Positions 1-64,000 of a DNA stretch of 64,000 nucleotides are shown here, in pieces; within the stretch, counting starts at the first letter, position 1; the number at the start of each line of letters is the position of its first letter. The DNA comes from Bacteroidota bacterium (GTDB lineage Bacteria > Bacteroidota > Bacteroidia > Bacteroidales > Paludibacteraceae): contig JAFNAS010000012.1 of NCBI GenBank assembly GCA_017860295.1, positions 62,001 through 126,000 on the forward strand. The letters run 5' to 3'. Both the position numbers and the translations under genes were made by a program. The notes under the pieces are model-generated. The model was not told where the DNA came from, did not search any database, and was given only the letters and a program-made list of their open reading frames with translations.

Positions 1-233
1 GTAGCCAACAGGTGACGGATGCTTGCCAGAAACACGGCGGATTCTATCTGGGTTCGATTGGTGGTCCGGCTGCAATTTTGGCCAAAAACAATATCAAGAG
101 CATCAAATGTGTGGAATATCCTGAATTGGGTATGGAAGCCATTTGGCAAATCGAAGTGGAAGATTTTCCTGCCTTCATTCTGGTGGATGACAAAGGCAAC
201 GATTTCTTCAAACAGATTCGTCCCCGTGTATAA
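1..233 (+). CDS. Fumarate hydratase class I, C-terminal part (5' truncated by window edge)
   Basis: [17 protein letters not shown]...[34 protein letters not shown] is the typical class I fumarase C-terminus. Confidence 0.88.
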
Positions 234-257
234 TCCGGGTCGATACCGATTGATAAC

Positions 258-296
258 AAAAAGAAGGGACACACGATCGTGTGTCCCTTCTTTTTT
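258..296. terminator. Perfect 19-bp-arm palindromic terminator, probably bidirectional
   Basis: AAAAAGAAGGGACACACGA/TCGTGTGTCCCTTCTTTTT between convergent genes. Confidence 0.9.
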
Positions 297-315
297 ATGC
301 AAATAATAGGTTGTT

Positions 316-966
316 TTATCTGTTGGCGTACAATAAAATGGCCGTTCCGTCGTGATCGCCTGTCGTGAACTGATTGGTGTTGATGTTGTTTCCCAGATTG
401 TACCGGCCTACGATTTTGTATGTTTGCCCTTTGTCGAGTTTCTGGCAAAAATCGTTACGAGCAATCAGAAAGGAGCGAAAAGCATGGTGTGCTTTCGTGA
501 AGAGTTGAAAAACTTCGCGGCTAAAGGCTCCTACAAACACATATTGTCCATCATAGTATTCAGGTCCCATTATGCGCCCGTGATTATTGGTCTTGAGAAA
601 GCTTCTGTTTGCCAGAGCTCGTTTGTACTCGTCGGGGAGCTGGTGAATATATGCACCTCCTACTTCTGCACAGTATCCCCACGAATGTCCTTTCTTGTCC
701 TTGTAACCAAACTTTCGGCACTCAGTTATCAGCTTAGCAATGGCCTCTTCGCGACTTTTGGCAAACGGATCGACAATTACCACGTTAATAGGTTCCAGAA
801 GCTCTTTTTTCTGATACTTGGCCCCCAACCAATTGGCAGGAGCTCCGTCACGTTTTTCGAGCCATTTGCCGATAGGGGGTAGCTTTATATTCTGATCCGG
901 ATTTTGAGCATTGGTAAAGTGAAAGCTTACAACAAACAGCAATAAGATAGTTGTTAATCGCAACAT
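316..966 (-). CDS. Secreted hypothetical protein
   Basis: 216 aa ORF with N-terminal signal peptide (MLRLTTILLLFVVSFHFTNAQ). Confidence 0.75.
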   Translation of the reverse strand: MLRLTTILLLFVVSFHFTNAQNPDQNIKLPPIGKWLEKRDGAPANWLGAKYQKKELLEPINVVIVDPFAKSREEAIAKLITECRKFGYKDKKGHSWGYCAEVGGAYIHQLPDEYKRALANRSFLKTNNHGRIMGPEYYDGQYVFVGAFSREVFQLFTKAHHAFRSFLIARNDFCQKLDKGQTYKIVGRYNLGNNINTNQFTTGDHDGTAILLYANR

Positions 967-1117
967 TTTGATTACAAAAAAATCCGTTTTTGTTTATAAA
1001 GTAAAAGAGAAGAATAAATATGCAGTGCAAAGGTAATGAGATTTTGCTTGTGCTCTCTTTTTTATTCTGTTAAACTAACCAACCTAATCTTAAAAAGTTT
1101 GTTTTCTGATATTTGGT

Positions 1118-1966
1118 TTATAAAGCAATCGATTCGCAAATATAATCGGGAATAATGCCATAAGAGCGAATCATCAACTCGTAACTGTCGGGTTGAATGT
1201 TGCCGGTGAGCACAAGGCAGGTGTCGATTCCGAATTTGTTGCCACCGATGATGTCGGTTATTAGCGAGTCACCCACCATCAAGATATCATTTTTGGTTAC
1301 CTCGTGTTCTCGGGCACAATAATCGAATGCAAAACTGAACATCTGGGAATCGGGTTTCCCGAATCGGATAAATGTTTTTCGGGCAAGAGCTTCGAGCATA
1401 TCGCCGACAGCGCCCACCGAAATAGCCACGTCTTTACGGGTTACCGGATAGGTGCCGTCGGTATTGGCAACGATGACTGGAATCGGTTTTTTACGAATCA
1501 GATTGAGTGCCTTGATTAAATCGACATTCCAGTCGAAGCCTTCGTCGTCGAGCAGTACCAGCGCACTAATGTCGATGTAATTCTCAAGGTCGACATCTTT
1601 GATAGAGATAGTTTTCAGTCCTTCGTTTTCGATGTAATGGGCAGAGGCATCGGTTCCCAGATAGGCAATGCGTCCTTTTTGAACCTTATTTTGAATATAT
1701 TCGCGTGCCAACATTCCCGATGAAATAATCTTTCGCTCTGTTACTTGATCGATTCCCGCATTGATATACGATTTGGCCAGTAACTCGGGACTGCGCGAAG
1801 CATCGTTGGTAAGTATATAGAAGGCAATGTCGTTTTCTTGCAGAAACTGAAACATTTCTTTTACTCCGGGCAACATCCCTTTGTAGTTTTTCAACACGCC
1901 GTAAGCATCGAAAAAAATCACCTTGTACTTCAAGGCAACGTCCTTAAAATCATCAAGCCCCATCAT
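1118..1966 (-). CDS. HAD-superfamily hydrolase, NagD-like (subclass IIA)
   Basis: FFDAYGVLKNYKGMLPGV, LTNDASRSP, MVGDSLITDIIGG motifs. Confidence 0.85.
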   Translation of the reverse strand: MMGLDDFKDVALKYKVIFFDAYGVLKNYKGMLPGVKEMFQFLQENDIAFYILTNDASRSPELLAKSYINAGIDQVTERKIISSGMLAREYIQNKVQKGRIAYLGTDASAHYIENEGLKTISIKDVDLENYIDISALVLLDDEGFDWNVDLIKALNLIRKKPIPVIVANTDGTYPVTRKDVAISVGAVGDMLEALARKTFIRFGKPDSQMFSFAFDYCAREHEVTKNDILMVGDSLITDIIGGNKFGIDTCLVLTGNIQPDSYELMIRSYGIIPDYICESIAL

Positions 1967-2002
1967 AGTAATTGTGAATTATGAGTTGTAACGTATGAAT
2001 TG

Positions 2003-2737
2003 TTATAAAGAATCGATAAACGACTTAAATACCAGTTTGTTGCCAGGATGTTCCTGATACATTCGTTCGGGATGAAATTGCAGTCCAACCACAAATTTAT
2101 GTGCCGGGTGATAGATTCCTTCAATCAGTCCGTCGGGGGCTTGAGCCATGGCAACTAATTCCGGCGCCAGTTTTTTAATTCCTTGGTGGTGATAGGTATT
2201 GACCAGAATCTCTTTTTGTTTATACCACTCCATCAACGGTGTATTTTCAAAAATGGAGAGTGGATGGCGGTGGGTATCGTAGTGGTCGTAGTCGATATGC
2301 ACGATACTGCGTTTGTTCACCTCGTGAATATCGAGGTGAAGGCTCCCGCCGAAAACGACGTTAATCATGTGCATACCGCGACAAAAACCGAGAATCGGTT
2401 TGTCGTGCTCTACGGCATGACGGCAGCAGGTAATTTCAATCTCGTCTTTAATGGGGTCGTATTCGTCCAGCTTGCTCACGCTGTAGTTTTCGTTATAATA
2501 TGCAGGGCTGATGTCTCCGCCTTCCGACATCAGTAGTCCGTCGTAGTTGTTGAGGTAATCGGGTAGGTTGGCGATGGTACCTTCCGAAATGGGTATCATG
2601 ATAGGCATTACACCACCCTGTGCCAGAATCTGGAGGTAAATCTCCGAGACCCAGTTTATCAATTTGTTTTTTCTTAGTTCACGTCGTGTGACTATCAGTA
2701 CTTTTTTCTTGGTTGACATGGTTGTTTTGTTCTGCAA
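2003..2737 (-). CDS. Gamma-glutamyl-gamma-aminobutyrate hydrolase family (class I glutamine amidotransferase, peptidase C26)
   Basis: PILGFCRGMHMINVVFGGSLHLDI and VVGLQFHPERM; likely start at MSTKKK. Confidence 0.87.
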   Translation of the reverse strand: MQNKTTMSTKKKVLIVTRRELRKNKLINWVSEIYLQILAQGGVMPIMIPISEGTIANLPDYLNNYDGLLMSEGGDISPAYYNENYSVSKLDEYDPIKDEIEITCCRHAVEHDKPILGFCRGMHMINVVFGGSLHLDIHEVNKRSIVHIDYDHYDTHRHPLSIFENTPLMEWYKQKEILVNTYHHQGIKKLAPELVAMAQAPDGLIEGIYHPAHKFVVGLQFHPERMYQEHPGNKLVFKSFIDSL

Positions 2738-2795
2738 TTTCTCTGTTGGATAACGTTGGATGCACGTTGTATTTACCGTGGCAAAGGTGTTTACA

Positions 2796-3056
2796 TTATA
2801 TACGGTCTACTGTTATCACTCTGAATGTGTTTGAATTGATAGTTATTCTAATGTTCTGTTGTGTGTTGCTAATGTAGAAATTTTTCCCTGTTTTCTGAAA
2901 ATGGTGCATCTCTGTCTGGTCTATTATGCCAGCTATCAGCGTTTCAATTTCATGTTTTTGCAGCATTGTGTTGAGTTTTTTGTTTATTCGATCATACACA
3001 AGTTCCGTGTAGCAAATATTGTTCAGAATCTTTGATTTCTCGATCTTCTCGGTCAT
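2796..3056 (-). CDS. DUF3781-like small protein
   Basis: 86 aa; NICYTELVYDRINKKLNT...GKNFYI...ITINSNTFRVITVDRI resembles DUF3781. Confidence 0.6.
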   Translation of the reverse strand: MTEKIEKSKILNNICYTELVYDRINKKLNTMLQKHEIETLIAGIIDQTEMHHFQKTGKNFYISNTQQNIRITINSNTFRVITVDRI

Positions 3057-3057
3057 C

Positions 3058-4263
3058 TTATTGTTTGCTTATTTCTTTCAGGGCTGCAATGAGCAGCTTG
3101 TCTTTTGCCATTCCTTGCGAAGCTACCCGGATGTGCTGGTTGTCCATTCCGGTTTTGTTGCTGCAATCGCGCACATAGAGATGGTATTCTTCCAAAAGTT
3201 TGTGCTGCAGTTCGGTAGCGGTCATTCCGTATAAAATTTTAATCAATACAAAATTGCTGGCGGTAGGATATGCCCAAAAGCCGTCAATAGTAGATAATTC
3301 GTTGTACAGATAGCGAACGTCTTTAATTACCCGCAACCGGGCTTTTTGATATTGTGCATCAGTTGAAGGTAGCAGCGTGATAAAATACTCGGCTACAGTG
3401 TTGATGTTCCATACCGGCGTAAGTGTCCGCAGGCGTTTTAACAGTTCCATGTTGGCCGTGCAACAATAACCTAAACGCAAACCGGGCACTCCACAGTGTT
3501 TGCTCATCGAACGCACCACAATTACATTAGGGTGATGTTTTACATGCGGTAGCAGAGTGGGAATGTCTTCGTCGGCAAAGTCCATAAACGATTCATCGAC
3601 AATGATGAGCCGTAGATGTTGCATCCGGTTGAGGAAAACGATCATCTCCTTGAGTGATAATAGTTGTCCTGTAGGATTGCCCGGGTTGATAATCAGAGCA
3701 GAAGTGATGCCTTGCTCATCGATCCATTGGGCATACTCATTCAGATCGAGTTGATAGTTCTTTTCGGGCGGAAGCTGAAATAGATGAGCACACTCCTGCT
3801 TTTTCAATTTCTCGGTATATTCGCTGAAGGTGGGAACTGGAATTGCAAAGTCGTCGATAAACTCTTTCTGAATAATGGTAATCAGCTCGGAAGCTCCGTT
3901 GCCAATCAGTAGTTGTTCGGGCTTCACGTGAAGTACTTTTGACAGATATTCTTGGGACAGCCGTGGATTGCTTGACGGATACGATTTCATTAACATCGGT
4001 AACCGATCCTGAATTTTTTTGGTAAGGCGCTTGTCAGGATAGTAAGGATTGGCAATAAAACAAAAATCGGTTACTTTCGACAACATTTTTTCGCCCACTA
4101 TATCGACCAGAGATGGAGAATGTGATGTTTCGTAAAACAGGTGACGGTTTATCTTGAGTTTTTTCTTTGTGAACATGATACAGTCAATGGTTGTGTCAAA
4201 AGTACAAAAATATTCACGTTGAATAAGGGTTCGGAGAGGTTTTTTCTTGACAAATGTAAGCAA
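3058..4263 (-). CDS. PLP-dependent class I/II aminotransferase (histidinol-phosphate aminotransferase / threonine-phosphate decarboxylase-like)
   Basis: INPGNPTGQ, VDESFMDFAD, RSMSKHCGVPGLRLGY; start more likely at the internal MFTKKK. Confidence 0.85.
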   Translation of the reverse strand: MLTFVKKKPLRTLIQREYFCTFDTTIDCIMFTKKKLKINRHLFYETSHSPSLVDIVGEKMLSKVTDFCFIANPYYPDKRLTKKIQDRLPMLMKSYPSSNPRLSQEYLSKVLHVKPEQLLIGNGASELITIIQKEFIDDFAIPVPTFSEYTEKLKKQECAHLFQLPPEKNYQLDLNEYAQWIDEQGITSALIINPGNPTGQLLSLKEMIVFLNRMQHLRLIIVDESFMDFADEDIPTLLPHVKHHPNVIVVRSMSKHCGVPGLRLGYCCTANMELLKRLRTLTPVWNINTVAEYFITLLPSTDAQYQKARLRVIKDVRYLYNELSTIDGFWAYPTASNFVLIKILYGMTATELQHKLLEEYHLYVRDCSNKTGMDNQHIRVASQGMAKDKLLIAALKEISKQ

Positions 4264-4315
4264 GGTGCCCCCGTAATATGACTCCGGAGGTACTTTGCTA
4301 AAAGTAAAAAAAACA

Positions 4316-4747
4316 TTACTGCTTTTCTTTGCTGCTTATCATCCAGTTAATATCGAATTTATCGGTACACATACCGAAATATTCGCCCCAAAAAGTAATT
4401 CCCATAGGCATGGCGATCTTTCCATCCTCTGAAAGAGCTTCGAATATGCGATCGGCTTCTTCATGAGTGTCAACGGCAACCGAAAGGGTAACATTATTTC
4501 CCGTTGTCATTCGTGGCGACCATTCGTCACCGCCGTCACTTCCCATCAAGATTGCATTGTCGCTGATTGGCAGCGCAATGTGCATTATTTTGTTCAGGAA
4601 GGGTTCGGGTACAACCAAATCGTCTTGTTGTGGCATGTCGCAGAAGCGTTCCAGACGTGAGATTTTGGCATGAAATACTTGTTCGTAAAACTTGAATGCA
4701 TTTTCGCATGTACCTGGAAATGCCAGGTATGGATTGATATTAATCAT
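4316..4747 (-). CDS. VOC/PhnB-like glyoxalase-fold protein
   Basis: NPYLAFPGTCENAFKFYEQVFHAKI...WGEYFGMCTDKFDINWMIS. Confidence 0.85.
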   Translation of the reverse strand: MININPYLAFPGTCENAFKFYEQVFHAKISRLERFCDMPQQDDLVVPEPFLNKIMHIALPISDNAILMGSDGGDEWSPRMTTGNNVTLSVAVDTHEEADRIFEALSEDGKIAMPMGITFWGEYFGMCTDKFDINWMISSKEKQ

Positions 4748-4992
4748 AACGTCAAAAATTAGAGGTTTAGGGAGGCCCTGTTTTTATTGTTTTGGTTAGA
4801 AAGCGTATTTCTAATTGCTTCAATACAGCTGCACAAACCAATCAATTTTCAAATATAGTCTTAAATAGACAGCTTTTGAAAATTTTCGGGTAAAAATAGT
4901 GGGTAAAAATGATAATTGCAGAAGTGTGCTGTTATTCGTGTTTTGAAAATAATAATATTATTGCTTTGTTTATCAGTTTATTGTGATTTTAT

Positions 4993-5418
4993 TTATTGCG
5001 CGGTGGCTACTTTTATCTCTGTTAACTTGATGCCGTTTTTGTCTTTATACAGACAGGAGATAATAATTCGATTCTGTCGCAGAAATTCAATGCGTGCGTT
5101 GTTGGTTATGCCCTGCCGTACTACTGGTTCCAGATAATGGCGTAGCTGTAGCGTGTCAACGGAATCTTTTACAGCATTGAGAATGGTGTAGCTAAAGCGA
5201 AATTCGTGGTTGTTCACCGAAGTATTGTCGAAACGGGTTATCTTATCGACCATCATCGGGCACTGCCGGTTGAATTCGTTGGAAATCTGCAATAACGTGG
5301 TTTCTGTCGATGGGGATAATATAAATCGTTGAACCATGAATAGAACGGCAGCTCCTATTGTGGCTCCGACGATTACAGTAATGATTGTGTGGCGTTTCAT
5401 TTGTTCAGATAATCGCAA
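4993..5418 (-). CDS. Hypothetical membrane-anchored protein
   Basis: N-terminal TM segment; overlaps upstream gene end by 22 bp. Confidence 0.6.
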   Translation of the reverse strand: MRLSEQMKRHTIITVIVGATIGAAVLFMVQRFILSPSTETTLLQISNEFNRQCPMMVDKITRFDNTSVNNHEFRFSYTILNAVKDSVDTLQLRHYLEPVVRQGITNNARIEFLRQNRIIISCLYKDKNGIKLTEIKVATAQ

Positions 5419-6695
5419 AATTGATTGAAAGTAGCGCGGAAAGCACCGTCCACTTTGTCGCGGATAGTCTCTTTGTTGACGAACGGATTCTCGTGCGTGT
5501 ATGGATAATCAAAATCGGTTACGATGACTTCGGTCGGAATGTCGTGTGCCGCGCCCTTGAGCGTGTTAACCACATCGTAAGCGGGGATAACTTTATCTTG
5601 TTCGAGTGCAATGGCAAAGATTTGCGAACTGATTTCGCGAAATCGTTTTTCGCGTTCCAGGCGTTTGACCTTGAAATCGAGCATCATGCGGAACGAATGA
5701 CCTTCGGGGTGTTCTTCCAGATAGTGGTAAAGTCGTTTCTCTCGTTTCAAATGGCTCTCAAGATGCTCTACCAGATAAGAATACAAAGCAACGTTGGCTT
5801 CGCTGTCGAGAATGGCTTTCGATACAGGAGTGAGGCGGTTAAATGTCGGTCCTCCGCAAAAGGCCAGCAGTTTGGCATTGGTGAAATAGCCTTTTGGATC
5901 GGTTAGTTTTAGAATTTCCGAAAGAAAAGTACCGATGGAGTAGGAGAAGAAATGAAACTGCATGTCTGGATTGAGAGACGCATATTGCCCGGCTTTTACT
6001 TCATCAATGAATTGGACAATGTCATAGTAGGTTTGCAACCCCGACCATATAAATCGTTGTGGTTTAGATTGTACACGCGTACTGATGGCAACATTGGAAA
6101 AACTGGATTGCAGCAAATCTGGAAAATGATCTTTGCGGCATTGACTGACACTGTGCATCAGGCGACGGTCGCTCCAGACCGAGAGTGCCCGGTTCATGTG
6201 AAACGCCATTGGACAGAGTACCACGCAGCGATGGGTGTTTTTGGCAAGGCAATATGCCCAGGGCAGGTATTTAGTCCACGATTTTTCATTGAATCCGTGC
6301 ATCAACAAGATTGCCTCTTTTTCATTTTTTTGCTGACGGGGAATAAAAATGTGAAAGTTAAACTCTTTGTTTTCATTTACTTCCGAATCTATCAGGTCGA
6401 GACCTTCTTCCGTGTAGCCAAGATCCGTTTTGAAAATTTCGTCGTGAAAGTCTAGATTGTGTTCTTTGCAATGTAATTGTGTATTTCCTTGCAGAATAGT
6501 CCAGTTGGTCGATTGGAATGTCTGATTTTGAACGGATACGAATTCATCTATTTCTATTGTTGTTTCATTCGGGTTGACCTTTGCCTCCAGTAAATTATAC
6601 AAGTCTAAATAATCCATGAGATTCCGGTAATATAAATTAAACACTACGAGTCTGAAAATCGGATATTTTGTTGATCTCATTGCAAAGTTACCCAT
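5397..6695 (-). CDS. Alpha/beta-hydrolase-like protein (DUF6051-like)
   Basis: EAILLMHGFNEKSWTKYLPWAYCLAK; FFSYSIGTFLSEIL nucleophile-elbow-like region. Confidence 0.7.
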   Translation of the reverse strand: MGNFAMRSTKYPIFRLVVFNLYYRNLMDYLDLYNLLEAKVNPNETTIEIDEFVSVQNQTFQSTNWTILQGNTQLHCKEHNLDFHDEIFKTDLGYTEEGLDLIDSEVNENKEFNFHIFIPRQQKNEKEAILLMHGFNEKSWTKYLPWAYCLAKNTHRCVVLCPMAFHMNRALSVWSDRRLMHSVSQCRKDHFPDLLQSSFSNVAISTRVQSKPQRFIWSGLQTYYDIVQFIDEVKAGQYASLNPDMQFHFFSYSIGTFLSEILKLTDPKGYFTNAKLLAFCGGPTFNRLTPVSKAILDSEANVALYSYLVEHLESHLKREKRLYHYLEEHPEGHSFRMMLDFKVKRLEREKRFREISSQIFAIALEQDKVIPAYDVVNTLKGAAHDIPTEVIVTDFDYPYTHENPFVNKETIRDKVDGAFRATFNQFCDYLNK

Positions 6696-6796
6696 TTATA
6701 ACGGGAATATTCAAAATTTATTCTTTTGTAAGGGGAATGTCTTACTAAAAATAAGGTAAAATGCTACCGTGCACTTTTAGGGTACAAAAATTTTTT

Positions 6797-6804
6797 TAAC
6801 TTTG
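6797..6804 (+). promoter_or_regulatory. Bacteroidota -7 promoter element (TAACTTTG) upstream of dxr
   Basis: TAnnTTTG consensus 66 bp before the ATG. Confidence 0.5.
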
Positions 6805-6869
6805 CATCATGGATTCTTGTGTGAAGTTATTAGTGATCCTTTGCATAAGTGTCTATTTTTTAATTTACT

Positions 6870-8054
6870 ATGAACTCACCTTCAGTAAACAGACAAACAC
6901 AACAAATAGCTATACTGGGTTCTACCGGCTCTATTGGAACTCAAGCCCTTGAAGTTATCTCTGCGCATCCCGACCGTTTTGAAGTATATGCTCTGACGGC
7001 AAATAGAAATGTTGATTTGCTTATTCAGCAGGCTATTCAGGTTCAGCCCGAAGTGGTTGCCATTGCAAGCGATGCCTGTTATTCTAAGTTAAAAGAGGCG
7101 TTGGGTCATTTACCTATCAAAGTATTTGCCGGGAGTGATTCGATTGCACAGATTGCCGAGATGGAGACAGTAGATGTTGTCCTGACGGCAATGGTAGGCT
7201 ATTCGGGGCTGTTGCCTACCTTGAACGCACTGCGGGCCGGAAAGAAGATTGCCCTTGCCAATAAAGAGACCATGGTGGTGGCTGGCGAGTTGGTTCGCGA
7301 TCTGGCTCAACGTTATCATAGCCCTATTATTCCGGTCGATTCTGAGCATTCGGCTATTTTTCAGTGTCTTACGGGTGAAATAGGGAATGAGGTGGAAAAA
7401 ATTATTCTGACCGCATCCGGAGGCCCGTTTCGCAATAAAGAGTTTGATTATCTGAAAACGGTAACCAAGCGTGAAGCTCTCAGGCATCCCAACTGGGATA
7501 TGGGGGCTAAAATAACGATAGATTCGGCAAGTATGATGAATAAAGGCTTCGAAGTAATTGAAGCCAAATGGTTGTTCGGACTTTCACCGGAACTAATAGA
7601 GGTGGTGGTACATCCCCAGTCCATTATTCATTCGATGGTGCAGTTTGCCGATGGTGCCATTAAAGCGCAGATGGGGTTGCCTGATATGAAATTGCCGATC
7701 TTGTATGCGTTTTCGTATCCCGACCGGTTGAAGACCGATTATCCGCGTCTCAACTTTGCCGATTATCCGCAATTGACGTTTGAGAAACCGGATACGGGTA
7801 AATTCCGCAATTTGGCGTTTGCCTATGAAGCGATGCGACGAAAAGGAAATGCCGCCTGCATTCTGAATGCGGCCAACGAAATAGTAGTGGCTGCTTTTCT
7901 GAGAGATGCAATTGGCTTTTTGCAAATGTCGGATGTCATCGAGGCAACGATGGCTAAGGTTTCGTTTTTGCTTCAACCCTCTTATGAAGATTATGTGGCT
8001 ACCGATGCCGAAGCCCGTGCGGTTGCTACCGAACTGGTGAAACAATGCGGATGA
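6870..8054 (+). CDS. dxr: 1-deoxy-D-xylulose-5-phosphate reductoisomerase
   Basis: AILGSTGSIGTQALEVI, LANKETMVVAG, PVDSEHSAIFQCL, ASGGPFR, HPNWDMGAKITIDSASMMNKGFEVIEA. Confidence 0.97.
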   Translation: MNSPSVNRQTQQIAILGSTGSIGTQALEVISAHPDRFEVYALTANRNVDLLIQQAIQVQPEVVAIASDACYSKLKEALGHLPIKVFAGSDSIAQIAEMETVDVVLTAMVGYSGLLPTLNALRAGKKIALANKETMVVAGELVRDLAQRYHSPIIPVDSEHSAIFQCLTGEIGNEVEKIILTASGGPFRNKEFDYLKTVTKREALRHPNWDMGAKITIDSASMMNKGFEVIEAKWLFGLSPELIEVVVHPQSIIHSMVQFADGAIKAQMGLPDMKLPILYAFSYPDRLKTDYPRLNFADYPQLTFEKPDTGKFRNLAFAYEAMRRKGNAACILNAANEIVVAAFLRDAIGFLQMSDVIEATMAKVSFLLQPSYEDYVATDAEARAVATELVKQCG

Positions 8055-8104
8055 TTTGATTGTTGAATGTGTATTAAATTGTAATATTATACAGAATTTA
8101 TTGA

Positions 8105-9589
8105 ATGGAGACTTTCTTAATTAAAGCGGCACAACTGATACTGAGTTTGTCGATATTGGTGTTTTTGCATGAGTTGGGTCACTTTGCTTTTGCACGCATT
8201 TTCAAAACAAGGGTAGATAAATTCTATCTCTTCTTCAATCCATATATTTCCTTGTTGCGATGTAAAAAAATTGGAGGCAAATGGCAGGTTAAATTTTTTG
8301 CACGTAACGTGCCCGATATGTATCGTAAAAAACTGGATGCTTTCGGTAATGTGGTGAAAGATGAAAAAGGCAAAGATGTGATGGAAGAGCTTTCCAAGGA
8401 CGATTTGCCCGAAAATGATTGGAGAAGATATACCGAAAATACCGAGTGGGGTATCGGTTGGTTGCCGCTTGGCGGCTATTGCAAAATTGCCGGCATGATC
8501 GACGAGTCGATGGATACCGAAGCTATGAAAAAACCGGCACAGCCTTGGGAGTTTCGTAGCAAGCCGGCATGGCAGCGTCTTTTTATCATGGTGGGCGGAG
8601 TTCTGGTAAATTTTATTACTGCTTTGGCTATTTATGCCATGATTCTTCTGGTATGGGGCGAAGAATACCTTCCTTTGCAAAATGCGAAGTATGGGATGCA
8701 ATTTACCGAAGTTGCCGTGAAGAATGGCTTCAGAAACGGAGATATTTTATTGGCAGTCAATAATAAACCGGTAGACGAAACGTCGGATGCCGTTAAAAAA
8801 ATTCTGACGGACGGTTCGCAACCGATCACGGTATTGCGCAACGGGCAAAAGGTCTCTTTTGTAATACCGTCCGATTTTACCCGTCAGATTATTGCTTCCA
8901 ATCCTAAATTATTCATGTCGCCGCGTATTCCGTTTGTGGTAGAGAAGACGATGAATGGGTCGGCTGCCGCTAAAGCCGGTTTGCAGAAAGGTGATAGTGT
9001 GGTGGCGGTGAATGGTAAAGCAATGTTTGCTATACAGGATGTCTCTAATCAGTTGGATTCATGTAAAGGGAAAACAGTTCCGTTTGAATTTGTAAGAGCC
9101 GGTAAGCATTTAACGGTATCGATTGCTGTGAGTGAGAACGGCAAAATAGGAATCGCGTTGAAAAATTCGTTCGCGGGTTTTGTTACCAAACGCATCACCT
9201 ATGGATTCTTTGAATCTATTCCAGCCGGTATCAATAAAGGTGTAGAAACGTTGGTCTCTTACGTGAAACAGCTTAAGTTTATCTTTACCAAAGAGGGAGC
9301 AAAACAGATTGGTGGCTTTGGTGCCATTGGAAGCCTCTTTCCGGATATGTGGGATTGGCAAAGTTTCTGGGCACTGACCGCATTTCTTTCTATTATACTG
9401 GCGTTTATGAATATTCTTCCTATTCCGGCACTTGATGGCGGACACACGCTGTTTCTGCTCTACGAGATGGTGACAGGGCGTAAACCGAGCGATAAATTTC
9501 TGGAGTATGCTCAATTGGTAGGTCTGTTTTTGATTTTTGCTTTGATTATTTACTCAAACGGGAATGATATTTTCAGGCTGTTTAAATAA
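8105..9589 (+). CDS. rseP: RIP (site-2) metalloprotease RseP
   Basis: FLHELGHFAFAR (HExxH), PDZ segments, NILPIPALDGGH (NPDG-type) motif. Confidence 0.95.
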   Translation: METFLIKAAQLILSLSILVFLHELGHFAFARIFKTRVDKFYLFFNPYISLLRCKKIGGKWQVKFFARNVPDMYRKKLDAFGNVVKDEKGKDVMEELSKDDLPENDWRRYTENTEWGIGWLPLGGYCKIAGMIDESMDTEAMKKPAQPWEFRSKPAWQRLFIMVGGVLVNFITALAIYAMILLVWGEEYLPLQNAKYGMQFTEVAVKNGFRNGDILLAVNNKPVDETSDAVKKILTDGSQPITVLRNGQKVSFVIPSDFTRQIIASNPKLFMSPRIPFVVEKTMNGSAAAKAGLQKGDSVVAVNGKAMFAIQDVSNQLDSCKGKTVPFEFVRAGKHLTVSIAVSENGKIGIALKNSFAGFVTKRITYGFFESIPAGINKGVETLVSYVKQLKFIFTKEGAKQIGGFGAIGSLFPDMWDWQSFWALTAFLSIILAFMNILPIPALDGGHTLFLLYEMVTGRKPSDKFLEYAQLVGLFLIFALIIYSNGNDIFRLFK

Positions 9590-9613
9590 GCAAGTGATTT
9601 AAATTTTACGGCT

Positions 9614-9931
9614 ATGTTTCAAAAAATCTGGTTGAATCTGCGTAAATGGTCGAAGCATACCAAACATATTAAATATTGGTTGGTGGCCGGAACTTTCCTG
9701 ATTATTATGTGTTTTGTGGACGAAAATAATTTTTTCAGACGCATCTCCAATCAACGTGAAATCCAAAATCTGGAGGATCAGATAGAGTCGTACGACAAAA
9801 ATATAAATGATAATCGGATGAAAATTAACGAGCTGCAAACGGGTAATGCCAATCTGGAAAAATTTGCCCGCGAAGAGCATTTGATGAAGCGACCCAACGA
9901 AGATATATTTATTATTAAAGAAAAAGATTGA
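9614..9931 (+). CDS. Septum formation initiator, FtsB/DivIC-like
   Basis: Single TM plus coiled coil, EKFAREEHLMKRPNEDIFII. Confidence 0.85.
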   Translation: MFQKIWLNLRKWSKHTKHIKYWLVAGTFLIIMCFVDENNFFRRISNQREIQNLEDQIESYDKNINDNRMKINELQTGNANLEKFAREEHLMKRPNEDIFIIKEKD

Positions 9932-10278
9932 TGCAAATAACAGAAAAACAGCGGACCCGAATATTGCAATTGCTTTATAGTGTGGGTTATGTGTTGTTGA
10001 TGATAGGGACGATCCTCTATTTTTCGACGTTTAAAGTCGCGCCATACCTGTTTTCGTTGGGTGTTGTGTGTCTTATCGTGGTGAGGGTGGTTTTACCTAT
10101 CGATCAGTCCGATTTCAGAACCAAACGATTGAATAAAATTCATGCATTTGCTACTCTGGTATTAGTTGCCAGTGCCTATGGAATGTTTATTCATCATTAT
10201 CTCTGGCTGGCCGGATTGCTCCTGTCTACCATACTTGACCTGTATATCAGTTTCAGATTACCTAAAAAGGGAAAATAA
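9928..10278 (+). CDS. Small integral membrane protein
   Basis: 116 aa with several hydrophobic segments, overlaps the FtsB-like gene by 4 bp. Confidence 0.7.
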   Translation: MMQITEKQRTRILQLLYSVGYVLLMIGTILYFSTFKVAPYLFSLGVVCLIVVRVVLPIDQSDFRTKRLNKIHAFATLVLVASAYGMFIHHYLWLAGLLLSTILDLYISFRLPKKGK

Positions 10279-10289
10279 AGATTTCTTTT

Positions 10290-10337
10290 CGATATAAAAA
10301 ACGCAACCGATTTCAACAATCAGCTGCGTTTTTTTAT
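10290..10337. terminator. Hairpin terminator AAACGCA...TGCGTTTTTTT
   Basis: Inverted repeat followed by T run between convergent genes. Confidence 0.55.
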
Positions 10338-10358
10338 GCTTCTTTTTTTTGTTTTTAG

Positions 10359-10616
10359 TTAGTGGACTCCTTCAAGAAGGTGAAGAGCATGATCTAAAAT
10401 AGTCGTATCGTCTAGCATTACCAACCCACCGTCGGGACCCGGCTCTATATGAACACCACAACTCTTGCCATCTTTAAAATTATGACCACCGAAGTAATTG
10501 CGCACCGTTTCGTCGGTTAGCCCTAAATCTGAGGCAATTTTTCCCATACTGCCAGACGGAAGTCTGTCTTTGATTTTTCTCAGTTCGTTAAATGTGATAG
10601 TTCTAGTCATAATCAC
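10359..10616 (-). CDS. Small HTH DNA-binding protein
   Basis: 85 aa; GSMGKIASDLGLTDETVRNYFGG HTH-like segment. Confidence 0.65.
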   Translation of the reverse strand: MIMTRTITFNELRKIKDRLPSGSMGKIASDLGLTDETVRNYFGGHNFKDGKSCGVHIEPGPDGGLVMLDDTTILDHALHLLEGVH

Positions 10617-10811
10617 GCGATATTATAAGGTTAATACAAGAGTTAATTTCGCGCTCTAAATATACTGCTTAAAAAGTGGAATTGCAAACGGCGTTATGTT
10701 TTTTTTACAGTAATATTGGGGCGCTGGTAGGTGGTATCGTGCAGTGATTTATGTGTAATTCCTTGTTTTGTAGATGAGAAAAAGATGGTTTTTTTGTATG
10801 AAGACTAAAAA

Positions 10812-10840
10812 AAATCCTCTCGTTCGAGAGGATTTAACTA
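10812..10840 (-). terminator. Rho-independent terminator of dnaA
   Basis: AAATCCTCTCG-TT-CGAGAGGATTT perfect hairpin just after the dnaA stop. Confidence 0.8.
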
Positions 10841-10847
10841 TTTAGGA

Positions 10848-12242
10848 TTATGCTTTAATCTTATTTTGAATTTCCTGTATGCAGGCTCTGTATTGTTTGT
10901 CGATTTCCATTAAATCGTTTACTACTTTGCAGGCATGCAATACCGTGGCATGATCTCGTTTCCCAATCAGTTCTCCGATGGAAGAAAGCGAATGTTTGGT
11001 ATGGCATTTTGCAAGATACATGGCAATTTGACGAGCCTGAGCCAGTTCTCTATTCCTGCGTTTGGATAGCATATCTTCTATCTTCAGGCCGAAATGTTCG
11101 CATACCACATTTCTGATTTGCTCGACGGTGACTACCTTGGGAGTAACATTGACCACATTGTTCACTGCTTTGTGGGCAAGTTCTATGTTGATTGGATTGT
11201 CCGTCAGCGTGGAATAGGCCAGCAATGAAATAATAACGCCTTCCAGATCACGGATATTGTCGGTCACATTTTCGGCAATATAGTTTACCACTTCATCGTC
11301 GATTTCCAATCCGTCTTTGAAAATTTTGTGCTTTAGAATGTTCTTACGCAATTCAAAGTCCGGCTTTGATATCTCGGCCGACAAGCCCCATTTGAAGCGC
11401 GTGATGAGTCGCTGTTCGAGTCCCTGGAGTACCATGGGTGACCGGTCGGATGTCAGAATTAGTTGCTTGCCGTTTTGGTGAAGATGATTGAAGATATGGA
11501 AAAATGTATTTTGAGTTCCATTTTTGCCGGCAAATTCGTGAATATCGTCTAGAATCAATACGTCAATGCTCTGGTAGAAATTCAGAAAATCATTCACCGT
11601 GTTGTTGCGAACCGCATCGGTATATTGAATCTGAAAGAGATTGGCCGAAACATAAAGCACTCGTTTCTCCGGATGTGTTTTTTTTGCCTGAATACCGATG
11701 GCATGAACGAGGTGTGTTTTACCGACTCCCGATTGCCCAAATACGAACAAAGGGTTGAAAATGGTGGTTCCCGGATTGTTGCCGATGCTGATACCTGCCG
11801 TCCGAGCCAGTTTGTTGCTTGTTCCCTCTACAAAAGTGTTGAAATTGTAAATAGGGTTGAGCTGCGGGTCGATATGTGGAACAACCTCTTTGCGTGTAAA
11901 CGGGTTATCCTGTTTGGGCGCGTTGTATAGTTGATTGGGTTTTAACTTATCGTCGCTCGGGATGGTAGTGCTGGTTCCAGAAGTGCGATCGACCAAAACA
12001 CGGTACATCAAACGCGTCCCGTCGCCAATTTCTCTGTGAATGGTCATCCTCAGTAGATCGACAAAAGTTTCTTCGATGTATTCATAAAAGAACTGGCTGG
12101 GGACTTGTACCGTAAATACGTTGTTATCGTAACTCAGGGGTACGATAGGCAAAAACCACGTAGAGAAGGTAGTTTCGGACACATTGTCGCGTATCACACG
12201 CAGACAACGGTGCCACAAGTCACTGGCGTTGTTCAATTTCAT
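10848..12242 (-). CDS. dnaA: Chromosomal replication initiator protein DnaA
   Basis: NPLFVFGQSGVGKTHLVHAIG, LILDDIHEF, KRDHATVLHAC DNA-binding signature. Confidence 0.98.
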   Translation of the reverse strand: MKLNNASDLWHRCLRVIRDNVSETTFSTWFLPIVPLSYDNNVFTVQVPSQFFYEYIEETFVDLLRMTIHREIGDGTRLMYRVLVDRTSGTSTTIPSDDKLKPNQLYNAPKQDNPFTRKEVVPHIDPQLNPIYNFNTFVEGTSNKLARTAGISIGNNPGTTIFNPLFVFGQSGVGKTHLVHAIGIQAKKTHPEKRVLYVSANLFQIQYTDAVRNNTVNDFLNFYQSIDVLILDDIHEFAGKNGTQNTFFHIFNHLHQNGKQLILTSDRSPMVLQGLEQRLITRFKWGLSAEISKPDFELRKNILKHKIFKDGLEIDDEVVNYIAENVTDNIRDLEGVIISLLAYSTLTDNPINIELAHKAVNNVVNVTPKVVTVEQIRNVVCEHFGLKIEDMLSKRRNRELAQARQIAMYLAKCHTKHSLSSIGELIGKRDHATVLHACKVVNDLMEIDKQYRACIQEIQNKIKA

Positions 12243-12625
12243 CTTTTTTCTGTCTTAAGTCTTTTCGGGTAGACAAAGATCAAAAAGATTTTCCACATAT
12301 AAAATAGCTGTTTTGAAGTATTTTTCATGTTTTTTTGTACAATCTTTATTATCAGGGTGTTAATTTAATCGATTGTATTCTATGTATTTACGTGCTTGTT
12401 GATAAATAATTGTCTTTTTTTCAACAAGCTAACAGATGAGTTAAAAAAAGTTTACGACATAAGGGTGTAGAGGGAGTAGCTTCGGAACTCATTGTTTTTA
12501 AGGTATATGAATGTATTTATGTTTGAGAACATAAAACTAACACATTTTCACATTGAATCTTTGCGATTGCGACAAAAAACCTTGATCTTTGATGCGATAT
12601 TTATTTACCTTTAAATTTTGTGAGT

Positions 12626-13711
12626 ATGAAAATTGGAACCCCCAAAGAAATCAAAAACAACGAGAATCGGGTGGGATTGACTCCCGCTGGCGTGGCTGCA
12701 CTGGTTAAACAAGGCCATATTGTTTACATTCAGGAAGGTGCAGGGGTTAATAGTGGCTTTAGTGATGATTTGTATTTGAAGGTAGGTGCAACTTTGTTGC
12801 CCTCAATTGAAGAGGTGTATGCCGCCTCTGACATGATCGTCAAAGTGAAAGAACCGATTGAACCTGAGTATCGGTTGATCAAAAAAGATCAGTTGCTTTT
12901 TACTTATTTTCACTTTGCCTCCAATCCTGGTTTAACAAAAGCGATGATTGACAGCGGCGCTGTTTGTCTTGCTTACGAAACGGTTGAAAAAGCCGATCGA
13001 AGTCTTCCTTTATTGATCCCAATGTCGGAAGTTGCTGGTAGAATGTCTATTCAGGAGGGAGCTAAGTATCTTGAACGTCCTAACGGCGGTAAAGGTATCC
13101 TTCTGGGTGGAGTGCCGGGTGTGAAACCTGCAAAAGTTCTTGTATTGGGTGGCGGTGTCGTAGGTACACAAGCTGCCTGGATGGCTGCCGGTTTAGGTGC
13201 TGATGTTACGCTGGCCGACATTTCGTTGCCACGTTTACGTTATTTGGCCGATGTGTTGCCTCAAAACGTAAAAACACTTGTCTCTTCCGATTATGTAATT
13301 GCCGAAGAGGTAAAAACGGCCGATCTGGTTATCGGCGCCGTATTGGTAACGGGGGCAAAAACTCCGCATTTGGTAACAGCAGCAATGTTGCCTACAATGC
13401 AGCAAGGAGCTGTAATGGTGGATGTTGCTATCGATCAGGGAGGTTGTTTCGAAACTTCGCATGCAACCACACACAACGATCCGATTTATACGATCGATGG
13501 CGTGGTACATTATTGCGTGGCCAATATCCCGGGTGCAGTACCTTATACCTCAACATTGGCATTGACCAATGCCACTTTGCCTTATGCAATACAATTGGCA
13601 AATCAAGGTTGGGAAAAGGCGTGCGAAGCAAATGCCGAACTTAAAAAAGGCTTGAATATCGTCAAGGGTGATATCGTTTATGCGGCTGTTCGCGAAGCCT
13701 ATAAGGGATAA
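12626..13711 (+). CDS. ald: Alanine dehydrogenase
   Basis: MKIGTPKEIKNNENRVGLTPAGV, VLVLGGGVVGTQAAWMAAGLGADV, YCVANIPGAVPYTST. Confidence 0.96.
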   Translation: MKIGTPKEIKNNENRVGLTPAGVAALVKQGHIVYIQEGAGVNSGFSDDLYLKVGATLLPSIEEVYAASDMIVKVKEPIEPEYRLIKKDQLLFTYFHFASNPGLTKAMIDSGAVCLAYETVEKADRSLPLLIPMSEVAGRMSIQEGAKYLERPNGGKGILLGGVPGVKPAKVLVLGGGVVGTQAAWMAAGLGADVTLADISLPRLRYLADVLPQNVKTLVSSDYVIAEEVKTADLVIGAVLVTGAKTPHLVTAAMLPTMQQGAVMVDVAIDQGGCFETSHATTHNDPIYTIDGVVHYCVANIPGAVPYTSTLALTNATLPYAIQLANQGWEKACEANAELKKGLNIVKGDIVYAAVREAYKG

Positions 13712-13793
13712 TCCGTTTTTGATATGAATTACAGACAGCATGGCATCTGACGGTGTCATGCTGTTTTTTTTATGGCTTGCGCTCAAAATATTC

Positions 13794-13801
13794 TATCTTT
13801 G
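13794..13801 (+). promoter_or_regulatory. Bacteroidota -7 promoter element (TATCTTTG) upstream of recO
   Basis: TAnnTTTG consensus. Confidence 0.5.
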
Positions 13802-13832
13802 TTTATCAAGAACCAGTCTTACCATCCTCTCT

Positions 13833-14558
13833 ATGTTTCTTAAAACTAAAGCTATCATATTGCATTGTCTGAAATACAGCGATAAGGCCACCATCGTTCA
13901 TCTGATTTCCGAAGAGCGAGGAAGGCTTTCTTGTATTTTATATGGCGCGTCAAGAAAAAAAAGCGGATCGAAAATGGCTTTTTTGCAACCGTTGTCATTG
14001 GTCGACCTGGAAATAGAGATGGTGCCGGATCGGGAATTGCATCAAATAAAAGAAGCAAGGCCATCTCAGATTGTTAGTTCTATACAGATGAATCCGGTGA
14101 AAAATGCGTTGGCACTTTTTCTGGCCGAATTTTTGTACAGAACTCTCCGTGAAATGCAAACGGACAAACAACTGTTTCGCTTCTTGCAGCAATCGGTGCT
14201 GGTTCTGGAACGTTCGGAGCAGGGAATTGCCAATTTTCATCTGGTGATGATGCTTCATTTGACCCGTTTTCTTGGTTTTTTCCCCAATACTGAAACTGCC
14301 GGACGACGTTTTTATTTCGATATGGAGAACGGAATATTTACTTCAGCCTGTCCGTTACACAAACATTTTTTGCGTCCGACCGAAAGTGCGGTCTTGTATC
14401 AGCTAATGCGTATTAATTATGAGAATATGCATTTATTTCGTTTTTCTAGAGCAGAACGAGTTGATATACTGGAATATGTACTTGCTTACTATCGCATTCA
14501 TCTGGTCGAAATCGGTGAGCTCAAATCTTTGGCGGTGTTAACGGAGTTGTTCGATTGA
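13833..14558 (+). CDS. recO: DNA repair protein RecO
   Basis: MFLKTKAIILHCLKYSDKATIVHLISEERGRLSCILYGASRKKS; start reset to the internal ATG of the ORF. Confidence 0.9.
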   Translation: MFLKTKAIILHCLKYSDKATIVHLISEERGRLSCILYGASRKKSGSKMAFLQPLSLVDLEIEMVPDRELHQIKEARPSQIVSSIQMNPVKNALALFLAEFLYRTLREMQTDKQLFRFLQQSVLVLERSEQGIANFHLVMMLHLTRFLGFFPNTETAGRRFYFDMENGIFTSACPLHKHFLRPTESAVLYQLMRINYENMHLFRFSRAERVDILEYVLAYYRIHLVEIGELKSLAVLTELFD

Positions 14559-14629
14559 TGTGAGACGGGCATTTCCTTTGTTTTAGCTTTTCTAAAGGTT
14601 TCGGTGACAGATTTTTCGTCCGAAATACG

Positions 14630-14637
14630 TACATTTG
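14630..14637 (+). promoter_or_regulatory. Bacteroidota -7 promoter element (TACATTTG)
   Basis: TAnnTTTG upstream of TPR gene. Confidence 0.5.
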
Positions 14638-14671
14638 CAGTTCTTACATAAGACAACCAAATTATCAGTCA

Positions 14672-16390
14672 ATGAAGTTTATTCGTATAGTCATACTTGC
14701 CTTGTTGGTAAGCAGTGCATTGCATATTTCCGCTTCGAAAAAAAATGTATATAAGCATTTTGATGTGGTTACTCCAACCGATTTGCTATTCGACTATTTT
14801 TTTGATGATGCTTTGCGTGAGCGACTTGCCGGTCATTTCGATGTCTCCATTGATTTGTTGAATGCTTGTAACAGCATTAAGCCGGATGACGGAAATGTGA
14901 TGTATGAGTTATCGAAGATCTATGTGGTTACCAAACAGATCGACAAATCTATCGTTTGTCTGGAGAAAGCTTCTGTAGCTCAACCTGAAAATATATGGTT
15001 TAAGACAGCTTTGGCAGAACAGTATCTGGCATCTCAGAAAGTGGATAAGGCTGTGGAAGTATATAATGCTATTGTGAAAATCGATCCTGAAAACGATGAT
15101 GCATTGATGATGCTGGTCAATATCTATTCTCAATCGGAGAAGTATAACGAGGCCATTGCAGCATTGAATCTATTGGAGAAAGTACAGGGCGTGAATCAGG
15201 AGGTTACGATGGAAAAGGCTCGCCTCTATTTTATGCAAAACCAGAATAAGAAAGGGATAGCTGAAATAGACAAACTGGTAAAAGCTAATCCGAATGAGCC
15301 TAAATATCAGGTGCTCAGAGGCGATATTTATCTCGATCAGAAAATGCAGAAAGAAGCTCTGGTTTGTTATCAGCAGGTGCTGGAGAGCGATCCTAACAAT
15401 GGAGATGCTTTATATTCGTTGTCGAAATATTATAAGGCCATCGGGGATTCCGTGTCGATGATGGCAACACTAGATCAGATGATGCGCAACAAAAATGTTG
15501 ATCTGGAGCCGAAGATATCTGTGTTGAAAGATCTTGTTACAAGACCGGCTGAGATGCAGAAGGTGGAGGGCTATCTTGCTTCTTTGCTTGAAATGTATCC
15601 CGAAGAAGAGGGTTTGCATAACTACAACTATCTCTTTCTGCTGATGAAACAGAAAAATCAGGAGGCGGAGAACGAATTGAAGATCATGCTGGATCTGAAT
15701 CCTCAAAATAAATTGACATGGACCAGGATGATCGATATGAAGATTAAGCAGGAAAATTTTTCAGCTATCGATTCTCTGTGTACAAAAGCATTAGAATATT
15801 TTGCCGACGATGTCGATTTTTATTTTTATAAAGCAATAGCGCTGTTTCAGTTGGGTAAATACCGACAAACGATTATCAGTTGCAATAAAGCCCTTCAATT
15901 GGTCCCTGACGAGAATATTGTGATGCGATCGCAAATATATACTCAAATGGGGGATACCTATTATAAACTCGGGTTGAAAGACTCGACATATTTGTCGTAT
16001 ACTCAGTCCTTAAAATATCAGCCTAATAACATAGGAACGCTAAACAACTACGCTTATTATTTGTCGCTTGATAAGCGGGAATTGCAGAAGGCGGAAAGCA
16101 TGAGTGCCAAAACCGTGGCAGCCGAACCAACTAATGCCACATATCTCGATACGTATGCCTGGATTTTTTTTGTTCAAGGAAAGTACTCGTTAGCAAAAAT
16201 ATATGAAAAACAGGCGATAGAAAACGGAGGAGACAAAAGCGTAGAAGTGCTTGAGCACTATGGTGATATCCTGTTTCTGTCGGGCGAAAAGGAGCTGGCC
16301 TTGGAATGGTGGCAAAAAGCGGTAAAAGCAGGTGGGGATTCTCTGCTTTTGAAGAAGAAAATTGAAACCAAAAGCTATCTGGAAAAATAA
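14672..16390 (+). CDS. Secreted tetratricopeptide-repeat protein
   Basis: Signal peptide and many TPR-like repeats. Confidence 0.88.
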   Translation: MKFIRIVILALLVSSALHISASKKNVYKHFDVVTPTDLLFDYFFDDALRERLAGHFDVSIDLLNACNSIKPDDGNVMYELSKIYVVTKQIDKSIVCLEKASVAQPENIWFKTALAEQYLASQKVDKAVEVYNAIVKIDPENDDALMMLVNIYSQSEKYNEAIAALNLLEKVQGVNQEVTMEKARLYFMQNQNKKGIAEIDKLVKANPNEPKYQVLRGDIYLDQKMQKEALVCYQQVLESDPNNGDALYSLSKYYKAIGDSVSMMATLDQMMRNKNVDLEPKISVLKDLVTRPAEMQKVEGYLASLLEMYPEEEGLHNYNYLFLLMKQKNQEAENELKIMLDLNPQNKLTWTRMIDMKIKQENFSAIDSLCTKALEYFADDVDFYFYKAIALFQLGKYRQTIISCNKALQLVPDENIVMRSQIYTQMGDTYYKLGLKDSTYLSYTQSLKYQPNNIGTLNNYAYYLSLDKRELQKAESMSAKTVAAEPTNATYLDTYAWIFFVQGKYSLAKIYEKQAIENGGDKSVEVLEHYGDILFLSGEKELALEWWQKAVKAGGDSLLLKKKIETKSYLEK

Positions 16391-16414
16391 AATTTTCTTC
16401 GGGAAGTTTTATTG

Positions 16415-17128
16415 TCAACTCTTTTTCCAGAACTGAGAATGGTACTTAAGGGCAGACTTGACAAAAACGGTCGGATCGAACCCTCTTAGTTTGGCATATT
16501 CGTTGGCAATGAATTCTATGAGTGATTGATCCATGAAAAATCGGCGAAAACAGCGAGCTGCCATTTTTTTTGTTACTATGCCGAATTTCATTCTGTTGAT
16601 ATCCAGAAGCGTGAATGTGAATGTTCCGTTCGTATTTTCAAATAGCACGTTGCCAGGAGAATAATCAATCGGATATATCTCTTGCTCATGAATAGAGGCG
16701 GTATAGGCCGCCAGAGCTCTCAATAAATCTTCATTTCCTTCTACTTTATATTCACTTAATTCGCGTAAAATATGCGATTCCGGAGAAAATAGCGAAACAA
16801 AATAGGAATTTGTCAAAAACAATCCGTTATATTGTTCGATATAAGCTACCGGGGTTGGTGTAGAAATGTTTTTCTTCAAAAGTTGCGAGGCATAAGAGTA
16901 GGCTCTTTTGGATTTGCTTTGACGGAAGGTTCCATAAGCTATCTGATTGATAATGTGAGGCCGTTTATAGCTTTTTACCGTAAATAAAGTGCTGTCAATT
17001 TCAAAATTTTTGATTTCGTTTCTGGCTTTATAGATCGTAATTCCTTGCGACTGAAAAGTTTGAGGAAGTGTCTGTATAAAGTTACTAACGTGCTGATATG
17101 CCGGTGCAATAGTAATGATAGTCTTCAT
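16415..17128 (-). CDS. LPS core kinase-like (Kdo/WaaP/InaA family) protein
   Basis: FTVKSYKRPHIINQIAYGTFRQSKSKRAY...PIDYSPGNVLFE...LLDINRMKF kinase-like motifs. Confidence 0.75.
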   Translation of the reverse strand: MKTIITIAPAYQHVSNFIQTLPQTFQSQGITIYKARNEIKNFEIDSTLFTVKSYKRPHIINQIAYGTFRQSKSKRAYSYASQLLKKNISTPTPVAYIEQYNGLFLTNSYFVSLFSPESHILRELSEYKVEGNEDLLRALAAYTASIHEQEIYPIDYSPGNVLFENTNGTFTFTLLDINRMKFGIVTKKMAARCFRRFFMDQSLIEFIANEYAKLRGFDPTVFVKSALKYHSQFWKKS

Positions 17129-17324
17129 GTTTTGTTTGGAAAGGCCAACAAAGATACTATTTTTAGCGTATTGAATATTCAGTGTTTTATGAAATTGTCG
17201 AGGAGTTGTTAGTTTGTTATGTTTTTTTATGAAAACAGAGGGCTTGTTTTATAATTTGTCTCAAAAAGCTGCATTTTCTGAGTGTTTGAGTAGGACTTGT
17301 TTTCTAGTTTGGTTGATGTATAGT

Positions 17325-17332
17325 TATCTTTG
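17325..17332 (+). promoter_or_regulatory. Bacteroidota -7 promoter element (TATCTTTG)
   Basis: TAnnTTTG consensus upstream of zupT-like gene. Confidence 0.45.
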
Positions 17333-17352
17333 TGTTTAATATATTGATTTTA

Positions 17353-18150
17353 ATGGAACAACATAATTTATTGATAGCTTTTGGATTAACTCTTTTGGCA
17401 GGACTCTCGACCGGAATAGGAGGTCTTTTAACATACTTTTCAAAACAAACAAATCGCTCTTTTCTCTCTTTTTCTTTAGGGTTGGCGGCTGGCGTTTTGT
17501 TGTTTGTCTCATTTGTCGAAATATTTCCTGAATCACTTCGACTTTTCGAATCGGTAGTAGCTCCCTCAAAAGCTTTTACCTACACGCTTCTCTCTTTTTT
17601 TGCCGGCATTTTGGTTATGGCTTTTATTGATGTGCTTTGTCCTCACCATATTAAAATGGATCGGAGTGTTAATACCGAAAATGAACAGTTAAAGAGGAGT
17701 CTGAAAAAAATGAGTATTCTGATTGCTCTTGCTGTTACGTTGCATAATATTCCTGAAGGAATTGCGATGTTTACTATCGGGGTTTCCAATTATCGGTTGG
17801 TATTTCCTATTTTGCTGGCGATTATCATTCATAATATCCCTATAGGTATATCTATTTCAGTACCGATGTATCATGCAACTGGAAATCGTATAAAAGCGTT
17901 GTGCTTGGCATTAATCACCGGATTATCCACTCCGTTAGGGGCATTGCTAGCCTGGTTGTTTATTTTGCCTTACTGGTCGCCAGAGCTGGAAGGTATTGTT
18001 TTAGGAGCTGTTTCGGCAACGATGGTATATATTGCCGTTGACGAATTAATTCCGGCGGCGCATCACTACGGCAAAAGTCATTATTCTAAAATAGGTCTGA
18101 TAAGTGGAATGGCACTGGTTGCCATAGCATTGTTGTTAATGGGAGAATGA
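17353..18150 (+). CDS. zupT: ZIP family zinc transporter ZupT
   Basis: LHNIPEGIAMFTIG and IHNIPIGISISVP signature helices. Confidence 0.92.
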   Translation: MEQHNLLIAFGLTLLAGLSTGIGGLLTYFSKQTNRSFLSFSLGLAAGVLLFVSFVEIFPESLRLFESVVAPSKAFTYTLLSFFAGILVMAFIDVLCPHHIKMDRSVNTENEQLKRSLKKMSILIALAVTLHNIPEGIAMFTIGVSNYRLVFPILLAIIIHNIPIGISISVPMYHATGNRIKALCLALITGLSTPLGALLAWLFILPYWSPELEGIVLGAVSATMVYIAVDELIPAAHHYGKSHYSKIGLISGMALVAIALLLMGE

Positions 18151-18193
18151 AAAAGTAACGGCGATATTTCCAAATGTCGTTCAAATCAAGCCA

Positions 18194-18245
18194 TCATTGG
18201 TTATAAACACACCTTATTACAAAAATAACCAATGAATAGCGCGAT
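18194..18245. terminator. 11-bp inverted repeat between convergent genes
   Basis: TCATTGGTTAT (18194-18204) / ATAACCAATGA (18235-18245); 30-nt loop and no strong U tract. Confidence 0.4.
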
Positions 18246-18349
18246 AAATAAGGTCAAATGGTAAATACCGCCGTGTTTCAAGTAGTATAAAGAATAGATA
18301 GTAAAATAATAACTAATTCAAAAAGTGATGGTTGGGTGTTTTTCGATTG

Positions 18350-19276
18350 TTAGTGAGTGCTTTCCAATTTGACTTGTATCCATCCTTTAATAGGTTTCCC
18401 CATTTCGGAAGAAGTCGATTTTGAACCGGATGTACTTTGATCCATTCCACCACCGAGGCCACCCATTCCACCGCCGGGGCCACCCATTCCACCACCAGGG
18501 CCACCCATTCCACCGCCGGGGCCACCCATTCCACCGCCAGGGCCACCCATTCCACCGCCGGGGCCACCCATTCCACCGCCAGAGCCACTTTGCATTCCTT
18601 GTGGTAAAGAAAACTCGGAAAGTAATCCGATGCTGAGTAATCCTGTTGCGGAATTCTTAAGATTAAATATCGAATAAGGTAATTTGATGTTGTAGCAAAT
18701 TTTATGATTGGAAGTGGTAGTCAGCTTTACCCATTCAATACCAACGGCTCTTGAATCTCCATCAATGTCAAACAAAGCTCCTTTCAGATTGATTTGCTGT
18801 ACCTGTTGTGTGGGATCGGGACGTCTCGGCCCTCTGGACTGATTCTGATCGTCTTGTCCTTGTCCTCCTTGGTTTGGCTGTATTTGTGGTTGATCCATGG
18901 AAGGCGTAAGACCTCCTGGCCCGCTTTGCTGACGCAATGACATCAAAGAGGGGAAAATGACGGCATATCTGTCTTTCCCTTTTCCTGTAGGATCGATATA
19001 AACGGTTAGACCGTTGAATAGTAATTTTTGTTGCGTAGGATCATCGGTCGCAACCAACTGAATGTAAAAGCCGGTCGCATTGTTAAATGCTCGGATAAGC
19101 ATTTTATCGTTGGCAAACGACATAAACAGAGTGGAACTGTCTGGAGTTGCTACTGTTGTGAAATCGGGACAAAATTGGCTTTGAGTCTCCAGTTTGATTT
19201 TTGCATGAGCAAACAACGGAAAGCTACAGGCTAATGCGATGCATGCCAATTTTTGTAGGTGATGTTTTGTCTTCAT
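18350..19276 (-). CDS. Secreted protein with C-terminal GGMGGPG heptapeptide repeats
   Basis: Signal peptide MKTKHHLQKLACIALACSFPLFAHA; Gly/Met/Pro repeat near C-terminus. Confidence 0.8.
   Translation of the reverse strand: MKTKHHLQKLACIALACSFPLFAHAKIKLETQSQFCPDFTTVATPDSSTLFMSFANDKMLIRAFNNATGFYIQLVATDDPTQQKLLFNGLTVYIDPTGKGKDRYAVIFPSLMSLRQQSGPGGLTPSMDQPQIQPNQGGQGQDDQNQSRGPRRPDPTQQVQQINLKGALFDIDGDSRAVGIEWVKLTTTSNHKICYNIKLPYSIFNLKNSATGLLSIGLLSEFSLPQGMQSGSGGGMGGPGGGMGGPGGGMGGPGGGMGGPGGGMGGPGGGMGGLGGGMDQSTSGSKSTSSEMGKPIKGWIQVKLESTH
18445..18587. repeat. 21-bp in-frame tandem repeat (about 7 copies) encoding (GGMGGPG)n
   Basis: GGGCCACCCATTCCACCGCC(G/A) repeated with third-position variation. 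Confidence 0.93.
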
Positions 19277-19308
19277 ATCTGTATATCTGTTGAGTTTAAG
19301 CTTTTTGA

Positions 19309-22131
19309 TTATATCGGTCGGGGTCCATTCGCAGTTTTTCCTCCGAAGTTGCCAAGAGTGTAGGTGAATGTTAGCATATAATACCGACCTAACACATTGC
19401 TCTGATGTGTTAGCGTGTATAGGGTAGTAGTACTACGGTTGAAATTGGAGTTTTGATTCAATAAATCATTGCATGACAAACGAAGGTCACCTGCATTTTT
19501 CTTGAGGAATTTTACCCCCAAAGAACAATTGAGCATATTTGTAATTTCATTTTTACTGCCTTGCTGAAAATAGCCGGTAAACGAATAGTTAGTCTGGCAA
19601 ACAATGTGATTCAATGCAATCCATGTCAGATTGGCGCCGGAATTGATATTCCAGTAATGAGAATCGGTCTGTCCGGGTAGTGAATTGTTGACTGAACTAA
19701 AGTTTGCCCGCGAATTGATGGTAAAGTCTACATTTTGGCTGATATTACTACTCAGAACCAGATTGCCTCCCCAAGAGAACTGATTCGAATAATTTTTTTG
19801 GTTGTTGATTATGCTTGGAGTTCTACTTGCATTGGCATTCATCATCAGGTGAATATTGGTTTTTATAGCAGTGAAGGGGAATCCATATCCAATCATTCCG
19901 TTCAAGTTATAATAGCCACTTAAATTCTGATAGGTAGATACTTGTCCTCCTTTGGCTAAGGTCTGGTTGTACTTTGTTAGCAATGTGTCGGATTGTGCAA
20001 TCAGTGTGTTGGAGGCTATGTAATTGTTTGATAAACTTCCACTTAGAAATGCCATCAAAACAGATGATGTTGACGAATTTGGAGCTACTAATCTTATGTT
20101 AAGGCTATGTTGATATGTCTGTGCCAGATGCGAATTTCCAATGGAAAGTTGAGTCGGATTGGTTTTGTCCAATACTTCCTGCAATTGCGTAATGGAAGGA
20201 GCACTGGCCGAAGTACGATAATCGACCTGTAGTTGTGCTGATGACGAAAAACTGTATCGTAGCATCATTGACGGTAGCACGTTATCATAGACTTTTGATG
20301 GTATGGAGAACGCATTGCTTAATTCATTTTCTCCCGTCAGATTGGCATGTTGGTAATTTACATTGGCATTCAAATTCATTTTTCGGGTGTGATATACATA
20401 GGACATTCCTCCGGAGTTTGTCTGGTAAATGCTCTTGTAAATACTGGTCAACGATGAATCAGGGCTATCGTACAAATGGCTGCTGTCGTTGTAGTTAAAT
20501 GCTTTTTGATTTGATTTGCTTTGTTGGTATCCATACATATAATTAAGCATAACCATACTTCTGCGGTTGATGGGTTCGGTGTATGAGGCATTTGCCGAAA
20601 ACGAATATGCGTTTGAATGCAAATTGGAATATTCGCGGATCGTATCCGAACTATTGGAAGAAAAAGAGGTGGTTATGGAATTCAGATAATTGTGTCCGTT
20701 TTTGTTTTGAGTAGTGGAGTTAATATCCAGAGACAAAGTTCTCCCTTTTCGATCGAATTTGTGCCGGTAAAGAATTTGCCCCGAGATATTAGCACCTTTC
20801 AATGAGGGTGCCGTGCTACTCGAAAAAGCATTTAAACGGTTAGTTGCCGAATCAGTGTGAGCCAATGTCATGTTGGTACCGTCGCTTTGTTGAAACGAGA
20901 TGTTGGGTCGAATGAAAAGAGAATTATTGTCGTCGATTGCGTAGTCGAGTCTGAAATTGAAACGATGGTTGATAACATGTGCTGTCGTGCTTTTATTTTC
21001 TAGATAGCTCTGCCCTTTTTGTACCGTGTATTCGTATAGAGAACTTTGCTCGGAGGCGTTGTTCACGGAACTGAAAAAATAATTTCCATCCAAGGTGATT
21101 TTTTTGCTCAGTTGATCTGAATAATTGAAGCCAATGGAGTTTGTCTTGTTAATACCATTCTGCGTATCAACCGAATAATTGCTGACGCCATCACTGTTTC
21201 CGGATGTTCCTCCGCCCGTAGAGCCTATTTGAGCCCCCGGAGGTCCGTTGGTATTGCCTCCGCCTGAAAAGATATTACCCATGGCGAAATTGCGTTCGTT
21301 GGTATTGTTGCTTTGACCGATAATAGTTATTCGGCGATCGTTTCTGAAAAGGCTGAGATTGCCTCCGGCAGAATACAAATTGTCATTCCCAGCTCCGGCA
21401 AATAAACGCCCGAATTGACTTCGTGTTACGCCAGTTTTTGTAACTACATTGATTGTTTTTAGCCTATTGCCATCATCAAATCCTGTAAAACGGGTTTGTT
21501 CGCTTTGGCTGTCGTATACCTGGATTTCGTTTACAATGGATGCGGGTAGATTTTTTAAAGCCGCAGTAATGTCATCTTTGAAAAATTCTTTTCCATCCAC
21601 CAATACTTGCTTTACCTCTTCACCATGTGCTTGTAATTTACCGTCTTGCATTACAATTCCAGGCATTTTTTGTACCAAATCCTGAACGGTTGCATCGGGG
21701 TTAGTTTTGTAAGCACTGGCATTCATTACCGTTGTGTCGCCTCGTTGTGTCGCAAGGGGAATAGTCGCTTTCACTACCACTTCGGTCATGTTTTGAGTTG
21801 TTTCTTTCAGAATTAGCGTACCGAGGCTGATGTTTTGCCCATCGAGAGAAATATTTTTTTCATAGTTTTGATAACCTACGAACGAAACCCTCAGCCGGAA
21901 AACTCCCGACAGCTTATAATGCAGATCGAATGTGCCGGTCGATGTGCTTATAGTGCTGGTGATGAGAGAACCAGTGCTGCCATAGAGAGCTATGCCGGCG
22001 TTGGGTATCGTTTGTTTAGTATTACCGTCAACTATTTTTCCGGTAATTTTTTGTGCCGAGGCAGTAATTGCTGATAGGAGACAAATACCTATTAGCAATT
22101 GTATAAGTTTATGATGTGATGTGTTTTTCAT
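19309..22131 (-). CDS. TonB-dependent-receptor-like outer-membrane beta-barrel protein with carboxypeptidase-like regulatory domain
   Basis: KITGKIVDGNTKQTIPNAGIALYG...VSFVGYQNYEKNI...VVVKATIPLATQRGDTTVMNASAYKTNPDATVQDLVQKMPGI; aromatic barrel C-terminus. Confidence 0.9.
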   Translation of the reverse strand: MKNTSHHKLIQLLIGICLLSAITASAQKITGKIVDGNTKQTIPNAGIALYGSTGSLITSTISTSTGTFDLHYKLSGVFRLRVSFVGYQNYEKNISLDGQNISLGTLILKETTQNMTEVVVKATIPLATQRGDTTVMNASAYKTNPDATVQDLVQKMPGIVMQDGKLQAHGEEVKQVLVDGKEFFKDDITAALKNLPASIVNEIQVYDSQSEQTRFTGFDDGNRLKTINVVTKTGVTRSQFGRLFAGAGNDNLYSAGGNLSLFRNDRRITIIGQSNNTNERNFAMGNIFSGGGNTNGPPGAQIGSTGGGTSGNSDGVSNYSVDTQNGINKTNSIGFNYSDQLSKKITLDGNYFFSSVNNASEQSSLYEYTVQKGQSYLENKSTTAHVINHRFNFRLDYAIDDNNSLFIRPNISFQQSDGTNMTLAHTDSATNRLNAFSSSTAPSLKGANISGQILYRHKFDRKGRTLSLDINSTTQNKNGHNYLNSITTSFSSNSSDTIREYSNLHSNAYSFSANASYTEPINRRSMVMLNYMYGYQQSKSNQKAFNYNDSSHLYDSPDSSLTSIYKSIYQTNSGGMSYVYHTRKMNLNANVNYQHANLTGENELSNAFSIPSKVYDNVLPSMMLRYSFSSSAQLQVDYRTSASAPSITQLQEVLDKTNPTQLSIGNSHLAQTYQHSLNIRLVAPNSSTSSVLMAFLSGSLSNNYIASNTLIAQSDTLLTKYNQTLAKGGQVSTYQNLSGYYNLNGMIGYGFPFTAIKTNIHLMMNANASRTPSIINNQKNYSNQFSWGGNLVLSSNISQNVDFTINSRANFSSVNNSLPGQTDSHYWNINSGANLTWIALNHIVCQTNYSFTGYFQQGSKNEITNMLNCSLGVKFLKKNAGDLRLSCNDLLNQNSNFNRSTTTLYTLTHQSNVLGRYYMLTFTYTLGNFGGKTANGPRPI

Positions 22132-22232
22132 ACGACAATGATTTTTTACCGCAGGATGTCTGGAACTACATGTTGTTGAAAATTATTACAATTCTCATGG
22201 TCGTTATAAAACAACATGCTCGTTTCATAATT

Positions 22233-22625
22233 CTATTTTGCTCTTTGAGTTAGTTGCGTCAGCCATTCTTTCCGTTGTTTGGATGAAAGCTGCCGATCCG
22301 ATATAAGTATCGTTTGATTTTTTTCTACATAAGCAAAAAGATTCCATTGGTTTTTCCATTCTTTAAATAACTCGCCAAGCGAGTTGTCTTCAAAAGCATA
22401 GTAAGTAACCTCTATGTTTTGTAATTTTGTGGAATCGAACACAAAATGTAAATCATAATCATCACCAATAGCATCTAGTACATGATTGAGCGAACCTTTA
22501 TAGTTCCAACCCAATTTTATTTTGCCGATATTTTGCGTTTGAGCCATTGTGCTAAAGATAAAAAATAGCATAGGCAGCATCCATTTTTGATAGCGCATCT
22601 CTTTCTGTCGTTTTCTACGTTGCAA
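22233..22625 (-). CDS. Secreted stand-alone STN (secretin/TonB N-terminal)-like protein
   Basis: YKGSLNHVLDAIGDDYDLHFVFDSTKLQNIEVTYYAFEDNSLGELFKEW...TILISDR; likely start at MRYQKW. Confidence 0.6.
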   Translation of the reverse strand: MQRRKRQKEMRYQKWMLPMLFFIFSTMAQTQNIGKIKLGWNYKGSLNHVLDAIGDDYDLHFVFDSTKLQNIEVTYYAFEDNSLGELFKEWKNQWNLFAYVEKNQTILISDRQLSSKQRKEWLTQLTQRAK

Positions 22626-22858
22626 ATGTATCGGTACTTGTTGAGAAAGAAAAAAATAATAGGCGAATAGGCGAATTGAGTAGGCGAAATTGGTTTTTCG
22701 ACGAAATTTCAGCTTTCTTGTTATTTGGACTAATAATATGTTAATTGAACATATTTATTTGATATTCAGTGTTTTGTTTGCATTATTGTGGAGTTTTTTT
22801 AAAAGAAGGCGTAACATGTTCGGTTGATTGAAATCCGATCTTTTCTCTAATTTTTCAC

Positions 22859-22866
22859 TACATTTG
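22859..22866 (+). promoter_or_regulatory. Bacteroidota -7 promoter element (TACATTTG)
   Basis: TAnnTTTG upstream of LysM gene. Confidence 0.45.
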
Positions 22867-22974
22867 CATCAACTTTGCAATCGTTTCTGGTTTTCTTGTG
22901 TGAGTATCAAATAATGGATATTTTATCTGGAGGAACAGAATAGAATTAGATTTGGCATACTAAAACGTATAATA

Positions 22975-24798
22975 ATGAAACACTCCTGGATTTTGTGTGT
23001 TTGGATGTTTTTGGTTGTTTTCTGTGTGCAAGCTTGGCCTCAACAACTGAATTATCCGGTGGTAGAAGAAAACGGACAGAAATTTTACCAATACACCGTC
23101 GAAGCCAAGGAAGGCTTATATGCAGTTAGTCATAAATTTAATGTAACACAGGCCGATATTCTGAATTGTAATCCTTCCATTGCAGAGGGGTTGAAAGCCG
23201 GTCAGGTAATCCGCATCCCACTCTCTGCACAGTCTTTGCCCGCAGTGACAACTACGCGACAACATACGGTGATAAAAAAGCAAACACTCTATTCGATTGC
23301 TTATCAATACGGAGTGAGCGTGGAAGCTGTCGTTGCTATGAATCCCACCGCGGCGAAAGGAATAAAGGATGGGGATGTGCTCTTAATTCCACCGCCTCAG
23401 AAGAGAGGGGGAGAATTGAAAGAAGTTGGAGTGGTAGAAAATACGGAAATCAAACAACATCCTACGATAGTTAAAGAAGAGCCTAAAGCTGCCCTTGTGA
23501 CACCAAAACTGAAGGTTTTGAAAAATGCGATGCATCATCAGGTGGCTGCCGGTGAAACATTTTATAGCCTGAGTCGTATATATAACGTATCGGTAGAAGC
23601 AATTCAAAATGCCAATCCGACAGTGGAGGTGTTGAAAATTGGAGAGTCAGTGGTAATCCCTGTGGATACGGTTAAAACGTCAATTCGGGCAGTCAAAACG
23701 TTGGCTCAGCAGAGCCCTACGCTTTCCAATATTGGTAAAAGTAAAGTAAAAGTGGCTCTCTTATTGCCATTTTCTTTGGATGGAGAGAAAGATGATCCTA
23801 CAATTCAGAAATTTGTCGACTTCTATCGTGGAGTTCTGATCGCATTATCCGATTTGAAAGAACAGGGTATTTCGGTGGATGTACATACGTATGATGTTGC
23901 AAAAACGGTGGCAGGGGTCAATCGGATTCTGGAAAAAGAGGAGATGACTCACGTCGATTTGATTATAGGACCGGCTTATGCGGGACAGATAAAACCGGTG
24001 GCAGACTTTGCCAAGGCACATAAAATTTATACGGTGATTCCATTTACTCAGAAAGTAGAAGGTATTGCATCGAATCCATATTTGTTTCAGTTTAACCCAT
24101 CTATTCGGACGCAGTATGAGCGAGCAGCAGTTATGTTTGTAAAGAAATTTCGTGCATATAATATTGTAGTAGCTCATCTTGTCAATGAAAATGGCTCCGA
24201 TGATGGAGCTATTTTTGCTGAAAGCTTGATGTCAAAACTCAAACAAAGTCATATAGTTTATCATACGGCAACGCTTCAGGGAGGAAACCTCGAACCGATC
24301 AAGCCGTGGCTTACTGGTAGTAAACCGTCTATGGTGGTTTTGGCAACTTCGAGTGCAGAAAAAGCGGCTCCATATCTTTCGGCTTTTGCGGGATTAAACT
24401 CAGAAAGCAAGCCTGTCTCTTTGTACGGATTTCTCGATTGGGAGCCGGAAACCAATATATATCCGAATTTGTACTATTCGTCGTTGTTTTATACACATGA
24501 CAGAGACAATTTATCGGAGTATAATTACAAATATGTCAAATGGTTTCATTTGAAACCGAATTCGGGCGAAATTATCCGGTTTGATTTGCTAGGTTACGAT
24601 TTGTCTTTGTATTTTATTTCGGCTATAAGCAATTACGGAATATCCGGTTTATCACAGCATCTTAACAATCAACTGCCAGAGAATATAGAATCCCGATTTT
24701 CTTTCAAGAAAATTGCTCCCGGTGGCGGATATCAAAATAATGAATTGCATTTGCTCAATTACCGGAGTGGTAGAGGAGTAAGTCTTGTAGGCGAATAA
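22975..24798 (+). CDS. LysM-repeat protein fused to a periplasmic-binding (Leu/Ile/Val-type) domain
   Basis: Three LysM repeats (YTVEAKEGLYAVSHKFNVTQADILNCNP; HTVIKKQTLYSIAYQYGVS; HQVAAGETFYSLSRIYNVS), then KVKVALLLPFSLDG...DLIIGPAYAGQIKPVADFA. Confidence 0.88.
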   Translation: MKHSWILCVWMFLVVFCVQAWPQQLNYPVVEENGQKFYQYTVEAKEGLYAVSHKFNVTQADILNCNPSIAEGLKAGQVIRIPLSAQSLPAVTTTRQHTVIKKQTLYSIAYQYGVSVEAVVAMNPTAAKGIKDGDVLLIPPPQKRGGELKEVGVVENTEIKQHPTIVKEEPKAALVTPKLKVLKNAMHHQVAAGETFYSLSRIYNVSVEAIQNANPTVEVLKIGESVVIPVDTVKTSIRAVKTLAQQSPTLSNIGKSKVKVALLLPFSLDGEKDDPTIQKFVDFYRGVLIALSDLKEQGISVDVHTYDVAKTVAGVNRILEKEEMTHVDLIIGPAYAGQIKPVADFAKAHKIYTVIPFTQKVEGIASNPYLFQFNPSIRTQYERAAVMFVKKFRAYNIVVAHLVNENGSDDGAIFAESLMSKLKQSHIVYHTATLQGGNLEPIKPWLTGSKPSMVVLATSSAEKAAPYLSAFAGLNSESKPVSLYGFLDWEPETNIYPNLYYSSLFYTHDRDNLSEYNYKYVKWFHLKPNSGEIIRFDLLGYDLSLYFISAISNYGISGLSQHLNNQLPENIESRFSFKKIAPGGGYQNNELHLLNYRSGRGVSLVGE

Positions 24799-24819
24799 AT
24801 TAATAACAAACGACTAAGC

Positions 24820-25500
24820 GTGAAAATTTTCAGATTTCAGGTCACAAATACTATCTCTCGTTCCGTTATCACTGTGTTGTTCGTGGGAATATTTTTTACA
24901 AGTAAGGCTCAATCGGATGATTTTCAGCCTTATTTTAGTTTCGGTACTTCGCATGGGATAAGCCTTTCGAGTATCAATTTCTATCCGGCCGTAGTACAAA
25001 AACAGTTGATGGGCTATTACGGAGGTGTTGCGGCTAATTATGTTTCGGAAAAACACTGGGGTTTGCAGGTAGAACTTAATTATTCGCAGCGAGGATGGAA
25101 AGAACAGGAAACTTCGGGCGATTTTCAACGGAGACTTAATTACTTCGAAATGCCGGTTTTAACCCATTTTTATCTCGGCAATAAGTTTCGCTGGATGTTT
25201 AATGTTGGTCCTAAGATTGGGTATATGTTGTCTGAAAGTTCGCAAAATGCCGTTTCTTCTTCCAACAATCCGGAGAATACAATGTCTATTGCCAATAAGT
25301 TCGATTACGGTATTTGTGCCGGTTCCGGTTTCGAACTAGTCGTAGGATCTACCAGCTATGTGTTGGAAGCTCGTTATTCCTTTGGCTTGAGCGATATTTT
25401 TCCCAATTCAAAGACCGATACTTTCGGAAATTCGGGAAACAAGTTTTTGTCTATAACGTTGGGGGTATTTCTTCACTTTCCGGCTCAGCATCGGCATTGA
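24820..25500 (+). CDS. PorT-like outer-membrane beta-barrel protein (GTG start)
   Basis: FGTSHGISLSSINFYPAVVQKQLMGYYGGVAANYVSEKHWGLQVELNYSQRGWKE is PorT-family-like. Confidence 0.8.
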   Translation: MKIFRFQVTNTISRSVITVLFVGIFFTSKAQSDDFQPYFSFGTSHGISLSSINFYPAVVQKQLMGYYGGVAANYVSEKHWGLQVELNYSQRGWKEQETSGDFQRRLNYFEMPVLTHFYLGNKFRWMFNVGPKIGYMLSESSQNAVSSSNNPENTMSIANKFDYGICAGSGFELVVGSTSYVLEARYSFGLSDIFPNSKTDTFGNSGNKFLSITLGVFLHFPAQHRH

Positions 25501-26695
25501 GTACGTATCGTTTGTAGTACGAAATAATCAGGGTGGTTAGCGGGAGAGCAATAATCATTCCAAGAATACCTAGTAGGGCTCCCCATATTGAGAGGGATAA
25601 AAGAATCAATGCTGGTTTGAGTCCTGTCATTTTTCCCATTATTTTGGGAATAAGAAACAGATCTTGCGTAATTTGCACAATGGCTACAACAATCGCCAAT
25701 TCGAGAAACAGCATCGGAAAACTCTGACCGGTTTCAGCCGAGCGTATCCACATAAGAAAGGTTACCGGAATAAATCCAAACCACTGCATATACGGCACCA
25801 TGTTGAGCAAGCCGATAAATAACCCCATGATAATGGCTAACGGTAATCCGATAATGGAAAAGCCAACGGCACACATAATGCCTACAAGACTGGCGACAAA
25901 TGCCTGTCCTCTGAAATAGCGATTCATGCCCTGCATCAAATCATCTACTAAGCCTTCACAAAAAGGACGATATTTGGTTGGAATAGCACTCCTCCATCCG
26001 TTTGTTATCTTTTCATAATCAAGAAGAATAAAAACGACATATAGTAAGATCACAAAACCGATAAATAAGCCTAATATAAATTGCAACGTTCCAGATAACA
26101 AGCTCATAAAATGAGGTTGTATTTTTCGCATAACTTCCTGAAATGATGAGCTATTCATTAGACTTTGGAGCTCTTTCAAAGACAAATGTTCGGTTATGTA
26201 ATTTTGCCACTCAATGGGTAAGAAAGAGAGCTGGAACTGATGAGTCCTGGGGTTGATCAGATATTGTGAAATTAACTGGCTTGCCCTTGATACTTCCGTC
26301 GATACCGGATCGATTAGTAGCAATACAATACCGGCTGCAACGGAGAGGAGGGTTGCAAATGATAGGAAAATGGCCAGAGCCCGATAATGCAATTTCAACT
26401 TAAGCTGAAAAAAATTGACCATCGGATTCATCATGTATGCAATCAACCAACCCAAAAGAAAGGGCAATAGAACACTGCTCAGGTAGTCGACTAAAAAATA
26501 GAGCGATAGGAAAATGATGAGGCCGATTATCAACCTGACAACGCGATCGAAAGTGAATGGACGGCTTACATGCACGGGCATAATTTGATGAATTTTTAAA
26601 GATGCAGAAAGTGAAATTTGTCGCAAGTTATAGCTTTTTGAGAAGCTTTCAAAACATTTTTGTAGAAAAGAAACGGAGCGGTGATGATAGGGCAA
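25451..26695 (-). CDS. AI-2E family (PerM-type) transporter
   Basis: LVGIMCAVGFSIIGLPLAIIMGLFIGLLNMVPYMQWFGFIP; 8-TM profile; start probably at MPVHVSRPF. Confidence 0.88.
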   Translation of the reverse strand: MPYHHRSVSFLQKCFESFSKSYNLRQISLSASLKIHQIMPVHVSRPFTFDRVVRLIIGLIIFLSLYFLVDYLSSVLLPFLLGWLIAYMMNPMVNFFQLKLKLHYRALAIFLSFATLLSVAAGIVLLLIDPVSTEVSRASQLISQYLINPRTHQFQLSFLPIEWQNYITEHLSLKELQSLMNSSSFQEVMRKIQPHFMSLLSGTLQFILGLFIGFVILLYVVFILLDYEKITNGWRSAIPTKYRPFCEGLVDDLMQGMNRYFRGQAFVASLVGIMCAVGFSIIGLPLAIIMGLFIGLLNMVPYMQWFGFIPVTFLMWIRSAETGQSFPMLFLELAIVVAIVQITQDLFLIPKIMGKMTGLKPALILLSLSIWGALLGILGMIIALPLTTLIISYYKRYVLNADAEPESEEIPPTL

Positions 26696-26783
26696 AGAGA
26701 TATGCCAGGATCTGGTGGTGTAATTAAGATCGGCAACACATATTTTTGCTAAAAAATAACATTACAAGGCAATGAAAAATGCG

Positions 26784-26791
26784 TATATTTG
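26784..26791 (+). promoter_or_regulatory. Bacteroidota -7 promoter element (TATATTTG)
   Basis: TAnnTTTG upstream of GNAT-like gene. Confidence 0.45.
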
Positions 26792-26845
26792 CCAGGTTTT
26801 TTCCACTAAGGCATATTTATAAAAAGAGATTGTCAACATTATCAT

Positions 26846-27961
26846 ATGATAACTGTAAAAGAGGTGTCAACACGAAAGGAGTTAAAACAATTTATTATGT
26901 TTCCTTTCGAACTTTATAAAAATGATAAGAATTGGGTTCCGCCACTTATCATGAATGAGTGGAATACTTTTGATAGCAAAAAGAATCCGGCTTTTGACCA
27001 TTGTGAAGCGACTTATTTTTTAGCATATAATGAAAATAAGATTGTCGGACGTATTGCTGCAATCATCAATCATAAGGCCAATGTGCACTGGAATGAAAAA
27101 CGCACCCGTTTTGGGTGGATTGCTTTTATCGATGATATGGATGTTTCGAAAGCTTTGCTTGATGCGGCTGAAGCATGGGGCAAGGCAAAAGGAATGAAAG
27201 GAATTCATGGACCATTGGGTTTTTCCGAGCTGGATATGGAAGGTCTGATGGTGGAGGGATTCGACCATGAACCGAGTATTACGACGGCTTATAATTTCGA
27301 TTATTTTCCAAAACATTTGGAAGCGTACGGATATCGGAAGTCGATTGATTGGGTACAGTATAGATTCAATGCATCTCAGCCGATACCGGAAAAGGTTCAG
27401 CGTGTTAATCAGGAAATAGCAGATAAATACAAAGTGGAAGTATGTACCCCGGCCAGCAAAAAAGAGTTGTTGCGTTATGCTCCGGGAATTTTCAAAACCC
27501 TGAATGCCTCTTTTAAGAATCTGTATGGTTTTGTGGAATTATCTGAACGGCAAATAAATTTTTATATAAAAGCGTGTCTGAGTTTTGTTCGTCCCGAACT
27601 TATTTCTATTTTGCTCGATGAGAGTAATAATGTTATCGGGTTTGGACTGAGTTTTCCGTCGCTGTCACATGCTTTCAAAAAAGCAAAAGGTCGGTTCTTT
27701 CCGTTTGGATTTATCCATATTTTGAAAGCACTTAGGACTGATGAAACCGTGGATTTATACTTGATGGGTGTCCATCCTGCTTGGCAAGAAAAGGGATTAC
27801 ATGCGTTATATTTTACACGTATGAATGAGCAATTTATCAAACATAAAATGAAATATGCGATATCAACAGGTCAGCTTGAAACGAATGATAATGCGATGAT
27901 TGTCTGGGATCATTATGCAAAAGAGCCTTATTTTCGTACCCGTTGTTATATTAAAGACTGA
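26846..27961 (+). CDS. GNAT-fold N-acetyltransferase-like protein
   Basis: ITVKEVSTRKELKQFIMFPFELYKNDKNWVPPLIMNEWNTFD...GIHGPLGFSELDMEGLMVEGFD. Confidence 0.75.
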   Translation: MITVKEVSTRKELKQFIMFPFELYKNDKNWVPPLIMNEWNTFDSKKNPAFDHCEATYFLAYNENKIVGRIAAIINHKANVHWNEKRTRFGWIAFIDDMDVSKALLDAAEAWGKAKGMKGIHGPLGFSELDMEGLMVEGFDHEPSITTAYNFDYFPKHLEAYGYRKSIDWVQYRFNASQPIPEKVQRVNQEIADKYKVEVCTPASKKELLRYAPGIFKTLNASFKNLYGFVELSERQINFYIKACLSFVRPELISILLDESNNVIGFGLSFPSLSHAFKKAKGRFFPFGFIHILKALRTDETVDLYLMGVHPAWQEKGLHALYFTRMNEQFIKHKMKYAISTGQLETNDNAMIVWDHYAKEPYFRTRCYIKD

Positions 27962-28028
27962 TCGAAAGATGTGATGCTTTAATAATTTAATAATAGCCAA
28001 ACCTAATACAAATTTTGTCTGACTGTCA

Positions 28029-28925
28029 ATGAAACGCTATCTTCCGATATATCCTATTGAAATAATCACTTTTATTTGGATCATTTGTACCGGTCTTTTC
28101 ATTTTAGTATTCCCTTCGTCTGTGCGAGAGACAACGCAAGTTCATTTATTATTGATGAGGGGAATTATTTCGCTCGGTTTTGTGGCAATCATGTTGTTAC
28201 ATCGTGTAACCGAATGGCAGTTTCTGACTTATTTCAGACAATTGGCCCCCATTTTGCTGATTACATACTGGTATCCCGAAACATATTATTATAATCAGTT
28301 GTTTTTTAAGGATATAGATAAATTTTTGATTGCTTCCGATCAATGGATTTGTGGGTGTCAGCCGAGTATGTTGTTTTCCGAAGTGTGGGCTCCTGCTGCT
28401 TGGTTCAATGAGTTGATGAATTTTGCATACATGTCTTTTTATCTTGCACTCGCCTTGGTACATCTTTATTTTTTGAAGGTAGAGATCGAGAAAGCATTTT
28501 TTATATCATTCGTATTGTTGAGTTCGTTTTTGCTCTTTTATATGTTTTATATCTTCTTTCCTGCCGAGGGACCGCAATTTTATATTTGCAAACATCCAAT
28601 GGTTGCAATACCCAATTGTGGGCCGATGCGCGATTTGTTGATGTGGCTGCAGTCGGAAGGAGAACGCCCTACCGGTGCTATTCCTAGTTCGCATATAGGG
28701 CTGATGGTAACGTATATGATCTTATTTTGGAAACATGCCCGTAAACTTTTTTACTGGATTTTGCCATTTTCTATTTTGCTGGCACTTTCAACCGTATATA
28801 TTAAGGCGCATTATGTAGTTGATGTCATAACCGGAGCCGCGCTTGCATTTCCGTTTTATTTTTACAGTGTATGGCTTTGGAATAAACTCAGTAGTCGCTT
28901 ACAAGCCTCGCCTCGGACATTATGA
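28029..28925 (+). CDS. PAP2-superfamily membrane phosphatase
   Basis: GAIPSSHIGLMVTY and KAHYVVDVITG motifs with multiple TMs. Confidence 0.88.
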   Translation: MKRYLPIYPIEIITFIWIICTGLFILVFPSSVRETTQVHLLLMRGIISLGFVAIMLLHRVTEWQFLTYFRQLAPILLITYWYPETYYYNQLFFKDIDKFLIASDQWICGCQPSMLFSEVWAPAAWFNELMNFAYMSFYLALALVHLYFLKVEIEKAFFISFVLLSSFLLFYMFYIFFPAEGPQFYICKHPMVAIPNCGPMRDLLMWLQSEGERPTGAIPSSHIGLMVTYMILFWKHARKLFYWILPFSILLALSTVYIKAHYVVDVITGAALAFPFYFYSVWLWNKLSSRLQASPRTL

Positions 28926-29473
28926 AAGAATTCAACGAAGCCGAAGTTTTAGCCAAGCTCAGTAATCCGAAGCATCGCAATACTGCTTTCGGACGTGTTG
29001 TTCAGGAGTATCAGCAGCCGATCTATTGGCATATTCGTAAAATGGTGTTGAACCATGAGGATGCTAATGATGTGATGCAGACTACTTTTATGAAAGCATG
29101 GAATGCAATCGATAGTTTTCGGGGAGAGTCTAAAATTTCGACATGGTTATTTCGTATAGCAGTAAATGAAACCATTACCTTTTTGAATAGTCAAAAGATG
29201 AGGAATAGCTATTCGACAGATGATTTGGATAGTTCGATGGCACAAAACTTGGAAGCCGATCCTTATTTTTCGGGAGATGAAGCCCAGCTTCGGTTTCAAA
29301 AAGCCATACTGACGTTGCCTGATAAACAACGACTGGTATTTAATATGAAATATTTTGATGAGCTTAAATACGAAGAAATGGAGCAAATTCTTGGTACGTC
29401 GGTAGGGGCTTTGAAAGCTTCATACCATCATGCTGTAAAAAAAATTGAGGCATACTTATTGAGCAATATTTAA
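28922..29473 (+). CDS. ECF-type RNA polymerase sigma factor (sigma-70 family)
   Basis: DANDVMQTTFMKAWNAIDSFRGESKISTWLFRIAVNETI; KYEEMEQILGTSVGALKASYHHAVKKI. Confidence 0.92.
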   Translation: MKEFNEAEVLAKLSNPKHRNTAFGRVVQEYQQPIYWHIRKMVLNHEDANDVMQTTFMKAWNAIDSFRGESKISTWLFRIAVNETITFLNSQKMRNSYSTDDLDSSMAQNLEADPYFSGDEAQLRFQKAILTLPDKQRLVFNMKYFDELKYEEMEQILGTSVGALKASYHHAVKKIEAYLLSNI

Positions 29474-29519
29474 ACTATTATGAAGACAGAGAGTCTAAAC
29501 TATAAAATAAAGAACGAAG

Positions 29520-29849
29520 ATGAATATGAATTCCAACTTTGACCAAGAGAATCCATTTACGGTGCCGGATGGATATTTTGAGGATTTTGCTGCAAAGATG
29601 GCTTCGATGACCCAGATGTCTATGCCGAGCATGCCTTGGTATAGAAAACCGAAATTATGGATTGCAATTGCAGCTGCTGTGTCGGGTGTAATCATTGGTA
29701 CCAGATTGTTGATGCCGACTGAAATTAGTACTCAGGTTGCGGCTATGCAGCCCACGGTGGAAGAATCGTATATTTTAAATCAGATTGATGAATCGAATTT
29801 GGTAAGCTATTCATATAATGCAGAAGAGGCTGCAACCTCGGCTGAATAA
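29520..29849 (+). CDS. Small single-TM protein (candidate anti-sigma-like)
   Basis: 109 aa, central TM, directly after ECF sigma gene. Confidence 0.65.
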   Translation: MNMNSNFDQENPFTVPDGYFEDFAAKMASMTQMSMPSMPWYRKPKLWIAIAAAVSGVIIGTRLLMPTEISTQVAAMQPTVEESYILNQIDESNLVSYSYNAEEAATSAE

Positions 29850-29862
29850 TAGACTCCTTGAT

Positions 29863-30309
29863 ATGAAAAGAACATTATTGGCAATAGTGGTAATCCTGAT
29901 GGTCGGTGCTGTATTTGCGCAGCATCCCGATTTTAATCAGCAGATTGAAGAATTGCATGCTAAGAAAACGGAGTTTATTAAACGTTCGGTGCGCATGACT
30001 TCGGAAGAGGAGAAAGCTTTTTTACCGATTTTCAACGAGTATGAACAGAAAAAATGGGGAATAAGCCAAAAAAAAGATGCATGGCGTAGCGCTAAAAAAG
30101 ATGATGCTACTGACTTTGCTCGGATCAATGACTTGCTGATTAATAGCGAACTGACAAGAGCCAAACTAGCAAAAATATATCATGAAAAGTTTAAAAGGAT
30201 ATTGCCTCCCGAAAAGCTTTTTAAGTATTATGTTGCTGAACGTCAGTTCAAAGAAAAAATGATTAACGAAATGGTGAAAAGAAGAGTCGATGCAATAAAG
30301 CGTAAATAG
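29863..30309 (+). CDS. Secreted Spy/CpxP-like helical protein
   Basis: Signal peptide MKRTLLAIVVILMVGAVFAQ followed by charged helical sequence. Confidence 0.65.
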   Translation: MKRTLLAIVVILMVGAVFAQHPDFNQQIEELHAKKTEFIKRSVRMTSEEEKAFLPIFNEYEQKKWGISQKKDAWRSAKKDDATDFARINDLLINSELTRAKLAKIYHEKFKRILPPEKLFKYYVAERQFKEKMINEMVKRRVDAIKRK

Positions 30310-30335
30310 AGAATTATTTTTGTGAAATATAAGAT

Positions 30336-30364
30336 AAGACCGTCCTTTGTGGCGGTCTTTTTTT
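30336..30364 (+). terminator. Rho-independent terminator
   Basis: AAGACCG...CGGTCTTTTTTT hairpin. Confidence 0.8.
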
Positions 30365-30641
30365 ATTTGTATGTCTGCCTTTTTGTCAGAAATTCTAGAG
30401 AAACAATGAGTCTGCTGTCAAAATAACGTCGGCGTTGATGGTATTGCGGCAAGCTGAATAGTCGTGTGTTTTTGTAGTTGTTTGTTTTAAATGCTTTGTG
30501 GTGAATGTTTTGTCTTTGTTGTCGGTTTCGGATGAATAAAGCCTGATACCTCTTGGCATGGGGTTTGTTTTTAGGTTGGCGTTGCACCAACAGCCGAAAT
30601 GTGAAAAAATAAATTACAAAACATATATTTTACAGACAACT

Positions 30642-32561
30642 ATGGGAAAAATTATTGGAATTGATTTAGGTACCACCAACTCATGTGTGGCCGTGATGGA
30701 AGGAAACGAACCTGTTGTAATCGCAAACAGCGAAGGAAAACGTACCACTCCGTCAATCGTTGCTTTCATCGAAGGTGGCGAACGCAAAGTGGGAGATCCT
30801 GCAAAACGTCAGGCAATCACCAATCCTAAAAAAACGATCTTCTCTATCAAGCGTTTTATGGGTGAAACATACGATCAGGTGCAGAAAGAGATCGCTCGTG
30901 TACCTTATCAGGTTGCAAAAGGAGAAAACAATACCCCTCGCGTAGATATCGACGGTCGTCTTTATACTCCGCAGGAAATCTCTGCCATGGTACTTCAGAA
31001 AATGAAAAAGACTGCTGAAGATTATCTTGGACAGGAAGTGACCGATGCGGTGATTACCGTTCCGGCTTATTTTAGCGAATCACAACGTCAGGCAACCAAA
31101 GAGGCCGGCGAAATTGCAGGTTTGAATGTGCGCCGTATTGTAAACGAACCTACAGCTGCATCGTTGGCTTACGGTTTGGACAAGACCCACAAGGATATGA
31201 AGATTGCCGTATTCGACTTGGGTGGCGGTACATTCGATATCTCTATCCTGGAGTTGGGCGACGGCGTATTTGAAGTGAAATCGACCAATGGAGATACTCA
31301 CTTAGGTGGAGATGACTTCGACCACGTGATTATCGACTGGTTGGCTCAGGAATTTATCAACGAGGAAGGTATTGATCTTCGTCAGGATCCGATGGCCTTG
31401 CAACGTTTGAAAGAAGCTGCAGAAAAGGCAAAGATCGAACTTTCAAGCTCAACTTCGACAGAGATCAATCTGCCGTACATAATGCCGGTGAATGGTATTC
31501 CTAAACACTTGGTAAAGACTCTTACACGTGCTAAATTCGAACAGTTGGCTGATGGTTTGATTCAGGCAACAGTAGAACCCTGCCGTAAAGCTCTGTCTGA
31601 TGCAGGTATGACCTCTTCTGATATTGATGAAGTGATTTTGGTGGGCGGTTCAACCCGTATTCCGGCTATTCAGGCCATTGTTGAAAAATTCTTTGGCAAA
31701 GCTCCTTCAAAAGGTGTAAATCCGGATGAAGTGGTGGCTGTGGGTGCTGCTATTCAAGGCGCTGTATTGACAGGGGATGTAAAAGATGTGTTATTGCTTG
31801 ATGTTACGCCTCTTTCATTGGGTATCGAAACTTACGGAGGGGTGATGACTAAGTTGATCGAATCGAATACAACCATACCAACCAAAAAATCGGAAGTGTT
31901 CAGTACTGCTGCTGATAATCAACCTTCGGTACAGATTAACGTATTGCAGGGAGAACGTCCGATGGCACGTGATAACAAGCAGATCGGTGTGTTCCACCTC
32001 GATGGTATCCCTTCTGCACCGCGTGGTGTTCCTCAGATTGAAGTCTCTTTCGATATCGATGCCAACGGTATTCTGAAGGTTTCGGCAAAAGATAAAGCTA
32101 CCGGTAAAGAACAGAGCATTCGTATCGAAGCTTCGAGCGGGTTGACTGATGCCGAAATTAAACGGATGAAAGATGAAGCGGCGGCCAATGCAGAAGCCGA
32201 TGCCAAAGAGAAAGAACGCATCGAAAAGATGAATCATGCGGATAGCTTAATCTTCAATACTGAAAAGCAGTTGAATGAACTGGGCGATAAATTGCCTGCT
32301 GACAAAAAAGCTCCGATCGAAGCTGCTCTTACCAACCTGAAAGAGGCTCACAAATCGCAGGATTTGGATGCTATTGATGCTGCAACTAAAGAACTTGAAA
32401 CAGTATTTCATGCTGCAAGTCAGGAGATGTATAATGCGCAGGCCGGTGCACAAGGCGCTCAGGGAGCACAACAGCAACAGTATCAACAACCGAACGAAGG
32501 CGCTTCATCTAATGATGGAAAAGATAACGTCACAGATGTTGACTACGAAGAAGTGAAATAA
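30642..32561 (+). CDS. dnaK: Molecular chaperone DnaK (Hsp70)
   Basis: [52 protein letters not shown]-terminal EEVK. Confidence 0.99.
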
Positions 32562-32563
32562 AA

Positions 32564-32596
32564 GACCCCTCTAAATCTCCCCTGAAGGGGAGACTT
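32564..32596. repeat. Dispersed CCCCT/AGGGG intergenic hairpin element
   Basis: ACCCCTCTAAATCTCCCCTGAAGGGGAGACTT; TCTCCCCT/AGGGGAGA arms. Confidence 0.7.
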
Positions 32597-32605
32597 AAAT
32601 AACAG

Positions 32606-32643
32606 CACCCCAATCTGATGATTTTCAGGTTGGGGTGTTTTTT
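32606..32643 (+). terminator. dnaK terminator
   Basis: CACCCCAA...TTGGGGTG followed by T tract. Confidence 0.8.
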
Positions 32644-32739
32644 ACGTTCCAACGACTCATTTATACGCTTCAAATTCTCATTATCGCGTGTGGGAAAAGT
32701 ATGGAACCAAAGAGGCAAAAAGGAGGATGGACTTTCTGA

Positions 32740-32960
32740 TTTTATCCAGACAATGTTACTACGTTTACCCTGCAACCGGGTGCCAATATTATGGCGGTGG
32801 TAAAGGTGAAAATGAAACCAGCGGCATCGGCCGGCGAGTTGATTGAAAATATCAACCGTTGCGAAGCCGGACTCAGAAAAAGTAATCGCTCCATGCAATG
32901 GATTTTCTTCGAGCCCGACAACAAAGAGCGATACTTTGGATGCCGTGGCTCTTGTGGAAT
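32740..32960 (+). pseudogene. Remnant of a cation diffusion facilitator (CDF) transporter C-terminus
   Basis: Frame reads DNVTTFTLQPGANIMAVVKVKMKPAASAGELIENINRCEAGLRKSNRSMQWIFFEPDN with no TM part and a stop at 32737. Confidence 0.55.
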
Positions 32961-33033
32961 AAGGGTGCTTTGCTATCGAAATTTTTTTTTGAAAAAAGCG
33001 GGTGGAAGTGAACCAAAACGAAACTTTTCCGCT

Positions 33034-33041
33034 TATATTTG
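33034..33041 (+). promoter_or_regulatory. Orphan Bacteroidota -7 element (TATATTTG)
   Basis: TAnnTTTG with no + strand protein gene following. Confidence 0.4.
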
Positions 33042-33070
33042 CAGTGCTATAGAGTTTAAGATTAATACAA

Positions 33071-33113
33071 AAAGCCCTGCTCCGGTATTTCTCCACCGGG
33101 CAGGGCTCTTTTC
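33071..33113. terminator. Strong hairpin terminator
   Basis: AAAAGCCCTGC TCCGGT...ACCGG GCAGGGCTCTTTT. Confidence 0.85.
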
Positions 33114-33147
33114 TACAAGGCACGCGGCCTGCGCTCACATACACTAA

Positions 33148-33771
33148 TTACAGCGCCAACTGACTAATGTATTGACTGGTCGATGTCTGACTACCATCGG
33201 GGGCGGTGAAGTAGATCCAGCAATGGACCGACGCACCTGCCCACACGGTGGGTACCGTCACTTCCGCTTTCCCGTCTTTCCGTAAAGCGATGCTCTCCTT
33301 CAGAACCGGAAGCTGCGAGGCTTCGTTAAAGAACAACACACTTACCGCATCCGACTCGCGGACAGGAGTTCCGGCTGTGGCATCCCAGTCGATCTCCACC
33401 TTCGAACTTCCCAACGATTTACACGAAACCGTCTCTGCTTTTTGCACGCTACCTGTTGCTACCGTCAATTGACTGTAATCGAGGGCAAAGTTGGGATAAC
33501 TACCTGTTACCGCATTGGCCAGCGCCAGCGATACTGCCTGGTTGATCCCTCTGCTGCTGCCAAACGTGATTTTGAACTGTTCGCTGAACACGCTCAAGTC
33601 ATGGTTGACCATAGCAAATTTGGCACGTTGTGCAACTTGCGCATCGGTCCGGGGATTCGATGGCGCTTTGAAAACTCTCAGGATGCATTGACCATCCTTG
33701 GTGGTAGCCGCTACCGCGGTACCGTGACGACCGGAAATGGTTCCGAAGGTCGTCGAATTAAATTTTGCCAT
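33148..33771 (-). CDS. DUF6266 family protein
   Basis: MAKFNSTTFGTISGRHGTAVAATTKDGQCILRVFKAPSNPRTDAQVAQRAKF; typical Bacteroidota DUF6266 N-terminus. Confidence 0.75.
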   Translation of the reverse strand: MAKFNSTTFGTISGRHGTAVAATTKDGQCILRVFKAPSNPRTDAQVAQRAKFAMVNHDLSVFSEQFKITFGSSRGINQAVSLALANAVTGSYPNFALDYSQLTVATGSVQKAETVSCKSLGSSKVEIDWDATAGTPVRESDAVSVLFFNEASQLPVLKESIALRKDGKAEVTVPTVWAGASVHCWIYFTAPDGSQTSTSQYISQLAL

Positions 33772-34270
33772 GGGCATAAAATTTAATTGGTGAAACAAAA
33801 CGATTAATTTCTATCATTTTGCTATTTGCAAACTCTACAGGCAATGATAGCAGCCTATAGGAGTTGGATAGGAGTTACACAGGAGGAAGAGCGGAGAAAC
33901 AGGCTCTATTCACTTGAAAAGAGATGAGCCTGAAAAGTAATAAAATGTCAACCTTGTCTTGTTCTCACTCCTGTCGTCTTCCGGCGGTGCACGTCCCGGG
34001 GGCGGTTTCCCTCTGAGGATTGCCGGAAGCAATCTGATTTTTCGGTTGGTAATGTTTCTAAAGCATTTCATTATAGTATTTGTTATTTATCGCTTATCTA
34101 TTTGTATTTATTTGTGTTGCAAATCTAATTAGGCACTTCTGAATACGAAAGGACAAAAACTGCACTTTGTTTGCAAAGTGTTTTTGAGCAACTGTTGTTT
34201 GTGTATAATGTTTGTATATAGATAGTTATTGTTTGTTTGTTCATTGAATTCTGTGTTTTAATGCACTTTT

Positions 34271-34314
34271 ACAGCATTTTTACAGCATTTTTCCGGCATT
34301 TTTCCGGACAAAAA
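34271..34314. repeat. 11-bp direct repeats upstream of the defence operon
   Basis: ACAGCATTTTT x2, CCGGCATTTTT, CCGGACAAAAA in exact 11-bp register. Confidence 0.8.
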
Positions 34315-34404
34315 CGGACAAAACGATACACATGGTTGCTCTGTTATTTGGGTTTGCTGTTTCATTATGTAAAATATTGAAATATAATGATATATATGTT
34401 TTGT

Positions 34405-34429
34405 GTCCTTTAAATCCGTCAAAGGACAA
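34405..34429. repeat. Inverted repeat TGTCCTTT...AAAGGACA
   Basis: Perfect 8-bp arms, 9-nt spacer. Confidence 0.75.
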
Positions 34430-34787
34430 ATTTTTTAGATGACCTTTTGGGCGATGGACACGAAAACGTCCAAGTTTTTTATTGGATGGACACGAACGAG
34501 ACTGCTTTTTTCAAAGGACACTAAGGGGACTAATTCGTTAGTCGATTATTCCGGGTCTTTTTTTTGTTGCTGAAGCAAAGGTAATTTGGAGGGCTATTTT
34601 CTGAAAGGACAGATAAATAGGCGACGAAAAGGTGTCATTAAAACATATATTAATAAATATGTAAAGTCTATCTATTCAGTAAAATAAGTGTCGTAGGTGA
34701 TGCGTATCTGTCCTTTGTGGAAATTAGAATGAACTGAAGTGTTAAAATTTGCATCCTACGGTTTTAGGCTGTTGCATAAATGGAAGT

Positions 34788-34806
34788 GTGTCCCTTTTGG
34801 GGACAC
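34788..34806. repeat. Inverted repeat GTGTCCC-TTTTG-GGGACAC
   Basis: Perfect 7-bp arms followed by TTTT; ~160 bp upstream of hsdR. Confidence 0.7.
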
Positions 34807-34963
34807 TTTTTCCAATGAAATTATACTATATTAATTGTAATAGGTCGCTATTTAATGTCTGTTTGGAAGTCGAATGTGAAAATATTAACAAAAAGGCAGC
34901 TGTTTTCAAAGGGAATTTGTAGCTTTGTTGTGCTTTAATAGCTAGTAAATCAATACTGATATT

Positions 34964-37900
34964 ATGCCTTTTAATGAAGATGCCAGAGTGAAAATTCCTG
35001 CTTTGTTGCATTTGGTAAGACTGGGATATACTTATATTCCACGCACTGAGCACAACAAACGGAATGAAAAATGCAATATTTTCCCCGATATTTTTAAAGA
35101 AAGCATTCGGAATCTGAATTCCGAAGCCACTGACGCGGAAATAAATAATCTTTATGGGGAGTTGATGCTGAAGCTGGACTATGATGATTTAGGAAAAGAT
35201 TTCTACGAAAAATTCTCTTCTTGTAGTGGTTTGAAGTTATTTGATTTTGTACATCCTGAAAAGAATTATTATCATGTTACAACCGAACTTACCTGCAAAA
35301 GTGAAGATGAAGAATTTCGTCCTGATATAACTTTGCTTATCAATGGAATGCCTTTGGCATTTATTGAGGTAAAGAAACCTAACAATAAGGAAGGAATTCT
35401 GGCCGAACGTAAGCGTATGAACGAACGTTTTGCTAATCCCCGGTTCAAACGTTTTGCCAATATCACGCAATTGATGATCTTTTCCAATAATATGGAGTAT
35501 GAGGATGGCGTGATCGAACCGGTGCAGGGCGCTTATTATGCCACTTCTGCTTATTCGGATGTACAATTCAATTATTTTCGGGAAGAAGAAAATCTGAATC
35601 TCACCAAACTACTGGCTCCTGAAGATGAGGAGATAGAGAACCGGATTCTGAAAGACAATAACATTGTCAGTATCAAATATTCGGATGAATTCAAGACCAA
35701 TAAGGACTACAATAAACCGACCAATCGTATTATCACTTCCCTGCTCAATAGGGAGCGTCTGGCTTTCATGCTGAAATATGCCATCGCTTATGTGAATGAA
35801 GAGGTGGATGGGCATATAGAGCTACAGAAACACATCATGCGTTATCCTCAGATTTTTGCCACTAAGGCCATTGAAAAAAAATTGGATAACGGGATACGCA
35901 AAGGAATCATCTGGCATACACAGGGTAGTGGAAAGACAGCGTTGGCTTATTATAACGTTCGTTATCTGACGGATTATTTTCAAAAAGCAAATGTAATTCC
36001 GAAATTTTATTTCATTGTCGATCGAATCGATCTGGCAGATCAGGCAGCTACTGAATTCAGTAAAAGAGGATTGATTGTCAAGCGGGTTAATTCGAGAAGT
36101 GAGTTTTTGAACGATATTCAAAAGGTAGCTCCGATACACAACAATCATGGAAAACCTGAGATATCGGTGATAAACATTCAGAAATTTACTGAAGAAACCA
36201 CCGTACGAACAGACATTCATTACGATATAAATGTACAGCGTATCTATTTTCTGGATGAAGCACACCGAAGCTACAACCCAAAAGGCAATTATCTGGCCAA
36301 TCTGGTAAACTCCGATAAAAAAGCAATTTTGATTGCCCTAACAGGAACTCCCTTGCTAAAAGAGGTGGTAAAAGAGTTCGACTCCAAGGCTTTGTTTGGC
36401 GATTATATTCATAAGTATTATTATAACATGTCTATTGCTGACGGGTATACCCGCCGGTTGATTCGCGAAGCCATCGACACGAATTATAAAATTCAAATGC
36501 AGGAAGTCATCAACCAGATACAGGTTTTACATGGTGATGTTTCTTCTGAATATATATTTGCCCATCACAACTTTGTAAATCCTATGCTGGATTATATCCT
36601 GAATGATTTGCAACAATTCAGAGATAGTGAGCGCGACAGTTCGTTGGCCGGTATGGTGGTATGCGATAGTTCCAAACAGGCTAAAGCATTATTTACGCGC
36701 TTTGAGGAACTATATGGAAAGCAGGATGAAACGGTAAGAGTGGCAGCATCTCCACCACTTCAATATGGTAGCAAAAGGGAGAATATGACTGCTGCATTGA
36801 TCTTGCATGATGTCAATGATAAACAATACAGAAGAGATCAGATTGACAACTATAAAGCCGGGAACATTGATATACTTTTCGTGTATAATATGTTGTTGAC
36901 CGGTTTTGATGCCAAACGTCTCAAAAAGCTGTACCTGGCTCGTGTAGTAAACGATCATAATTTATTGCAAACGCTTACCCGCGTAAATCGGCCATACAAA
37001 CAGTACATGTACGGTTATGTAGTCGATTTTGCCGATATTACTTCGGCATTTGAAAAGGCCAATTATAATTACCTGAAAGAATTGCAGGGAGAGTATGGCG
37101 ATGAACTGGAGGGCTATAGTAACCTGTTTAAAAGTGAACAGGAAATTGATGCTGAGATAGACGATCTTAAAGACATATTGTTTCGATACGACACGGACAA
37201 TGCCGAACTATTCAATTCCCAAGTCTCGGAAATCAAGGATCGTCGTACGTTGCTCGATTTAATTAAAGCCCTTCAGAATGCGAAAGAACTGAAAAACCTG
37301 ATCCGTTTTCAGGGATATGATGAATTGCTCGGACATATCGATTTTGGTAAAATGAATCAGTTGTTGCTCGCGGCTCAAGCGCAGTTGGATAAGCTGAATT
37401 TAATTGATGCGCTGAATAACGAAGGCGATATTACCAACTTGTTGAACGAAGCTTTGGAAGATGTTTTGTTTACATTTACAAAGGTCTCTGAAAAAGAATT
37501 GATTATTGCCGATGCCTTGCGTGACCAATTGAAACGTACCCGCGAAGCGATGCTGGATAACTTCGACACCAAAGACCCTGAGTTTGTCTCGTTGAAAGAA
37601 GAGCTGGAACGATTATTTAAAAAGCGGAATCTGGAGGAAATATCACAGGAGGAAATGACCGATAACATTCACCTCTTGCAGGATATTTACGATAGAGTTA
37701 AACGATTGAACCGGGAAAATAATCTACTGAAAGCGAAATACGAACATGACGAAAAGTACGTCAGGGTACATAAGCGATTGATGGAAACAAAACGGTTGTC
37801 GGAAACGGAGCGTAAATTGCATGAAGCTCTGCTTGAAGTGAAACACGAAACAGACGAACGATTATTGCGAGATAAAAATATATTGATAAATAGAGAATAT

Positions 37901-38041
37901 TTCAAAAATGAGATAATGACTTATGTCATTCATCAATTTATAGATAAGAGCCGGATAAAGCTTGATGTAAAAACCACAGATCAAATCAATCAATTGATCG
38001 TAAACGAGTATTATAACGATTACAGAGGAATAAGAATATGA
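34964..38041 (+). CDS. hsdR: Type I restriction-modification system, R subunit (DEAD-type translocase/nuclease)
   Basis: PDITLLINGMPLAFIEVKKPN (PD-(D/E)xK), WHTQGSGKTALAYYN (Walker A), FLDEAHRS, ALTGTPL. Confidence 0.95.
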   Translation: MPFNEDARVKIPALLHLVRLGYTYIPRTEHNKRNEKCNIFPDIFKESIRNLNSEATDAEINNLYGELMLKLDYDDLGKDFYEKFSSCSGLKLFDFVHPEKNYYHVTTELTCKSEDEEFRPDITLLINGMPLAFIEVKKPNNKEGILAERKRMNERFANPRFKRFANITQLMIFSNNMEYEDGVIEPVQGAYYATSAYSDVQFNYFREEENLNLTKLLAPEDEEIENRILKDNNIVSIKYSDEFKTNKDYNKPTNRIITSLLNRERLAFMLKYAIAYVNEEVDGHIELQKHIMRYPQIFATKAIEKKLDNGIRKGIIWHTQGSGKTALAYYNVRYLTDYFQKANVIPKFYFIVDRIDLADQAATEFSKRGLIVKRVNSRSEFLNDIQKVAPIHNNHGKPEISVINIQKFTEETTVRTDIHYDINVQRIYFLDEAHRSYNPKGNYLANLVNSDKKAILIALTGTPLLKEVVKEFDSKALFGDYIHKYYYNMSIADGYTRRLIREAIDTNYKIQMQEVINQIQVLHGDVSSEYIFAHHNFVNPMLDYILNDLQQFRDSERDSSLAGMVVCDSSKQAKALFTRFEELYGKQDETVRVAASPPLQYGSKRENMTAALILHDVNDKQYRRDQIDNYKAGNIDILFVYNMLLTGFDAKRLKKLYLARVVNDHNLLQTLTRVNRPYKQYMYGYVVDFADITSAFEKANYNYLKELQGEYGDELEGYSNLFKSEQEIDAEIDDLKDILFRYDTDNAELFNSQVSEIKDRRTLLDLIKALQNAKELKNLIRFQGYDELLGHIDFGKMNQLLLAAQAQLDKLNLIDALNNEGDITNLLNEALEDVLFTFTKVSEKELIIADALRDQLKRTREAMLDNFDTKDPEFVSLKEELERLFKKRNLEEISQEEMTDNIHLLQDIYDRVKRLNRENNLLKAKYEHDEKYVRVHKRLMETKRLSETERKLHEALLEVKHETDERLLRDKNILINREYFKNEIMTYVIHQFIDKSRIKLDVKTTDQINQLIVNEYYNDYRGIRI

Positions 38042-39657
38042 CAGACATTTTGTTTATAACCAAAACCAAAGAGCTCATCGACAATCTGAAAAGCGTATGT
38101 GCCAATTATGGATTGGGAAATGACGGTAATGAATTCAAAATCATTACACAGGTTTTTCTGTATAAATATATCAACGATAAATTCAGATACGAAGCTAAAA
38201 AGCACGAGAAGAAGCTCAAAAATGCCGGTAACTTTCAGGAAGCATTAGAAAATCTTACCGATGAGGAGTATGGTTTTCTGGTCTTCCGCATCGGCAACAG
38301 CTCTCCAAAGCTGAAGCCGGAACAGACCATTGACTACCTGTTTGGCAAACTGAATGCCAATAATTTTGCGACAGTCTATTTCGATACAACCCTCAGAGCT
38401 ATTAGCGAAGAAAACAGTGCATTGTATTCCATTAAATCAACTTCTGGGGCCAAAGATACGATGTTTGACCAACTGAGCCAGTTTATTTCCGACCCATCGC
38501 AACGGGATGCATTTTGCCGGGCTTTGGTGGCTAAACTGGTAGAATTCAGTTTCGAGAACATGTTCAGGGAAAAGTATGACTTTTTTGCTACCATCTTTGA
38601 ATACCTGATAAAAGATTACAATAGCGACAGTGGCGGAAAATATGCAGAATATTACACTCCTCATGCTGTAGCGCGTATTATGGCCGCTATCTTAGTAAAT
38701 AGCGAAGAGGAACTACATGACGTAAAATGTTACGACCCTAGTGCGGGTTCTGGCACGCTATTGATGAACCTCGCTCATGCTATCGGGGAGATGAACTGTA
38801 CCATTTTTTCGGAAGATATTTCGCAAAAGTCGTCGAATATGCTTCGTCTCAATCTGATACTGAATAACCTTTCCCGCTCTATCCCCAATGTAATTAAAGG
38901 TAATACCATCCTGCAATCGTACTATCGAAACGAAAAATTTCAATACATTGTTTCCAATCCTCCGTTCAAGTTGGATTTTTCCGATTACCGGGATGATCTG
39001 GAAAAAGATAAAGAACGCTTTTTTGCCGGAATACCCAAAATACCGAATAAGGATAAAGATAAAATGTCTATTTACCTCCTCTTTATCCAGCACATTATGT
39101 TTTGCCTAGACGAGAAGAAAGGGAAGGCTGCCATTGTTGTGCCAACGGGTTTTATTACGGCACAAAGCGGCATTGAAAAGAAGATACGCGAAGCAATGAT
39201 TAAGCGCCATATCCTACGGGGAGTGGTGAGTATGCCCAGCAATATTTTTGCCAGTACGGGAACCAATGTGAGTGTTTTGTTTCTGGATGCTAAAGCCGAT
39301 ACGGCACATATTCTACTGGTAGATGCTTCCAAACTGGGAACAACCGTAAAGGACGGTAAAAACCATCGCACCATATTGTCGCCTGACGAAGAGGGTAAGA
39401 TTATTTCAGCAATGAACGACAAAGTGGCCGAAGAAGATTTCTCGGTAGTGGTAACCGCCAACCAAATTAAAGAAAAGAATTACAGCTTTAGCGCAGGGCA
39501 ATATTTCGAGATAAAGATTGAATATGTGGATATTACCGCCGAAGCATTTACAGACAAAATGAATGCGTTTAAAAGCAATTTAAACAGCCTGTTTGCTGAA
39601 TCGAGAGCGTTGGAAGCGGAGATTCAGACACAATTGGGAGGATTGATGTATGAATAA
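38038..39657 (+). CDS. hsdM: Type I restriction-modification system, M subunit (N6-adenine methyltransferase)
   Basis: YYTPHAVARIMA, CYDPSAGSGTLLMNLAHAIG, IVSNPPFKLDF (NPPF) motifs. Confidence 0.96.
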   Translation: MTDILFITKTKELIDNLKSVCANYGLGNDGNEFKIITQVFLYKYINDKFRYEAKKHEKKLKNAGNFQEALENLTDEEYGFLVFRIGNSSPKLKPEQTIDYLFGKLNANNFATVYFDTTLRAISEENSALYSIKSTSGAKDTMFDQLSQFISDPSQRDAFCRALVAKLVEFSFENMFREKYDFFATIFEYLIKDYNSDSGGKYAEYYTPHAVARIMAAILVNSEEELHDVKCYDPSAGSGTLLMNLAHAIGEMNCTIFSEDISQKSSNMLRLNLILNNLSRSIPNVIKGNTILQSYYRNEKFQYIVSNPPFKLDFSDYRDDLEKDKERFFAGIPKIPNKDKDKMSIYLLFIQHIMFCLDEKKGKAAIVVPTGFITAQSGIEKKIREAMIKRHILRGVVSMPSNIFASTGTNVSVLFLDAKADTAHILLVDASKLGTTVKDGKNHRTILSPDEEGKIISAMNDKVAEEDFSVVVTANQIKEKNYSFSAGQYFEIKIEYVDITAEAFTDKMNAFKSNLNSLFAESRALEAEIQTQLGGLMYE

Positions 39658-41494
39658 GATTTCAGATGTTACATTAGGTGATCTTATTGAATTCCAAAGA
39701 GGCTTTGATTTGCCAAAATCAAGTTTTGTAGATGGGGATATACCTGTAATTTCATCAAATGGCATATTAGGGTTTCATAATGAATATAAAGTTGAAGGGC
39801 CTGGCATAACAATTGGTAGAAGTGGAACCGTTGGCCTTCCTCATTACATTGAAAGCAACTTTTATCCCCATAACACATCTCTTTTTGTAAAAAACTTTAA
39901 AGGAAATAATCCCAGATACATCTACTATCTTCTAAAAACGCTCAAGCTAAATAAGAAAGGAAGTGGCTCAGGAGTTCCTACAATGAATAGGAACCATTTA
40001 CATCCCTTAAAGGTAAAAGCATTTTTAGATTCTACTTATCAAGGAAAAATAGCAAATATTCTCACTACTCTTGACTCCAAAATTTCCTTGAACAACCGCA
40101 TCAATGCCGAATTAGAAGCAATGGCAAAGACGGTGTATGATTATTGGTTTGTGCAGTTTGATTTTCCCAATACCGAAGGCAAACCCTACAAAAGTAGCGG
40201 TGGTAAAATGGTTTGGAGCGAAGAGCTTAAGAGAGAAGTGCCGGAGGGGTGGGAAGTCTTTAATATTGGAAAACTCTTACAAACTTCGCTAGGTGGAACA
40301 CCTTCAACTAGTATAAAAGATTTCTGGAAAAATGGGACTATTAATTGGTTAAACTCTGGTGAAATTGCAAATTTCCCTATAATTGATTCTGAATTAAAAA
40401 TCACAGTAGATGCAATAGAAAATTCAGCAACAGAACTATTACCGAAAGGAAGTGTTTTGTTATCAATTACGCGTCATTTAAGACCTAGTATACTTGGAAT
40501 CAATGCTTGTGCAAACCAATCTGTTGTAGGCATAAAGGAAGCTGGAGATATAAAATGCTATTATTTATATCCTTACTTACAAAATGAAATACCAAGACTT
40601 ATGTCCATGAGAACTGGGGCACAGCAACCTCATATTAACAAAGAAATTGTTGATGATTCTTTGATAATAATGCCACCTAAAGATTCTAATATTTTAAAAT
40701 TATACAATTCAAAAGTAGGGCATCTGTATGAATCAATTATAAATAATGCCTTTCAAAACCAACAACTCTCGTCGCTACGTGATTGGCTTTTGCCGATGCT
40801 GATGAATGGACAGGTGAAGTTGGATAAGCCAAGCTATGCAGAAGTGAGAGCAGAGGAAGGTTTGATGGCAGCGGAGCCGGGTATTGAATATAAGAACAAC
40901 CAAGCACAATTAGAGAATTATCATAAAATACAATCGGTTTATACCGTCATCTGGGCGAATAGTTTACTTGGTGTGTATCAAGGTGAAATGGCTTTAGCTA
41001 AAGACACCTATTTAGTTGATAAAATAGCCGGATTAAATACAGGCTTTACTTTTGCTCAACATAACTGGGGATCGTATGACCCCACGTTTAAGAAAACGAT
41101 CAATAACAAGCAGTATTTTGTAAGACGGAATTATACCAACAGTAAGGCTATTTATTTTGATCTGAATGACAATGGAACATTGATTGATAAAATCCCTGAT
41201 TATATAAAAGAATCAGTACGAAAAACAATAGAAGAGTTGGATAACAAAATCTTCGGCAAATATCACTGGCATCAGAAAGCCGAAATGAAGGAGCTTTATG
41301 CAACGGTGTTGAAATGTATCGAGGATACTCAAAGCATAGATTTGAATGTAATTCGTCAGGCCATGACAGACTGGAAAACTCCAAAACAAGAATTCTCAGA
41401 TAAAGCAGCAAAATTCACACTGGAGCAAACAAAGGAGGCTCTTGACTTAATTGTCAAGGAGAAATGGCATTTGAAAGTGATTGTAGAGCATTAG
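39650..41494 (+). CDS. hsdS: Type I restriction-modification specificity subunit with ~200 aa C-terminal extension
   Basis: Two TRD/conserved-helix repeats (KIANILTTLDSKISLNNRINAELEAMAKTVYDYWFVQFDFP; QNQQLSSLRDWLLPMLMNGQVKL) followed by extra residues ~410-614. Confidence 0.93.
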   Translation: MNKISDVTLGDLIEFQRGFDLPKSSFVDGDIPVISSNGILGFHNEYKVEGPGITIGRSGTVGLPHYIESNFYPHNTSLFVKNFKGNNPRYIYYLLKTLKLNKKGSGSGVPTMNRNHLHPLKVKAFLDSTYQGKIANILTTLDSKISLNNRINAELEAMAKTVYDYWFVQFDFPNTEGKPYKSSGGKMVWSEELKREVPEGWEVFNIGKLLQTSLGGTPSTSIKDFWKNGTINWLNSGEIANFPIIDSELKITVDAIENSATELLPKGSVLLSITRHLRPSILGINACANQSVVGIKEAGDIKCYYLYPYLQNEIPRLMSMRTGAQQPHINKEIVDDSLIIMPPKDSNILKLYNSKVGHLYESIINNAFQNQQLSSLRDWLLPMLMNGQVKLDKPSYAEVRAEEGLMAAEPGIEYKNNQAQLENYHKIQSVYTVIWANSLLGVYQGEMALAKDTYLVDKIAGLNTGFTFAQHNWGSYDPTFKKTINNKQYFVRRNYTNSKAIYFDLNDNGTLIDKIPDYIKESVRKTIEELDNKIFGKYHWHQKAEMKELYATVLKCIEDTQSIDLNVIRQAMTDWKTPKQEFSDKAAKFTLEQTKEALDLIVKEKWHLKVIVEH

Positions 41495-41519
41495 AAATAA
41501 GCCTTAAATCAAAAATATC

Positions 41520-42794
41520 ATGATACACCTTGCATCTTCTTTTAAATTTCATCCGGTTGGTTTTGGATTGTTTACTTCAGGTAAAATCGGAAATTTCCGG
41601 TTTGTTTATGATTGTGGATCTAAATCCAAAGCTTGCGTGAATAACTGTATTGAGTCCGAATTTCCAGAATTGGAACGAATAAGTTTAGACTTACTTTCAA
41701 TTTCACATTTTCATTTCGATCATATTAGTGGGCTAAAAAAACTTTTAGGATCAGTCGAAAAAATAGATACAATTATACTCCCTTATTATACCCCAAGGGA
41801 AAGGTTGATATATATTCTTGTATTAACTAATAATTCAGGAGATTTCATCCCTGATGGATGGGAATTTGATTTTCTAAAAGACCCTGTTGGTTATTTGATA
41901 ACCAACTTTAATGAAAGAATAGGGAAAATAATTCTTATTAAAGGGGGCAATGATTATCTTGAAGATAATACTAAGCAGAATAACAATTCCGATAAAGTTA
42001 TTCCAGATCAAGAACTTGAAAATCTTGAAATTGATTTTGATGAATTGGAAGATTCAGATGAGAATCAACAGATAAAGAAAGATGAAGGGATTGAAAGCTC
42101 GAAAGTTTATGTTAAGGAATATGGTTCAGTTAAGCTTCGCACCTCAAATTCAATCCCTATCTGGCAATTTGTTTTTTATTACCCTCCACTAACAGAGAAA
42201 ACAATTCTTTATTTCAACCAGATTTTGGCAAAAGCCAAATTAAACTCGATTAATGCAAAGTCTGATTTAGAAAGAATTGTAAATGATGTTATTTTTGATA
42301 GAATTGCTAAAAAGACGAAAATGCATGGCAAAGACATTAATAACACATCATTAACATTATATCACTCTCCATTATGGAAGCATGAATTATTCGCTTGGCC
42401 TTTGCTTGTATGTCTGTTTAATAATTCCCCTTTTCACATACATCGTTTCATCCCAATTAATTATAGTTCAGCTAAGGGATTTTTCTATTCTGGTGATATT
42501 GATCTTAACAAATATCACGTAGTTTTAGGCAAATATTATAACCGTTTATTAGATCAGATTTGTGTGTTTCAAGTTCCACATCACGGATCAATTGAAAACT
42601 GGAAACCTTCTATCTCAAATAGAAATCAAGGAGCTTTTCATATCGTTTCTTCGAAATTATCAAATAATAGGCGCCTTCATCCAAATCCGAAAATTTTACA
42701 TAGTATTGCTGCTAACAATGGCCTGTTCTTTTGGTGTAATGAAAGTAATATGATAGAAATAGAATTTGTACTCGCAAATTCTATTGACAAATAA
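41520..42794 (+). CDS. MBL-fold metallohydrolase in the defence operon
   Basis: SISHFHFDHISGL (HxHxDH), FYSGDIDL, FQVPHHGSIENW; acidic insert aa ~155-195. Confidence 0.8.
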   Translation: MIHLASSFKFHPVGFGLFTSGKIGNFRFVYDCGSKSKACVNNCIESEFPELERISLDLLSISHFHFDHISGLKKLLGSVEKIDTIILPYYTPRERLIYILVLTNNSGDFIPDGWEFDFLKDPVGYLITNFNERIGKIILIKGGNDYLEDNTKQNNNSDKVIPDQELENLEIDFDELEDSDENQQIKKDEGIESSKVYVKEYGSVKLRTSNSIPIWQFVFYYPPLTEKTILYFNQILAKAKLNSINAKSDLERIVNDVIFDRIAKKTKMHGKDINNTSLTLYHSPLWKHELFAWPLLVCLFNNSPFHIHRFIPINYSSAKGFFYSGDIDLNKYHVVLGKYYNRLLDQICVFQVPHHGSIENWKPSISNRNQGAFHIVSSKLSNNRRLHPNPKILHSIAANNGLFFWCNESNMIEIEFVLANSIDK

Positions 42795-42806
42795 TTAGCT
42801 AAAAAC

Positions 42807-44996
42807 GTGGATGCGCATAAGATTATAGAGTTAATTAAATTCTTCAAATCCATCAATATTATTGAAACGGATGTCACATCCGATGAAGAAAGAAAGAGGG
42901 GACAATTAACCGTAATTGTAACCTATAAATATAATGACAAGGAGTATAATACAAAGAAATTATATTATCGTAATATTGTCAACTTAGATGAAATAAGCCA
43001 TGCAAAAGAAGTAATTAAATACTTTGGGGCTCCTGTTTATTGGTTGGACATTCAAAAACATAATTGGCCAAAAGGAAGTGGAGAAAGTGATTTAGATCAT
43101 ATTGTTGTCGATGATATGATTAATCAAGAAGATGATGAATTCAGGTCATTTTTATTGCAGCTAGCAAACAATGCCAAGACTGGTAAAATACAACAATTTA
43201 CAGCTGAAGGAAGACCAAATCAATATCATCACAATTTTGAGAATAACAATCACTGGCATGATATTATAAACCTTATAAAAGCATTTATCGATTCAAAGGG
43301 AAAAGATATTGATAAAAAATATTATTCTCGATTAATCTATAATTGGGATGGAAATAAAAATACACAAAGAGCTCGTTCTACATTATCAAATGACGCTTAT
43401 GGTCGAAATTTAAGCTTGACTAGAAGATTGCAAGAAAACATTAAATTAGGGTTTAAAATGATGGACATTCAGAATGAAAATATCCTGGAAATATTGAAAT
43501 TAAAGAAGCAAATTATACTTCAGGGTGCGCCAGGCACGGGAAAAACTTATTTGGCAAAATTAATTGCATCTCAATTTGCCAAAGAAAAACAATCTTTTGT
43601 ACAGCCATCAAGCATACAAGATTTTGATATTTTTCCACTATTAAAAGAAGGCCTAATAATTTCAAGTAGTGGTAACAAAACAAAATACACCATTACTAGG
43701 ATAAACAAGTCAAGCATATCCATTATAGGAGATACTACTAAAGAAAGGGATATTAGTCTTAATAGTATTGCCTCTGCTTATAAAGAAAAACTATGGGAGC
43801 CAGGCAAACAAAAAAATGGTTTAGATCCATATACGTCCTCGTTGGCAAAATATATATATGACAATATTGCGAATAAGCAGGGAGATGAAGAGCTCATCAA
43901 ATTAGTCCAGTTTCACCCTTCCTATACTTACGAAGATTTTGTACGAGGTATTATTATTGAGACAGCCTCTGGTGTTCCTGAATATAAATCCATCAACAAA
44001 ACATTAGGCGATTTTGCAAATCGCGCACTTGAGAATTGGAATAGCTATATTCTTGAAAAAGAAGAGCGGGCTGGTACCTTACAGCAAGAAAAGTCTAAAT
44101 TTAAGCAATTTATTGACCATATTCAACAAGAAATAGATGAAAATGGCAAATACATGCTAACTGAAAATGTATATTTGTTAGAATATGATGATATTCGTTT
44201 CAAATACAAAGGGGATAATTGGAATGCCCATCCAAGTGGATTGAATATGAAATATTCAGAACTAAGAAAAGTATTTAATTCTGGGTTAATAGAAAGATCT
44301 GAGATAAAGGAACTAAAGGATATAGAAATCCTAACATCTTCACATGCTACATATTATACAAAAATGGCAGAACAGTTTGCTAAATTTGTTCCTCAAAAAA
44401 TAATTATTCCAGAACCCTCTGAATTGAAAAACTATGTATTAATTATTGATGAAATAAACAGAGCAAATTTACCTTCTGTTTTAGGAGAGCTTATTTATGC
44501 ATTGGAATACAGGGGTGAAAAAGTAAATAGTATGTATGCGGTAGATGGTGATTCCTCATTGATATTACCCCCTAATTTATACATCATAGGAACAATGAAT
44601 ACGGCTGATCGGAGTGTTGGGTTAATTGATTATGCCATTCGCCGTAGGTTTGCCTTTGTGGATATGTTACCCAAAGTTTTACCAGATACTGATGGCTTTA
44701 ACATTGAATTATTCAAAAAAGTTTCATCATTCTTTATCAGCAACATAGATGAGTATATTGCTGATGAAAAATGTAAACTTATCCCTTCGGATATACTATC
44801 TGAGGAATTCAGACCAGAGGATGTTTGGATTGGTCACAGCTACTTTATCATGAATGACAAGGATGGTGTGGATATAAGCAAAATTCGCATTAAATACGAG
44901 ATTATACCTATATTGAAAGAATATGTAAAAGATGGAATTTTTAAAGAAAAAACAGCTGCTGAAGCTATGATAGACAATCTATTAAGCTATTTGTAA
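42807..44996 (+). CDS. McrB-like AAA+ NTPase, type IV (modification-dependent) restriction (GTG start)
   Basis: LQGAPGTGKTYLAKLIASQFA, QFHPSYTYEDFVRG, LIIDEINRANLPSVLGELIYALE, IGTMNTADRSVGLIDYAIRRRFAFVDM. Confidence 0.93.
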   Translation: MDAHKIIELIKFFKSINIIETDVTSDEERKRGQLTVIVTYKYNDKEYNTKKLYYRNIVNLDEISHAKEVIKYFGAPVYWLDIQKHNWPKGSGESDLDHIVVDDMINQEDDEFRSFLLQLANNAKTGKIQQFTAEGRPNQYHHNFENNNHWHDIINLIKAFIDSKGKDIDKKYYSRLIYNWDGNKNTQRARSTLSNDAYGRNLSLTRRLQENIKLGFKMMDIQNENILEILKLKKQIILQGAPGTGKTYLAKLIASQFAKEKQSFVQPSSIQDFDIFPLLKEGLIISSSGNKTKYTITRINKSSISIIGDTTKERDISLNSIASAYKEKLWEPGKQKNGLDPYTSSLAKYIYDNIANKQGDEELIKLVQFHPSYTYEDFVRGIIIETASGVPEYKSINKTLGDFANRALENWNSYILEKEERAGTLQQEKSKFKQFIDHIQQEIDENGKYMLTENVYLLEYDDIRFKYKGDNWNAHPSGLNMKYSELRKVFNSGLIERSEIKELKDIEILTSSHATYYTKMAEQFAKFVPQKIIIPEPSELKNYVLIIDEINRANLPSVLGELIYALEYRGEKVNSMYAVDGDSSLILPPNLYIIGTMNTADRSVGLIDYAIRRRFAFVDMLPKVLPDTDGFNIELFKKVSSFFISNIDEYIADEKCKLIPSDILSEEFRPEDVWIGHSYFIMNDKDGVDISKIRIKYEIIPILKEYVKDGIFKEKTAAEAMIDNLLSYL

Positions 44997-44997
44997 T

Positions 44998-46332
44998 ATG
45001 TATCCCATAATAGAGCTGTCTGAGCAGTTTGGCTTTAGAAAAGAAGAGCGGTATATTGAGGTAGATAATGAACAATTGTCCCTGCTAAAAGAAGTCAATA
45101 CTCATACAATTACGGTCAAACGCAAACAAAAAGATGAAATGTGCATTCGTTTTGATTGCGTTGGTGATAGAATGGAATTTCAAGCTTCTTATTTTGTCGG
45201 CGTTGATTGGTTGGTAGAAAGTAAGCAAGCGGTCTATGTACAGCCTAAGGAAAATGGAGAAAAGGTTGAAGTCGACTATCTAAAGATGTTATTAGATGCG
45301 CTCCAAGAGTCTGAAAACATAAAATATTTGGACGAATTAGTTACTATCGACTTTCAGCGACCATCTATTCAGATTAATCAATCGCAGGATATTCTGAGCC
45401 CATTTCTTATTGCTCAGTATTTGCAACTACTAAAACAAATTGTTCGCAAAGGGCTAAAGAAATCATACTACACTATAACAGAAAATCTGAATGCTAAAGT
45501 AAAGGGGAAAATACTGGTTGGGACAAATATAAAAACCAACACCGTAGTCGGAAGGGCTACACATACTGTCTGCCAATATCAAGAATTCGGCGTAAACTAT
45601 GAGGAAAACAAGATACTAAAGAAAGCTTTTCTGTTTTCAAGAGCAGTATTAGATCAATACAAGTATAGCTTTAGCACAAACGTATTGCAGGAATTTATCA
45701 GTTATATAAGTCCGGCATTTGAGAAAGTAACGGATGACATTGATATTAACCGAGTAAAACATTATAAACCAAATCCCCTATATAAAGAATATGAGCAGGC
45801 AATTAGATTGGCCTTACTAATACTAAAACGATTTTCGTATACTATTACCCGTACGGAAGATAAGCAAATCAACACTCCTCCATTTTGGATTGATATGAGT
45901 AAGCTTTTTGAACTGTATGTATTTAGTAAGTTGCGGAAAATATTTCCAGGTGCAGGAGAAGTGCGATATCATATTCAAAAGACTCAAAAGCAGGAACTTG
46001 ATTTTTTAATCAAATCCGCTGATGGTCACTACAAATATGTTGTGGACACCAAGTACAAACCCCGATACGAAAAGCACTGTGTAAAAGTAGATGATATAAG
46101 ACAATTAAGTGGTTATGCTCGTCTAAAGTCGGTTTATGATGATCTCGGATATAAAGGATATACAGAGTTATTAAAATGTTTGGTAATATATTCTCATCAG
46201 GATTGTGATGAAGTACTTACAAAAGAGCATTTTAATATTGGAACCGAAGCAGATATAAAAAAGATACGAGAAGAGAATGCTTATGCTGAGTTTTATAAGC
46301 TCGGAGTGAAGTTGCCTGAGAAATTATATTGA
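44998..46332 (+). CDS. McrC-like nuclease subunit
   Basis: LNAKVKGKI...HTVCQYQEFGVNYEENKILKKAF; PD-(D/E)xK: QELDFLIKSADGHYKYVVDTKYKPR. Confidence 0.9.
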   Translation: MYPIIELSEQFGFRKEERYIEVDNEQLSLLKEVNTHTITVKRKQKDEMCIRFDCVGDRMEFQASYFVGVDWLVESKQAVYVQPKENGEKVEVDYLKMLLDALQESENIKYLDELVTIDFQRPSIQINQSQDILSPFLIAQYLQLLKQIVRKGLKKSYYTITENLNAKVKGKILVGTNIKTNTVVGRATHTVCQYQEFGVNYEENKILKKAFLFSRAVLDQYKYSFSTNVLQEFISYISPAFEKVTDDIDINRVKHYKPNPLYKEYEQAIRLALLILKRFSYTITRTEDKQINTPPFWIDMSKLFELYVFSKLRKIFPGAGEVRYHIQKTQKQELDFLIKSADGHYKYVVDTKYKPRYEKHCVKVDDIRQLSGYARLKSVYDDLGYKGYTELLKCLVIYSHQDCDEVLTKEHFNIGTEADIKKIREENAYAEFYKLGVKLPEKLY

Positions 46333-46548
46333 TGATTAGGGTATTTAAAATTCAATATTGTCAATCCCCATCAATAATGGTCTTTCATTAACGACACTGC
46401 ATCAATTTCTTGAAAATTTCCAATGCTCGATCCTTATCTTTGCAGAAAAGAGTTACCCCCCCCTTGCTGGTGCAGATCTTCTGATCTGTGCCCGATCTGA
46501 AGAATAAAGAAACTGTCACAGGTATTTTAGTCTGTTTGAAATAACTTA

Positions 46549-46568
46549 TTATACCCGATAAGGTATAA
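46549..46568. promoter_or_regulatory. Operator-like dyad TTATACC-cgataa-GGTATAA
   Basis: Perfect 7-bp arms. Confidence 0.5.
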
Positions 46569-46591
46569 ATGATGAGATAAACGATTGGTTT

Positions 46592-46607
46592 ATACCCGAG
46601 AGGGTAT
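46592..46607. promoter_or_regulatory. Operator-like dyad ATACCC-gaga-GGGTAT
   Basis: Perfect 6-bp arms, 41 bp centre-to-centre from the first dyad. Confidence 0.5.
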
Positions 46608-46749
46608 CGTGTGGCGGATGTCATATGTGGTAGTTGATAAAGCAAATGGGATCCAACCAGAACAGGTTGAATGGCGGCTACATAGGGCGCTGTGTGGAAT
46701 GTTGACAAAAATCAGAAAATCAAGGGCTATTCCTCTGATTTTGTTTATT

Positions 46750-46757
46750 TATATTTG
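46750..46757 (+). promoter_or_regulatory. Bacteroidota -7 promoter element (TATATTTG)
   Basis: TAnnTTTG 29 bp upstream of the carboxylesterase ATG. Confidence 0.5.
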
Positions 46758-46786
46758 CAACTGTTATTAACCTTTCAAAAATAATC

Positions 46787-48253
46787 ATGAAGAAGTTATT
46801 TTATGTATTGCTTGCAATTACCTTTGCATATTTCAATTGCGAAGCTGCAAATCCTGTTCTGACCATAGAAGGCGGACAGGTTCAAGGCGTAAAAGCCGAA
46901 ATTGAAGGAGTGACTGTCTATCGTGGAATTCCGTATGCAGCACCTCCCATCAAAAATCTCCGGTGGAAGGCTCCTCAGCCGGTTATTCCATGGCAGGGTA
47001 TTAAACTTGCCGATAAATTCGGACATCCCGGTTATCAGTCAGTTCACTATCCAGGCGGTTATACTACCGAGTGGGGTTATGGCGACGAATCGCCTTACAG
47101 CGAGGACTGCCTCTACTTAAATGTATGGACAAAAGCTCCGGGTAAAGTCGGACAGAAGCTTCCTGTGGCGTTGTGGATTCACGGTGGCGGTTACCGGGAA
47201 GGATGGGGCTCGGAACCCGAATTTGATGGACAAGAGTGGGCCAACAAAGACGTGGTACTGGTTTCGATCAATTATCGTCTTGGCGTTTTCGGATTTCTGA
47301 CTCATCCCGAACTTTCCAAGGAGAGTCCGAATCACGTTTCAGGAAACTATGGTATCCTTGACCAGATCGAATCGCTTAAATGGATCAAGAAAAATATTGC
47401 ACAATTCGGTGGCGATCCCGATAACGTTACCATATTCGGTCAGAGTGCCGGTGCCGGTAGCGTGAAAACGCTTTGCGAATCTCCGCTTGCACGGGGTCTG
47501 TTCAAAAAAGCGATCATCATGAGTGGCGGCGGTATCACGACAACTCCTCCTGCAGGCGCTTCCAATACCCGTCCGGCAGCTCCGGGTGGTATGGGCGGAT
47601 TTGGACCTCCTATGACCCTTGAACAATCAGAACTTCAGACCAAAGAAATACTGGATTGGGCAGGGCTGACAACCATTGAAAAAATGCGTGCTGCTTCTAC
47701 CGAAACCATGTACACGGTTGGAAGTTTGTACTCCGCAGTGACCGGAAAGCGTACCCGTATGACTGCTATGCCTATCGTTGACGGTTATGTCTCTCTCCAG
47801 AGCTTCGATGCTGCTGCTGTTGACAATAAACTGGCGCAGGTTCCGTACATGATTGGTTACACCCTGAACGATATGGGTAGCATGGCTCCCGGTATCGCTG
47901 AATTCTGTCTGAATCGCGAAAAAGTGGGTGGTAAAGCGTTTGCATATCAGTTTGCCCGTCCTCTGCCAACCGATGGTAGAGCGGATGTGCTGAAGGGGGC
48001 ATTCCACTCTTCCGATTTGTGGTATGTGTTCAAATCGCTCAAATATTGCTGGAGACCCTGGGCTGCAGGCGACTGGAACCTTTCGGAAGTGATGCTGACT
48101 GCCTGGTCGAATTTTGCCAAGTATGGTGATCCGAACGGCAAGAACGGTGGTAAGTGGGCTCCGTATACCAAAGACAACGCTAAGTTTATGTTGTTCAAAC
48201 TCGACGCCAGCGATAAAGAAAATTCGGCAATGGGAGACCCCATAAAACCCTGA
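46787..48253 (+). CDS. Secreted type-B carboxylesterase
   Basis: VTVYRGIPYAAPP, SEDCLYLNVWT, LPVALWIHGGGYREGWG, VTIFGQSAGAGSV. Confidence 0.93.
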   Translation: MKKLFYVLLAITFAYFNCEAANPVLTIEGGQVQGVKAEIEGVTVYRGIPYAAPPIKNLRWKAPQPVIPWQGIKLADKFGHPGYQSVHYPGGYTTEWGYGDESPYSEDCLYLNVWTKAPGKVGQKLPVALWIHGGGYREGWGSEPEFDGQEWANKDVVLVSINYRLGVFGFLTHPELSKESPNHVSGNYGILDQIESLKWIKKNIAQFGGDPDNVTIFGQSAGAGSVKTLCESPLARGLFKKAIIMSGGGITTTPPAGASNTRPAAPGGMGGFGPPMTLEQSELQTKEILDWAGLTTIEKMRAASTETMYTVGSLYSAVTGKRTRMTAMPIVDGYVSLQSFDAAAVDNKLAQVPYMIGYTLNDMGSMAPGIAEFCLNREKVGGKAFAYQFARPLPTDGRADVLKGAFHSSDLWYVFKSLKYCWRPWAAGDWNLSEVMLTAWSNFAKYGDPNGKNGGKWAPYTKDNAKFMLFKLDASDKENSAMGDPIKP

Positions 48254-48305
48254 TTTTTTCGCTTGTGACCTCGATCTTATGTAAGGGGCCGAGTCAATAG
48301 TTACA

Positions 48306-48336
48306 GAGGCTGTTTCATTGTGAGGCAGCCTCTTTT
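48306..48336. terminator. Terminator between convergent genes
   Basis: GAGGCTG...CAGCCTCTTTT. Confidence 0.75.
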
Positions 48337-49228
48337 ATTTTGTTTTCGCGGCGGAGGCGAAGTATTCGTTGAAGACAATGCCAACGATGATCAGTATCAA
48401 TCCGAAGAAGGTGGTGGTGTAGATGTGCTCCTTCAGCACAAAATGGATAAGCAGAAGCGAGATAAAGGGCGCCAGATAACACAGTTGGTTGATGAAGGCC
48501 GGATTGTTGGTGCTTTTGAGCGCCATACTGAAGAAAATGAACGGTATAGCCATTTCGAAGGCGCCTATATAGATGCTGGCATACATGCTGCTCCCGAACG
48601 AGAGATGCACGGGTATCAAAAGCGTTGAGAAAAGTAGGTAGCCTGATCCGAACAGGAAGATAACGAAGAGGTTTACGGTGCTGTCAGTCTTCTCGTTCAT
48701 TTTATTTATCAACCAGAATGTGGCCCAGAGCAAAGCGCTCAGCAGGGCGAGAAGTAATCCCGTGACAGGAATAGCTGATTGTTGCACCTGTCCCGAACCG
48801 ACCGAAATAAGGACTACGCCACCCAGTGAGAGAGCCATGCCGATATATTTTTTGTGCCGAATGGGTTGATGTCCGAATGCGGCGATGAGGAGAAGCAACA
48901 GAATGGGCCAGGCGTAATTGATGGGTTGTGCGATTTGTGCCGGGAGCAGTGCATACGCTTTGAAGAGTACAAGGTAGTAGAGGGCAGGGTTTAACAATCC
49001 GATCAGCGCATACACACCCCATTGTTTGCCCGAGAGACGCGTTAGTTGTCCCCACTTTGCCTGTATGGTCATGGTGGCGGCCAGAATAACAAACGCCGTG
49101 CAGCTGGCTACCAGAAGCATTTCGAAGTGTGTTTGTTGTCGTAGCGCCAGCTTAAAGGCCGTGGCTACCGTCGACCAGCTGAGTACGGCTACTCCGGCGT
49201 AAAGAATGGCTTTGTTTGTTGTCTTCAT
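48335..49228 (-). CDS. EamA/DMT-family transporter
   Basis: Ten hydrophobic segments; ALSLGGVVLISVG, LLSALLWATFWLINK. Confidence 0.88.
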   Translation of the reverse strand: MKTTNKAILYAGVAVLSWSTVATAFKLALRQQTHFEMLLVASCTAFVILAATMTIQAKWGQLTRLSGKQWGVYALIGLLNPALYYLVLFKAYALLPAQIAQPINYAWPILLLLLIAAFGHQPIRHKKYIGMALSLGGVVLISVGSGQVQQSAIPVTGLLLALLSALLWATFWLINKMNEKTDSTVNLFVIFLFGSGYLLFSTLLIPVHLSFGSSMYASIYIGAFEMAIPFIFFSMALKSTNNPAFINQLCYLAPFISLLLIHFVLKEHIYTTTFFGLILIIVGIVFNEYFASAAKTK

Positions 49229-49381
49229 CGGGGTGCGATCGGGACTAAGGTGTTTGGAAAATGAGAGTGCAAAGAACGGAAGAATTTCTTAAAACGAAAG
49301 GAGTTGTGTGCGAAATTGGGTGGTTTTTCAGCCAGACGTTTTTTTGATAACTTTACTACCCGAAATTTTGAGGTGCAATAC

Positions 49382-50008
49382 ATGACAAAAAATAACTACT
49401 ACGTGGTCTGGAAAGGCCGCAAAACCGGGGTGTTCAATAGTTGGGAGAGCTGCAAAGAGCAGGTGCATGGCTTTGAGGGTGCCCAGTATAAGGGTTATCC
49501 GACTGAGGCGGCGGCTAATGCGGCTTTCAAAACCAATTACTGGAAGGCGGTAAATCCGGCGCAAAAACAGGCAGTCGTTGTGGTAGGAGCCAACGGCGCG
49601 AAACCCGTTGTGCCCAGCCTTGCGGTAGATGCAGCCTGTAGCGGCAATCCCGGTAAATTGGAGTATCGCGGGGTGGAAACCGCAACCGGACGGGAGATTT
49701 TTCGTCAGGGTCCGTTTGAGATGGGAACTAATAATATCGGCGAATTTTTGGCCATTGTCCACGGATTGGCACTACTCAAAGCCCAAAACAGCAATGTGCC
49801 TATCTATTCCGACAGTGTGAATGCTTTGGCATGGGTAAGGGCGAAGCAGTGCCGCACCAAGCTGGAACGCTGTGCTAAAAACGAAGAGTTGTTTCGCCTG
49901 ATCGCACGGGCGGAAAACTGGTTGAAGGACAACAGTTATACTACCAAATTGTTGAAATGGCCCACCTCCGAATGGGGTGAGATTCCTGCTGATTTTGGCC
50001 GGAAATAA
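49382..50008 (+). CDS. rnhA: Ribonuclease H with viroplasmin-type N-terminal domain
   Basis: NYYVVWKGRKTGVFNSWESCKEQVHGFEGAQYKGYPTEAAANAAF; LAVDAACSGNPGKLEYRGV RNase HI start. Confidence 0.9.
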   Translation: MTKNNYYVVWKGRKTGVFNSWESCKEQVHGFEGAQYKGYPTEAAANAAFKTNYWKAVNPAQKQAVVVVGANGAKPVVPSLAVDAACSGNPGKLEYRGVETATGREIFRQGPFEMGTNNIGEFLAIVHGLALLKAQNSNVPIYSDSVNALAWVRAKQCRTKLERCAKNEELFRLIARAENWLKDNSYTTKLLKWPTSEWGEIPADFGRK

Positions 50009-50014
50009 CCGCTT

Positions 50015-51472
50015 TTATTCTCCCTGCCATTGATAGGCTCCAAGATCAGGTGTCCCATTCCACAACCGATCAGTTCCATTCATATCGAAACAAAAAGAGG
50101 ATTGTTGACTTACCTGGAGGTCGGCTTTTTTTCGTATCGGAGCGTTTTCGGTTGGTCGGAAATCGCAATAACCCTTACTGGAAATTGTGGTTCTGATAAA
50201 AAGCTGATCTTTGGTATTTCCCCATTGCACACTTTTAAGAGATGACGATTGAAATGATTTCGACATCAGATAACAATGGTCGAATGTGTATTTCAAGGGT
50301 GTGTTACGGGTTGTATCGGAAATCAGAATCTCGTTTTGCGCCGAACCGGTTATCACGCAATTGATAAATTGTACCCGGAGTGGAGCAGGTGCCTGATTCT
50401 GGCGCCCGGACTCTCCGTTGAGTAGCGTGACGGATGGCGTCCCGTCGCGTCGTTTGCCGGCATAGTTATCGTTGTAAAAGTTAGCTATAGTGTTGTGTGT
50501 AAATGTATAGTTGCCTCCGGTTAAGCGGAGACAACCGCTTTTGCAATTGGAAATTTCGCTGTTTAGTAACGATAGATTTGCATTGCTGGCAACGAGACCA
50601 CAGGAATCGAAATTTTGAATTCGGGTGTTGTTAATCGTTACGTCGGGCATTTGAGTTGGCGTCCCGTTGGGTATCGCAATCCCGCTTTTACCACTTATCA
50701 TTGTTACATAATTTAGCGAGGCCGAGCTTTGTGTTCCCAGTATCTGAAGTCCGTTCCATTGCCCCGAAAGATAGCTGTAGGGTACATCATCCGAAAGTTT
50801 ATCCAACCGATCGCCCCTGAGGGTAATTCTCGCTTTTGGTTCTCCGGCGGCTTTCAGATTTCCATAGATTTTCAAGGATGCGTTTTTGTGAAAATAAAGA
50901 GTTGCTCCTGGATTGATGGTGAGTGTTTTGCCGTTGTCGATGGCTAGGTAATCGTAAATAAGGTAAGGTTTTTTGGCAGCAAGAATTGTGTCATTATGTA
51001 TCGTTTTGCTCCGGAAAATAACCACATCCTGACCGTAGGCGGTGAGTTTGACGCTTTGTCGATTGCCGTTGGTAATGCAGACTATGGAGTCTTGTATCAA
51101 TAACGGACTGTCTTGCAATGTTGGGTTAACCGTTACGCTGACGAAAACATAAAGGCTGTCGTGTGCCCGTATCTCGATGTTCGAAAGTTGATTGTTGGTG
51201 GCAATAGTTCCGTCGACGATCATCTGAAAACCACTCGAAGCTCCATTGGTAAGTGAAATAGAACTGATGGAAAGTGGTTTGGGATTGCGATTGTAGATAA
51301 CAACCTTACTGGTAGCCGATCCGATGGTGCAGAACACCGTATCGAAGGCAATCGTGTCTTGCGAGAAATGTAGTTTGTAAAACGGATTGGACGATATACT
51401 ATTATCGGTACAGCCGGTCAGGCTGACGCTGCCGGCAAATGCAATAAGCAATATGATAAATCCGTTTCTCAT
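50015..51472 (-). CDS. Lipoprotein with right-handed parallel beta-helix
   Basis: Lipobox FAGSVSLTGC; NPGATLYFHKNASLKIYGNLKA...ISNCKSGCLRLTGGNYTFTHNTIANF. Confidence 0.82.
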   Translation of the reverse strand: MRNGFIILLIAFAGSVSLTGCTDNSISSNPFYKLHFSQDTIAFDTVFCTIGSATSKVVIYNRNPKPLSISSISLTNGASSGFQMIVDGTIATNNQLSNIEIRAHDSLYVFVSVTVNPTLQDSPLLIQDSIVCITNGNRQSVKLTAYGQDVVIFRSKTIHNDTILAAKKPYLIYDYLAIDNGKTLTINPGATLYFHKNASLKIYGNLKAAGEPKARITLRGDRLDKLSDDVPYSYLSGQWNGLQILGTQSSASLNYVTMISGKSGIAIPNGTPTQMPDVTINNTRIQNFDSCGLVASNANLSLLNSEISNCKSGCLRLTGGNYTFTHNTIANFYNDNYAGKRRDGTPSVTLLNGESGRQNQAPAPLRVQFINCVITGSAQNEILISDTTRNTPLKYTFDHCYLMSKSFQSSSLKSVQWGNTKDQLFIRTTISSKGYCDFRPTENAPIRKKADLQVSQQSSFCFDMNGTDRLWNGTPDLGAYQWQGE

Positions 51473-51543
51473 TTCAGGGCTTTCATTTCGCATTTAAAAC
51501 GATCAAACAGACAGCTTATTATATCTGAAAAACAGAAAAAGCA

Positions 51544-52410
51544 TTATGCGATCAGATATTCGATCCAAAGCAAAAAGGCAAATAACAAATTGGCTTGTCC
51601 GGTGCGGATTAATAGTTGGTTGTACCCTTTCCCTTTGGTTCGTCTCAACCGAATGAACAGTCCGACACCCATAGCTACTACGGCATAGCAAAGTCCGGAT
51701 GAACCGGCCAGATACAGACAGGGAATGATCAGAATGAAAAGCGAAAGGTATTCCCATTCGCCGAATTTTTTGCCGAGGCGTACTACCATGCTACGTTTGC
51801 CTGCTTTTTTATCCGAGTCGATATCGCGAATGTTGTTGATAGTGAGAATGCCCATAGATATAAGACCGTTGACCATTCCGAACCAGAATGCCTTTTCGGA
51901 GAATTGTTCGATCTGGAGATAGGTGGTTCCTACCGTGGCTATGGGTCCGAAAAAGGCCAGTACAAACAGATCGGCAATGCCCAGATAGCTGAGCGAGTAG
52001 GGGGTGGCCGTGTAGAGCCATGCGCAGAGTAGCGATATGCAGCCTATCATCAAGATAGGAAGCCCTCCGGCTAGCGTTAGGTAAATGCCGCAGAGTACGG
52101 CTATCGCTACATCGATGATAATGGCTCGTTTCATGACTTGCGGCGTAACTTCGCCTTCGGCAATGGCACGTTTCGGACCGAGACGTCCGGCCTTATCCAA
52201 TCCTTTTTTAAAGTCGTAGTAATCGTTTATCAGGTTGCTGGCAATCTGGATGGATAGAGCCGCCAGTAGGGTTACTGCGGCGATGAGCCAGTCGAAAGTG
52301 AGCTCTTCGGCTGCGACGATCAGACCCACCAATACCGGAGCTGCTCCGGCACCCAGAGTGCCCGGTCGGATTATACGTATCCATTTCAATATAGAAGATT
52401 TCATGCTCAT
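51544..52410 (-). CDS. menA: 1,4-dihydroxy-2-naphthoate polyprenyltransferase
   Basis: NLINDYYDFKKGLDKAGRLGPKRA and NNIRDIDSDKKAGKRSMVVRLG (UbiA/MenA motifs). Confidence 0.92.
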   Translation of the reverse strand: MSMKSSILKWIRIIRPGTLGAGAAPVLVGLIVAAEELTFDWLIAAVTLLAALSIQIASNLINDYYDFKKGLDKAGRLGPKRAIAEGEVTPQVMKRAIIIDVAIAVLCGIYLTLAGGLPILMIGCISLLCAWLYTATPYSLSYLGIADLFVLAFFGPIATVGTTYLQIEQFSEKAFWFGMVNGLISMGILTINNIRDIDSDKKAGKRSMVVRLGKKFGEWEYLSLFILIIPCLYLAGSSGLCYAVVAMGVGLFIRLRRTKGKGYNQLLIRTGQANLLFAFLLWIEYLIA

Positions 52411-52503
52411 GTCGGTTTGATTTAAGATTTCAAATTCCAAAATTCCACCGGGTGCTTTTGATGTATTCGGTGAAATAAATTTTGAAATCAGGAATTTGAA
52501 AAT

Positions 52504-53202
52504 TTATTTCACTCCTTTGTACACTGTAGCGATCCCGAACGTTAACGGGTGATATTCTACCGACTGAAAGCCGGTTTCGCGCATCAGAGCGGCAAATCGT
52601 TCGCCGTAAGGAAACTCTTTCACACTGTCGGGCAGATAGGTGTAGGCGGAAGCGTGTTTGGAAAACAGTTTGCCTATTTGCGGCAATACGTAGCAAAAGT
52701 ACATGTCGAACAGTTTGCACAACAGCTTGCTTTTGGGGCGCGAGAATTCGAGAATAACGGCTTCTCCTCCGGGTTTCAGCACGCGATACATTTCCGAGAG
52801 CCCTTTGTCGGGATGGAGAAAATTGCGGATGCCGAAGCCGACGGTCACCGCTTCAAAGCTTCCTTCTGCAAAACTGAGCGCTTCGCAATCTTCCTGGGCA
52901 AGTGTTACCATTTCCGAGAGTCCGAGTTTGTCCATCTTCTTCTGACCAAAGCTGAGCATTCCTTCCGAGATGTCGATGCCAAAGACCTTGGCCGGAGCTT
53001 TTTTGCGTATTAACGTTACGGCCAGATCGCCGGTGCCGGTGGCTACGTCGAGAAACGTGCTGCCTTTGGGTGCTGAGATGAGGCTTACGGCCTTATTGCG
53101 CCACAGATTGTCGATGCCGAGCGCGAGAAAATGGTTGAGAAAGTCGTATCGCCACGCAATTGCATCGAACATGTCGCCTACGCCTGATTTATCAATAGCC
53201 AT
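52504..53202 (-). CDS. ubiE: Demethylmenaquinone methyltransferase
   Basis: MFDAIAWRYDFLNHFLALGIDNLWR, LDVATGTGDLAV, FGIRNFLHPDKGLSEMYRVLKPGG. Confidence 0.95.
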   Translation of the reverse strand: MAIDKSGVGDMFDAIAWRYDFLNHFLALGIDNLWRNKAVSLISAPKGSTFLDVATGTGDLAVTLIRKKAPAKVFGIDISEGMLSFGQKKMDKLGLSEMVTLAQEDCEALSFAEGSFEAVTVGFGIRNFLHPDKGLSEMYRVLKPGGEAVILEFSRPKSKLLCKLFDMYFCYVLPQIGKLFSKHASAYTYLPDSVKEFPYGERFAALMRETGFQSVEYHPLTFGIATVYKGVK

Positions 53203-53570
53203 GAACTTTAATTTGAAGATTTGAGGATTTGAGGATTTGGAAATGATAATGAATAGGCAGTGAAACCTTCATATTTGAAATAATAAATTGAATTCTCAAA
53301 TTTCCACATTCCCAAATCCTCAAATCTGAGGACAAAGATACGCTTTTGTCTCCGATTTTTTTGCCGCCAAAGTGCTAATTATTGCTTGAGAGCGGTCGGG
53401 CGGGAAATAATTCGTACCTTTGCGTGCTAAAGCAATTTCAACGTTGAAAGTGCTCGAATTGCCCTATAGTGGCTGTCGAGGAGCTTTGAACCGAAGATTG
53501 CTGGTGCTGAATCTGGAATTCCGGAACATGGAATTTTGGAACATGGAATTTTGAATCTGAATTTACTTTT

Positions 53571-54674
53571 ATGGCATTACAATGTGGCATCGTAGGGTTG
53601 CCTAACGTGGGCAAATCCACTCTTTTCAATTGTTTGTCGAACGCGAAGGCGCAATCGGCAAATTTTCCCTTTTGTACTATAGAGCCGAATGTTGGCGTGA
53701 TTACCGTACCGGACGATCGGCTGAACAAACTGGCCGAAATAGATAAGCCGCAACGTTTGATCCCTACTACGGTGGAGATTGTGGACATTGCCGGATTGGT
53801 GAAGGGTGCCAGCAAGGGAGAGGGGCTGGGAAATAAGTTTCTGGCCAATATCCGCGAAACGGATGCCATTATTCACGTGCTGCGTTGCTTCGACGACGAA
53901 AACGTGGTGCATGTGGACGGTAGCGTGAATCCGGTGCGCGACAAAGAGATTATCGATGCCGAATTGCAACTGAAAGACCTCGAAACGGTGGAAAGCCGGC
54001 TGTCTAAGGTGCAAAAACAGGCACAAACCGGTGGCGACAAGCAGGCCAAGCGGTTGGTAGAAGTATTGCTCCGATTCAAAGAGGTGCTCGAACAGGGTCA
54101 ATCGGCTCGCGTGGTGAGCTTCGATAGTAAAGAAGACCAGCGTTTGGCTGCCGACCTCTTTTTGCTGACCGATAAGCCGGTGCTGTATGTTTGCAACGTA
54201 GACGAAGCGTCGGCCGTGAGTGGCAACAAATATGTGGAGCAGGTGCGCGAAGCGGTGAAAAACGAGGGAGCCGACATTCTGGTGGTGGCTGCTAAAATAG
54301 AATCGGAAATTGCCGAACTGGATACTTACGACGAACGCCAGCTATTTCTGGGCGAAATAGGACTCGAAGAGTCGGGCGTGGTGCGTCTGATTAAGACCGC
54401 TTATCACCTGCTCGACCTGCAAACTTACTTTACCACCGGCGCCGACGAAACCCGCGCCTGGACCTTTACCCGTGGCAGCAAGGCTCCGCAGTGTGCCGGC
54501 ATTATCCACACCGATTTCGAAAAAGGATTTATCCGTGCCGAGGTAATCAAATACGACGATTACGTGCGTCTGGGCTCCGAAGCTGCCTGCCGCGAAGCAG
54601 GTAAAATCGGCATCGAAGGCAAAGAGTATGTGGTGCAGGACGGCGATATACTCCATTTTCGCTTTAACGTATAA
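53571..54674 (+). CDS. ychF: Redox-regulated ATPase/GTPase YchF
   Basis: MALQCGIVGLPNVGKSTLFNCLSNAKAQSANFPFCTIEPNVGVI; TGADETRAWTFTRGSKAPQCAGIIHTDFEKGFIRAEV. Confidence 0.98.
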   Translation: MALQCGIVGLPNVGKSTLFNCLSNAKAQSANFPFCTIEPNVGVITVPDDRLNKLAEIDKPQRLIPTTVEIVDIAGLVKGASKGEGLGNKFLANIRETDAIIHVLRCFDDENVVHVDGSVNPVRDKEIIDAELQLKDLETVESRLSKVQKQAQTGGDKQAKRLVEVLLRFKEVLEQGQSARVVSFDSKEDQRLAADLFLLTDKPVLYVCNVDEASAVSGNKYVEQVREAVKNEGADILVVAAKIESEIAELDTYDERQLFLGEIGLEESGVVRLIKTAYHLLDLQTYFTTGADETRAWTFTRGSKAPQCAGIIHTDFEKGFIRAEVIKYDDYVRLGSEAACREAGKIGIEGKEYVVQDGDILHFRFNV

Positions 54675-54733
54675 TCAAAGATATTTACCGTGCTTATGGA
54701 TGTCCGGGTGTTCAGTCAGCTCCCGGACTAATG

Positions 54734-54772
54734 CCGGGGAGGTTGTTTTAGTACAACGTCCCCGGTTTTTTG
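54734..54772. terminator. Hairpin terminator after ychF
   Basis: CCGGGGAGGTTGTTTTAGTACAACGTCCCCGGTTTTTT. Confidence 0.8.
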
Positions 54773-54796
54773 TTGACGGGCGAATCGCGTTTCTTT

Positions 54797-55261
54797 TCAA
54801 TGATGACTTTTGACCTTGTTTTCAGGCAACATGGCCACCAGTTCTACTTCAATCACGATGCCCGGATTGTAAAGCCTCTTTACCTCCACCCAGGTGGCGG
54901 CGGGGAAATCATTTTTGTAGTATGAGTTGCGAATCTCTTTGTGTTTGATCACGGAATCGAGCGCGGTAGTATAGAGATTTTCTTTTACCACGTTGCTGAA
55001 ATCGGCGCCATATGCTTTGAGGGTCTTGCCTAACGTGTCGTATGCTTTACGGATGGCATCCGGCATATCGCCCCAACCAACCGAGCCGGAAATATAGAGG
55101 GTATTACCGGTTTTAATGGCCTGCGTATATCCTACGTTATCTTCGGCGGCTTTGTTGCTGTTGTATTTCTCTTTGTTGATTCCATTGCTTTTTTGCTGAC
55201 TGTGCCCGTTTTGCAGGCCCAATACCAGCAGACAGGCAATTAATAATGACGTCGTTTTCAT
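54797..55261 (-). CDS. Secreted RidA/YjgF-family protein
   Basis: YTQAIKTGNTLYISGSVG...PAATWVEVKRLYNPGIVIEVELVAML. Confidence 0.88.
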   Translation of the reverse strand: MKTTSLLIACLLVLGLQNGHSQQKSNGINKEKYNSNKAAEDNVGYTQAIKTGNTLYISGSVGWGDMPDAIRKAYDTLGKTLKAYGADFSNVVKENLYTTALDSVIKHKEIRNSYYKNDFPAATWVEVKRLYNPGIVIEVELVAMLPENKVKSHH

Positions 55262-55329
55262 TTTGAAGTTGGTTGTGTTTTGAATAATTGAAATTGATAA
55301 TGAGGTTTTATGGATTAAGTATTCATTCT

Positions 55330-55492
55330 AACCCCTCCGCTACGCTCGTCCCCTTTAATAAAAGGGAACACCACTGTATATGCGATTTTACTCTATTGTT
55401 TGAATAAAAAAGCCTGTGTAAGTTGGCTTGTGTTGGCCGGTGGTTGGTCTCCCCTTCAGATGAAGGGGAGTACCCGGGACGGGGGAGGGGTT
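55330..55492. repeat. MITE-like element bounded by AACCCCTCC / GGAGGGGTT
   Basis: 9-bp terminal inverted repeats, 163 bp, internal hairpins CCCTTT/AAAGGG and CTCCCCTTCA/TGAAGGGGAG. Confidence 0.5.
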
Positions 55493-55538
55493 TGATCATA
55501 TACCGTATGGGCGAACTTTAGCTGTCATTTACGGCTTT

Positions 55539-56285
55539 TTACTTCTTCACTTCCTCTGTCTTGGCTTTGGCCACGCCGGCACGGTGTGCCAGGGTGTCGG
55601 CATAGTACTTGCGACCGCCGTTGATCAGAGCCAGTGTTTTGGCAAACTGCTCTGTTTTGTGGGCGTTGGCCATCGACACCAGGTAGTCGAGGGCTTCGCC
55701 GTAGTAGTCGAGCAACTCTTTCCGTGCCTTTTTGTTGTTGATGCTGTAGGCCAATGATTCGGTCGTGCTTCGGTCGCCGAAATGTGCTTTGAACGTTTCG
55801 TTCGCGCTCTTCATCCGGCTTACATATTTCCCGTTGTTGGTGGCGCTCACTTTGCTGCTGTATTCACTACTTTCGAGGGCAGCTACCAGTTTGTCCATTG
55901 CCAGTGTTTCGGCCTCGTAAGGCAGATCGGCAATGTCTTTGTACGTATTCAGTAAAATTGAGAGACTTTTGGCCGCAGCCGCTTCTTCTTCGTTGTCGGA
56001 GTCGAGCGACAGGCGGATGGCTTTGCCGAAAGTGGCAAGCGATTTGTCGCGTGTAGAGTCGTCATCTTCGAGTAGCTCCGTTCTTTCGTCTTTTTGTGTC
56101 TTCATCAATCCCTGTGTGAACGTTACGTTTTGGGTAAACAGCACGGTCAGGTAGTTTTTCAACGGAGGGTCGGTGATAAGAGCCGGATCGAGCGACCCGA
56201 TGTCTTGTTGATGACGGTTGATTAACTGTCCTACTTCGAGGAGGGTGAGGTTCGAAACCTTCAGCGATTCCAGTGTGTAATTCAT
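55539..56285 (-). CDS. DUF6261 family protein
   Basis: MNYTLESLKVSNLTLLEVGQLINRHQQDI...YGEALDYLVSMANAHKTEQ. Confidence 0.72.
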   Translation of the reverse strand: MNYTLESLKVSNLTLLEVGQLINRHQQDIGSLDPALITDPPLKNYLTVLFTQNVTFTQGLMKTQKDERTELLEDDDSTRDKSLATFGKAIRLSLDSDNEEEAAAAKSLSILLNTYKDIADLPYEAETLAMDKLVAALESSEYSSKVSATNNGKYVSRMKSANETFKAHFGDRSTTESLAYSINNKKARKELLDYYGEALDYLVSMANAHKTEQFAKTLALINGGRKYYADTLAHRAGVAKAKTEEVKK

Positions 56286-56350
56286 AAAATGAAATTTTAA
56301 GCAGTTATTATTACAATGCACTTTATTCGATTCAAGTCGGATTTACCCTG

Positions 56351-56532
56351 CCGCCCGGCGGTCGTTCGGAACTGGCGCCGGTTCTGCTTTGCCGCCCGGC
56401 GGCAAGGCAGAACCCGAGGGGATTCTGGCTGACCGCCCGGCGGTCGGGTAGCCCGGGTGTGGGTTCTGGTCTGCCGCCCGGCGGCAGGGTAAAACCCGAT
56501 CCGGTTCTGTGCTGCCGCCCGGCGGCAGCACA
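56351..56532. repeat. Array of five GC-rich hairpins with 41-bp period
   Basis: CCGCCCGGCGG cores centred at 56356, 56397, 56438, 56479, 56520. Confidence 0.9.
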
Positions 56533-56603
56533 GACGGATCTTTTGCTCTGGTTATTGTCTGGTAAAAAAAACTGTTGCGACGCAAGCATCCGCGATGCAG
56601 GCA

Positions 56604-56623
56604 GGGAGACTCTCCAGTCTCCC
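56604..56623. repeat. Perfect hairpin GGGAGACT-CTCC-AGTCTCCC
   Basis: 8-bp arms, preceded by GCATC-CGC-GATGC (56586-56598). Confidence 0.8.
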
Positions 56624-56874
56624 TTACGCTGCTATCGAATATCTTGGTTAGTAGTGAAGAATTTGGTAAACGAACGGCGCCTCTTTTTCGTTTATTTGCG
56701 TCAATGAGTGTCCGTTTGTTTATTTATCGAGTGCAAATATAATATATTTTTCATAAATACATCAAATTGTCAGAAAAAAAAGTTTTGGTCTGTTTTGCGG
56801 CAGGGGAATCGTATTGTGAAATGGGGCAGAGAGGCTTATCCTGATTACTGTTTTTTGTTTTGAAATAGAAGCCT

Positions 56875-56882
56875 TATCTTTG
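56875..56882 (+). promoter_or_regulatory. Bacteroidota -7 promoter element (TATCTTTG)
   Basis: TAnnTTTG upstream of the Fe-S gene. Confidence 0.5.
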
Positions 56883-56934
56883 TTTTGAGTTTTACGTGCG
56901 AATAGACATTTTTATTTTGTTAATGGATGAAATG

Positions 56935-57621
56935 ATGAATACAACCACTGTTAAAGAATTGGTATTGGCTGCGGGCGCCGATTTGTGTGGCATTGCGCCG
57001 GTCGACAGGTTTGCATCGGCTCCCGACGGTTTTCGACCCACGGATTTGTTTCCCGATGCCAAATCGGTCATTGTTTTTGCAAAAAAAATTCCGGCAAGTG
57101 TATTTCAGACACAATCGGATATTCCCTATTCGTTTGTAGATGAGATAGCGCTGCACGAAGTATTGCGCTTGTCGCTCGACATTGCCGTGAGGTTGGAGAC
57201 AGAACATATTGCGGCGCTACCGGTGCCGTCCGAGCCTTACGAATATTGGGACAAAGAGTCGATGACCGGCAGGGGATTGATGTCGCTGAAACATGCCGGT
57301 TATCTGGCCGGACTGGGTGTGATAGGACGCAATACTCTGTTGTGTACTCCCGAGTATGGCAACCTGATAAAACTCGGTGCATTGCTGGCCGATGTGGAGC
57401 TGGAGCCGGATCCGGTACTCGAAAACAAACTTTGTTCCGACAAATGCAACCTCTGCACAAGCGGTTGTCCGTCGGGCGCATTGACGAATGGAGCAGTGGA
57501 TCAGAAAAAGTGCCGTACGTGGTCGGAAGGAGCAACCGAGAAGGGGGCTCCGATTATTGTTTGTTACAATTGTCGGCGGGTGTGCCCCAACCGGGCAGGC
57601 TGGAAAACTGTGGCGATGTGA
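56935..57621 (+). CDS. QueG-like 4Fe-4S protein (epoxyqueuosine reductase-related)
   Basis: LKHAGYLAGLGVIGRNTLLCTPEYGNLIKLGALL; CNLCTSGCPSGAL; CYNCRRVCPN. Confidence 0.85.
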   Translation: MNTTTVKELVLAAGADLCGIAPVDRFASAPDGFRPTDLFPDAKSVIVFAKKIPASVFQTQSDIPYSFVDEIALHEVLRLSLDIAVRLETEHIAALPVPSEPYEYWDKESMTGRGLMSLKHAGYLAGLGVIGRNTLLCTPEYGNLIKLGALLADVELEPDPVLENKLCSDKCNLCTSGCPSGALTNGAVDQKKCRTWSEGATEKGAPIIVCYNCRRVCPNRAGWKTVAM

Positions 57622-57641
57622 TGGCTGGTTATGAGAGGTTG

Positions 57642-57662
57642 CCCCTCTCTTGCGGAGAGGGG
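57642..57662. repeat. Dispersed CCCCTCTC/GAGAGGGG hairpin
   Basis: CCCCTCTC-TTGCG-GAGAGGGG. Confidence 0.65.
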
Positions 57663-57780
57663 TTGGGTCTGACGATAAATGTACCGATGATAAATATTGG
57701 CATTTAGAATCTGACTCCGACACGAAGTCGTCGTGAGGAGAGGTCAAATTAATTATTTTATGCTATCCAATAAAATACCT

Positions 57781-58485
57781 ATGAAACTTATTTCTTTGTT
57801 CTTATTTTCGTTGTTGCCATTTGCCGTAATGGCACAGCAACATCCCGATGTGTATATCACCCCGATGGGCCCGCTGGTGATTACACCGGTAAATCACGGT
57901 TCGGTAATGTTGCGCATAAAGGGCAAAGTGATTCATGTCGATCCGTACGAAAAATCGGTCGATTATGCCACGTTGCCCAAAGCCGATCTGATTCTGATCA
58001 CCCACGAACACTCCGATCATTACGATAAAAAAGCGTTGGATAAAATAATGAAACCGGATACGCACATCATTGCCGCAGGTAGTGTGGTGGCTGCCGGATT
58101 GAAGGGCGCATCGGTGCTGAAAAACGGTGAATCGACCCAGTGGAACGATATCCGCATCGATGCGGTACCTGCTTACAACATTGAGCATAAAAGTTCCAAC
58201 GGGAAACCGTTTCACGCGAAGGGAGTGGGCAACGGATATATTCTTTCGTTTAAGAACTTCCGGGTGTATATAGCCGGCGATACCGAAAACATCCCCGAAA
58301 TGAGCAAACTGGGAAAGATTCAAGTGGCTTTCTTGCCTAAAAATTTGCCCTACACCATGACGAACGAACAGTTTGTGGCAGCAGCCAAGGTAATTCGTCC
58401 GAAGGCGCTCTATGCGTACCACTATTTTGAACTCAACCGCGATTCGCTTACGAAACAATTGCCTAAAAGCATAGAACTGAAATAA
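57781..58485 (+). CDS. Secreted MBL-fold metal-dependent hydrolase
   Basis: Signal peptide; LITHEHSDHYDKKAL; VYIAGDTENIPEM; ALYAYHYFELN. Confidence 0.88.
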   Translation: MKLISLFLFSLLPFAVMAQQHPDVYITPMGPLVITPVNHGSVMLRIKGKVIHVDPYEKSVDYATLPKADLILITHEHSDHYDKKALDKIMKPDTHIIAAGSVVAAGLKGASVLKNGESTQWNDIRIDAVPAYNIEHKSSNGKPFHAKGVGNGYILSFKNFRVYIAGDTENIPEMSKLGKIQVAFLPKNLPYTMTNEQFVAAAKVIRPKALYAYHYFELNRDSLTKQLPKSIELK

Positions 58486-58487
58486 AA

Positions 58488-59564
58488 ATGACCCGATTGC
58501 AAACGCTTTTCGGAGGGTTGTCCCTCGTTCTGCTCGTGTCGTGCGGTAACGAGGCGACCCGCCATTCGTTTTGCTATTGGCAGCGCAACTTCAACATGAC
58601 CAAGGCGGAGCAATCCGTTTTGCAAACAACCGGAGCCAACCATTTATATATCCGTTATTTCGATGTTGACTGGAGCGAAGCCCATCAGGAACCGAAACCG
58701 GTAGCTACCTTGATCGCTTCGACGGCGCCTCCGTGCAATTTTACGCCGTCGGTTTTTATCACCAATAAAGTTTTTGAGCGGGCTACTCCCGTGGCAATCG
58801 ATTCGTTGGCCGCCCGGGTGGCCCGACGGGTAGAGATGGTGAACCGTCGTTTCCTCGAGTTGGCTGTCTGCGATAGTGTTGCGGGCAACAAACAGGCCAC
58901 GGCCATTGTCAGAAACTGGACCGAGATTCTGTTCGACTGCGATTGGACGGCAGCCACCCGCGATCGTTATTTCTATTTTCTTCGGAAAATGGAGCAGCTT
59001 TTTCCGAAAAAAGAACGATCGGCCACGTTGCGCTTGTGGCAGTTCAAACACCGTGATGTCAGTGGAGTTCCGCCAGTCTCCCGATGCCTGCTGATGTGTT
59101 ACAACCTGTCTGACCCTAAAAAGGCGATGACCGAAAACTCTATCGGCAGCGCGCGCGAACTGGAAAGTTACCTTACGCGAAGCGATTATCCGCATCATCT
59201 CGACATTGCGTTGCCTGTTTTCGGTTGGGGCGTGGTGTTTCTTCACGGACGATGGTTGGGGTTGCTTCCGGATGCCGATTTGTCTCGGTTTCGTAAGGAT
59301 AAATTGCATTGCAAAGAGATAGGAACCAACCTGTTTGTGCTGGTGAAAGATACCGTTATCGGGACGCATTATCTTCGCTATGGTGACGAAATCCGTATCG
59401 AACAGATCAGCGCCACAGAGCTCCAAAAGATGATAGAACTCATCAAAAAACAAGTATCTTTGCGCCACAGCTCTCGTTTAACCCTCTTTTCGCTGGATAC
59501 GCAAAATGTCAACCGATATGGAATGGAAGAAATCGGCCGTTTTTACACGCTTTTCGATCGTTAG
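58488..59564 (+). CDS. Hypothetical lipoprotein
   Basis: Lipobox LVLLVSC; 358 aa, no recognised domain. Confidence 0.7.
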   Translation: MTRLQTLFGGLSLVLLVSCGNEATRHSFCYWQRNFNMTKAEQSVLQTTGANHLYIRYFDVDWSEAHQEPKPVATLIASTAPPCNFTPSVFITNKVFERATPVAIDSLAARVARRVEMVNRRFLELAVCDSVAGNKQATAIVRNWTEILFDCDWTAATRDRYFYFLRKMEQLFPKKERSATLRLWQFKHRDVSGVPPVSRCLLMCYNLSDPKKAMTENSIGSARELESYLTRSDYPHHLDIALPVFGWGVVFLHGRWLGLLPDADLSRFRKDKLHCKEIGTNLFVLVKDTVIGTHYLRYGDEIRIEQISATELQKMIELIKKQVSLRHSSRLTLFSLDTQNVNRYGMEEIGRFYTLFDR

Positions 59565-61926
59565 TTTTTTTCTGTCAATCTCTCTGTATGCAATGGCGTG
59601 CGTGGAAATGGAGACTCCCGATACCTATCGGATGATGCTTTTTCAGGCTCGCACCGGCAACAGTTCTGCACTTCAGATTTTCAACTACACCCCGGCCATG
59701 TATGCCGGTTATCGTCCCGATCCCGACGGAGCCGACCGGGTGAGAAATGCCAAAGAGTGGCAGGCCGTGACCGGCTCGGATGCCGTGCTGGAGGACATTC
59801 TGGCTATTCAGTACGAGACCACACCCGATTCTATTTTTGCTGCCTACAAAAAAGGAAAGCTTAATTCGGTATTCGAGGATAACAGTTTTATGCAGGCGCT
59901 TGCCAAATCCCCGGCGAAGGCGTTGCTCGAATACCTTCTCTTTTCGAAACAGGTAGAGGCAACCGAAACTGCATTGCTGAATGGGTTCGAATCGTGGAAT
60001 CGTGATGCTGATGAGGTGGCGGTTGAGCAAAAAGCCAAGCAAGCGCTTTTTCTGGTAGCTAAAAAAAGACTTTCGTCTGCCAAAGGTATTTTTATGCGCA
60101 AACGATATGCTTATCAGCTTTGCAGGCTGGCCTATCAGTTGAAAAACTATGCCGTCGCCATCAAAACCTACGAGAGCTATTTCAAAAAGTTCGATGGTGA
60201 CGATCTGATGACTGTCTGGAGCGCCCTGTTTTATGCCCAATCGCTCGATGCCACGAAAAAAGGAGCCAAGGCTAACTATTTCTACAGTTTGGTATTCGAT
60301 CATTGCGACAGTAAAAAGTTACGCAGCCACCAGCTCTTCCATACCGACGATAAAACCTTCTTCGCCGGACTGAAACTTACCAAAAATGTACACGAAAAGG
60401 CTGTGATGTGGGTGATGCACTGCATCAACTATCCGGCTCCGGCACTCAACGATCTGAAAACGATTGTAGGCTTGGAATCGAAATCGACTTATCTGCCGTT
60501 TCTCATTGCCCGCGAAATCAATAAACTGGAAGATTGGATCTGTACGCCCGGTTTCACATCGAACATGCCTTCGTTGAGCCCGCAGTGGGATTTGTCGGTT
60601 GCCCGTACACATAATCTGGCTGTCGATAAGACCTATTTGCAGAAATTCAAAGCGTTTCTGCAAAAGGAGCGCGCACAGGAGCGGGGCGAAATGGAGCAGT
60701 ACCTCACCTTGTGTCTGGCGCATACCTGTTTTCTGGACGATCAGTCGAAAGAAGGTTTGGCGTATCTCAACGACATGGGGCTGACCGAGAATAGCTCGAT
60801 TGAGATGCAAAAAAACATAGAAAAGGCTTGGGTGTCGGCTAAAGTGAGCGATGTAACTTCCGATAATTTCAAGGATCAGTTTGTGGTTTATTGCCGCAAA
60901 TTGCAGCGGTTGGCCAAGAGCGACAACGCCATGAACAAAACGCTCTACACCCTGTTGCGTTGCGTGGCACGTGAGTATGAGACTAAAGGCGATTTTGCCA
61001 CTGCAGGTCTGCTGGCCATGAAATCGGATCAGTTCAAACAACGTTATGACACTGCTTTTTACGGGAACCGGCCGGTTACGCTCAAAGATACGTACGACAA
61101 GATAGCCTATTTCGATCTGAATGCCGGGGTGGGGGATATCGATCACCTGATTCAGCTGATTATGAAACGGGATAAGAGCGAATTCGAGGATTTTATCTGC
61201 GATCAGCATCTGGGTAGCCTCAATTTTTACCGCGATTTGCAGGGAACCATTGCGTTCCGGAACAACGATCTGAAAACGGCGGCCCGCATCTTCAAATCGA
61301 TCAGTCCCGATTTCTGGAGAAGCCATTATGGCTATGCTCAGTGCCTGAACGAAGATCCGTTTCAGCCGAAAGTGTTGACCAAAAAACGCAATTTCAAATA
61401 CCATTTTGATAAGAGTCGGTTTGTTCGGCAGCTTATTGATTTGCAAGATAAAGCCAAGCGAAAATCAGGGGTGGCCGAAGCCTGTCTGATGCTTGGAAAC
61501 GCCTATTTCAACTGCTCGTATTGGGGCAATTCGTGGATGATGGTGAAGTATGGCTGGAGTGGAGGCGAGGGCTATCGGATGCATACGTCCGACGCGTTGG
61601 GTTACTCTTTGCCGTTGCAACTACCAACGGTTAAAGCGGTGTTGATAAGTAATAATTACTACAATTGCAAACTGGCGGCACATTACTACCGTCAGGCGCT
61701 CGATGATCCGAAGGCCAGCAACGAACAGCGCGCTTTTGCCTGTCTCATGCTGCATGAATGCCACTATTCGCCCTGGCTATTTGATACTGCGGACTGGAAT
61801 ATGGAGAAGTTGCCGGCCTATTCGGCACAACCCGAGTTGCGCGAATTTTATGCAAAATATACTGATACCAAAACGTATCATGATTACAGATGCCCGTTAC
61901 TGGATGCTTTTATTACCCGAAAATAA
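59521..61926 (+). CDS. Large secreted hypothetical protein, helical/TPR-like
   Basis: ~800 aa, signal peptide FSIVSFFLSISLYAMAC; overlaps the lipoprotein gene. Confidence 0.75.
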   Translation, partial: EWKKSAVFTRFSIVSFFLSISLYAMACVEMETPDTYRMMLFQARTGNSSALQIFNYTPAMYAGYRPDPDGADRVRNAKEWQAVTGSDAVLEDILAIQYETTPDSIFAAYKKGKLNSVFEDNSFMQALAKSPAKALLEYLLFSKQVEATETALLNGFESWNRDADEVAVEQKAKQALFLVAKKRLSSAKGIFMRKRYAYQLCRLAYQLKNYAVAIKTYESYFKKFDGDDLMTVWSALFYAQSLDATKKGAKANYFYSLVFDHCDSKKLRSHQLFHTDDKTFFAGLKLTKNVHEKAVMWVMHCINYPAPALNDLKTIVGLESKSTYLPFLIAREINKLEDWICTPGFTSNMPSLSPQWDLSVARTHNLAVDKTYLQKFKAFLQKERAQERGEMEQYLTLCLAHTCFLDDQSKEGLAYLNDMGLTENSSIEMQKNIEKAWVSAKVSDVTSDNFKDQFVVYCRKLQRLAKSDNAMNKTLYTLLRCVAREYETKGDFATAGLLAMKSDQFKQRYDTAFYGNRPVTLKDTYDKIAYFDLNAGVGDIDHLIQLIMKRDKSEFEDFICDQHLGSLNFYRDLQGTIAFRNNDLKTAARIFKSISPDFWRSHYGYAQCLNEDPFQPKVLTKKRNFKYHFDKSRFVRQLIDLQDKAKRKSGVAEACLMLGNAYFNCSYWGNSWMMVKYGWSGGEGYRMHTSDALGYSLPLQLPTVKAVLISNNYYNCKLAAHYYRQALDDPKASNEQRAFACLMLHECHYSPWLFDTADWNMEKLPAYSAQPELREFYAKYTDTKTYHDYRCPLLDAFITRK

Positions 61927-61958
61927 ACTTTTATATTAAATTCAAACCTTTCTACACA

Positions 61959-63251
61959 ATGACAACTCGACGAATAATCGGTATTCATGAAAAACTACCG
62001 GTACTGCAGAGCTTGCCTCTCAGTCTTCAGCACCTTACGGCTATGTTCGGTGCAACTATTTTAGTCCCCATTTTGTTAGGTGTCGATCCCGCTATTGCAT
62101 TATTAATGAACGGTATCGGCACTTTGCTTTATTCATGGGTCACCAAAGGCGGCATCCCTGCCTATCTGGGTTCCAGTTTTGCGTTTATTGCTCCGACACT
62201 GTTGATTATCTCTTCCGATGGCGGCTTTTCCCATGCTCAGTCCGGCTTTATCTTCTTCGGATTGTTCTTCGTGATCATTTCGTTTGTGGTCAAAAAATGG
62301 GGCATTCGCTGGATCGATGTAGTGATGCCTCCGGCTGTAATGGGCGCGGTAGTAGCCATTATCGGTCTCGAACTGGCACCGGTAGCCGCACAACAGGCTG
62401 GACTTGCGTCCGGATCGACGGCTGTCGGACAAGTGGTACAACCTTTTGTCGTTAACTCGCACGTGGTGTTGGTATCCATGTTTACGCTATGTATCGGAAT
62501 TCTGGGCTCGGTATTGTTCAAAGGCTTTTTGCAGGTCATCCCTATTCTGATTGCTGTTGTGGCCGGTTACATCATGGCACTGTGTCTGGGCATGGTCGAT
62601 ACCTCCGCCATTGCCAATGCTGCCTGGTTTGCTTTGCCAAAGTTTCAGGCTCCTGTTTTCGATACCAATGCGATGATCGTTATTGCTCCGGCTTGTATTG
62701 TGGTACTGGCCGAACATATCAGCCACCTGATTGTGACCAGCGAAGTGACGGAAACCGATCTGATGAAAGATCCCGGGTTGCACCGTTCGTTGCTTGGTGA
62801 CGGGTTGAGTAACCTTTTGTCTGGCCTTGCCGGATCGCCTCCCAATACTACTTACGGGGAGAATATCGGTGTGATGGCGATTACGCGTGTCTATTCCGTT
62901 TGGGTAATCCGGGGTGCAGCACTCTTTGCCATTGCTTTCTCGTGTGTGGGTAAAATATCGGCAGCAATCTCTACCATTCCCACAGCGGTGCTCGGCGGTA
63001 TGACTATGTTACTTTACGGTGTGATTGCCGTTCAGGGTTTCCGTATTCTGATTCAGCAGAAAGTCGATTTCAGCAAAAACAGTAATATGGTTCTCGGTGC
63101 GATTACTTTCGTAGTGGGTGTTTCGGGAGCGGCTGTCAATATCGGTTCCGTACAGATGAAAGGGATGGCTTTTGCCGCTATTGTGGGAGTTGTTCTTTCT
63201 ATTCTGTTCTGGCTTTTCCGTAAGGTAGGCCTTATGAATCAGGAGGCTTGA
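61959..63251 (+). CDS. Uracil-xanthine permease family (NCS2) transporter
   Basis: LPLSLQHLTAMFGATILVPILLGVDPAIALLMNGIGTLLY; GLSNLLSGLAGSPPNTTYGENIGVMAITRVYS. Confidence 0.95.
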   Translation: MTTRRIIGIHEKLPVLQSLPLSLQHLTAMFGATILVPILLGVDPAIALLMNGIGTLLYSWVTKGGIPAYLGSSFAFIAPTLLIISSDGGFSHAQSGFIFFGLFFVIISFVVKKWGIRWIDVVMPPAVMGAVVAIIGLELAPVAAQQAGLASGSTAVGQVVQPFVVNSHVVLVSMFTLCIGILGSVLFKGFLQVIPILIAVVAGYIMALCLGMVDTSAIANAAWFALPKFQAPVFDTNAMIVIAPACIVVLAEHISHLIVTSEVTETDLMKDPGLHRSLLGDGLSNLLSGLAGSPPNTTYGENIGVMAITRVYSVWVIRGAALFAIAFSCVGKISAAISTIPTAVLGGMTMLLYGVIAVQGFRILIQQKVDFSKNSNMVLGAITFVVGVSGAAVNIGSVQMKGMAFAAIVGVVLSILFWLFRKVGLMNQEA

Positions 63252-63505
63252 TTTTTCATGGTCGGTTGTTGAAAAAAAATGCATTGTTTTCCGATAAAAA
63301 ACAGCGGAAGCCGGAACAATTCGGGCTTTCAGTATATATATTTGTGAAGTATTGGAAATGGCCATTCCTACTGAGCTCGATTGTTGAACTAAACGGAACG
63401 CTTATGGAAGAAACCTCACAGTTGCAGAAATATCGCTCTGAATGTCGGTTTGGTACCGACTGATTATTAATTTCCAAAAAAGAGGAAAACAAAGAAACAA
63501 AAAAA

Positions 63506-63604
63506 ATGAACATGGCTTTCTGCTGTTGCCTATGCAACCGGAACCCGTTATGTGACGGATCATTTGCTAAAGCCTGCTTCAAAAGAATTATTGAATGTCA
63601 ATAA
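63506..63604 (+). CDS. CDGSH-like micro-ORF (32 aa)
   Basis: MNMAFCCCLCNRNPLCDGSFAKACFKRIIECQ; below the supplied ORF cut-off. Confidence 0.3.
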   Translation: MNMAFCCCLCNRNPLCDGSFAKACFKRIIECQ

Positions 63605-63606
63605 AA

Positions 63607-63638
63607 AACGAGGGTGTCTCTTGCGGGACATCCTCGTT
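63607..63638. terminator. Hairpin terminator
   Basis: AACGAGG...CCTCGTT between convergent units. Confidence 0.65.
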
Positions 63639-63677
63639 CACATTTACAACACTTACTAGAGGGTATTTGCCGGAGTT

Positions 63678-64000
63678 TTATTCTTCCAGCAATTTTTTTG
63701 CATCAACAAACTGAGCGATTCCCTTTGCCACTTGTTTGGCTTCTTTCATGGCAAGCACCACGGTTTGAGGTGTGTGAACTACATCGCCACCAGCAAAAAC
63801 ACCTTTCTTTGTGGTCATTCCATAAGGTCTTTCTTTGGTTATCACGTAACCGGTATCGTTCACTTCAATACCTTCGGTGGTCGACACAATACGGTTTGCC
63901 GGTCGCGATCCGATGGCGAGCAGAACCCGATCTGCCGGAATTGTTTTTTCACCTTCTGGGGTTTGAATCCGGATTTCGGCTAGTCGTTTACGTTTGCCGA
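63678..64000 (-). CDS. Pyridine-nucleotide-disulfide oxidoreductase, glutamate-synthase small-subunit-like C-terminus (5' truncated by window edge)
   Basis: PADRVLLAIGSRPANRIVSTTEGIEVNDTGYVITKERPYGMTTKKGVFAGGDVVHTPQTVVLAMKEAKQVAKGI. Confidence 0.85.
   Translation of the reverse strand, partial: GKRKRLAEIRIQTPEGEKTIPADRVLLAIGSRPANRIVSTTEGIEVNDTGYVITKERPYGMTTKKGVFAGGDVVHTPQTVVLAMKEAKQVAKGIAQFVDAKKLLEE

Follow-up and report, generated by a model that had tools for sequence, protein, structure and literature searches.

Most DUF6261 genes have, upstream of the coding sequence, a row of mirror-symmetric sites spaced 41 or 42 bp apart, i.e., by four turns of the DNA helix, a rule that has so far gone undescribed. 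This link, which holds across the family, is the main fact to come out of the analysis, and it was invisible to the original prediction, which had dealt with a single array in one stretch of DNA. Genes and arrays are best read as a family of self-linked systems, each pairing a protein with an array and orthogonal to the others. A literature search found no paper describing the DUF6261 family, the sole match being an unrelated mention.

A Five-Unit Array Lies Upstream of a DUF6261 Gene

The window, i.e., the whole stretch of 64,000 nucleotides that was analyzed (C21:62001-126000), belongs to a genome of 3.39 Mb whose nearest named relatives are Paludibacter MAGs. Five copies of CCGCCCGGCGG are found on the + strand of the window, starting at 56351, 56392, 56433, 56474, and 56515, with a spacing of exactly 41 bp, so that all five of the hairpin cores originally predicted were recovered in the expected register. 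The array as a whole (array 1; 56337-56533) consists of five dyad-symmetric units, which have no strand of their own. Their cores lie at 56351-56361 (center 56356; unit 1, the closest to the DUF6261 gene), 56392-56402 (center 56397; unit 2), 56433-56443 (center 56438; unit 3), 56474-56484 (center 56479; unit 4), and 56515-56525 (center 56520; unit 5). Each unit is almost entirely palindromic (GGTTCTGnYCTG-CCGCCSGGCGG-CAGRnCAGAACC), with a 6-bp linker in addition. In shuffled versions of the window, the mean number of CCGCCCGGCGG-type sites with no more than one mismatch was 0.24, and the maximum was 2. The extended arms claimed for copies 2 and 5 are present, and the GC content of the array does contrast strongly with its surroundings (up to 0.73 versus about 0.5). 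A peptide repeat, which the original prediction had already dismissed, is ruled out because 41 is not a multiple of three.

The gene next to the array (55539-56285 on the minus strand) encodes a predicted all-α protein of 248 amino acids, the inferred cognate protein of array 1, which matches the Pfam family PF19775 (DUF6261) with E = 2e-29 and 102.7 bits (gathering cut-off 27). Its start codon, at 56285, and the nearest core are 65 bp apart, the distance originally given. The other neighbor of the array is a gene for an iron-sulfur, QueG-like protein.

The consensus of the −7 box of Bacteroidetes promoters is TANNTTTG. A match to it, TATATTTG, lies at 56734-56741 on the minus strand and is preceded, at a distance of about 20 bp, by TTTGATG. 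As a candidate promoter recognized by its consensus, it would place array 1 inside the transcribed leader of the DUF6261 gene. Between this candidate promoter and the array, at 56600-56625, there is also an inverted repeat (GGGAGACTGGAGAGTCTCCC) with a T-run, possibly an attenuator.

The original prediction would have failed if the array were an artefact of assembly. This is unlikely, because a second array of five cores, with the same spacing and different linkers, is present on another contig (C15:111661-111835).

Arrays Accompany Most DUF6261 Genes Sampled across the Phylum

We drew DUF6261 loci from the 45 positive genomes among 392 in the order. Tandem Repeats Finder (TRF) detected a repeat upstream of the gene in 96 of 135 regions, with a period of 40-43 or 83 in 92 of those; downstream of the gene a repeat was detected in only 9 of 138 regions, four of them with a period of 41-43. 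A more sensitive chain scan, with its cut-off at the 99% level of shuffled sequence, found an array in 111 of the 134 usable upstream regions from Bacteroidota genomes (112/135 in the raw count, from which one locus, L088, was dropped because of a run of N). As a control, 534 other genes in the same genome were scanned, and 7 had such an array. The loci are not phylogenetically independent, since many of them share genomes, and the start codons are predicted; the effect sizes, however, are large.

Among 548 spacings within the upstream arrays, 508 were either 41 bp (308) or 42 bp (200), whereas control period ranges gave 8 and 4. Autocorrelation of the upstream regions yielded z = 28 at lag 41 and z = 23.6 at lag 42, and the signal at these lags persisted, with z of about 10, in the loci where TRF had detected nothing. 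Homologues in the same genus, a paralogue on contig C11 of the window's genome, and homologues across the order all have an upstream array of equal period and different sequence. In other families, and in other classes of the phylum as well, many DUF6261 genes have an array upstream; named records with arrays include Prevotella nigrescens NZ_CP082843.1, QKHT01000015.1, and QKIO01000164.1. A congener without a match to the DUF6261 protein of the window contained no array with a period of 39-44 in 400 kb. DUF6261 had no match in phages by tblastn against INPHARED, and none was confirmed among viral contigs; the single plasmid match, from Prevotella nigrescens, has an array upstream as well.

Arrays with the Same Core Occur at a Few Other Sites

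The genome of the window contains only ten exact copies of the core, five in array 1 and five in the second array, which lies between genes for a TonB-type receptor and a DUF2461 protein (L011:7516-7915). Because no tandem pair of CCGCCNGGCGG was found in sixty relatives, seven of them of the same genus, this core sequence is specific to the lineage. A survey of 861 kb of the genome revealed seven arrays with periods of 41-43 bp, two of which are linked to DUF6261 genes, while two, on C15 and C4, share their core with an array that accompanies a DUF6261 gene at another place. The array on C4 (G000:C4:119802-120110; L196/L197), of 42-bp period, has the core of the DUF6261 gene on C11 (ATTGTAGG..TACAAT) and the same C-rich linkers, and lies between glycosidase-like and sialate-esterase-like genes.

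In another genome, G231, arrays with CTACA or CTGCA motifs occur at six more places where DUF6261 is absent within the flanks examined. A pair of neighboring blocks precedes a large open reading frame of 1849 amino acids; one array lies in the gap following an open reading frame of 809 amino acids, one where the ends of two genes converge, and one behind a QueG-like gene; a further one occupies the gap that separates a pair of galactokinase-like genes (these names being our own reading of the translations). In the last case an entire seven-unit, DUF6261-linked array together with its flanks has been duplicated, over 408 bp with 91% identity (L268 47900-48450 and L266 104000-104600). Dispersal of arrays with a common core is nevertheless a low-copy affair, amounting to two arrays in the genome of the window and about seven loci in G231.

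This pattern could mean that the arrays are copied repeats of the REP/BIME kind, and that DUF6261 is needed for their spread as RAYT is for that of REPs. As in a REPtron, each gene has a palindromic repeat family of its own, with copies in intergenic regions distant from any DUF6261 gene, and the duplicated 408-bp segment is also what copying would produce. Indeed, REP/RAYT provides the closest known pattern of dispersal. However, RAYT genes carry inverted REPs on both sides (PMC2817692), whereas the arrays detected by TRF lie upstream (92/135) rather than downstream (9/138) of DUF6261. A handful of arrays, rather than 100 or more copies, were seen; their strict 41/42-bp phasing and 10-bp periodic conservation are foreign to REPs, and covariation of paired bases is absent. 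DUF6261 has neither a match to the Y1/HUH transposase domain (Y1_Tnp, PF01797) nor such a fold. The genome of the window does contain Y1_Tnp (RAYT-like) genes (L026-L028; G000:C25:61412-62960 and C1:262297), one of them with internal stops; the array core is not found at them, since no exact core exists outside the two arrays. We therefore reject identity with RAYT/REP, for which both the protein and the placement are wrong, and regard a REPtron-like role of DUF6261 as unlikely. Of the hairpin-array mobile sequence suggested in the original prediction, the dispersal of same-core arrays within the genome was borne out; a link to a mobility enzyme and a match to a catalogued REP family were not found.

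Several other repeats were noted. A 42-bp palindromic array (CCCGAA..) at G000:C1:20034-20215 (L176) lies upstream of a gene for a coiled-coil protein of 104 amino acids (C1:20334) and could represent a second array-linked family; no similar 41-42-bp array family could be established among homologues of this protein, and in the flank of one of them (L239) a 21-bp repeat array (TTTCCTTAAAGTCAAGGAATG) occurs near the gene instead. Tandem palindromic repeats of 21 bp, half the DUF6261 period, with a super-period of 42 bp are present at G000:C11:65940-66117 (L203) and G000:C1:265149-265351 (L188). Within the window, a 21-bp repeat (CCATTCCACCGCCGGGGCCAC) occurs seven times at 18442-18588 and is probably coding.

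Conservation Follows the Helical Repeat of DNA

When 103 arrays were compared, base conservation had its peaks 3-6 and 13-16 bp away from the dyad, with dips at 0, 10, and 20 bp. The most common distance between the first dyad axis and the second is 20.5-21 bp, and dyads often alternate at that interval. The family also shares a half-site signature, with A at 7-8 bp outward from the dyad and T depleted. In a power spectrum of column conservation, calculated without dyad alignment, four cycles per unit (10.25 bp) gave z = 13.8, compared with 1.9 for three cycles and −0.5 for five. A single conserved anchor block is excluded as the cause, because so sharp a four-cycle peak cannot arise from one block.

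The original prediction had interpreted the flanks as showing selection for pairing. In array 1, pairing within the same unit was not significantly higher than pairing across units (p = 0.175), and over the 103 arrays covariation between units of the bases paired about the dyad was absent (gain −0.03, t = −0.68). Nor was there a preference for G-T over A-C in dyads on the sense strand (299 versus 372). Taken with conservation at the helical period, the lack of covariation and of a G-T excess argues for double-stranded DNA read by a protein on one face, rather than for RNA hairpins. These results, together with the 41/42-bp spacing and the dyads, give good support to the one-face protein-binding array that was among the three options first proposed.

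A different possibility is that the leader array gives rise to RNAs of about 41 nucleotides, or to hairpins, which are bound by DUF6261, with the orphan arrays acting as targets or extra guides (as in TIGR-Tas or CRISPR). The predicted fold of array RNA is very stable (z = −8.5 and −10.3), and, in addition to the sense promoter motif upstream of array 1, TANNTTTG motifs upstream of arrays in general are more frequent in the sense (51) than in the antisense orientation (27). In TIGR arrays, which work with Nop-domain proteins, a unit measures 36 nt and includes two variable spacers of 9 nt; some of these arrays are palindromic (PMC12045711). Like them, the DUF6261 arrays have short dyad-containing units, similar in length, beside one compact gene, and their unit sequences vary between loci. 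The resemblance is superficial: the units are 41-42 bp long and show four conserved blocks at the helical period of DNA rather than two repeats and two variable spacers. The fold of the protein is also different, there being no Nop family match in a Pfam scan of 38 DUF6261 members and no PDB fold match for two structural models. We thus reject TIGR-Tas, for want of fold resemblance and because four conservation cycles per unit do not fit its anatomy. Rfam gave no significant covariance-model match in the window between 55000 and 58000. Despite its impressive folding energies, an RNA hairpin array is rejected on the negative tests for within-unit covariation and G-T bias, and an RNA-based system of any such kind appears improbable. 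Of the RNA leader first suggested, the position may be right, in view of the TANNTTTG motif upstream of the array; selection for RNA hairpins found no support.

Array Sequences Are Specific to Individual DUF6261 Genes

Two arrays can be recognized as similar only where protein identity exceeds about 80%; at less than 60% they are mostly unrelated. Whether the spacing is 41 or 42 bp nevertheless goes with the relatedness of the proteins in the range of 25-60% identity (p = 0.01-0.045 per bin). The four DUF6261 genes in the genome of the window have four different cores. In G231, two paralogues are 90% identical, and the linkers of their arrays are unrelated; one array has CTACA-N3-TGTAG in 7/7 units and the other CTGCA-N3-TGCAG in most units. 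One symmetric base pair has thus changed throughout an array without homogenization of the linkers, a pattern that points to selection on each individual site. In two close orthologues (L030 and L031), a linker motif, AGAAATCTTTTC, is common to both loci in opposite orientation relative to the gene.

Two AlphaFold models of DUF6261 (pLDDT 92 and 94) predict a long all-α protein with nine helices. Foldseek searches of the PDB with both models found no resemblance, a search of BFVD with the first model gave no match, and a sequence search of the PDB revealed no relative. R79 is invariant in the family, and D76, D80, N162, R172, and R188 are nearly so. Three results count against DUF6261 as the binder: no DNA-binding domain was detected in the Pfam scan of 38 members or the fold searches; no protein column was coupled to a half-site base above the null in protein/array pairs; and the mean net charge is −2.5 (median pI about 6), unusual for a DNA binder; of the three, this charge speaks most strongly against simple DNA binding.

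It might therefore be supposed that a separate, conserved DNA-binding protein occupies the arrays and that DUF6261 is merely the gene it regulates. The near-neutral charge of DUF6261 and its lack of a DNA-binding motif would fit, and the converging geometry of the arrays could reflect one general binder. Yet DUF6261 is the only locus-specific protein gene seen beside the arrays, and a general binder would need many specificities, because the cores of paralogues differ within one cell. We consequently give this proposal little credence.

Discussion

The explanation that we favor, while leaving ample room for doubt, is that the arrays are helically phased binding sites on double-stranded DNA, cognate to the adjacent DUF6261 gene, with DUF6261 itself as the most likely binder, acting on its own gene and on targets in trans. 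Each dyad would be occupied by the DUF6261 product in the form of a symmetric dimer or oligomer; with dyad centers every 20.5-21 bp, units of 41-42 bp, and four conserved blocks per unit, an ordered row of protein would form along one face of the DNA. Possession of its own core by each DUF6261 would prevent cross-talk between paralogues of one genome. From the array near the start codon DUF6261 would control its own expression, and arrays with the same core elsewhere would be further targets, serving either regulation or the gathering and organizing of chromosome regions. A pure operator role seems ill-suited, because one orphan array sits between convergent gene ends. Direct binding, autoregulation, and a role of the orphan arrays are what we infer from these associations, and the binder could instead be a partner protein of DUF6261.

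The closest known architecture is the parS/sopC centromere of the F plasmid, in which twelve 43-bp repeats with dyad motifs are bound by SopB, a ParB protein (PMC6238139). Both are tandem dyad arrays of similar period with the linked gene adjacent, binding by DUF6261 being our presumption. Unlike sopC, the DUF6261 arrays are chromosomal, lie upstream of the gene, and belong to multiple paralogues with a core each. Neither a ParB family match nor a ParA/ParB-like protein was found among the neighbors of array 1, and the fold of DUF6261 is unrelated by Pfam and Foldseek.

Replication iterons are usually direct repeats of about 20-22 bp for one Rep protein. As with iterons and tandem operators, helically phased sites here are repeated upstream of the gene for their (presumed) binder; unlike iterons, DUF6261 is a multi-gene family in which cores change rapidly and the geometry is constant. 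For sopC, REP/RAYT, and TIGR-Tas alike, one or more of the defining features were tested for and not found here. More tentatively, and with the balance of our own judgment slightly against it, DUF6261 proteins may constitute a new class of all-helical array binders without a PDB match, in which each gene has its own address, rapidly changing in sequence and fixed in geometry, that links its locus to other arrays bearing the same address.

DUF6261, an unannotated family, thereby becomes a testable system, with a presumed target beside every gene. If DUF6261 binds the arrays, these would provide hundreds of natural protein-site pairs of equal geometry and different sequence in which to study how a DNA-recognition code evolves, and could serve as chromosome tethers or orthogonal repressors in Bacteroidota. 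Should a partner be the binder, an array tied to one gene family across a phylum, conserved in geometry and divergent in sequence, would still need explaining.
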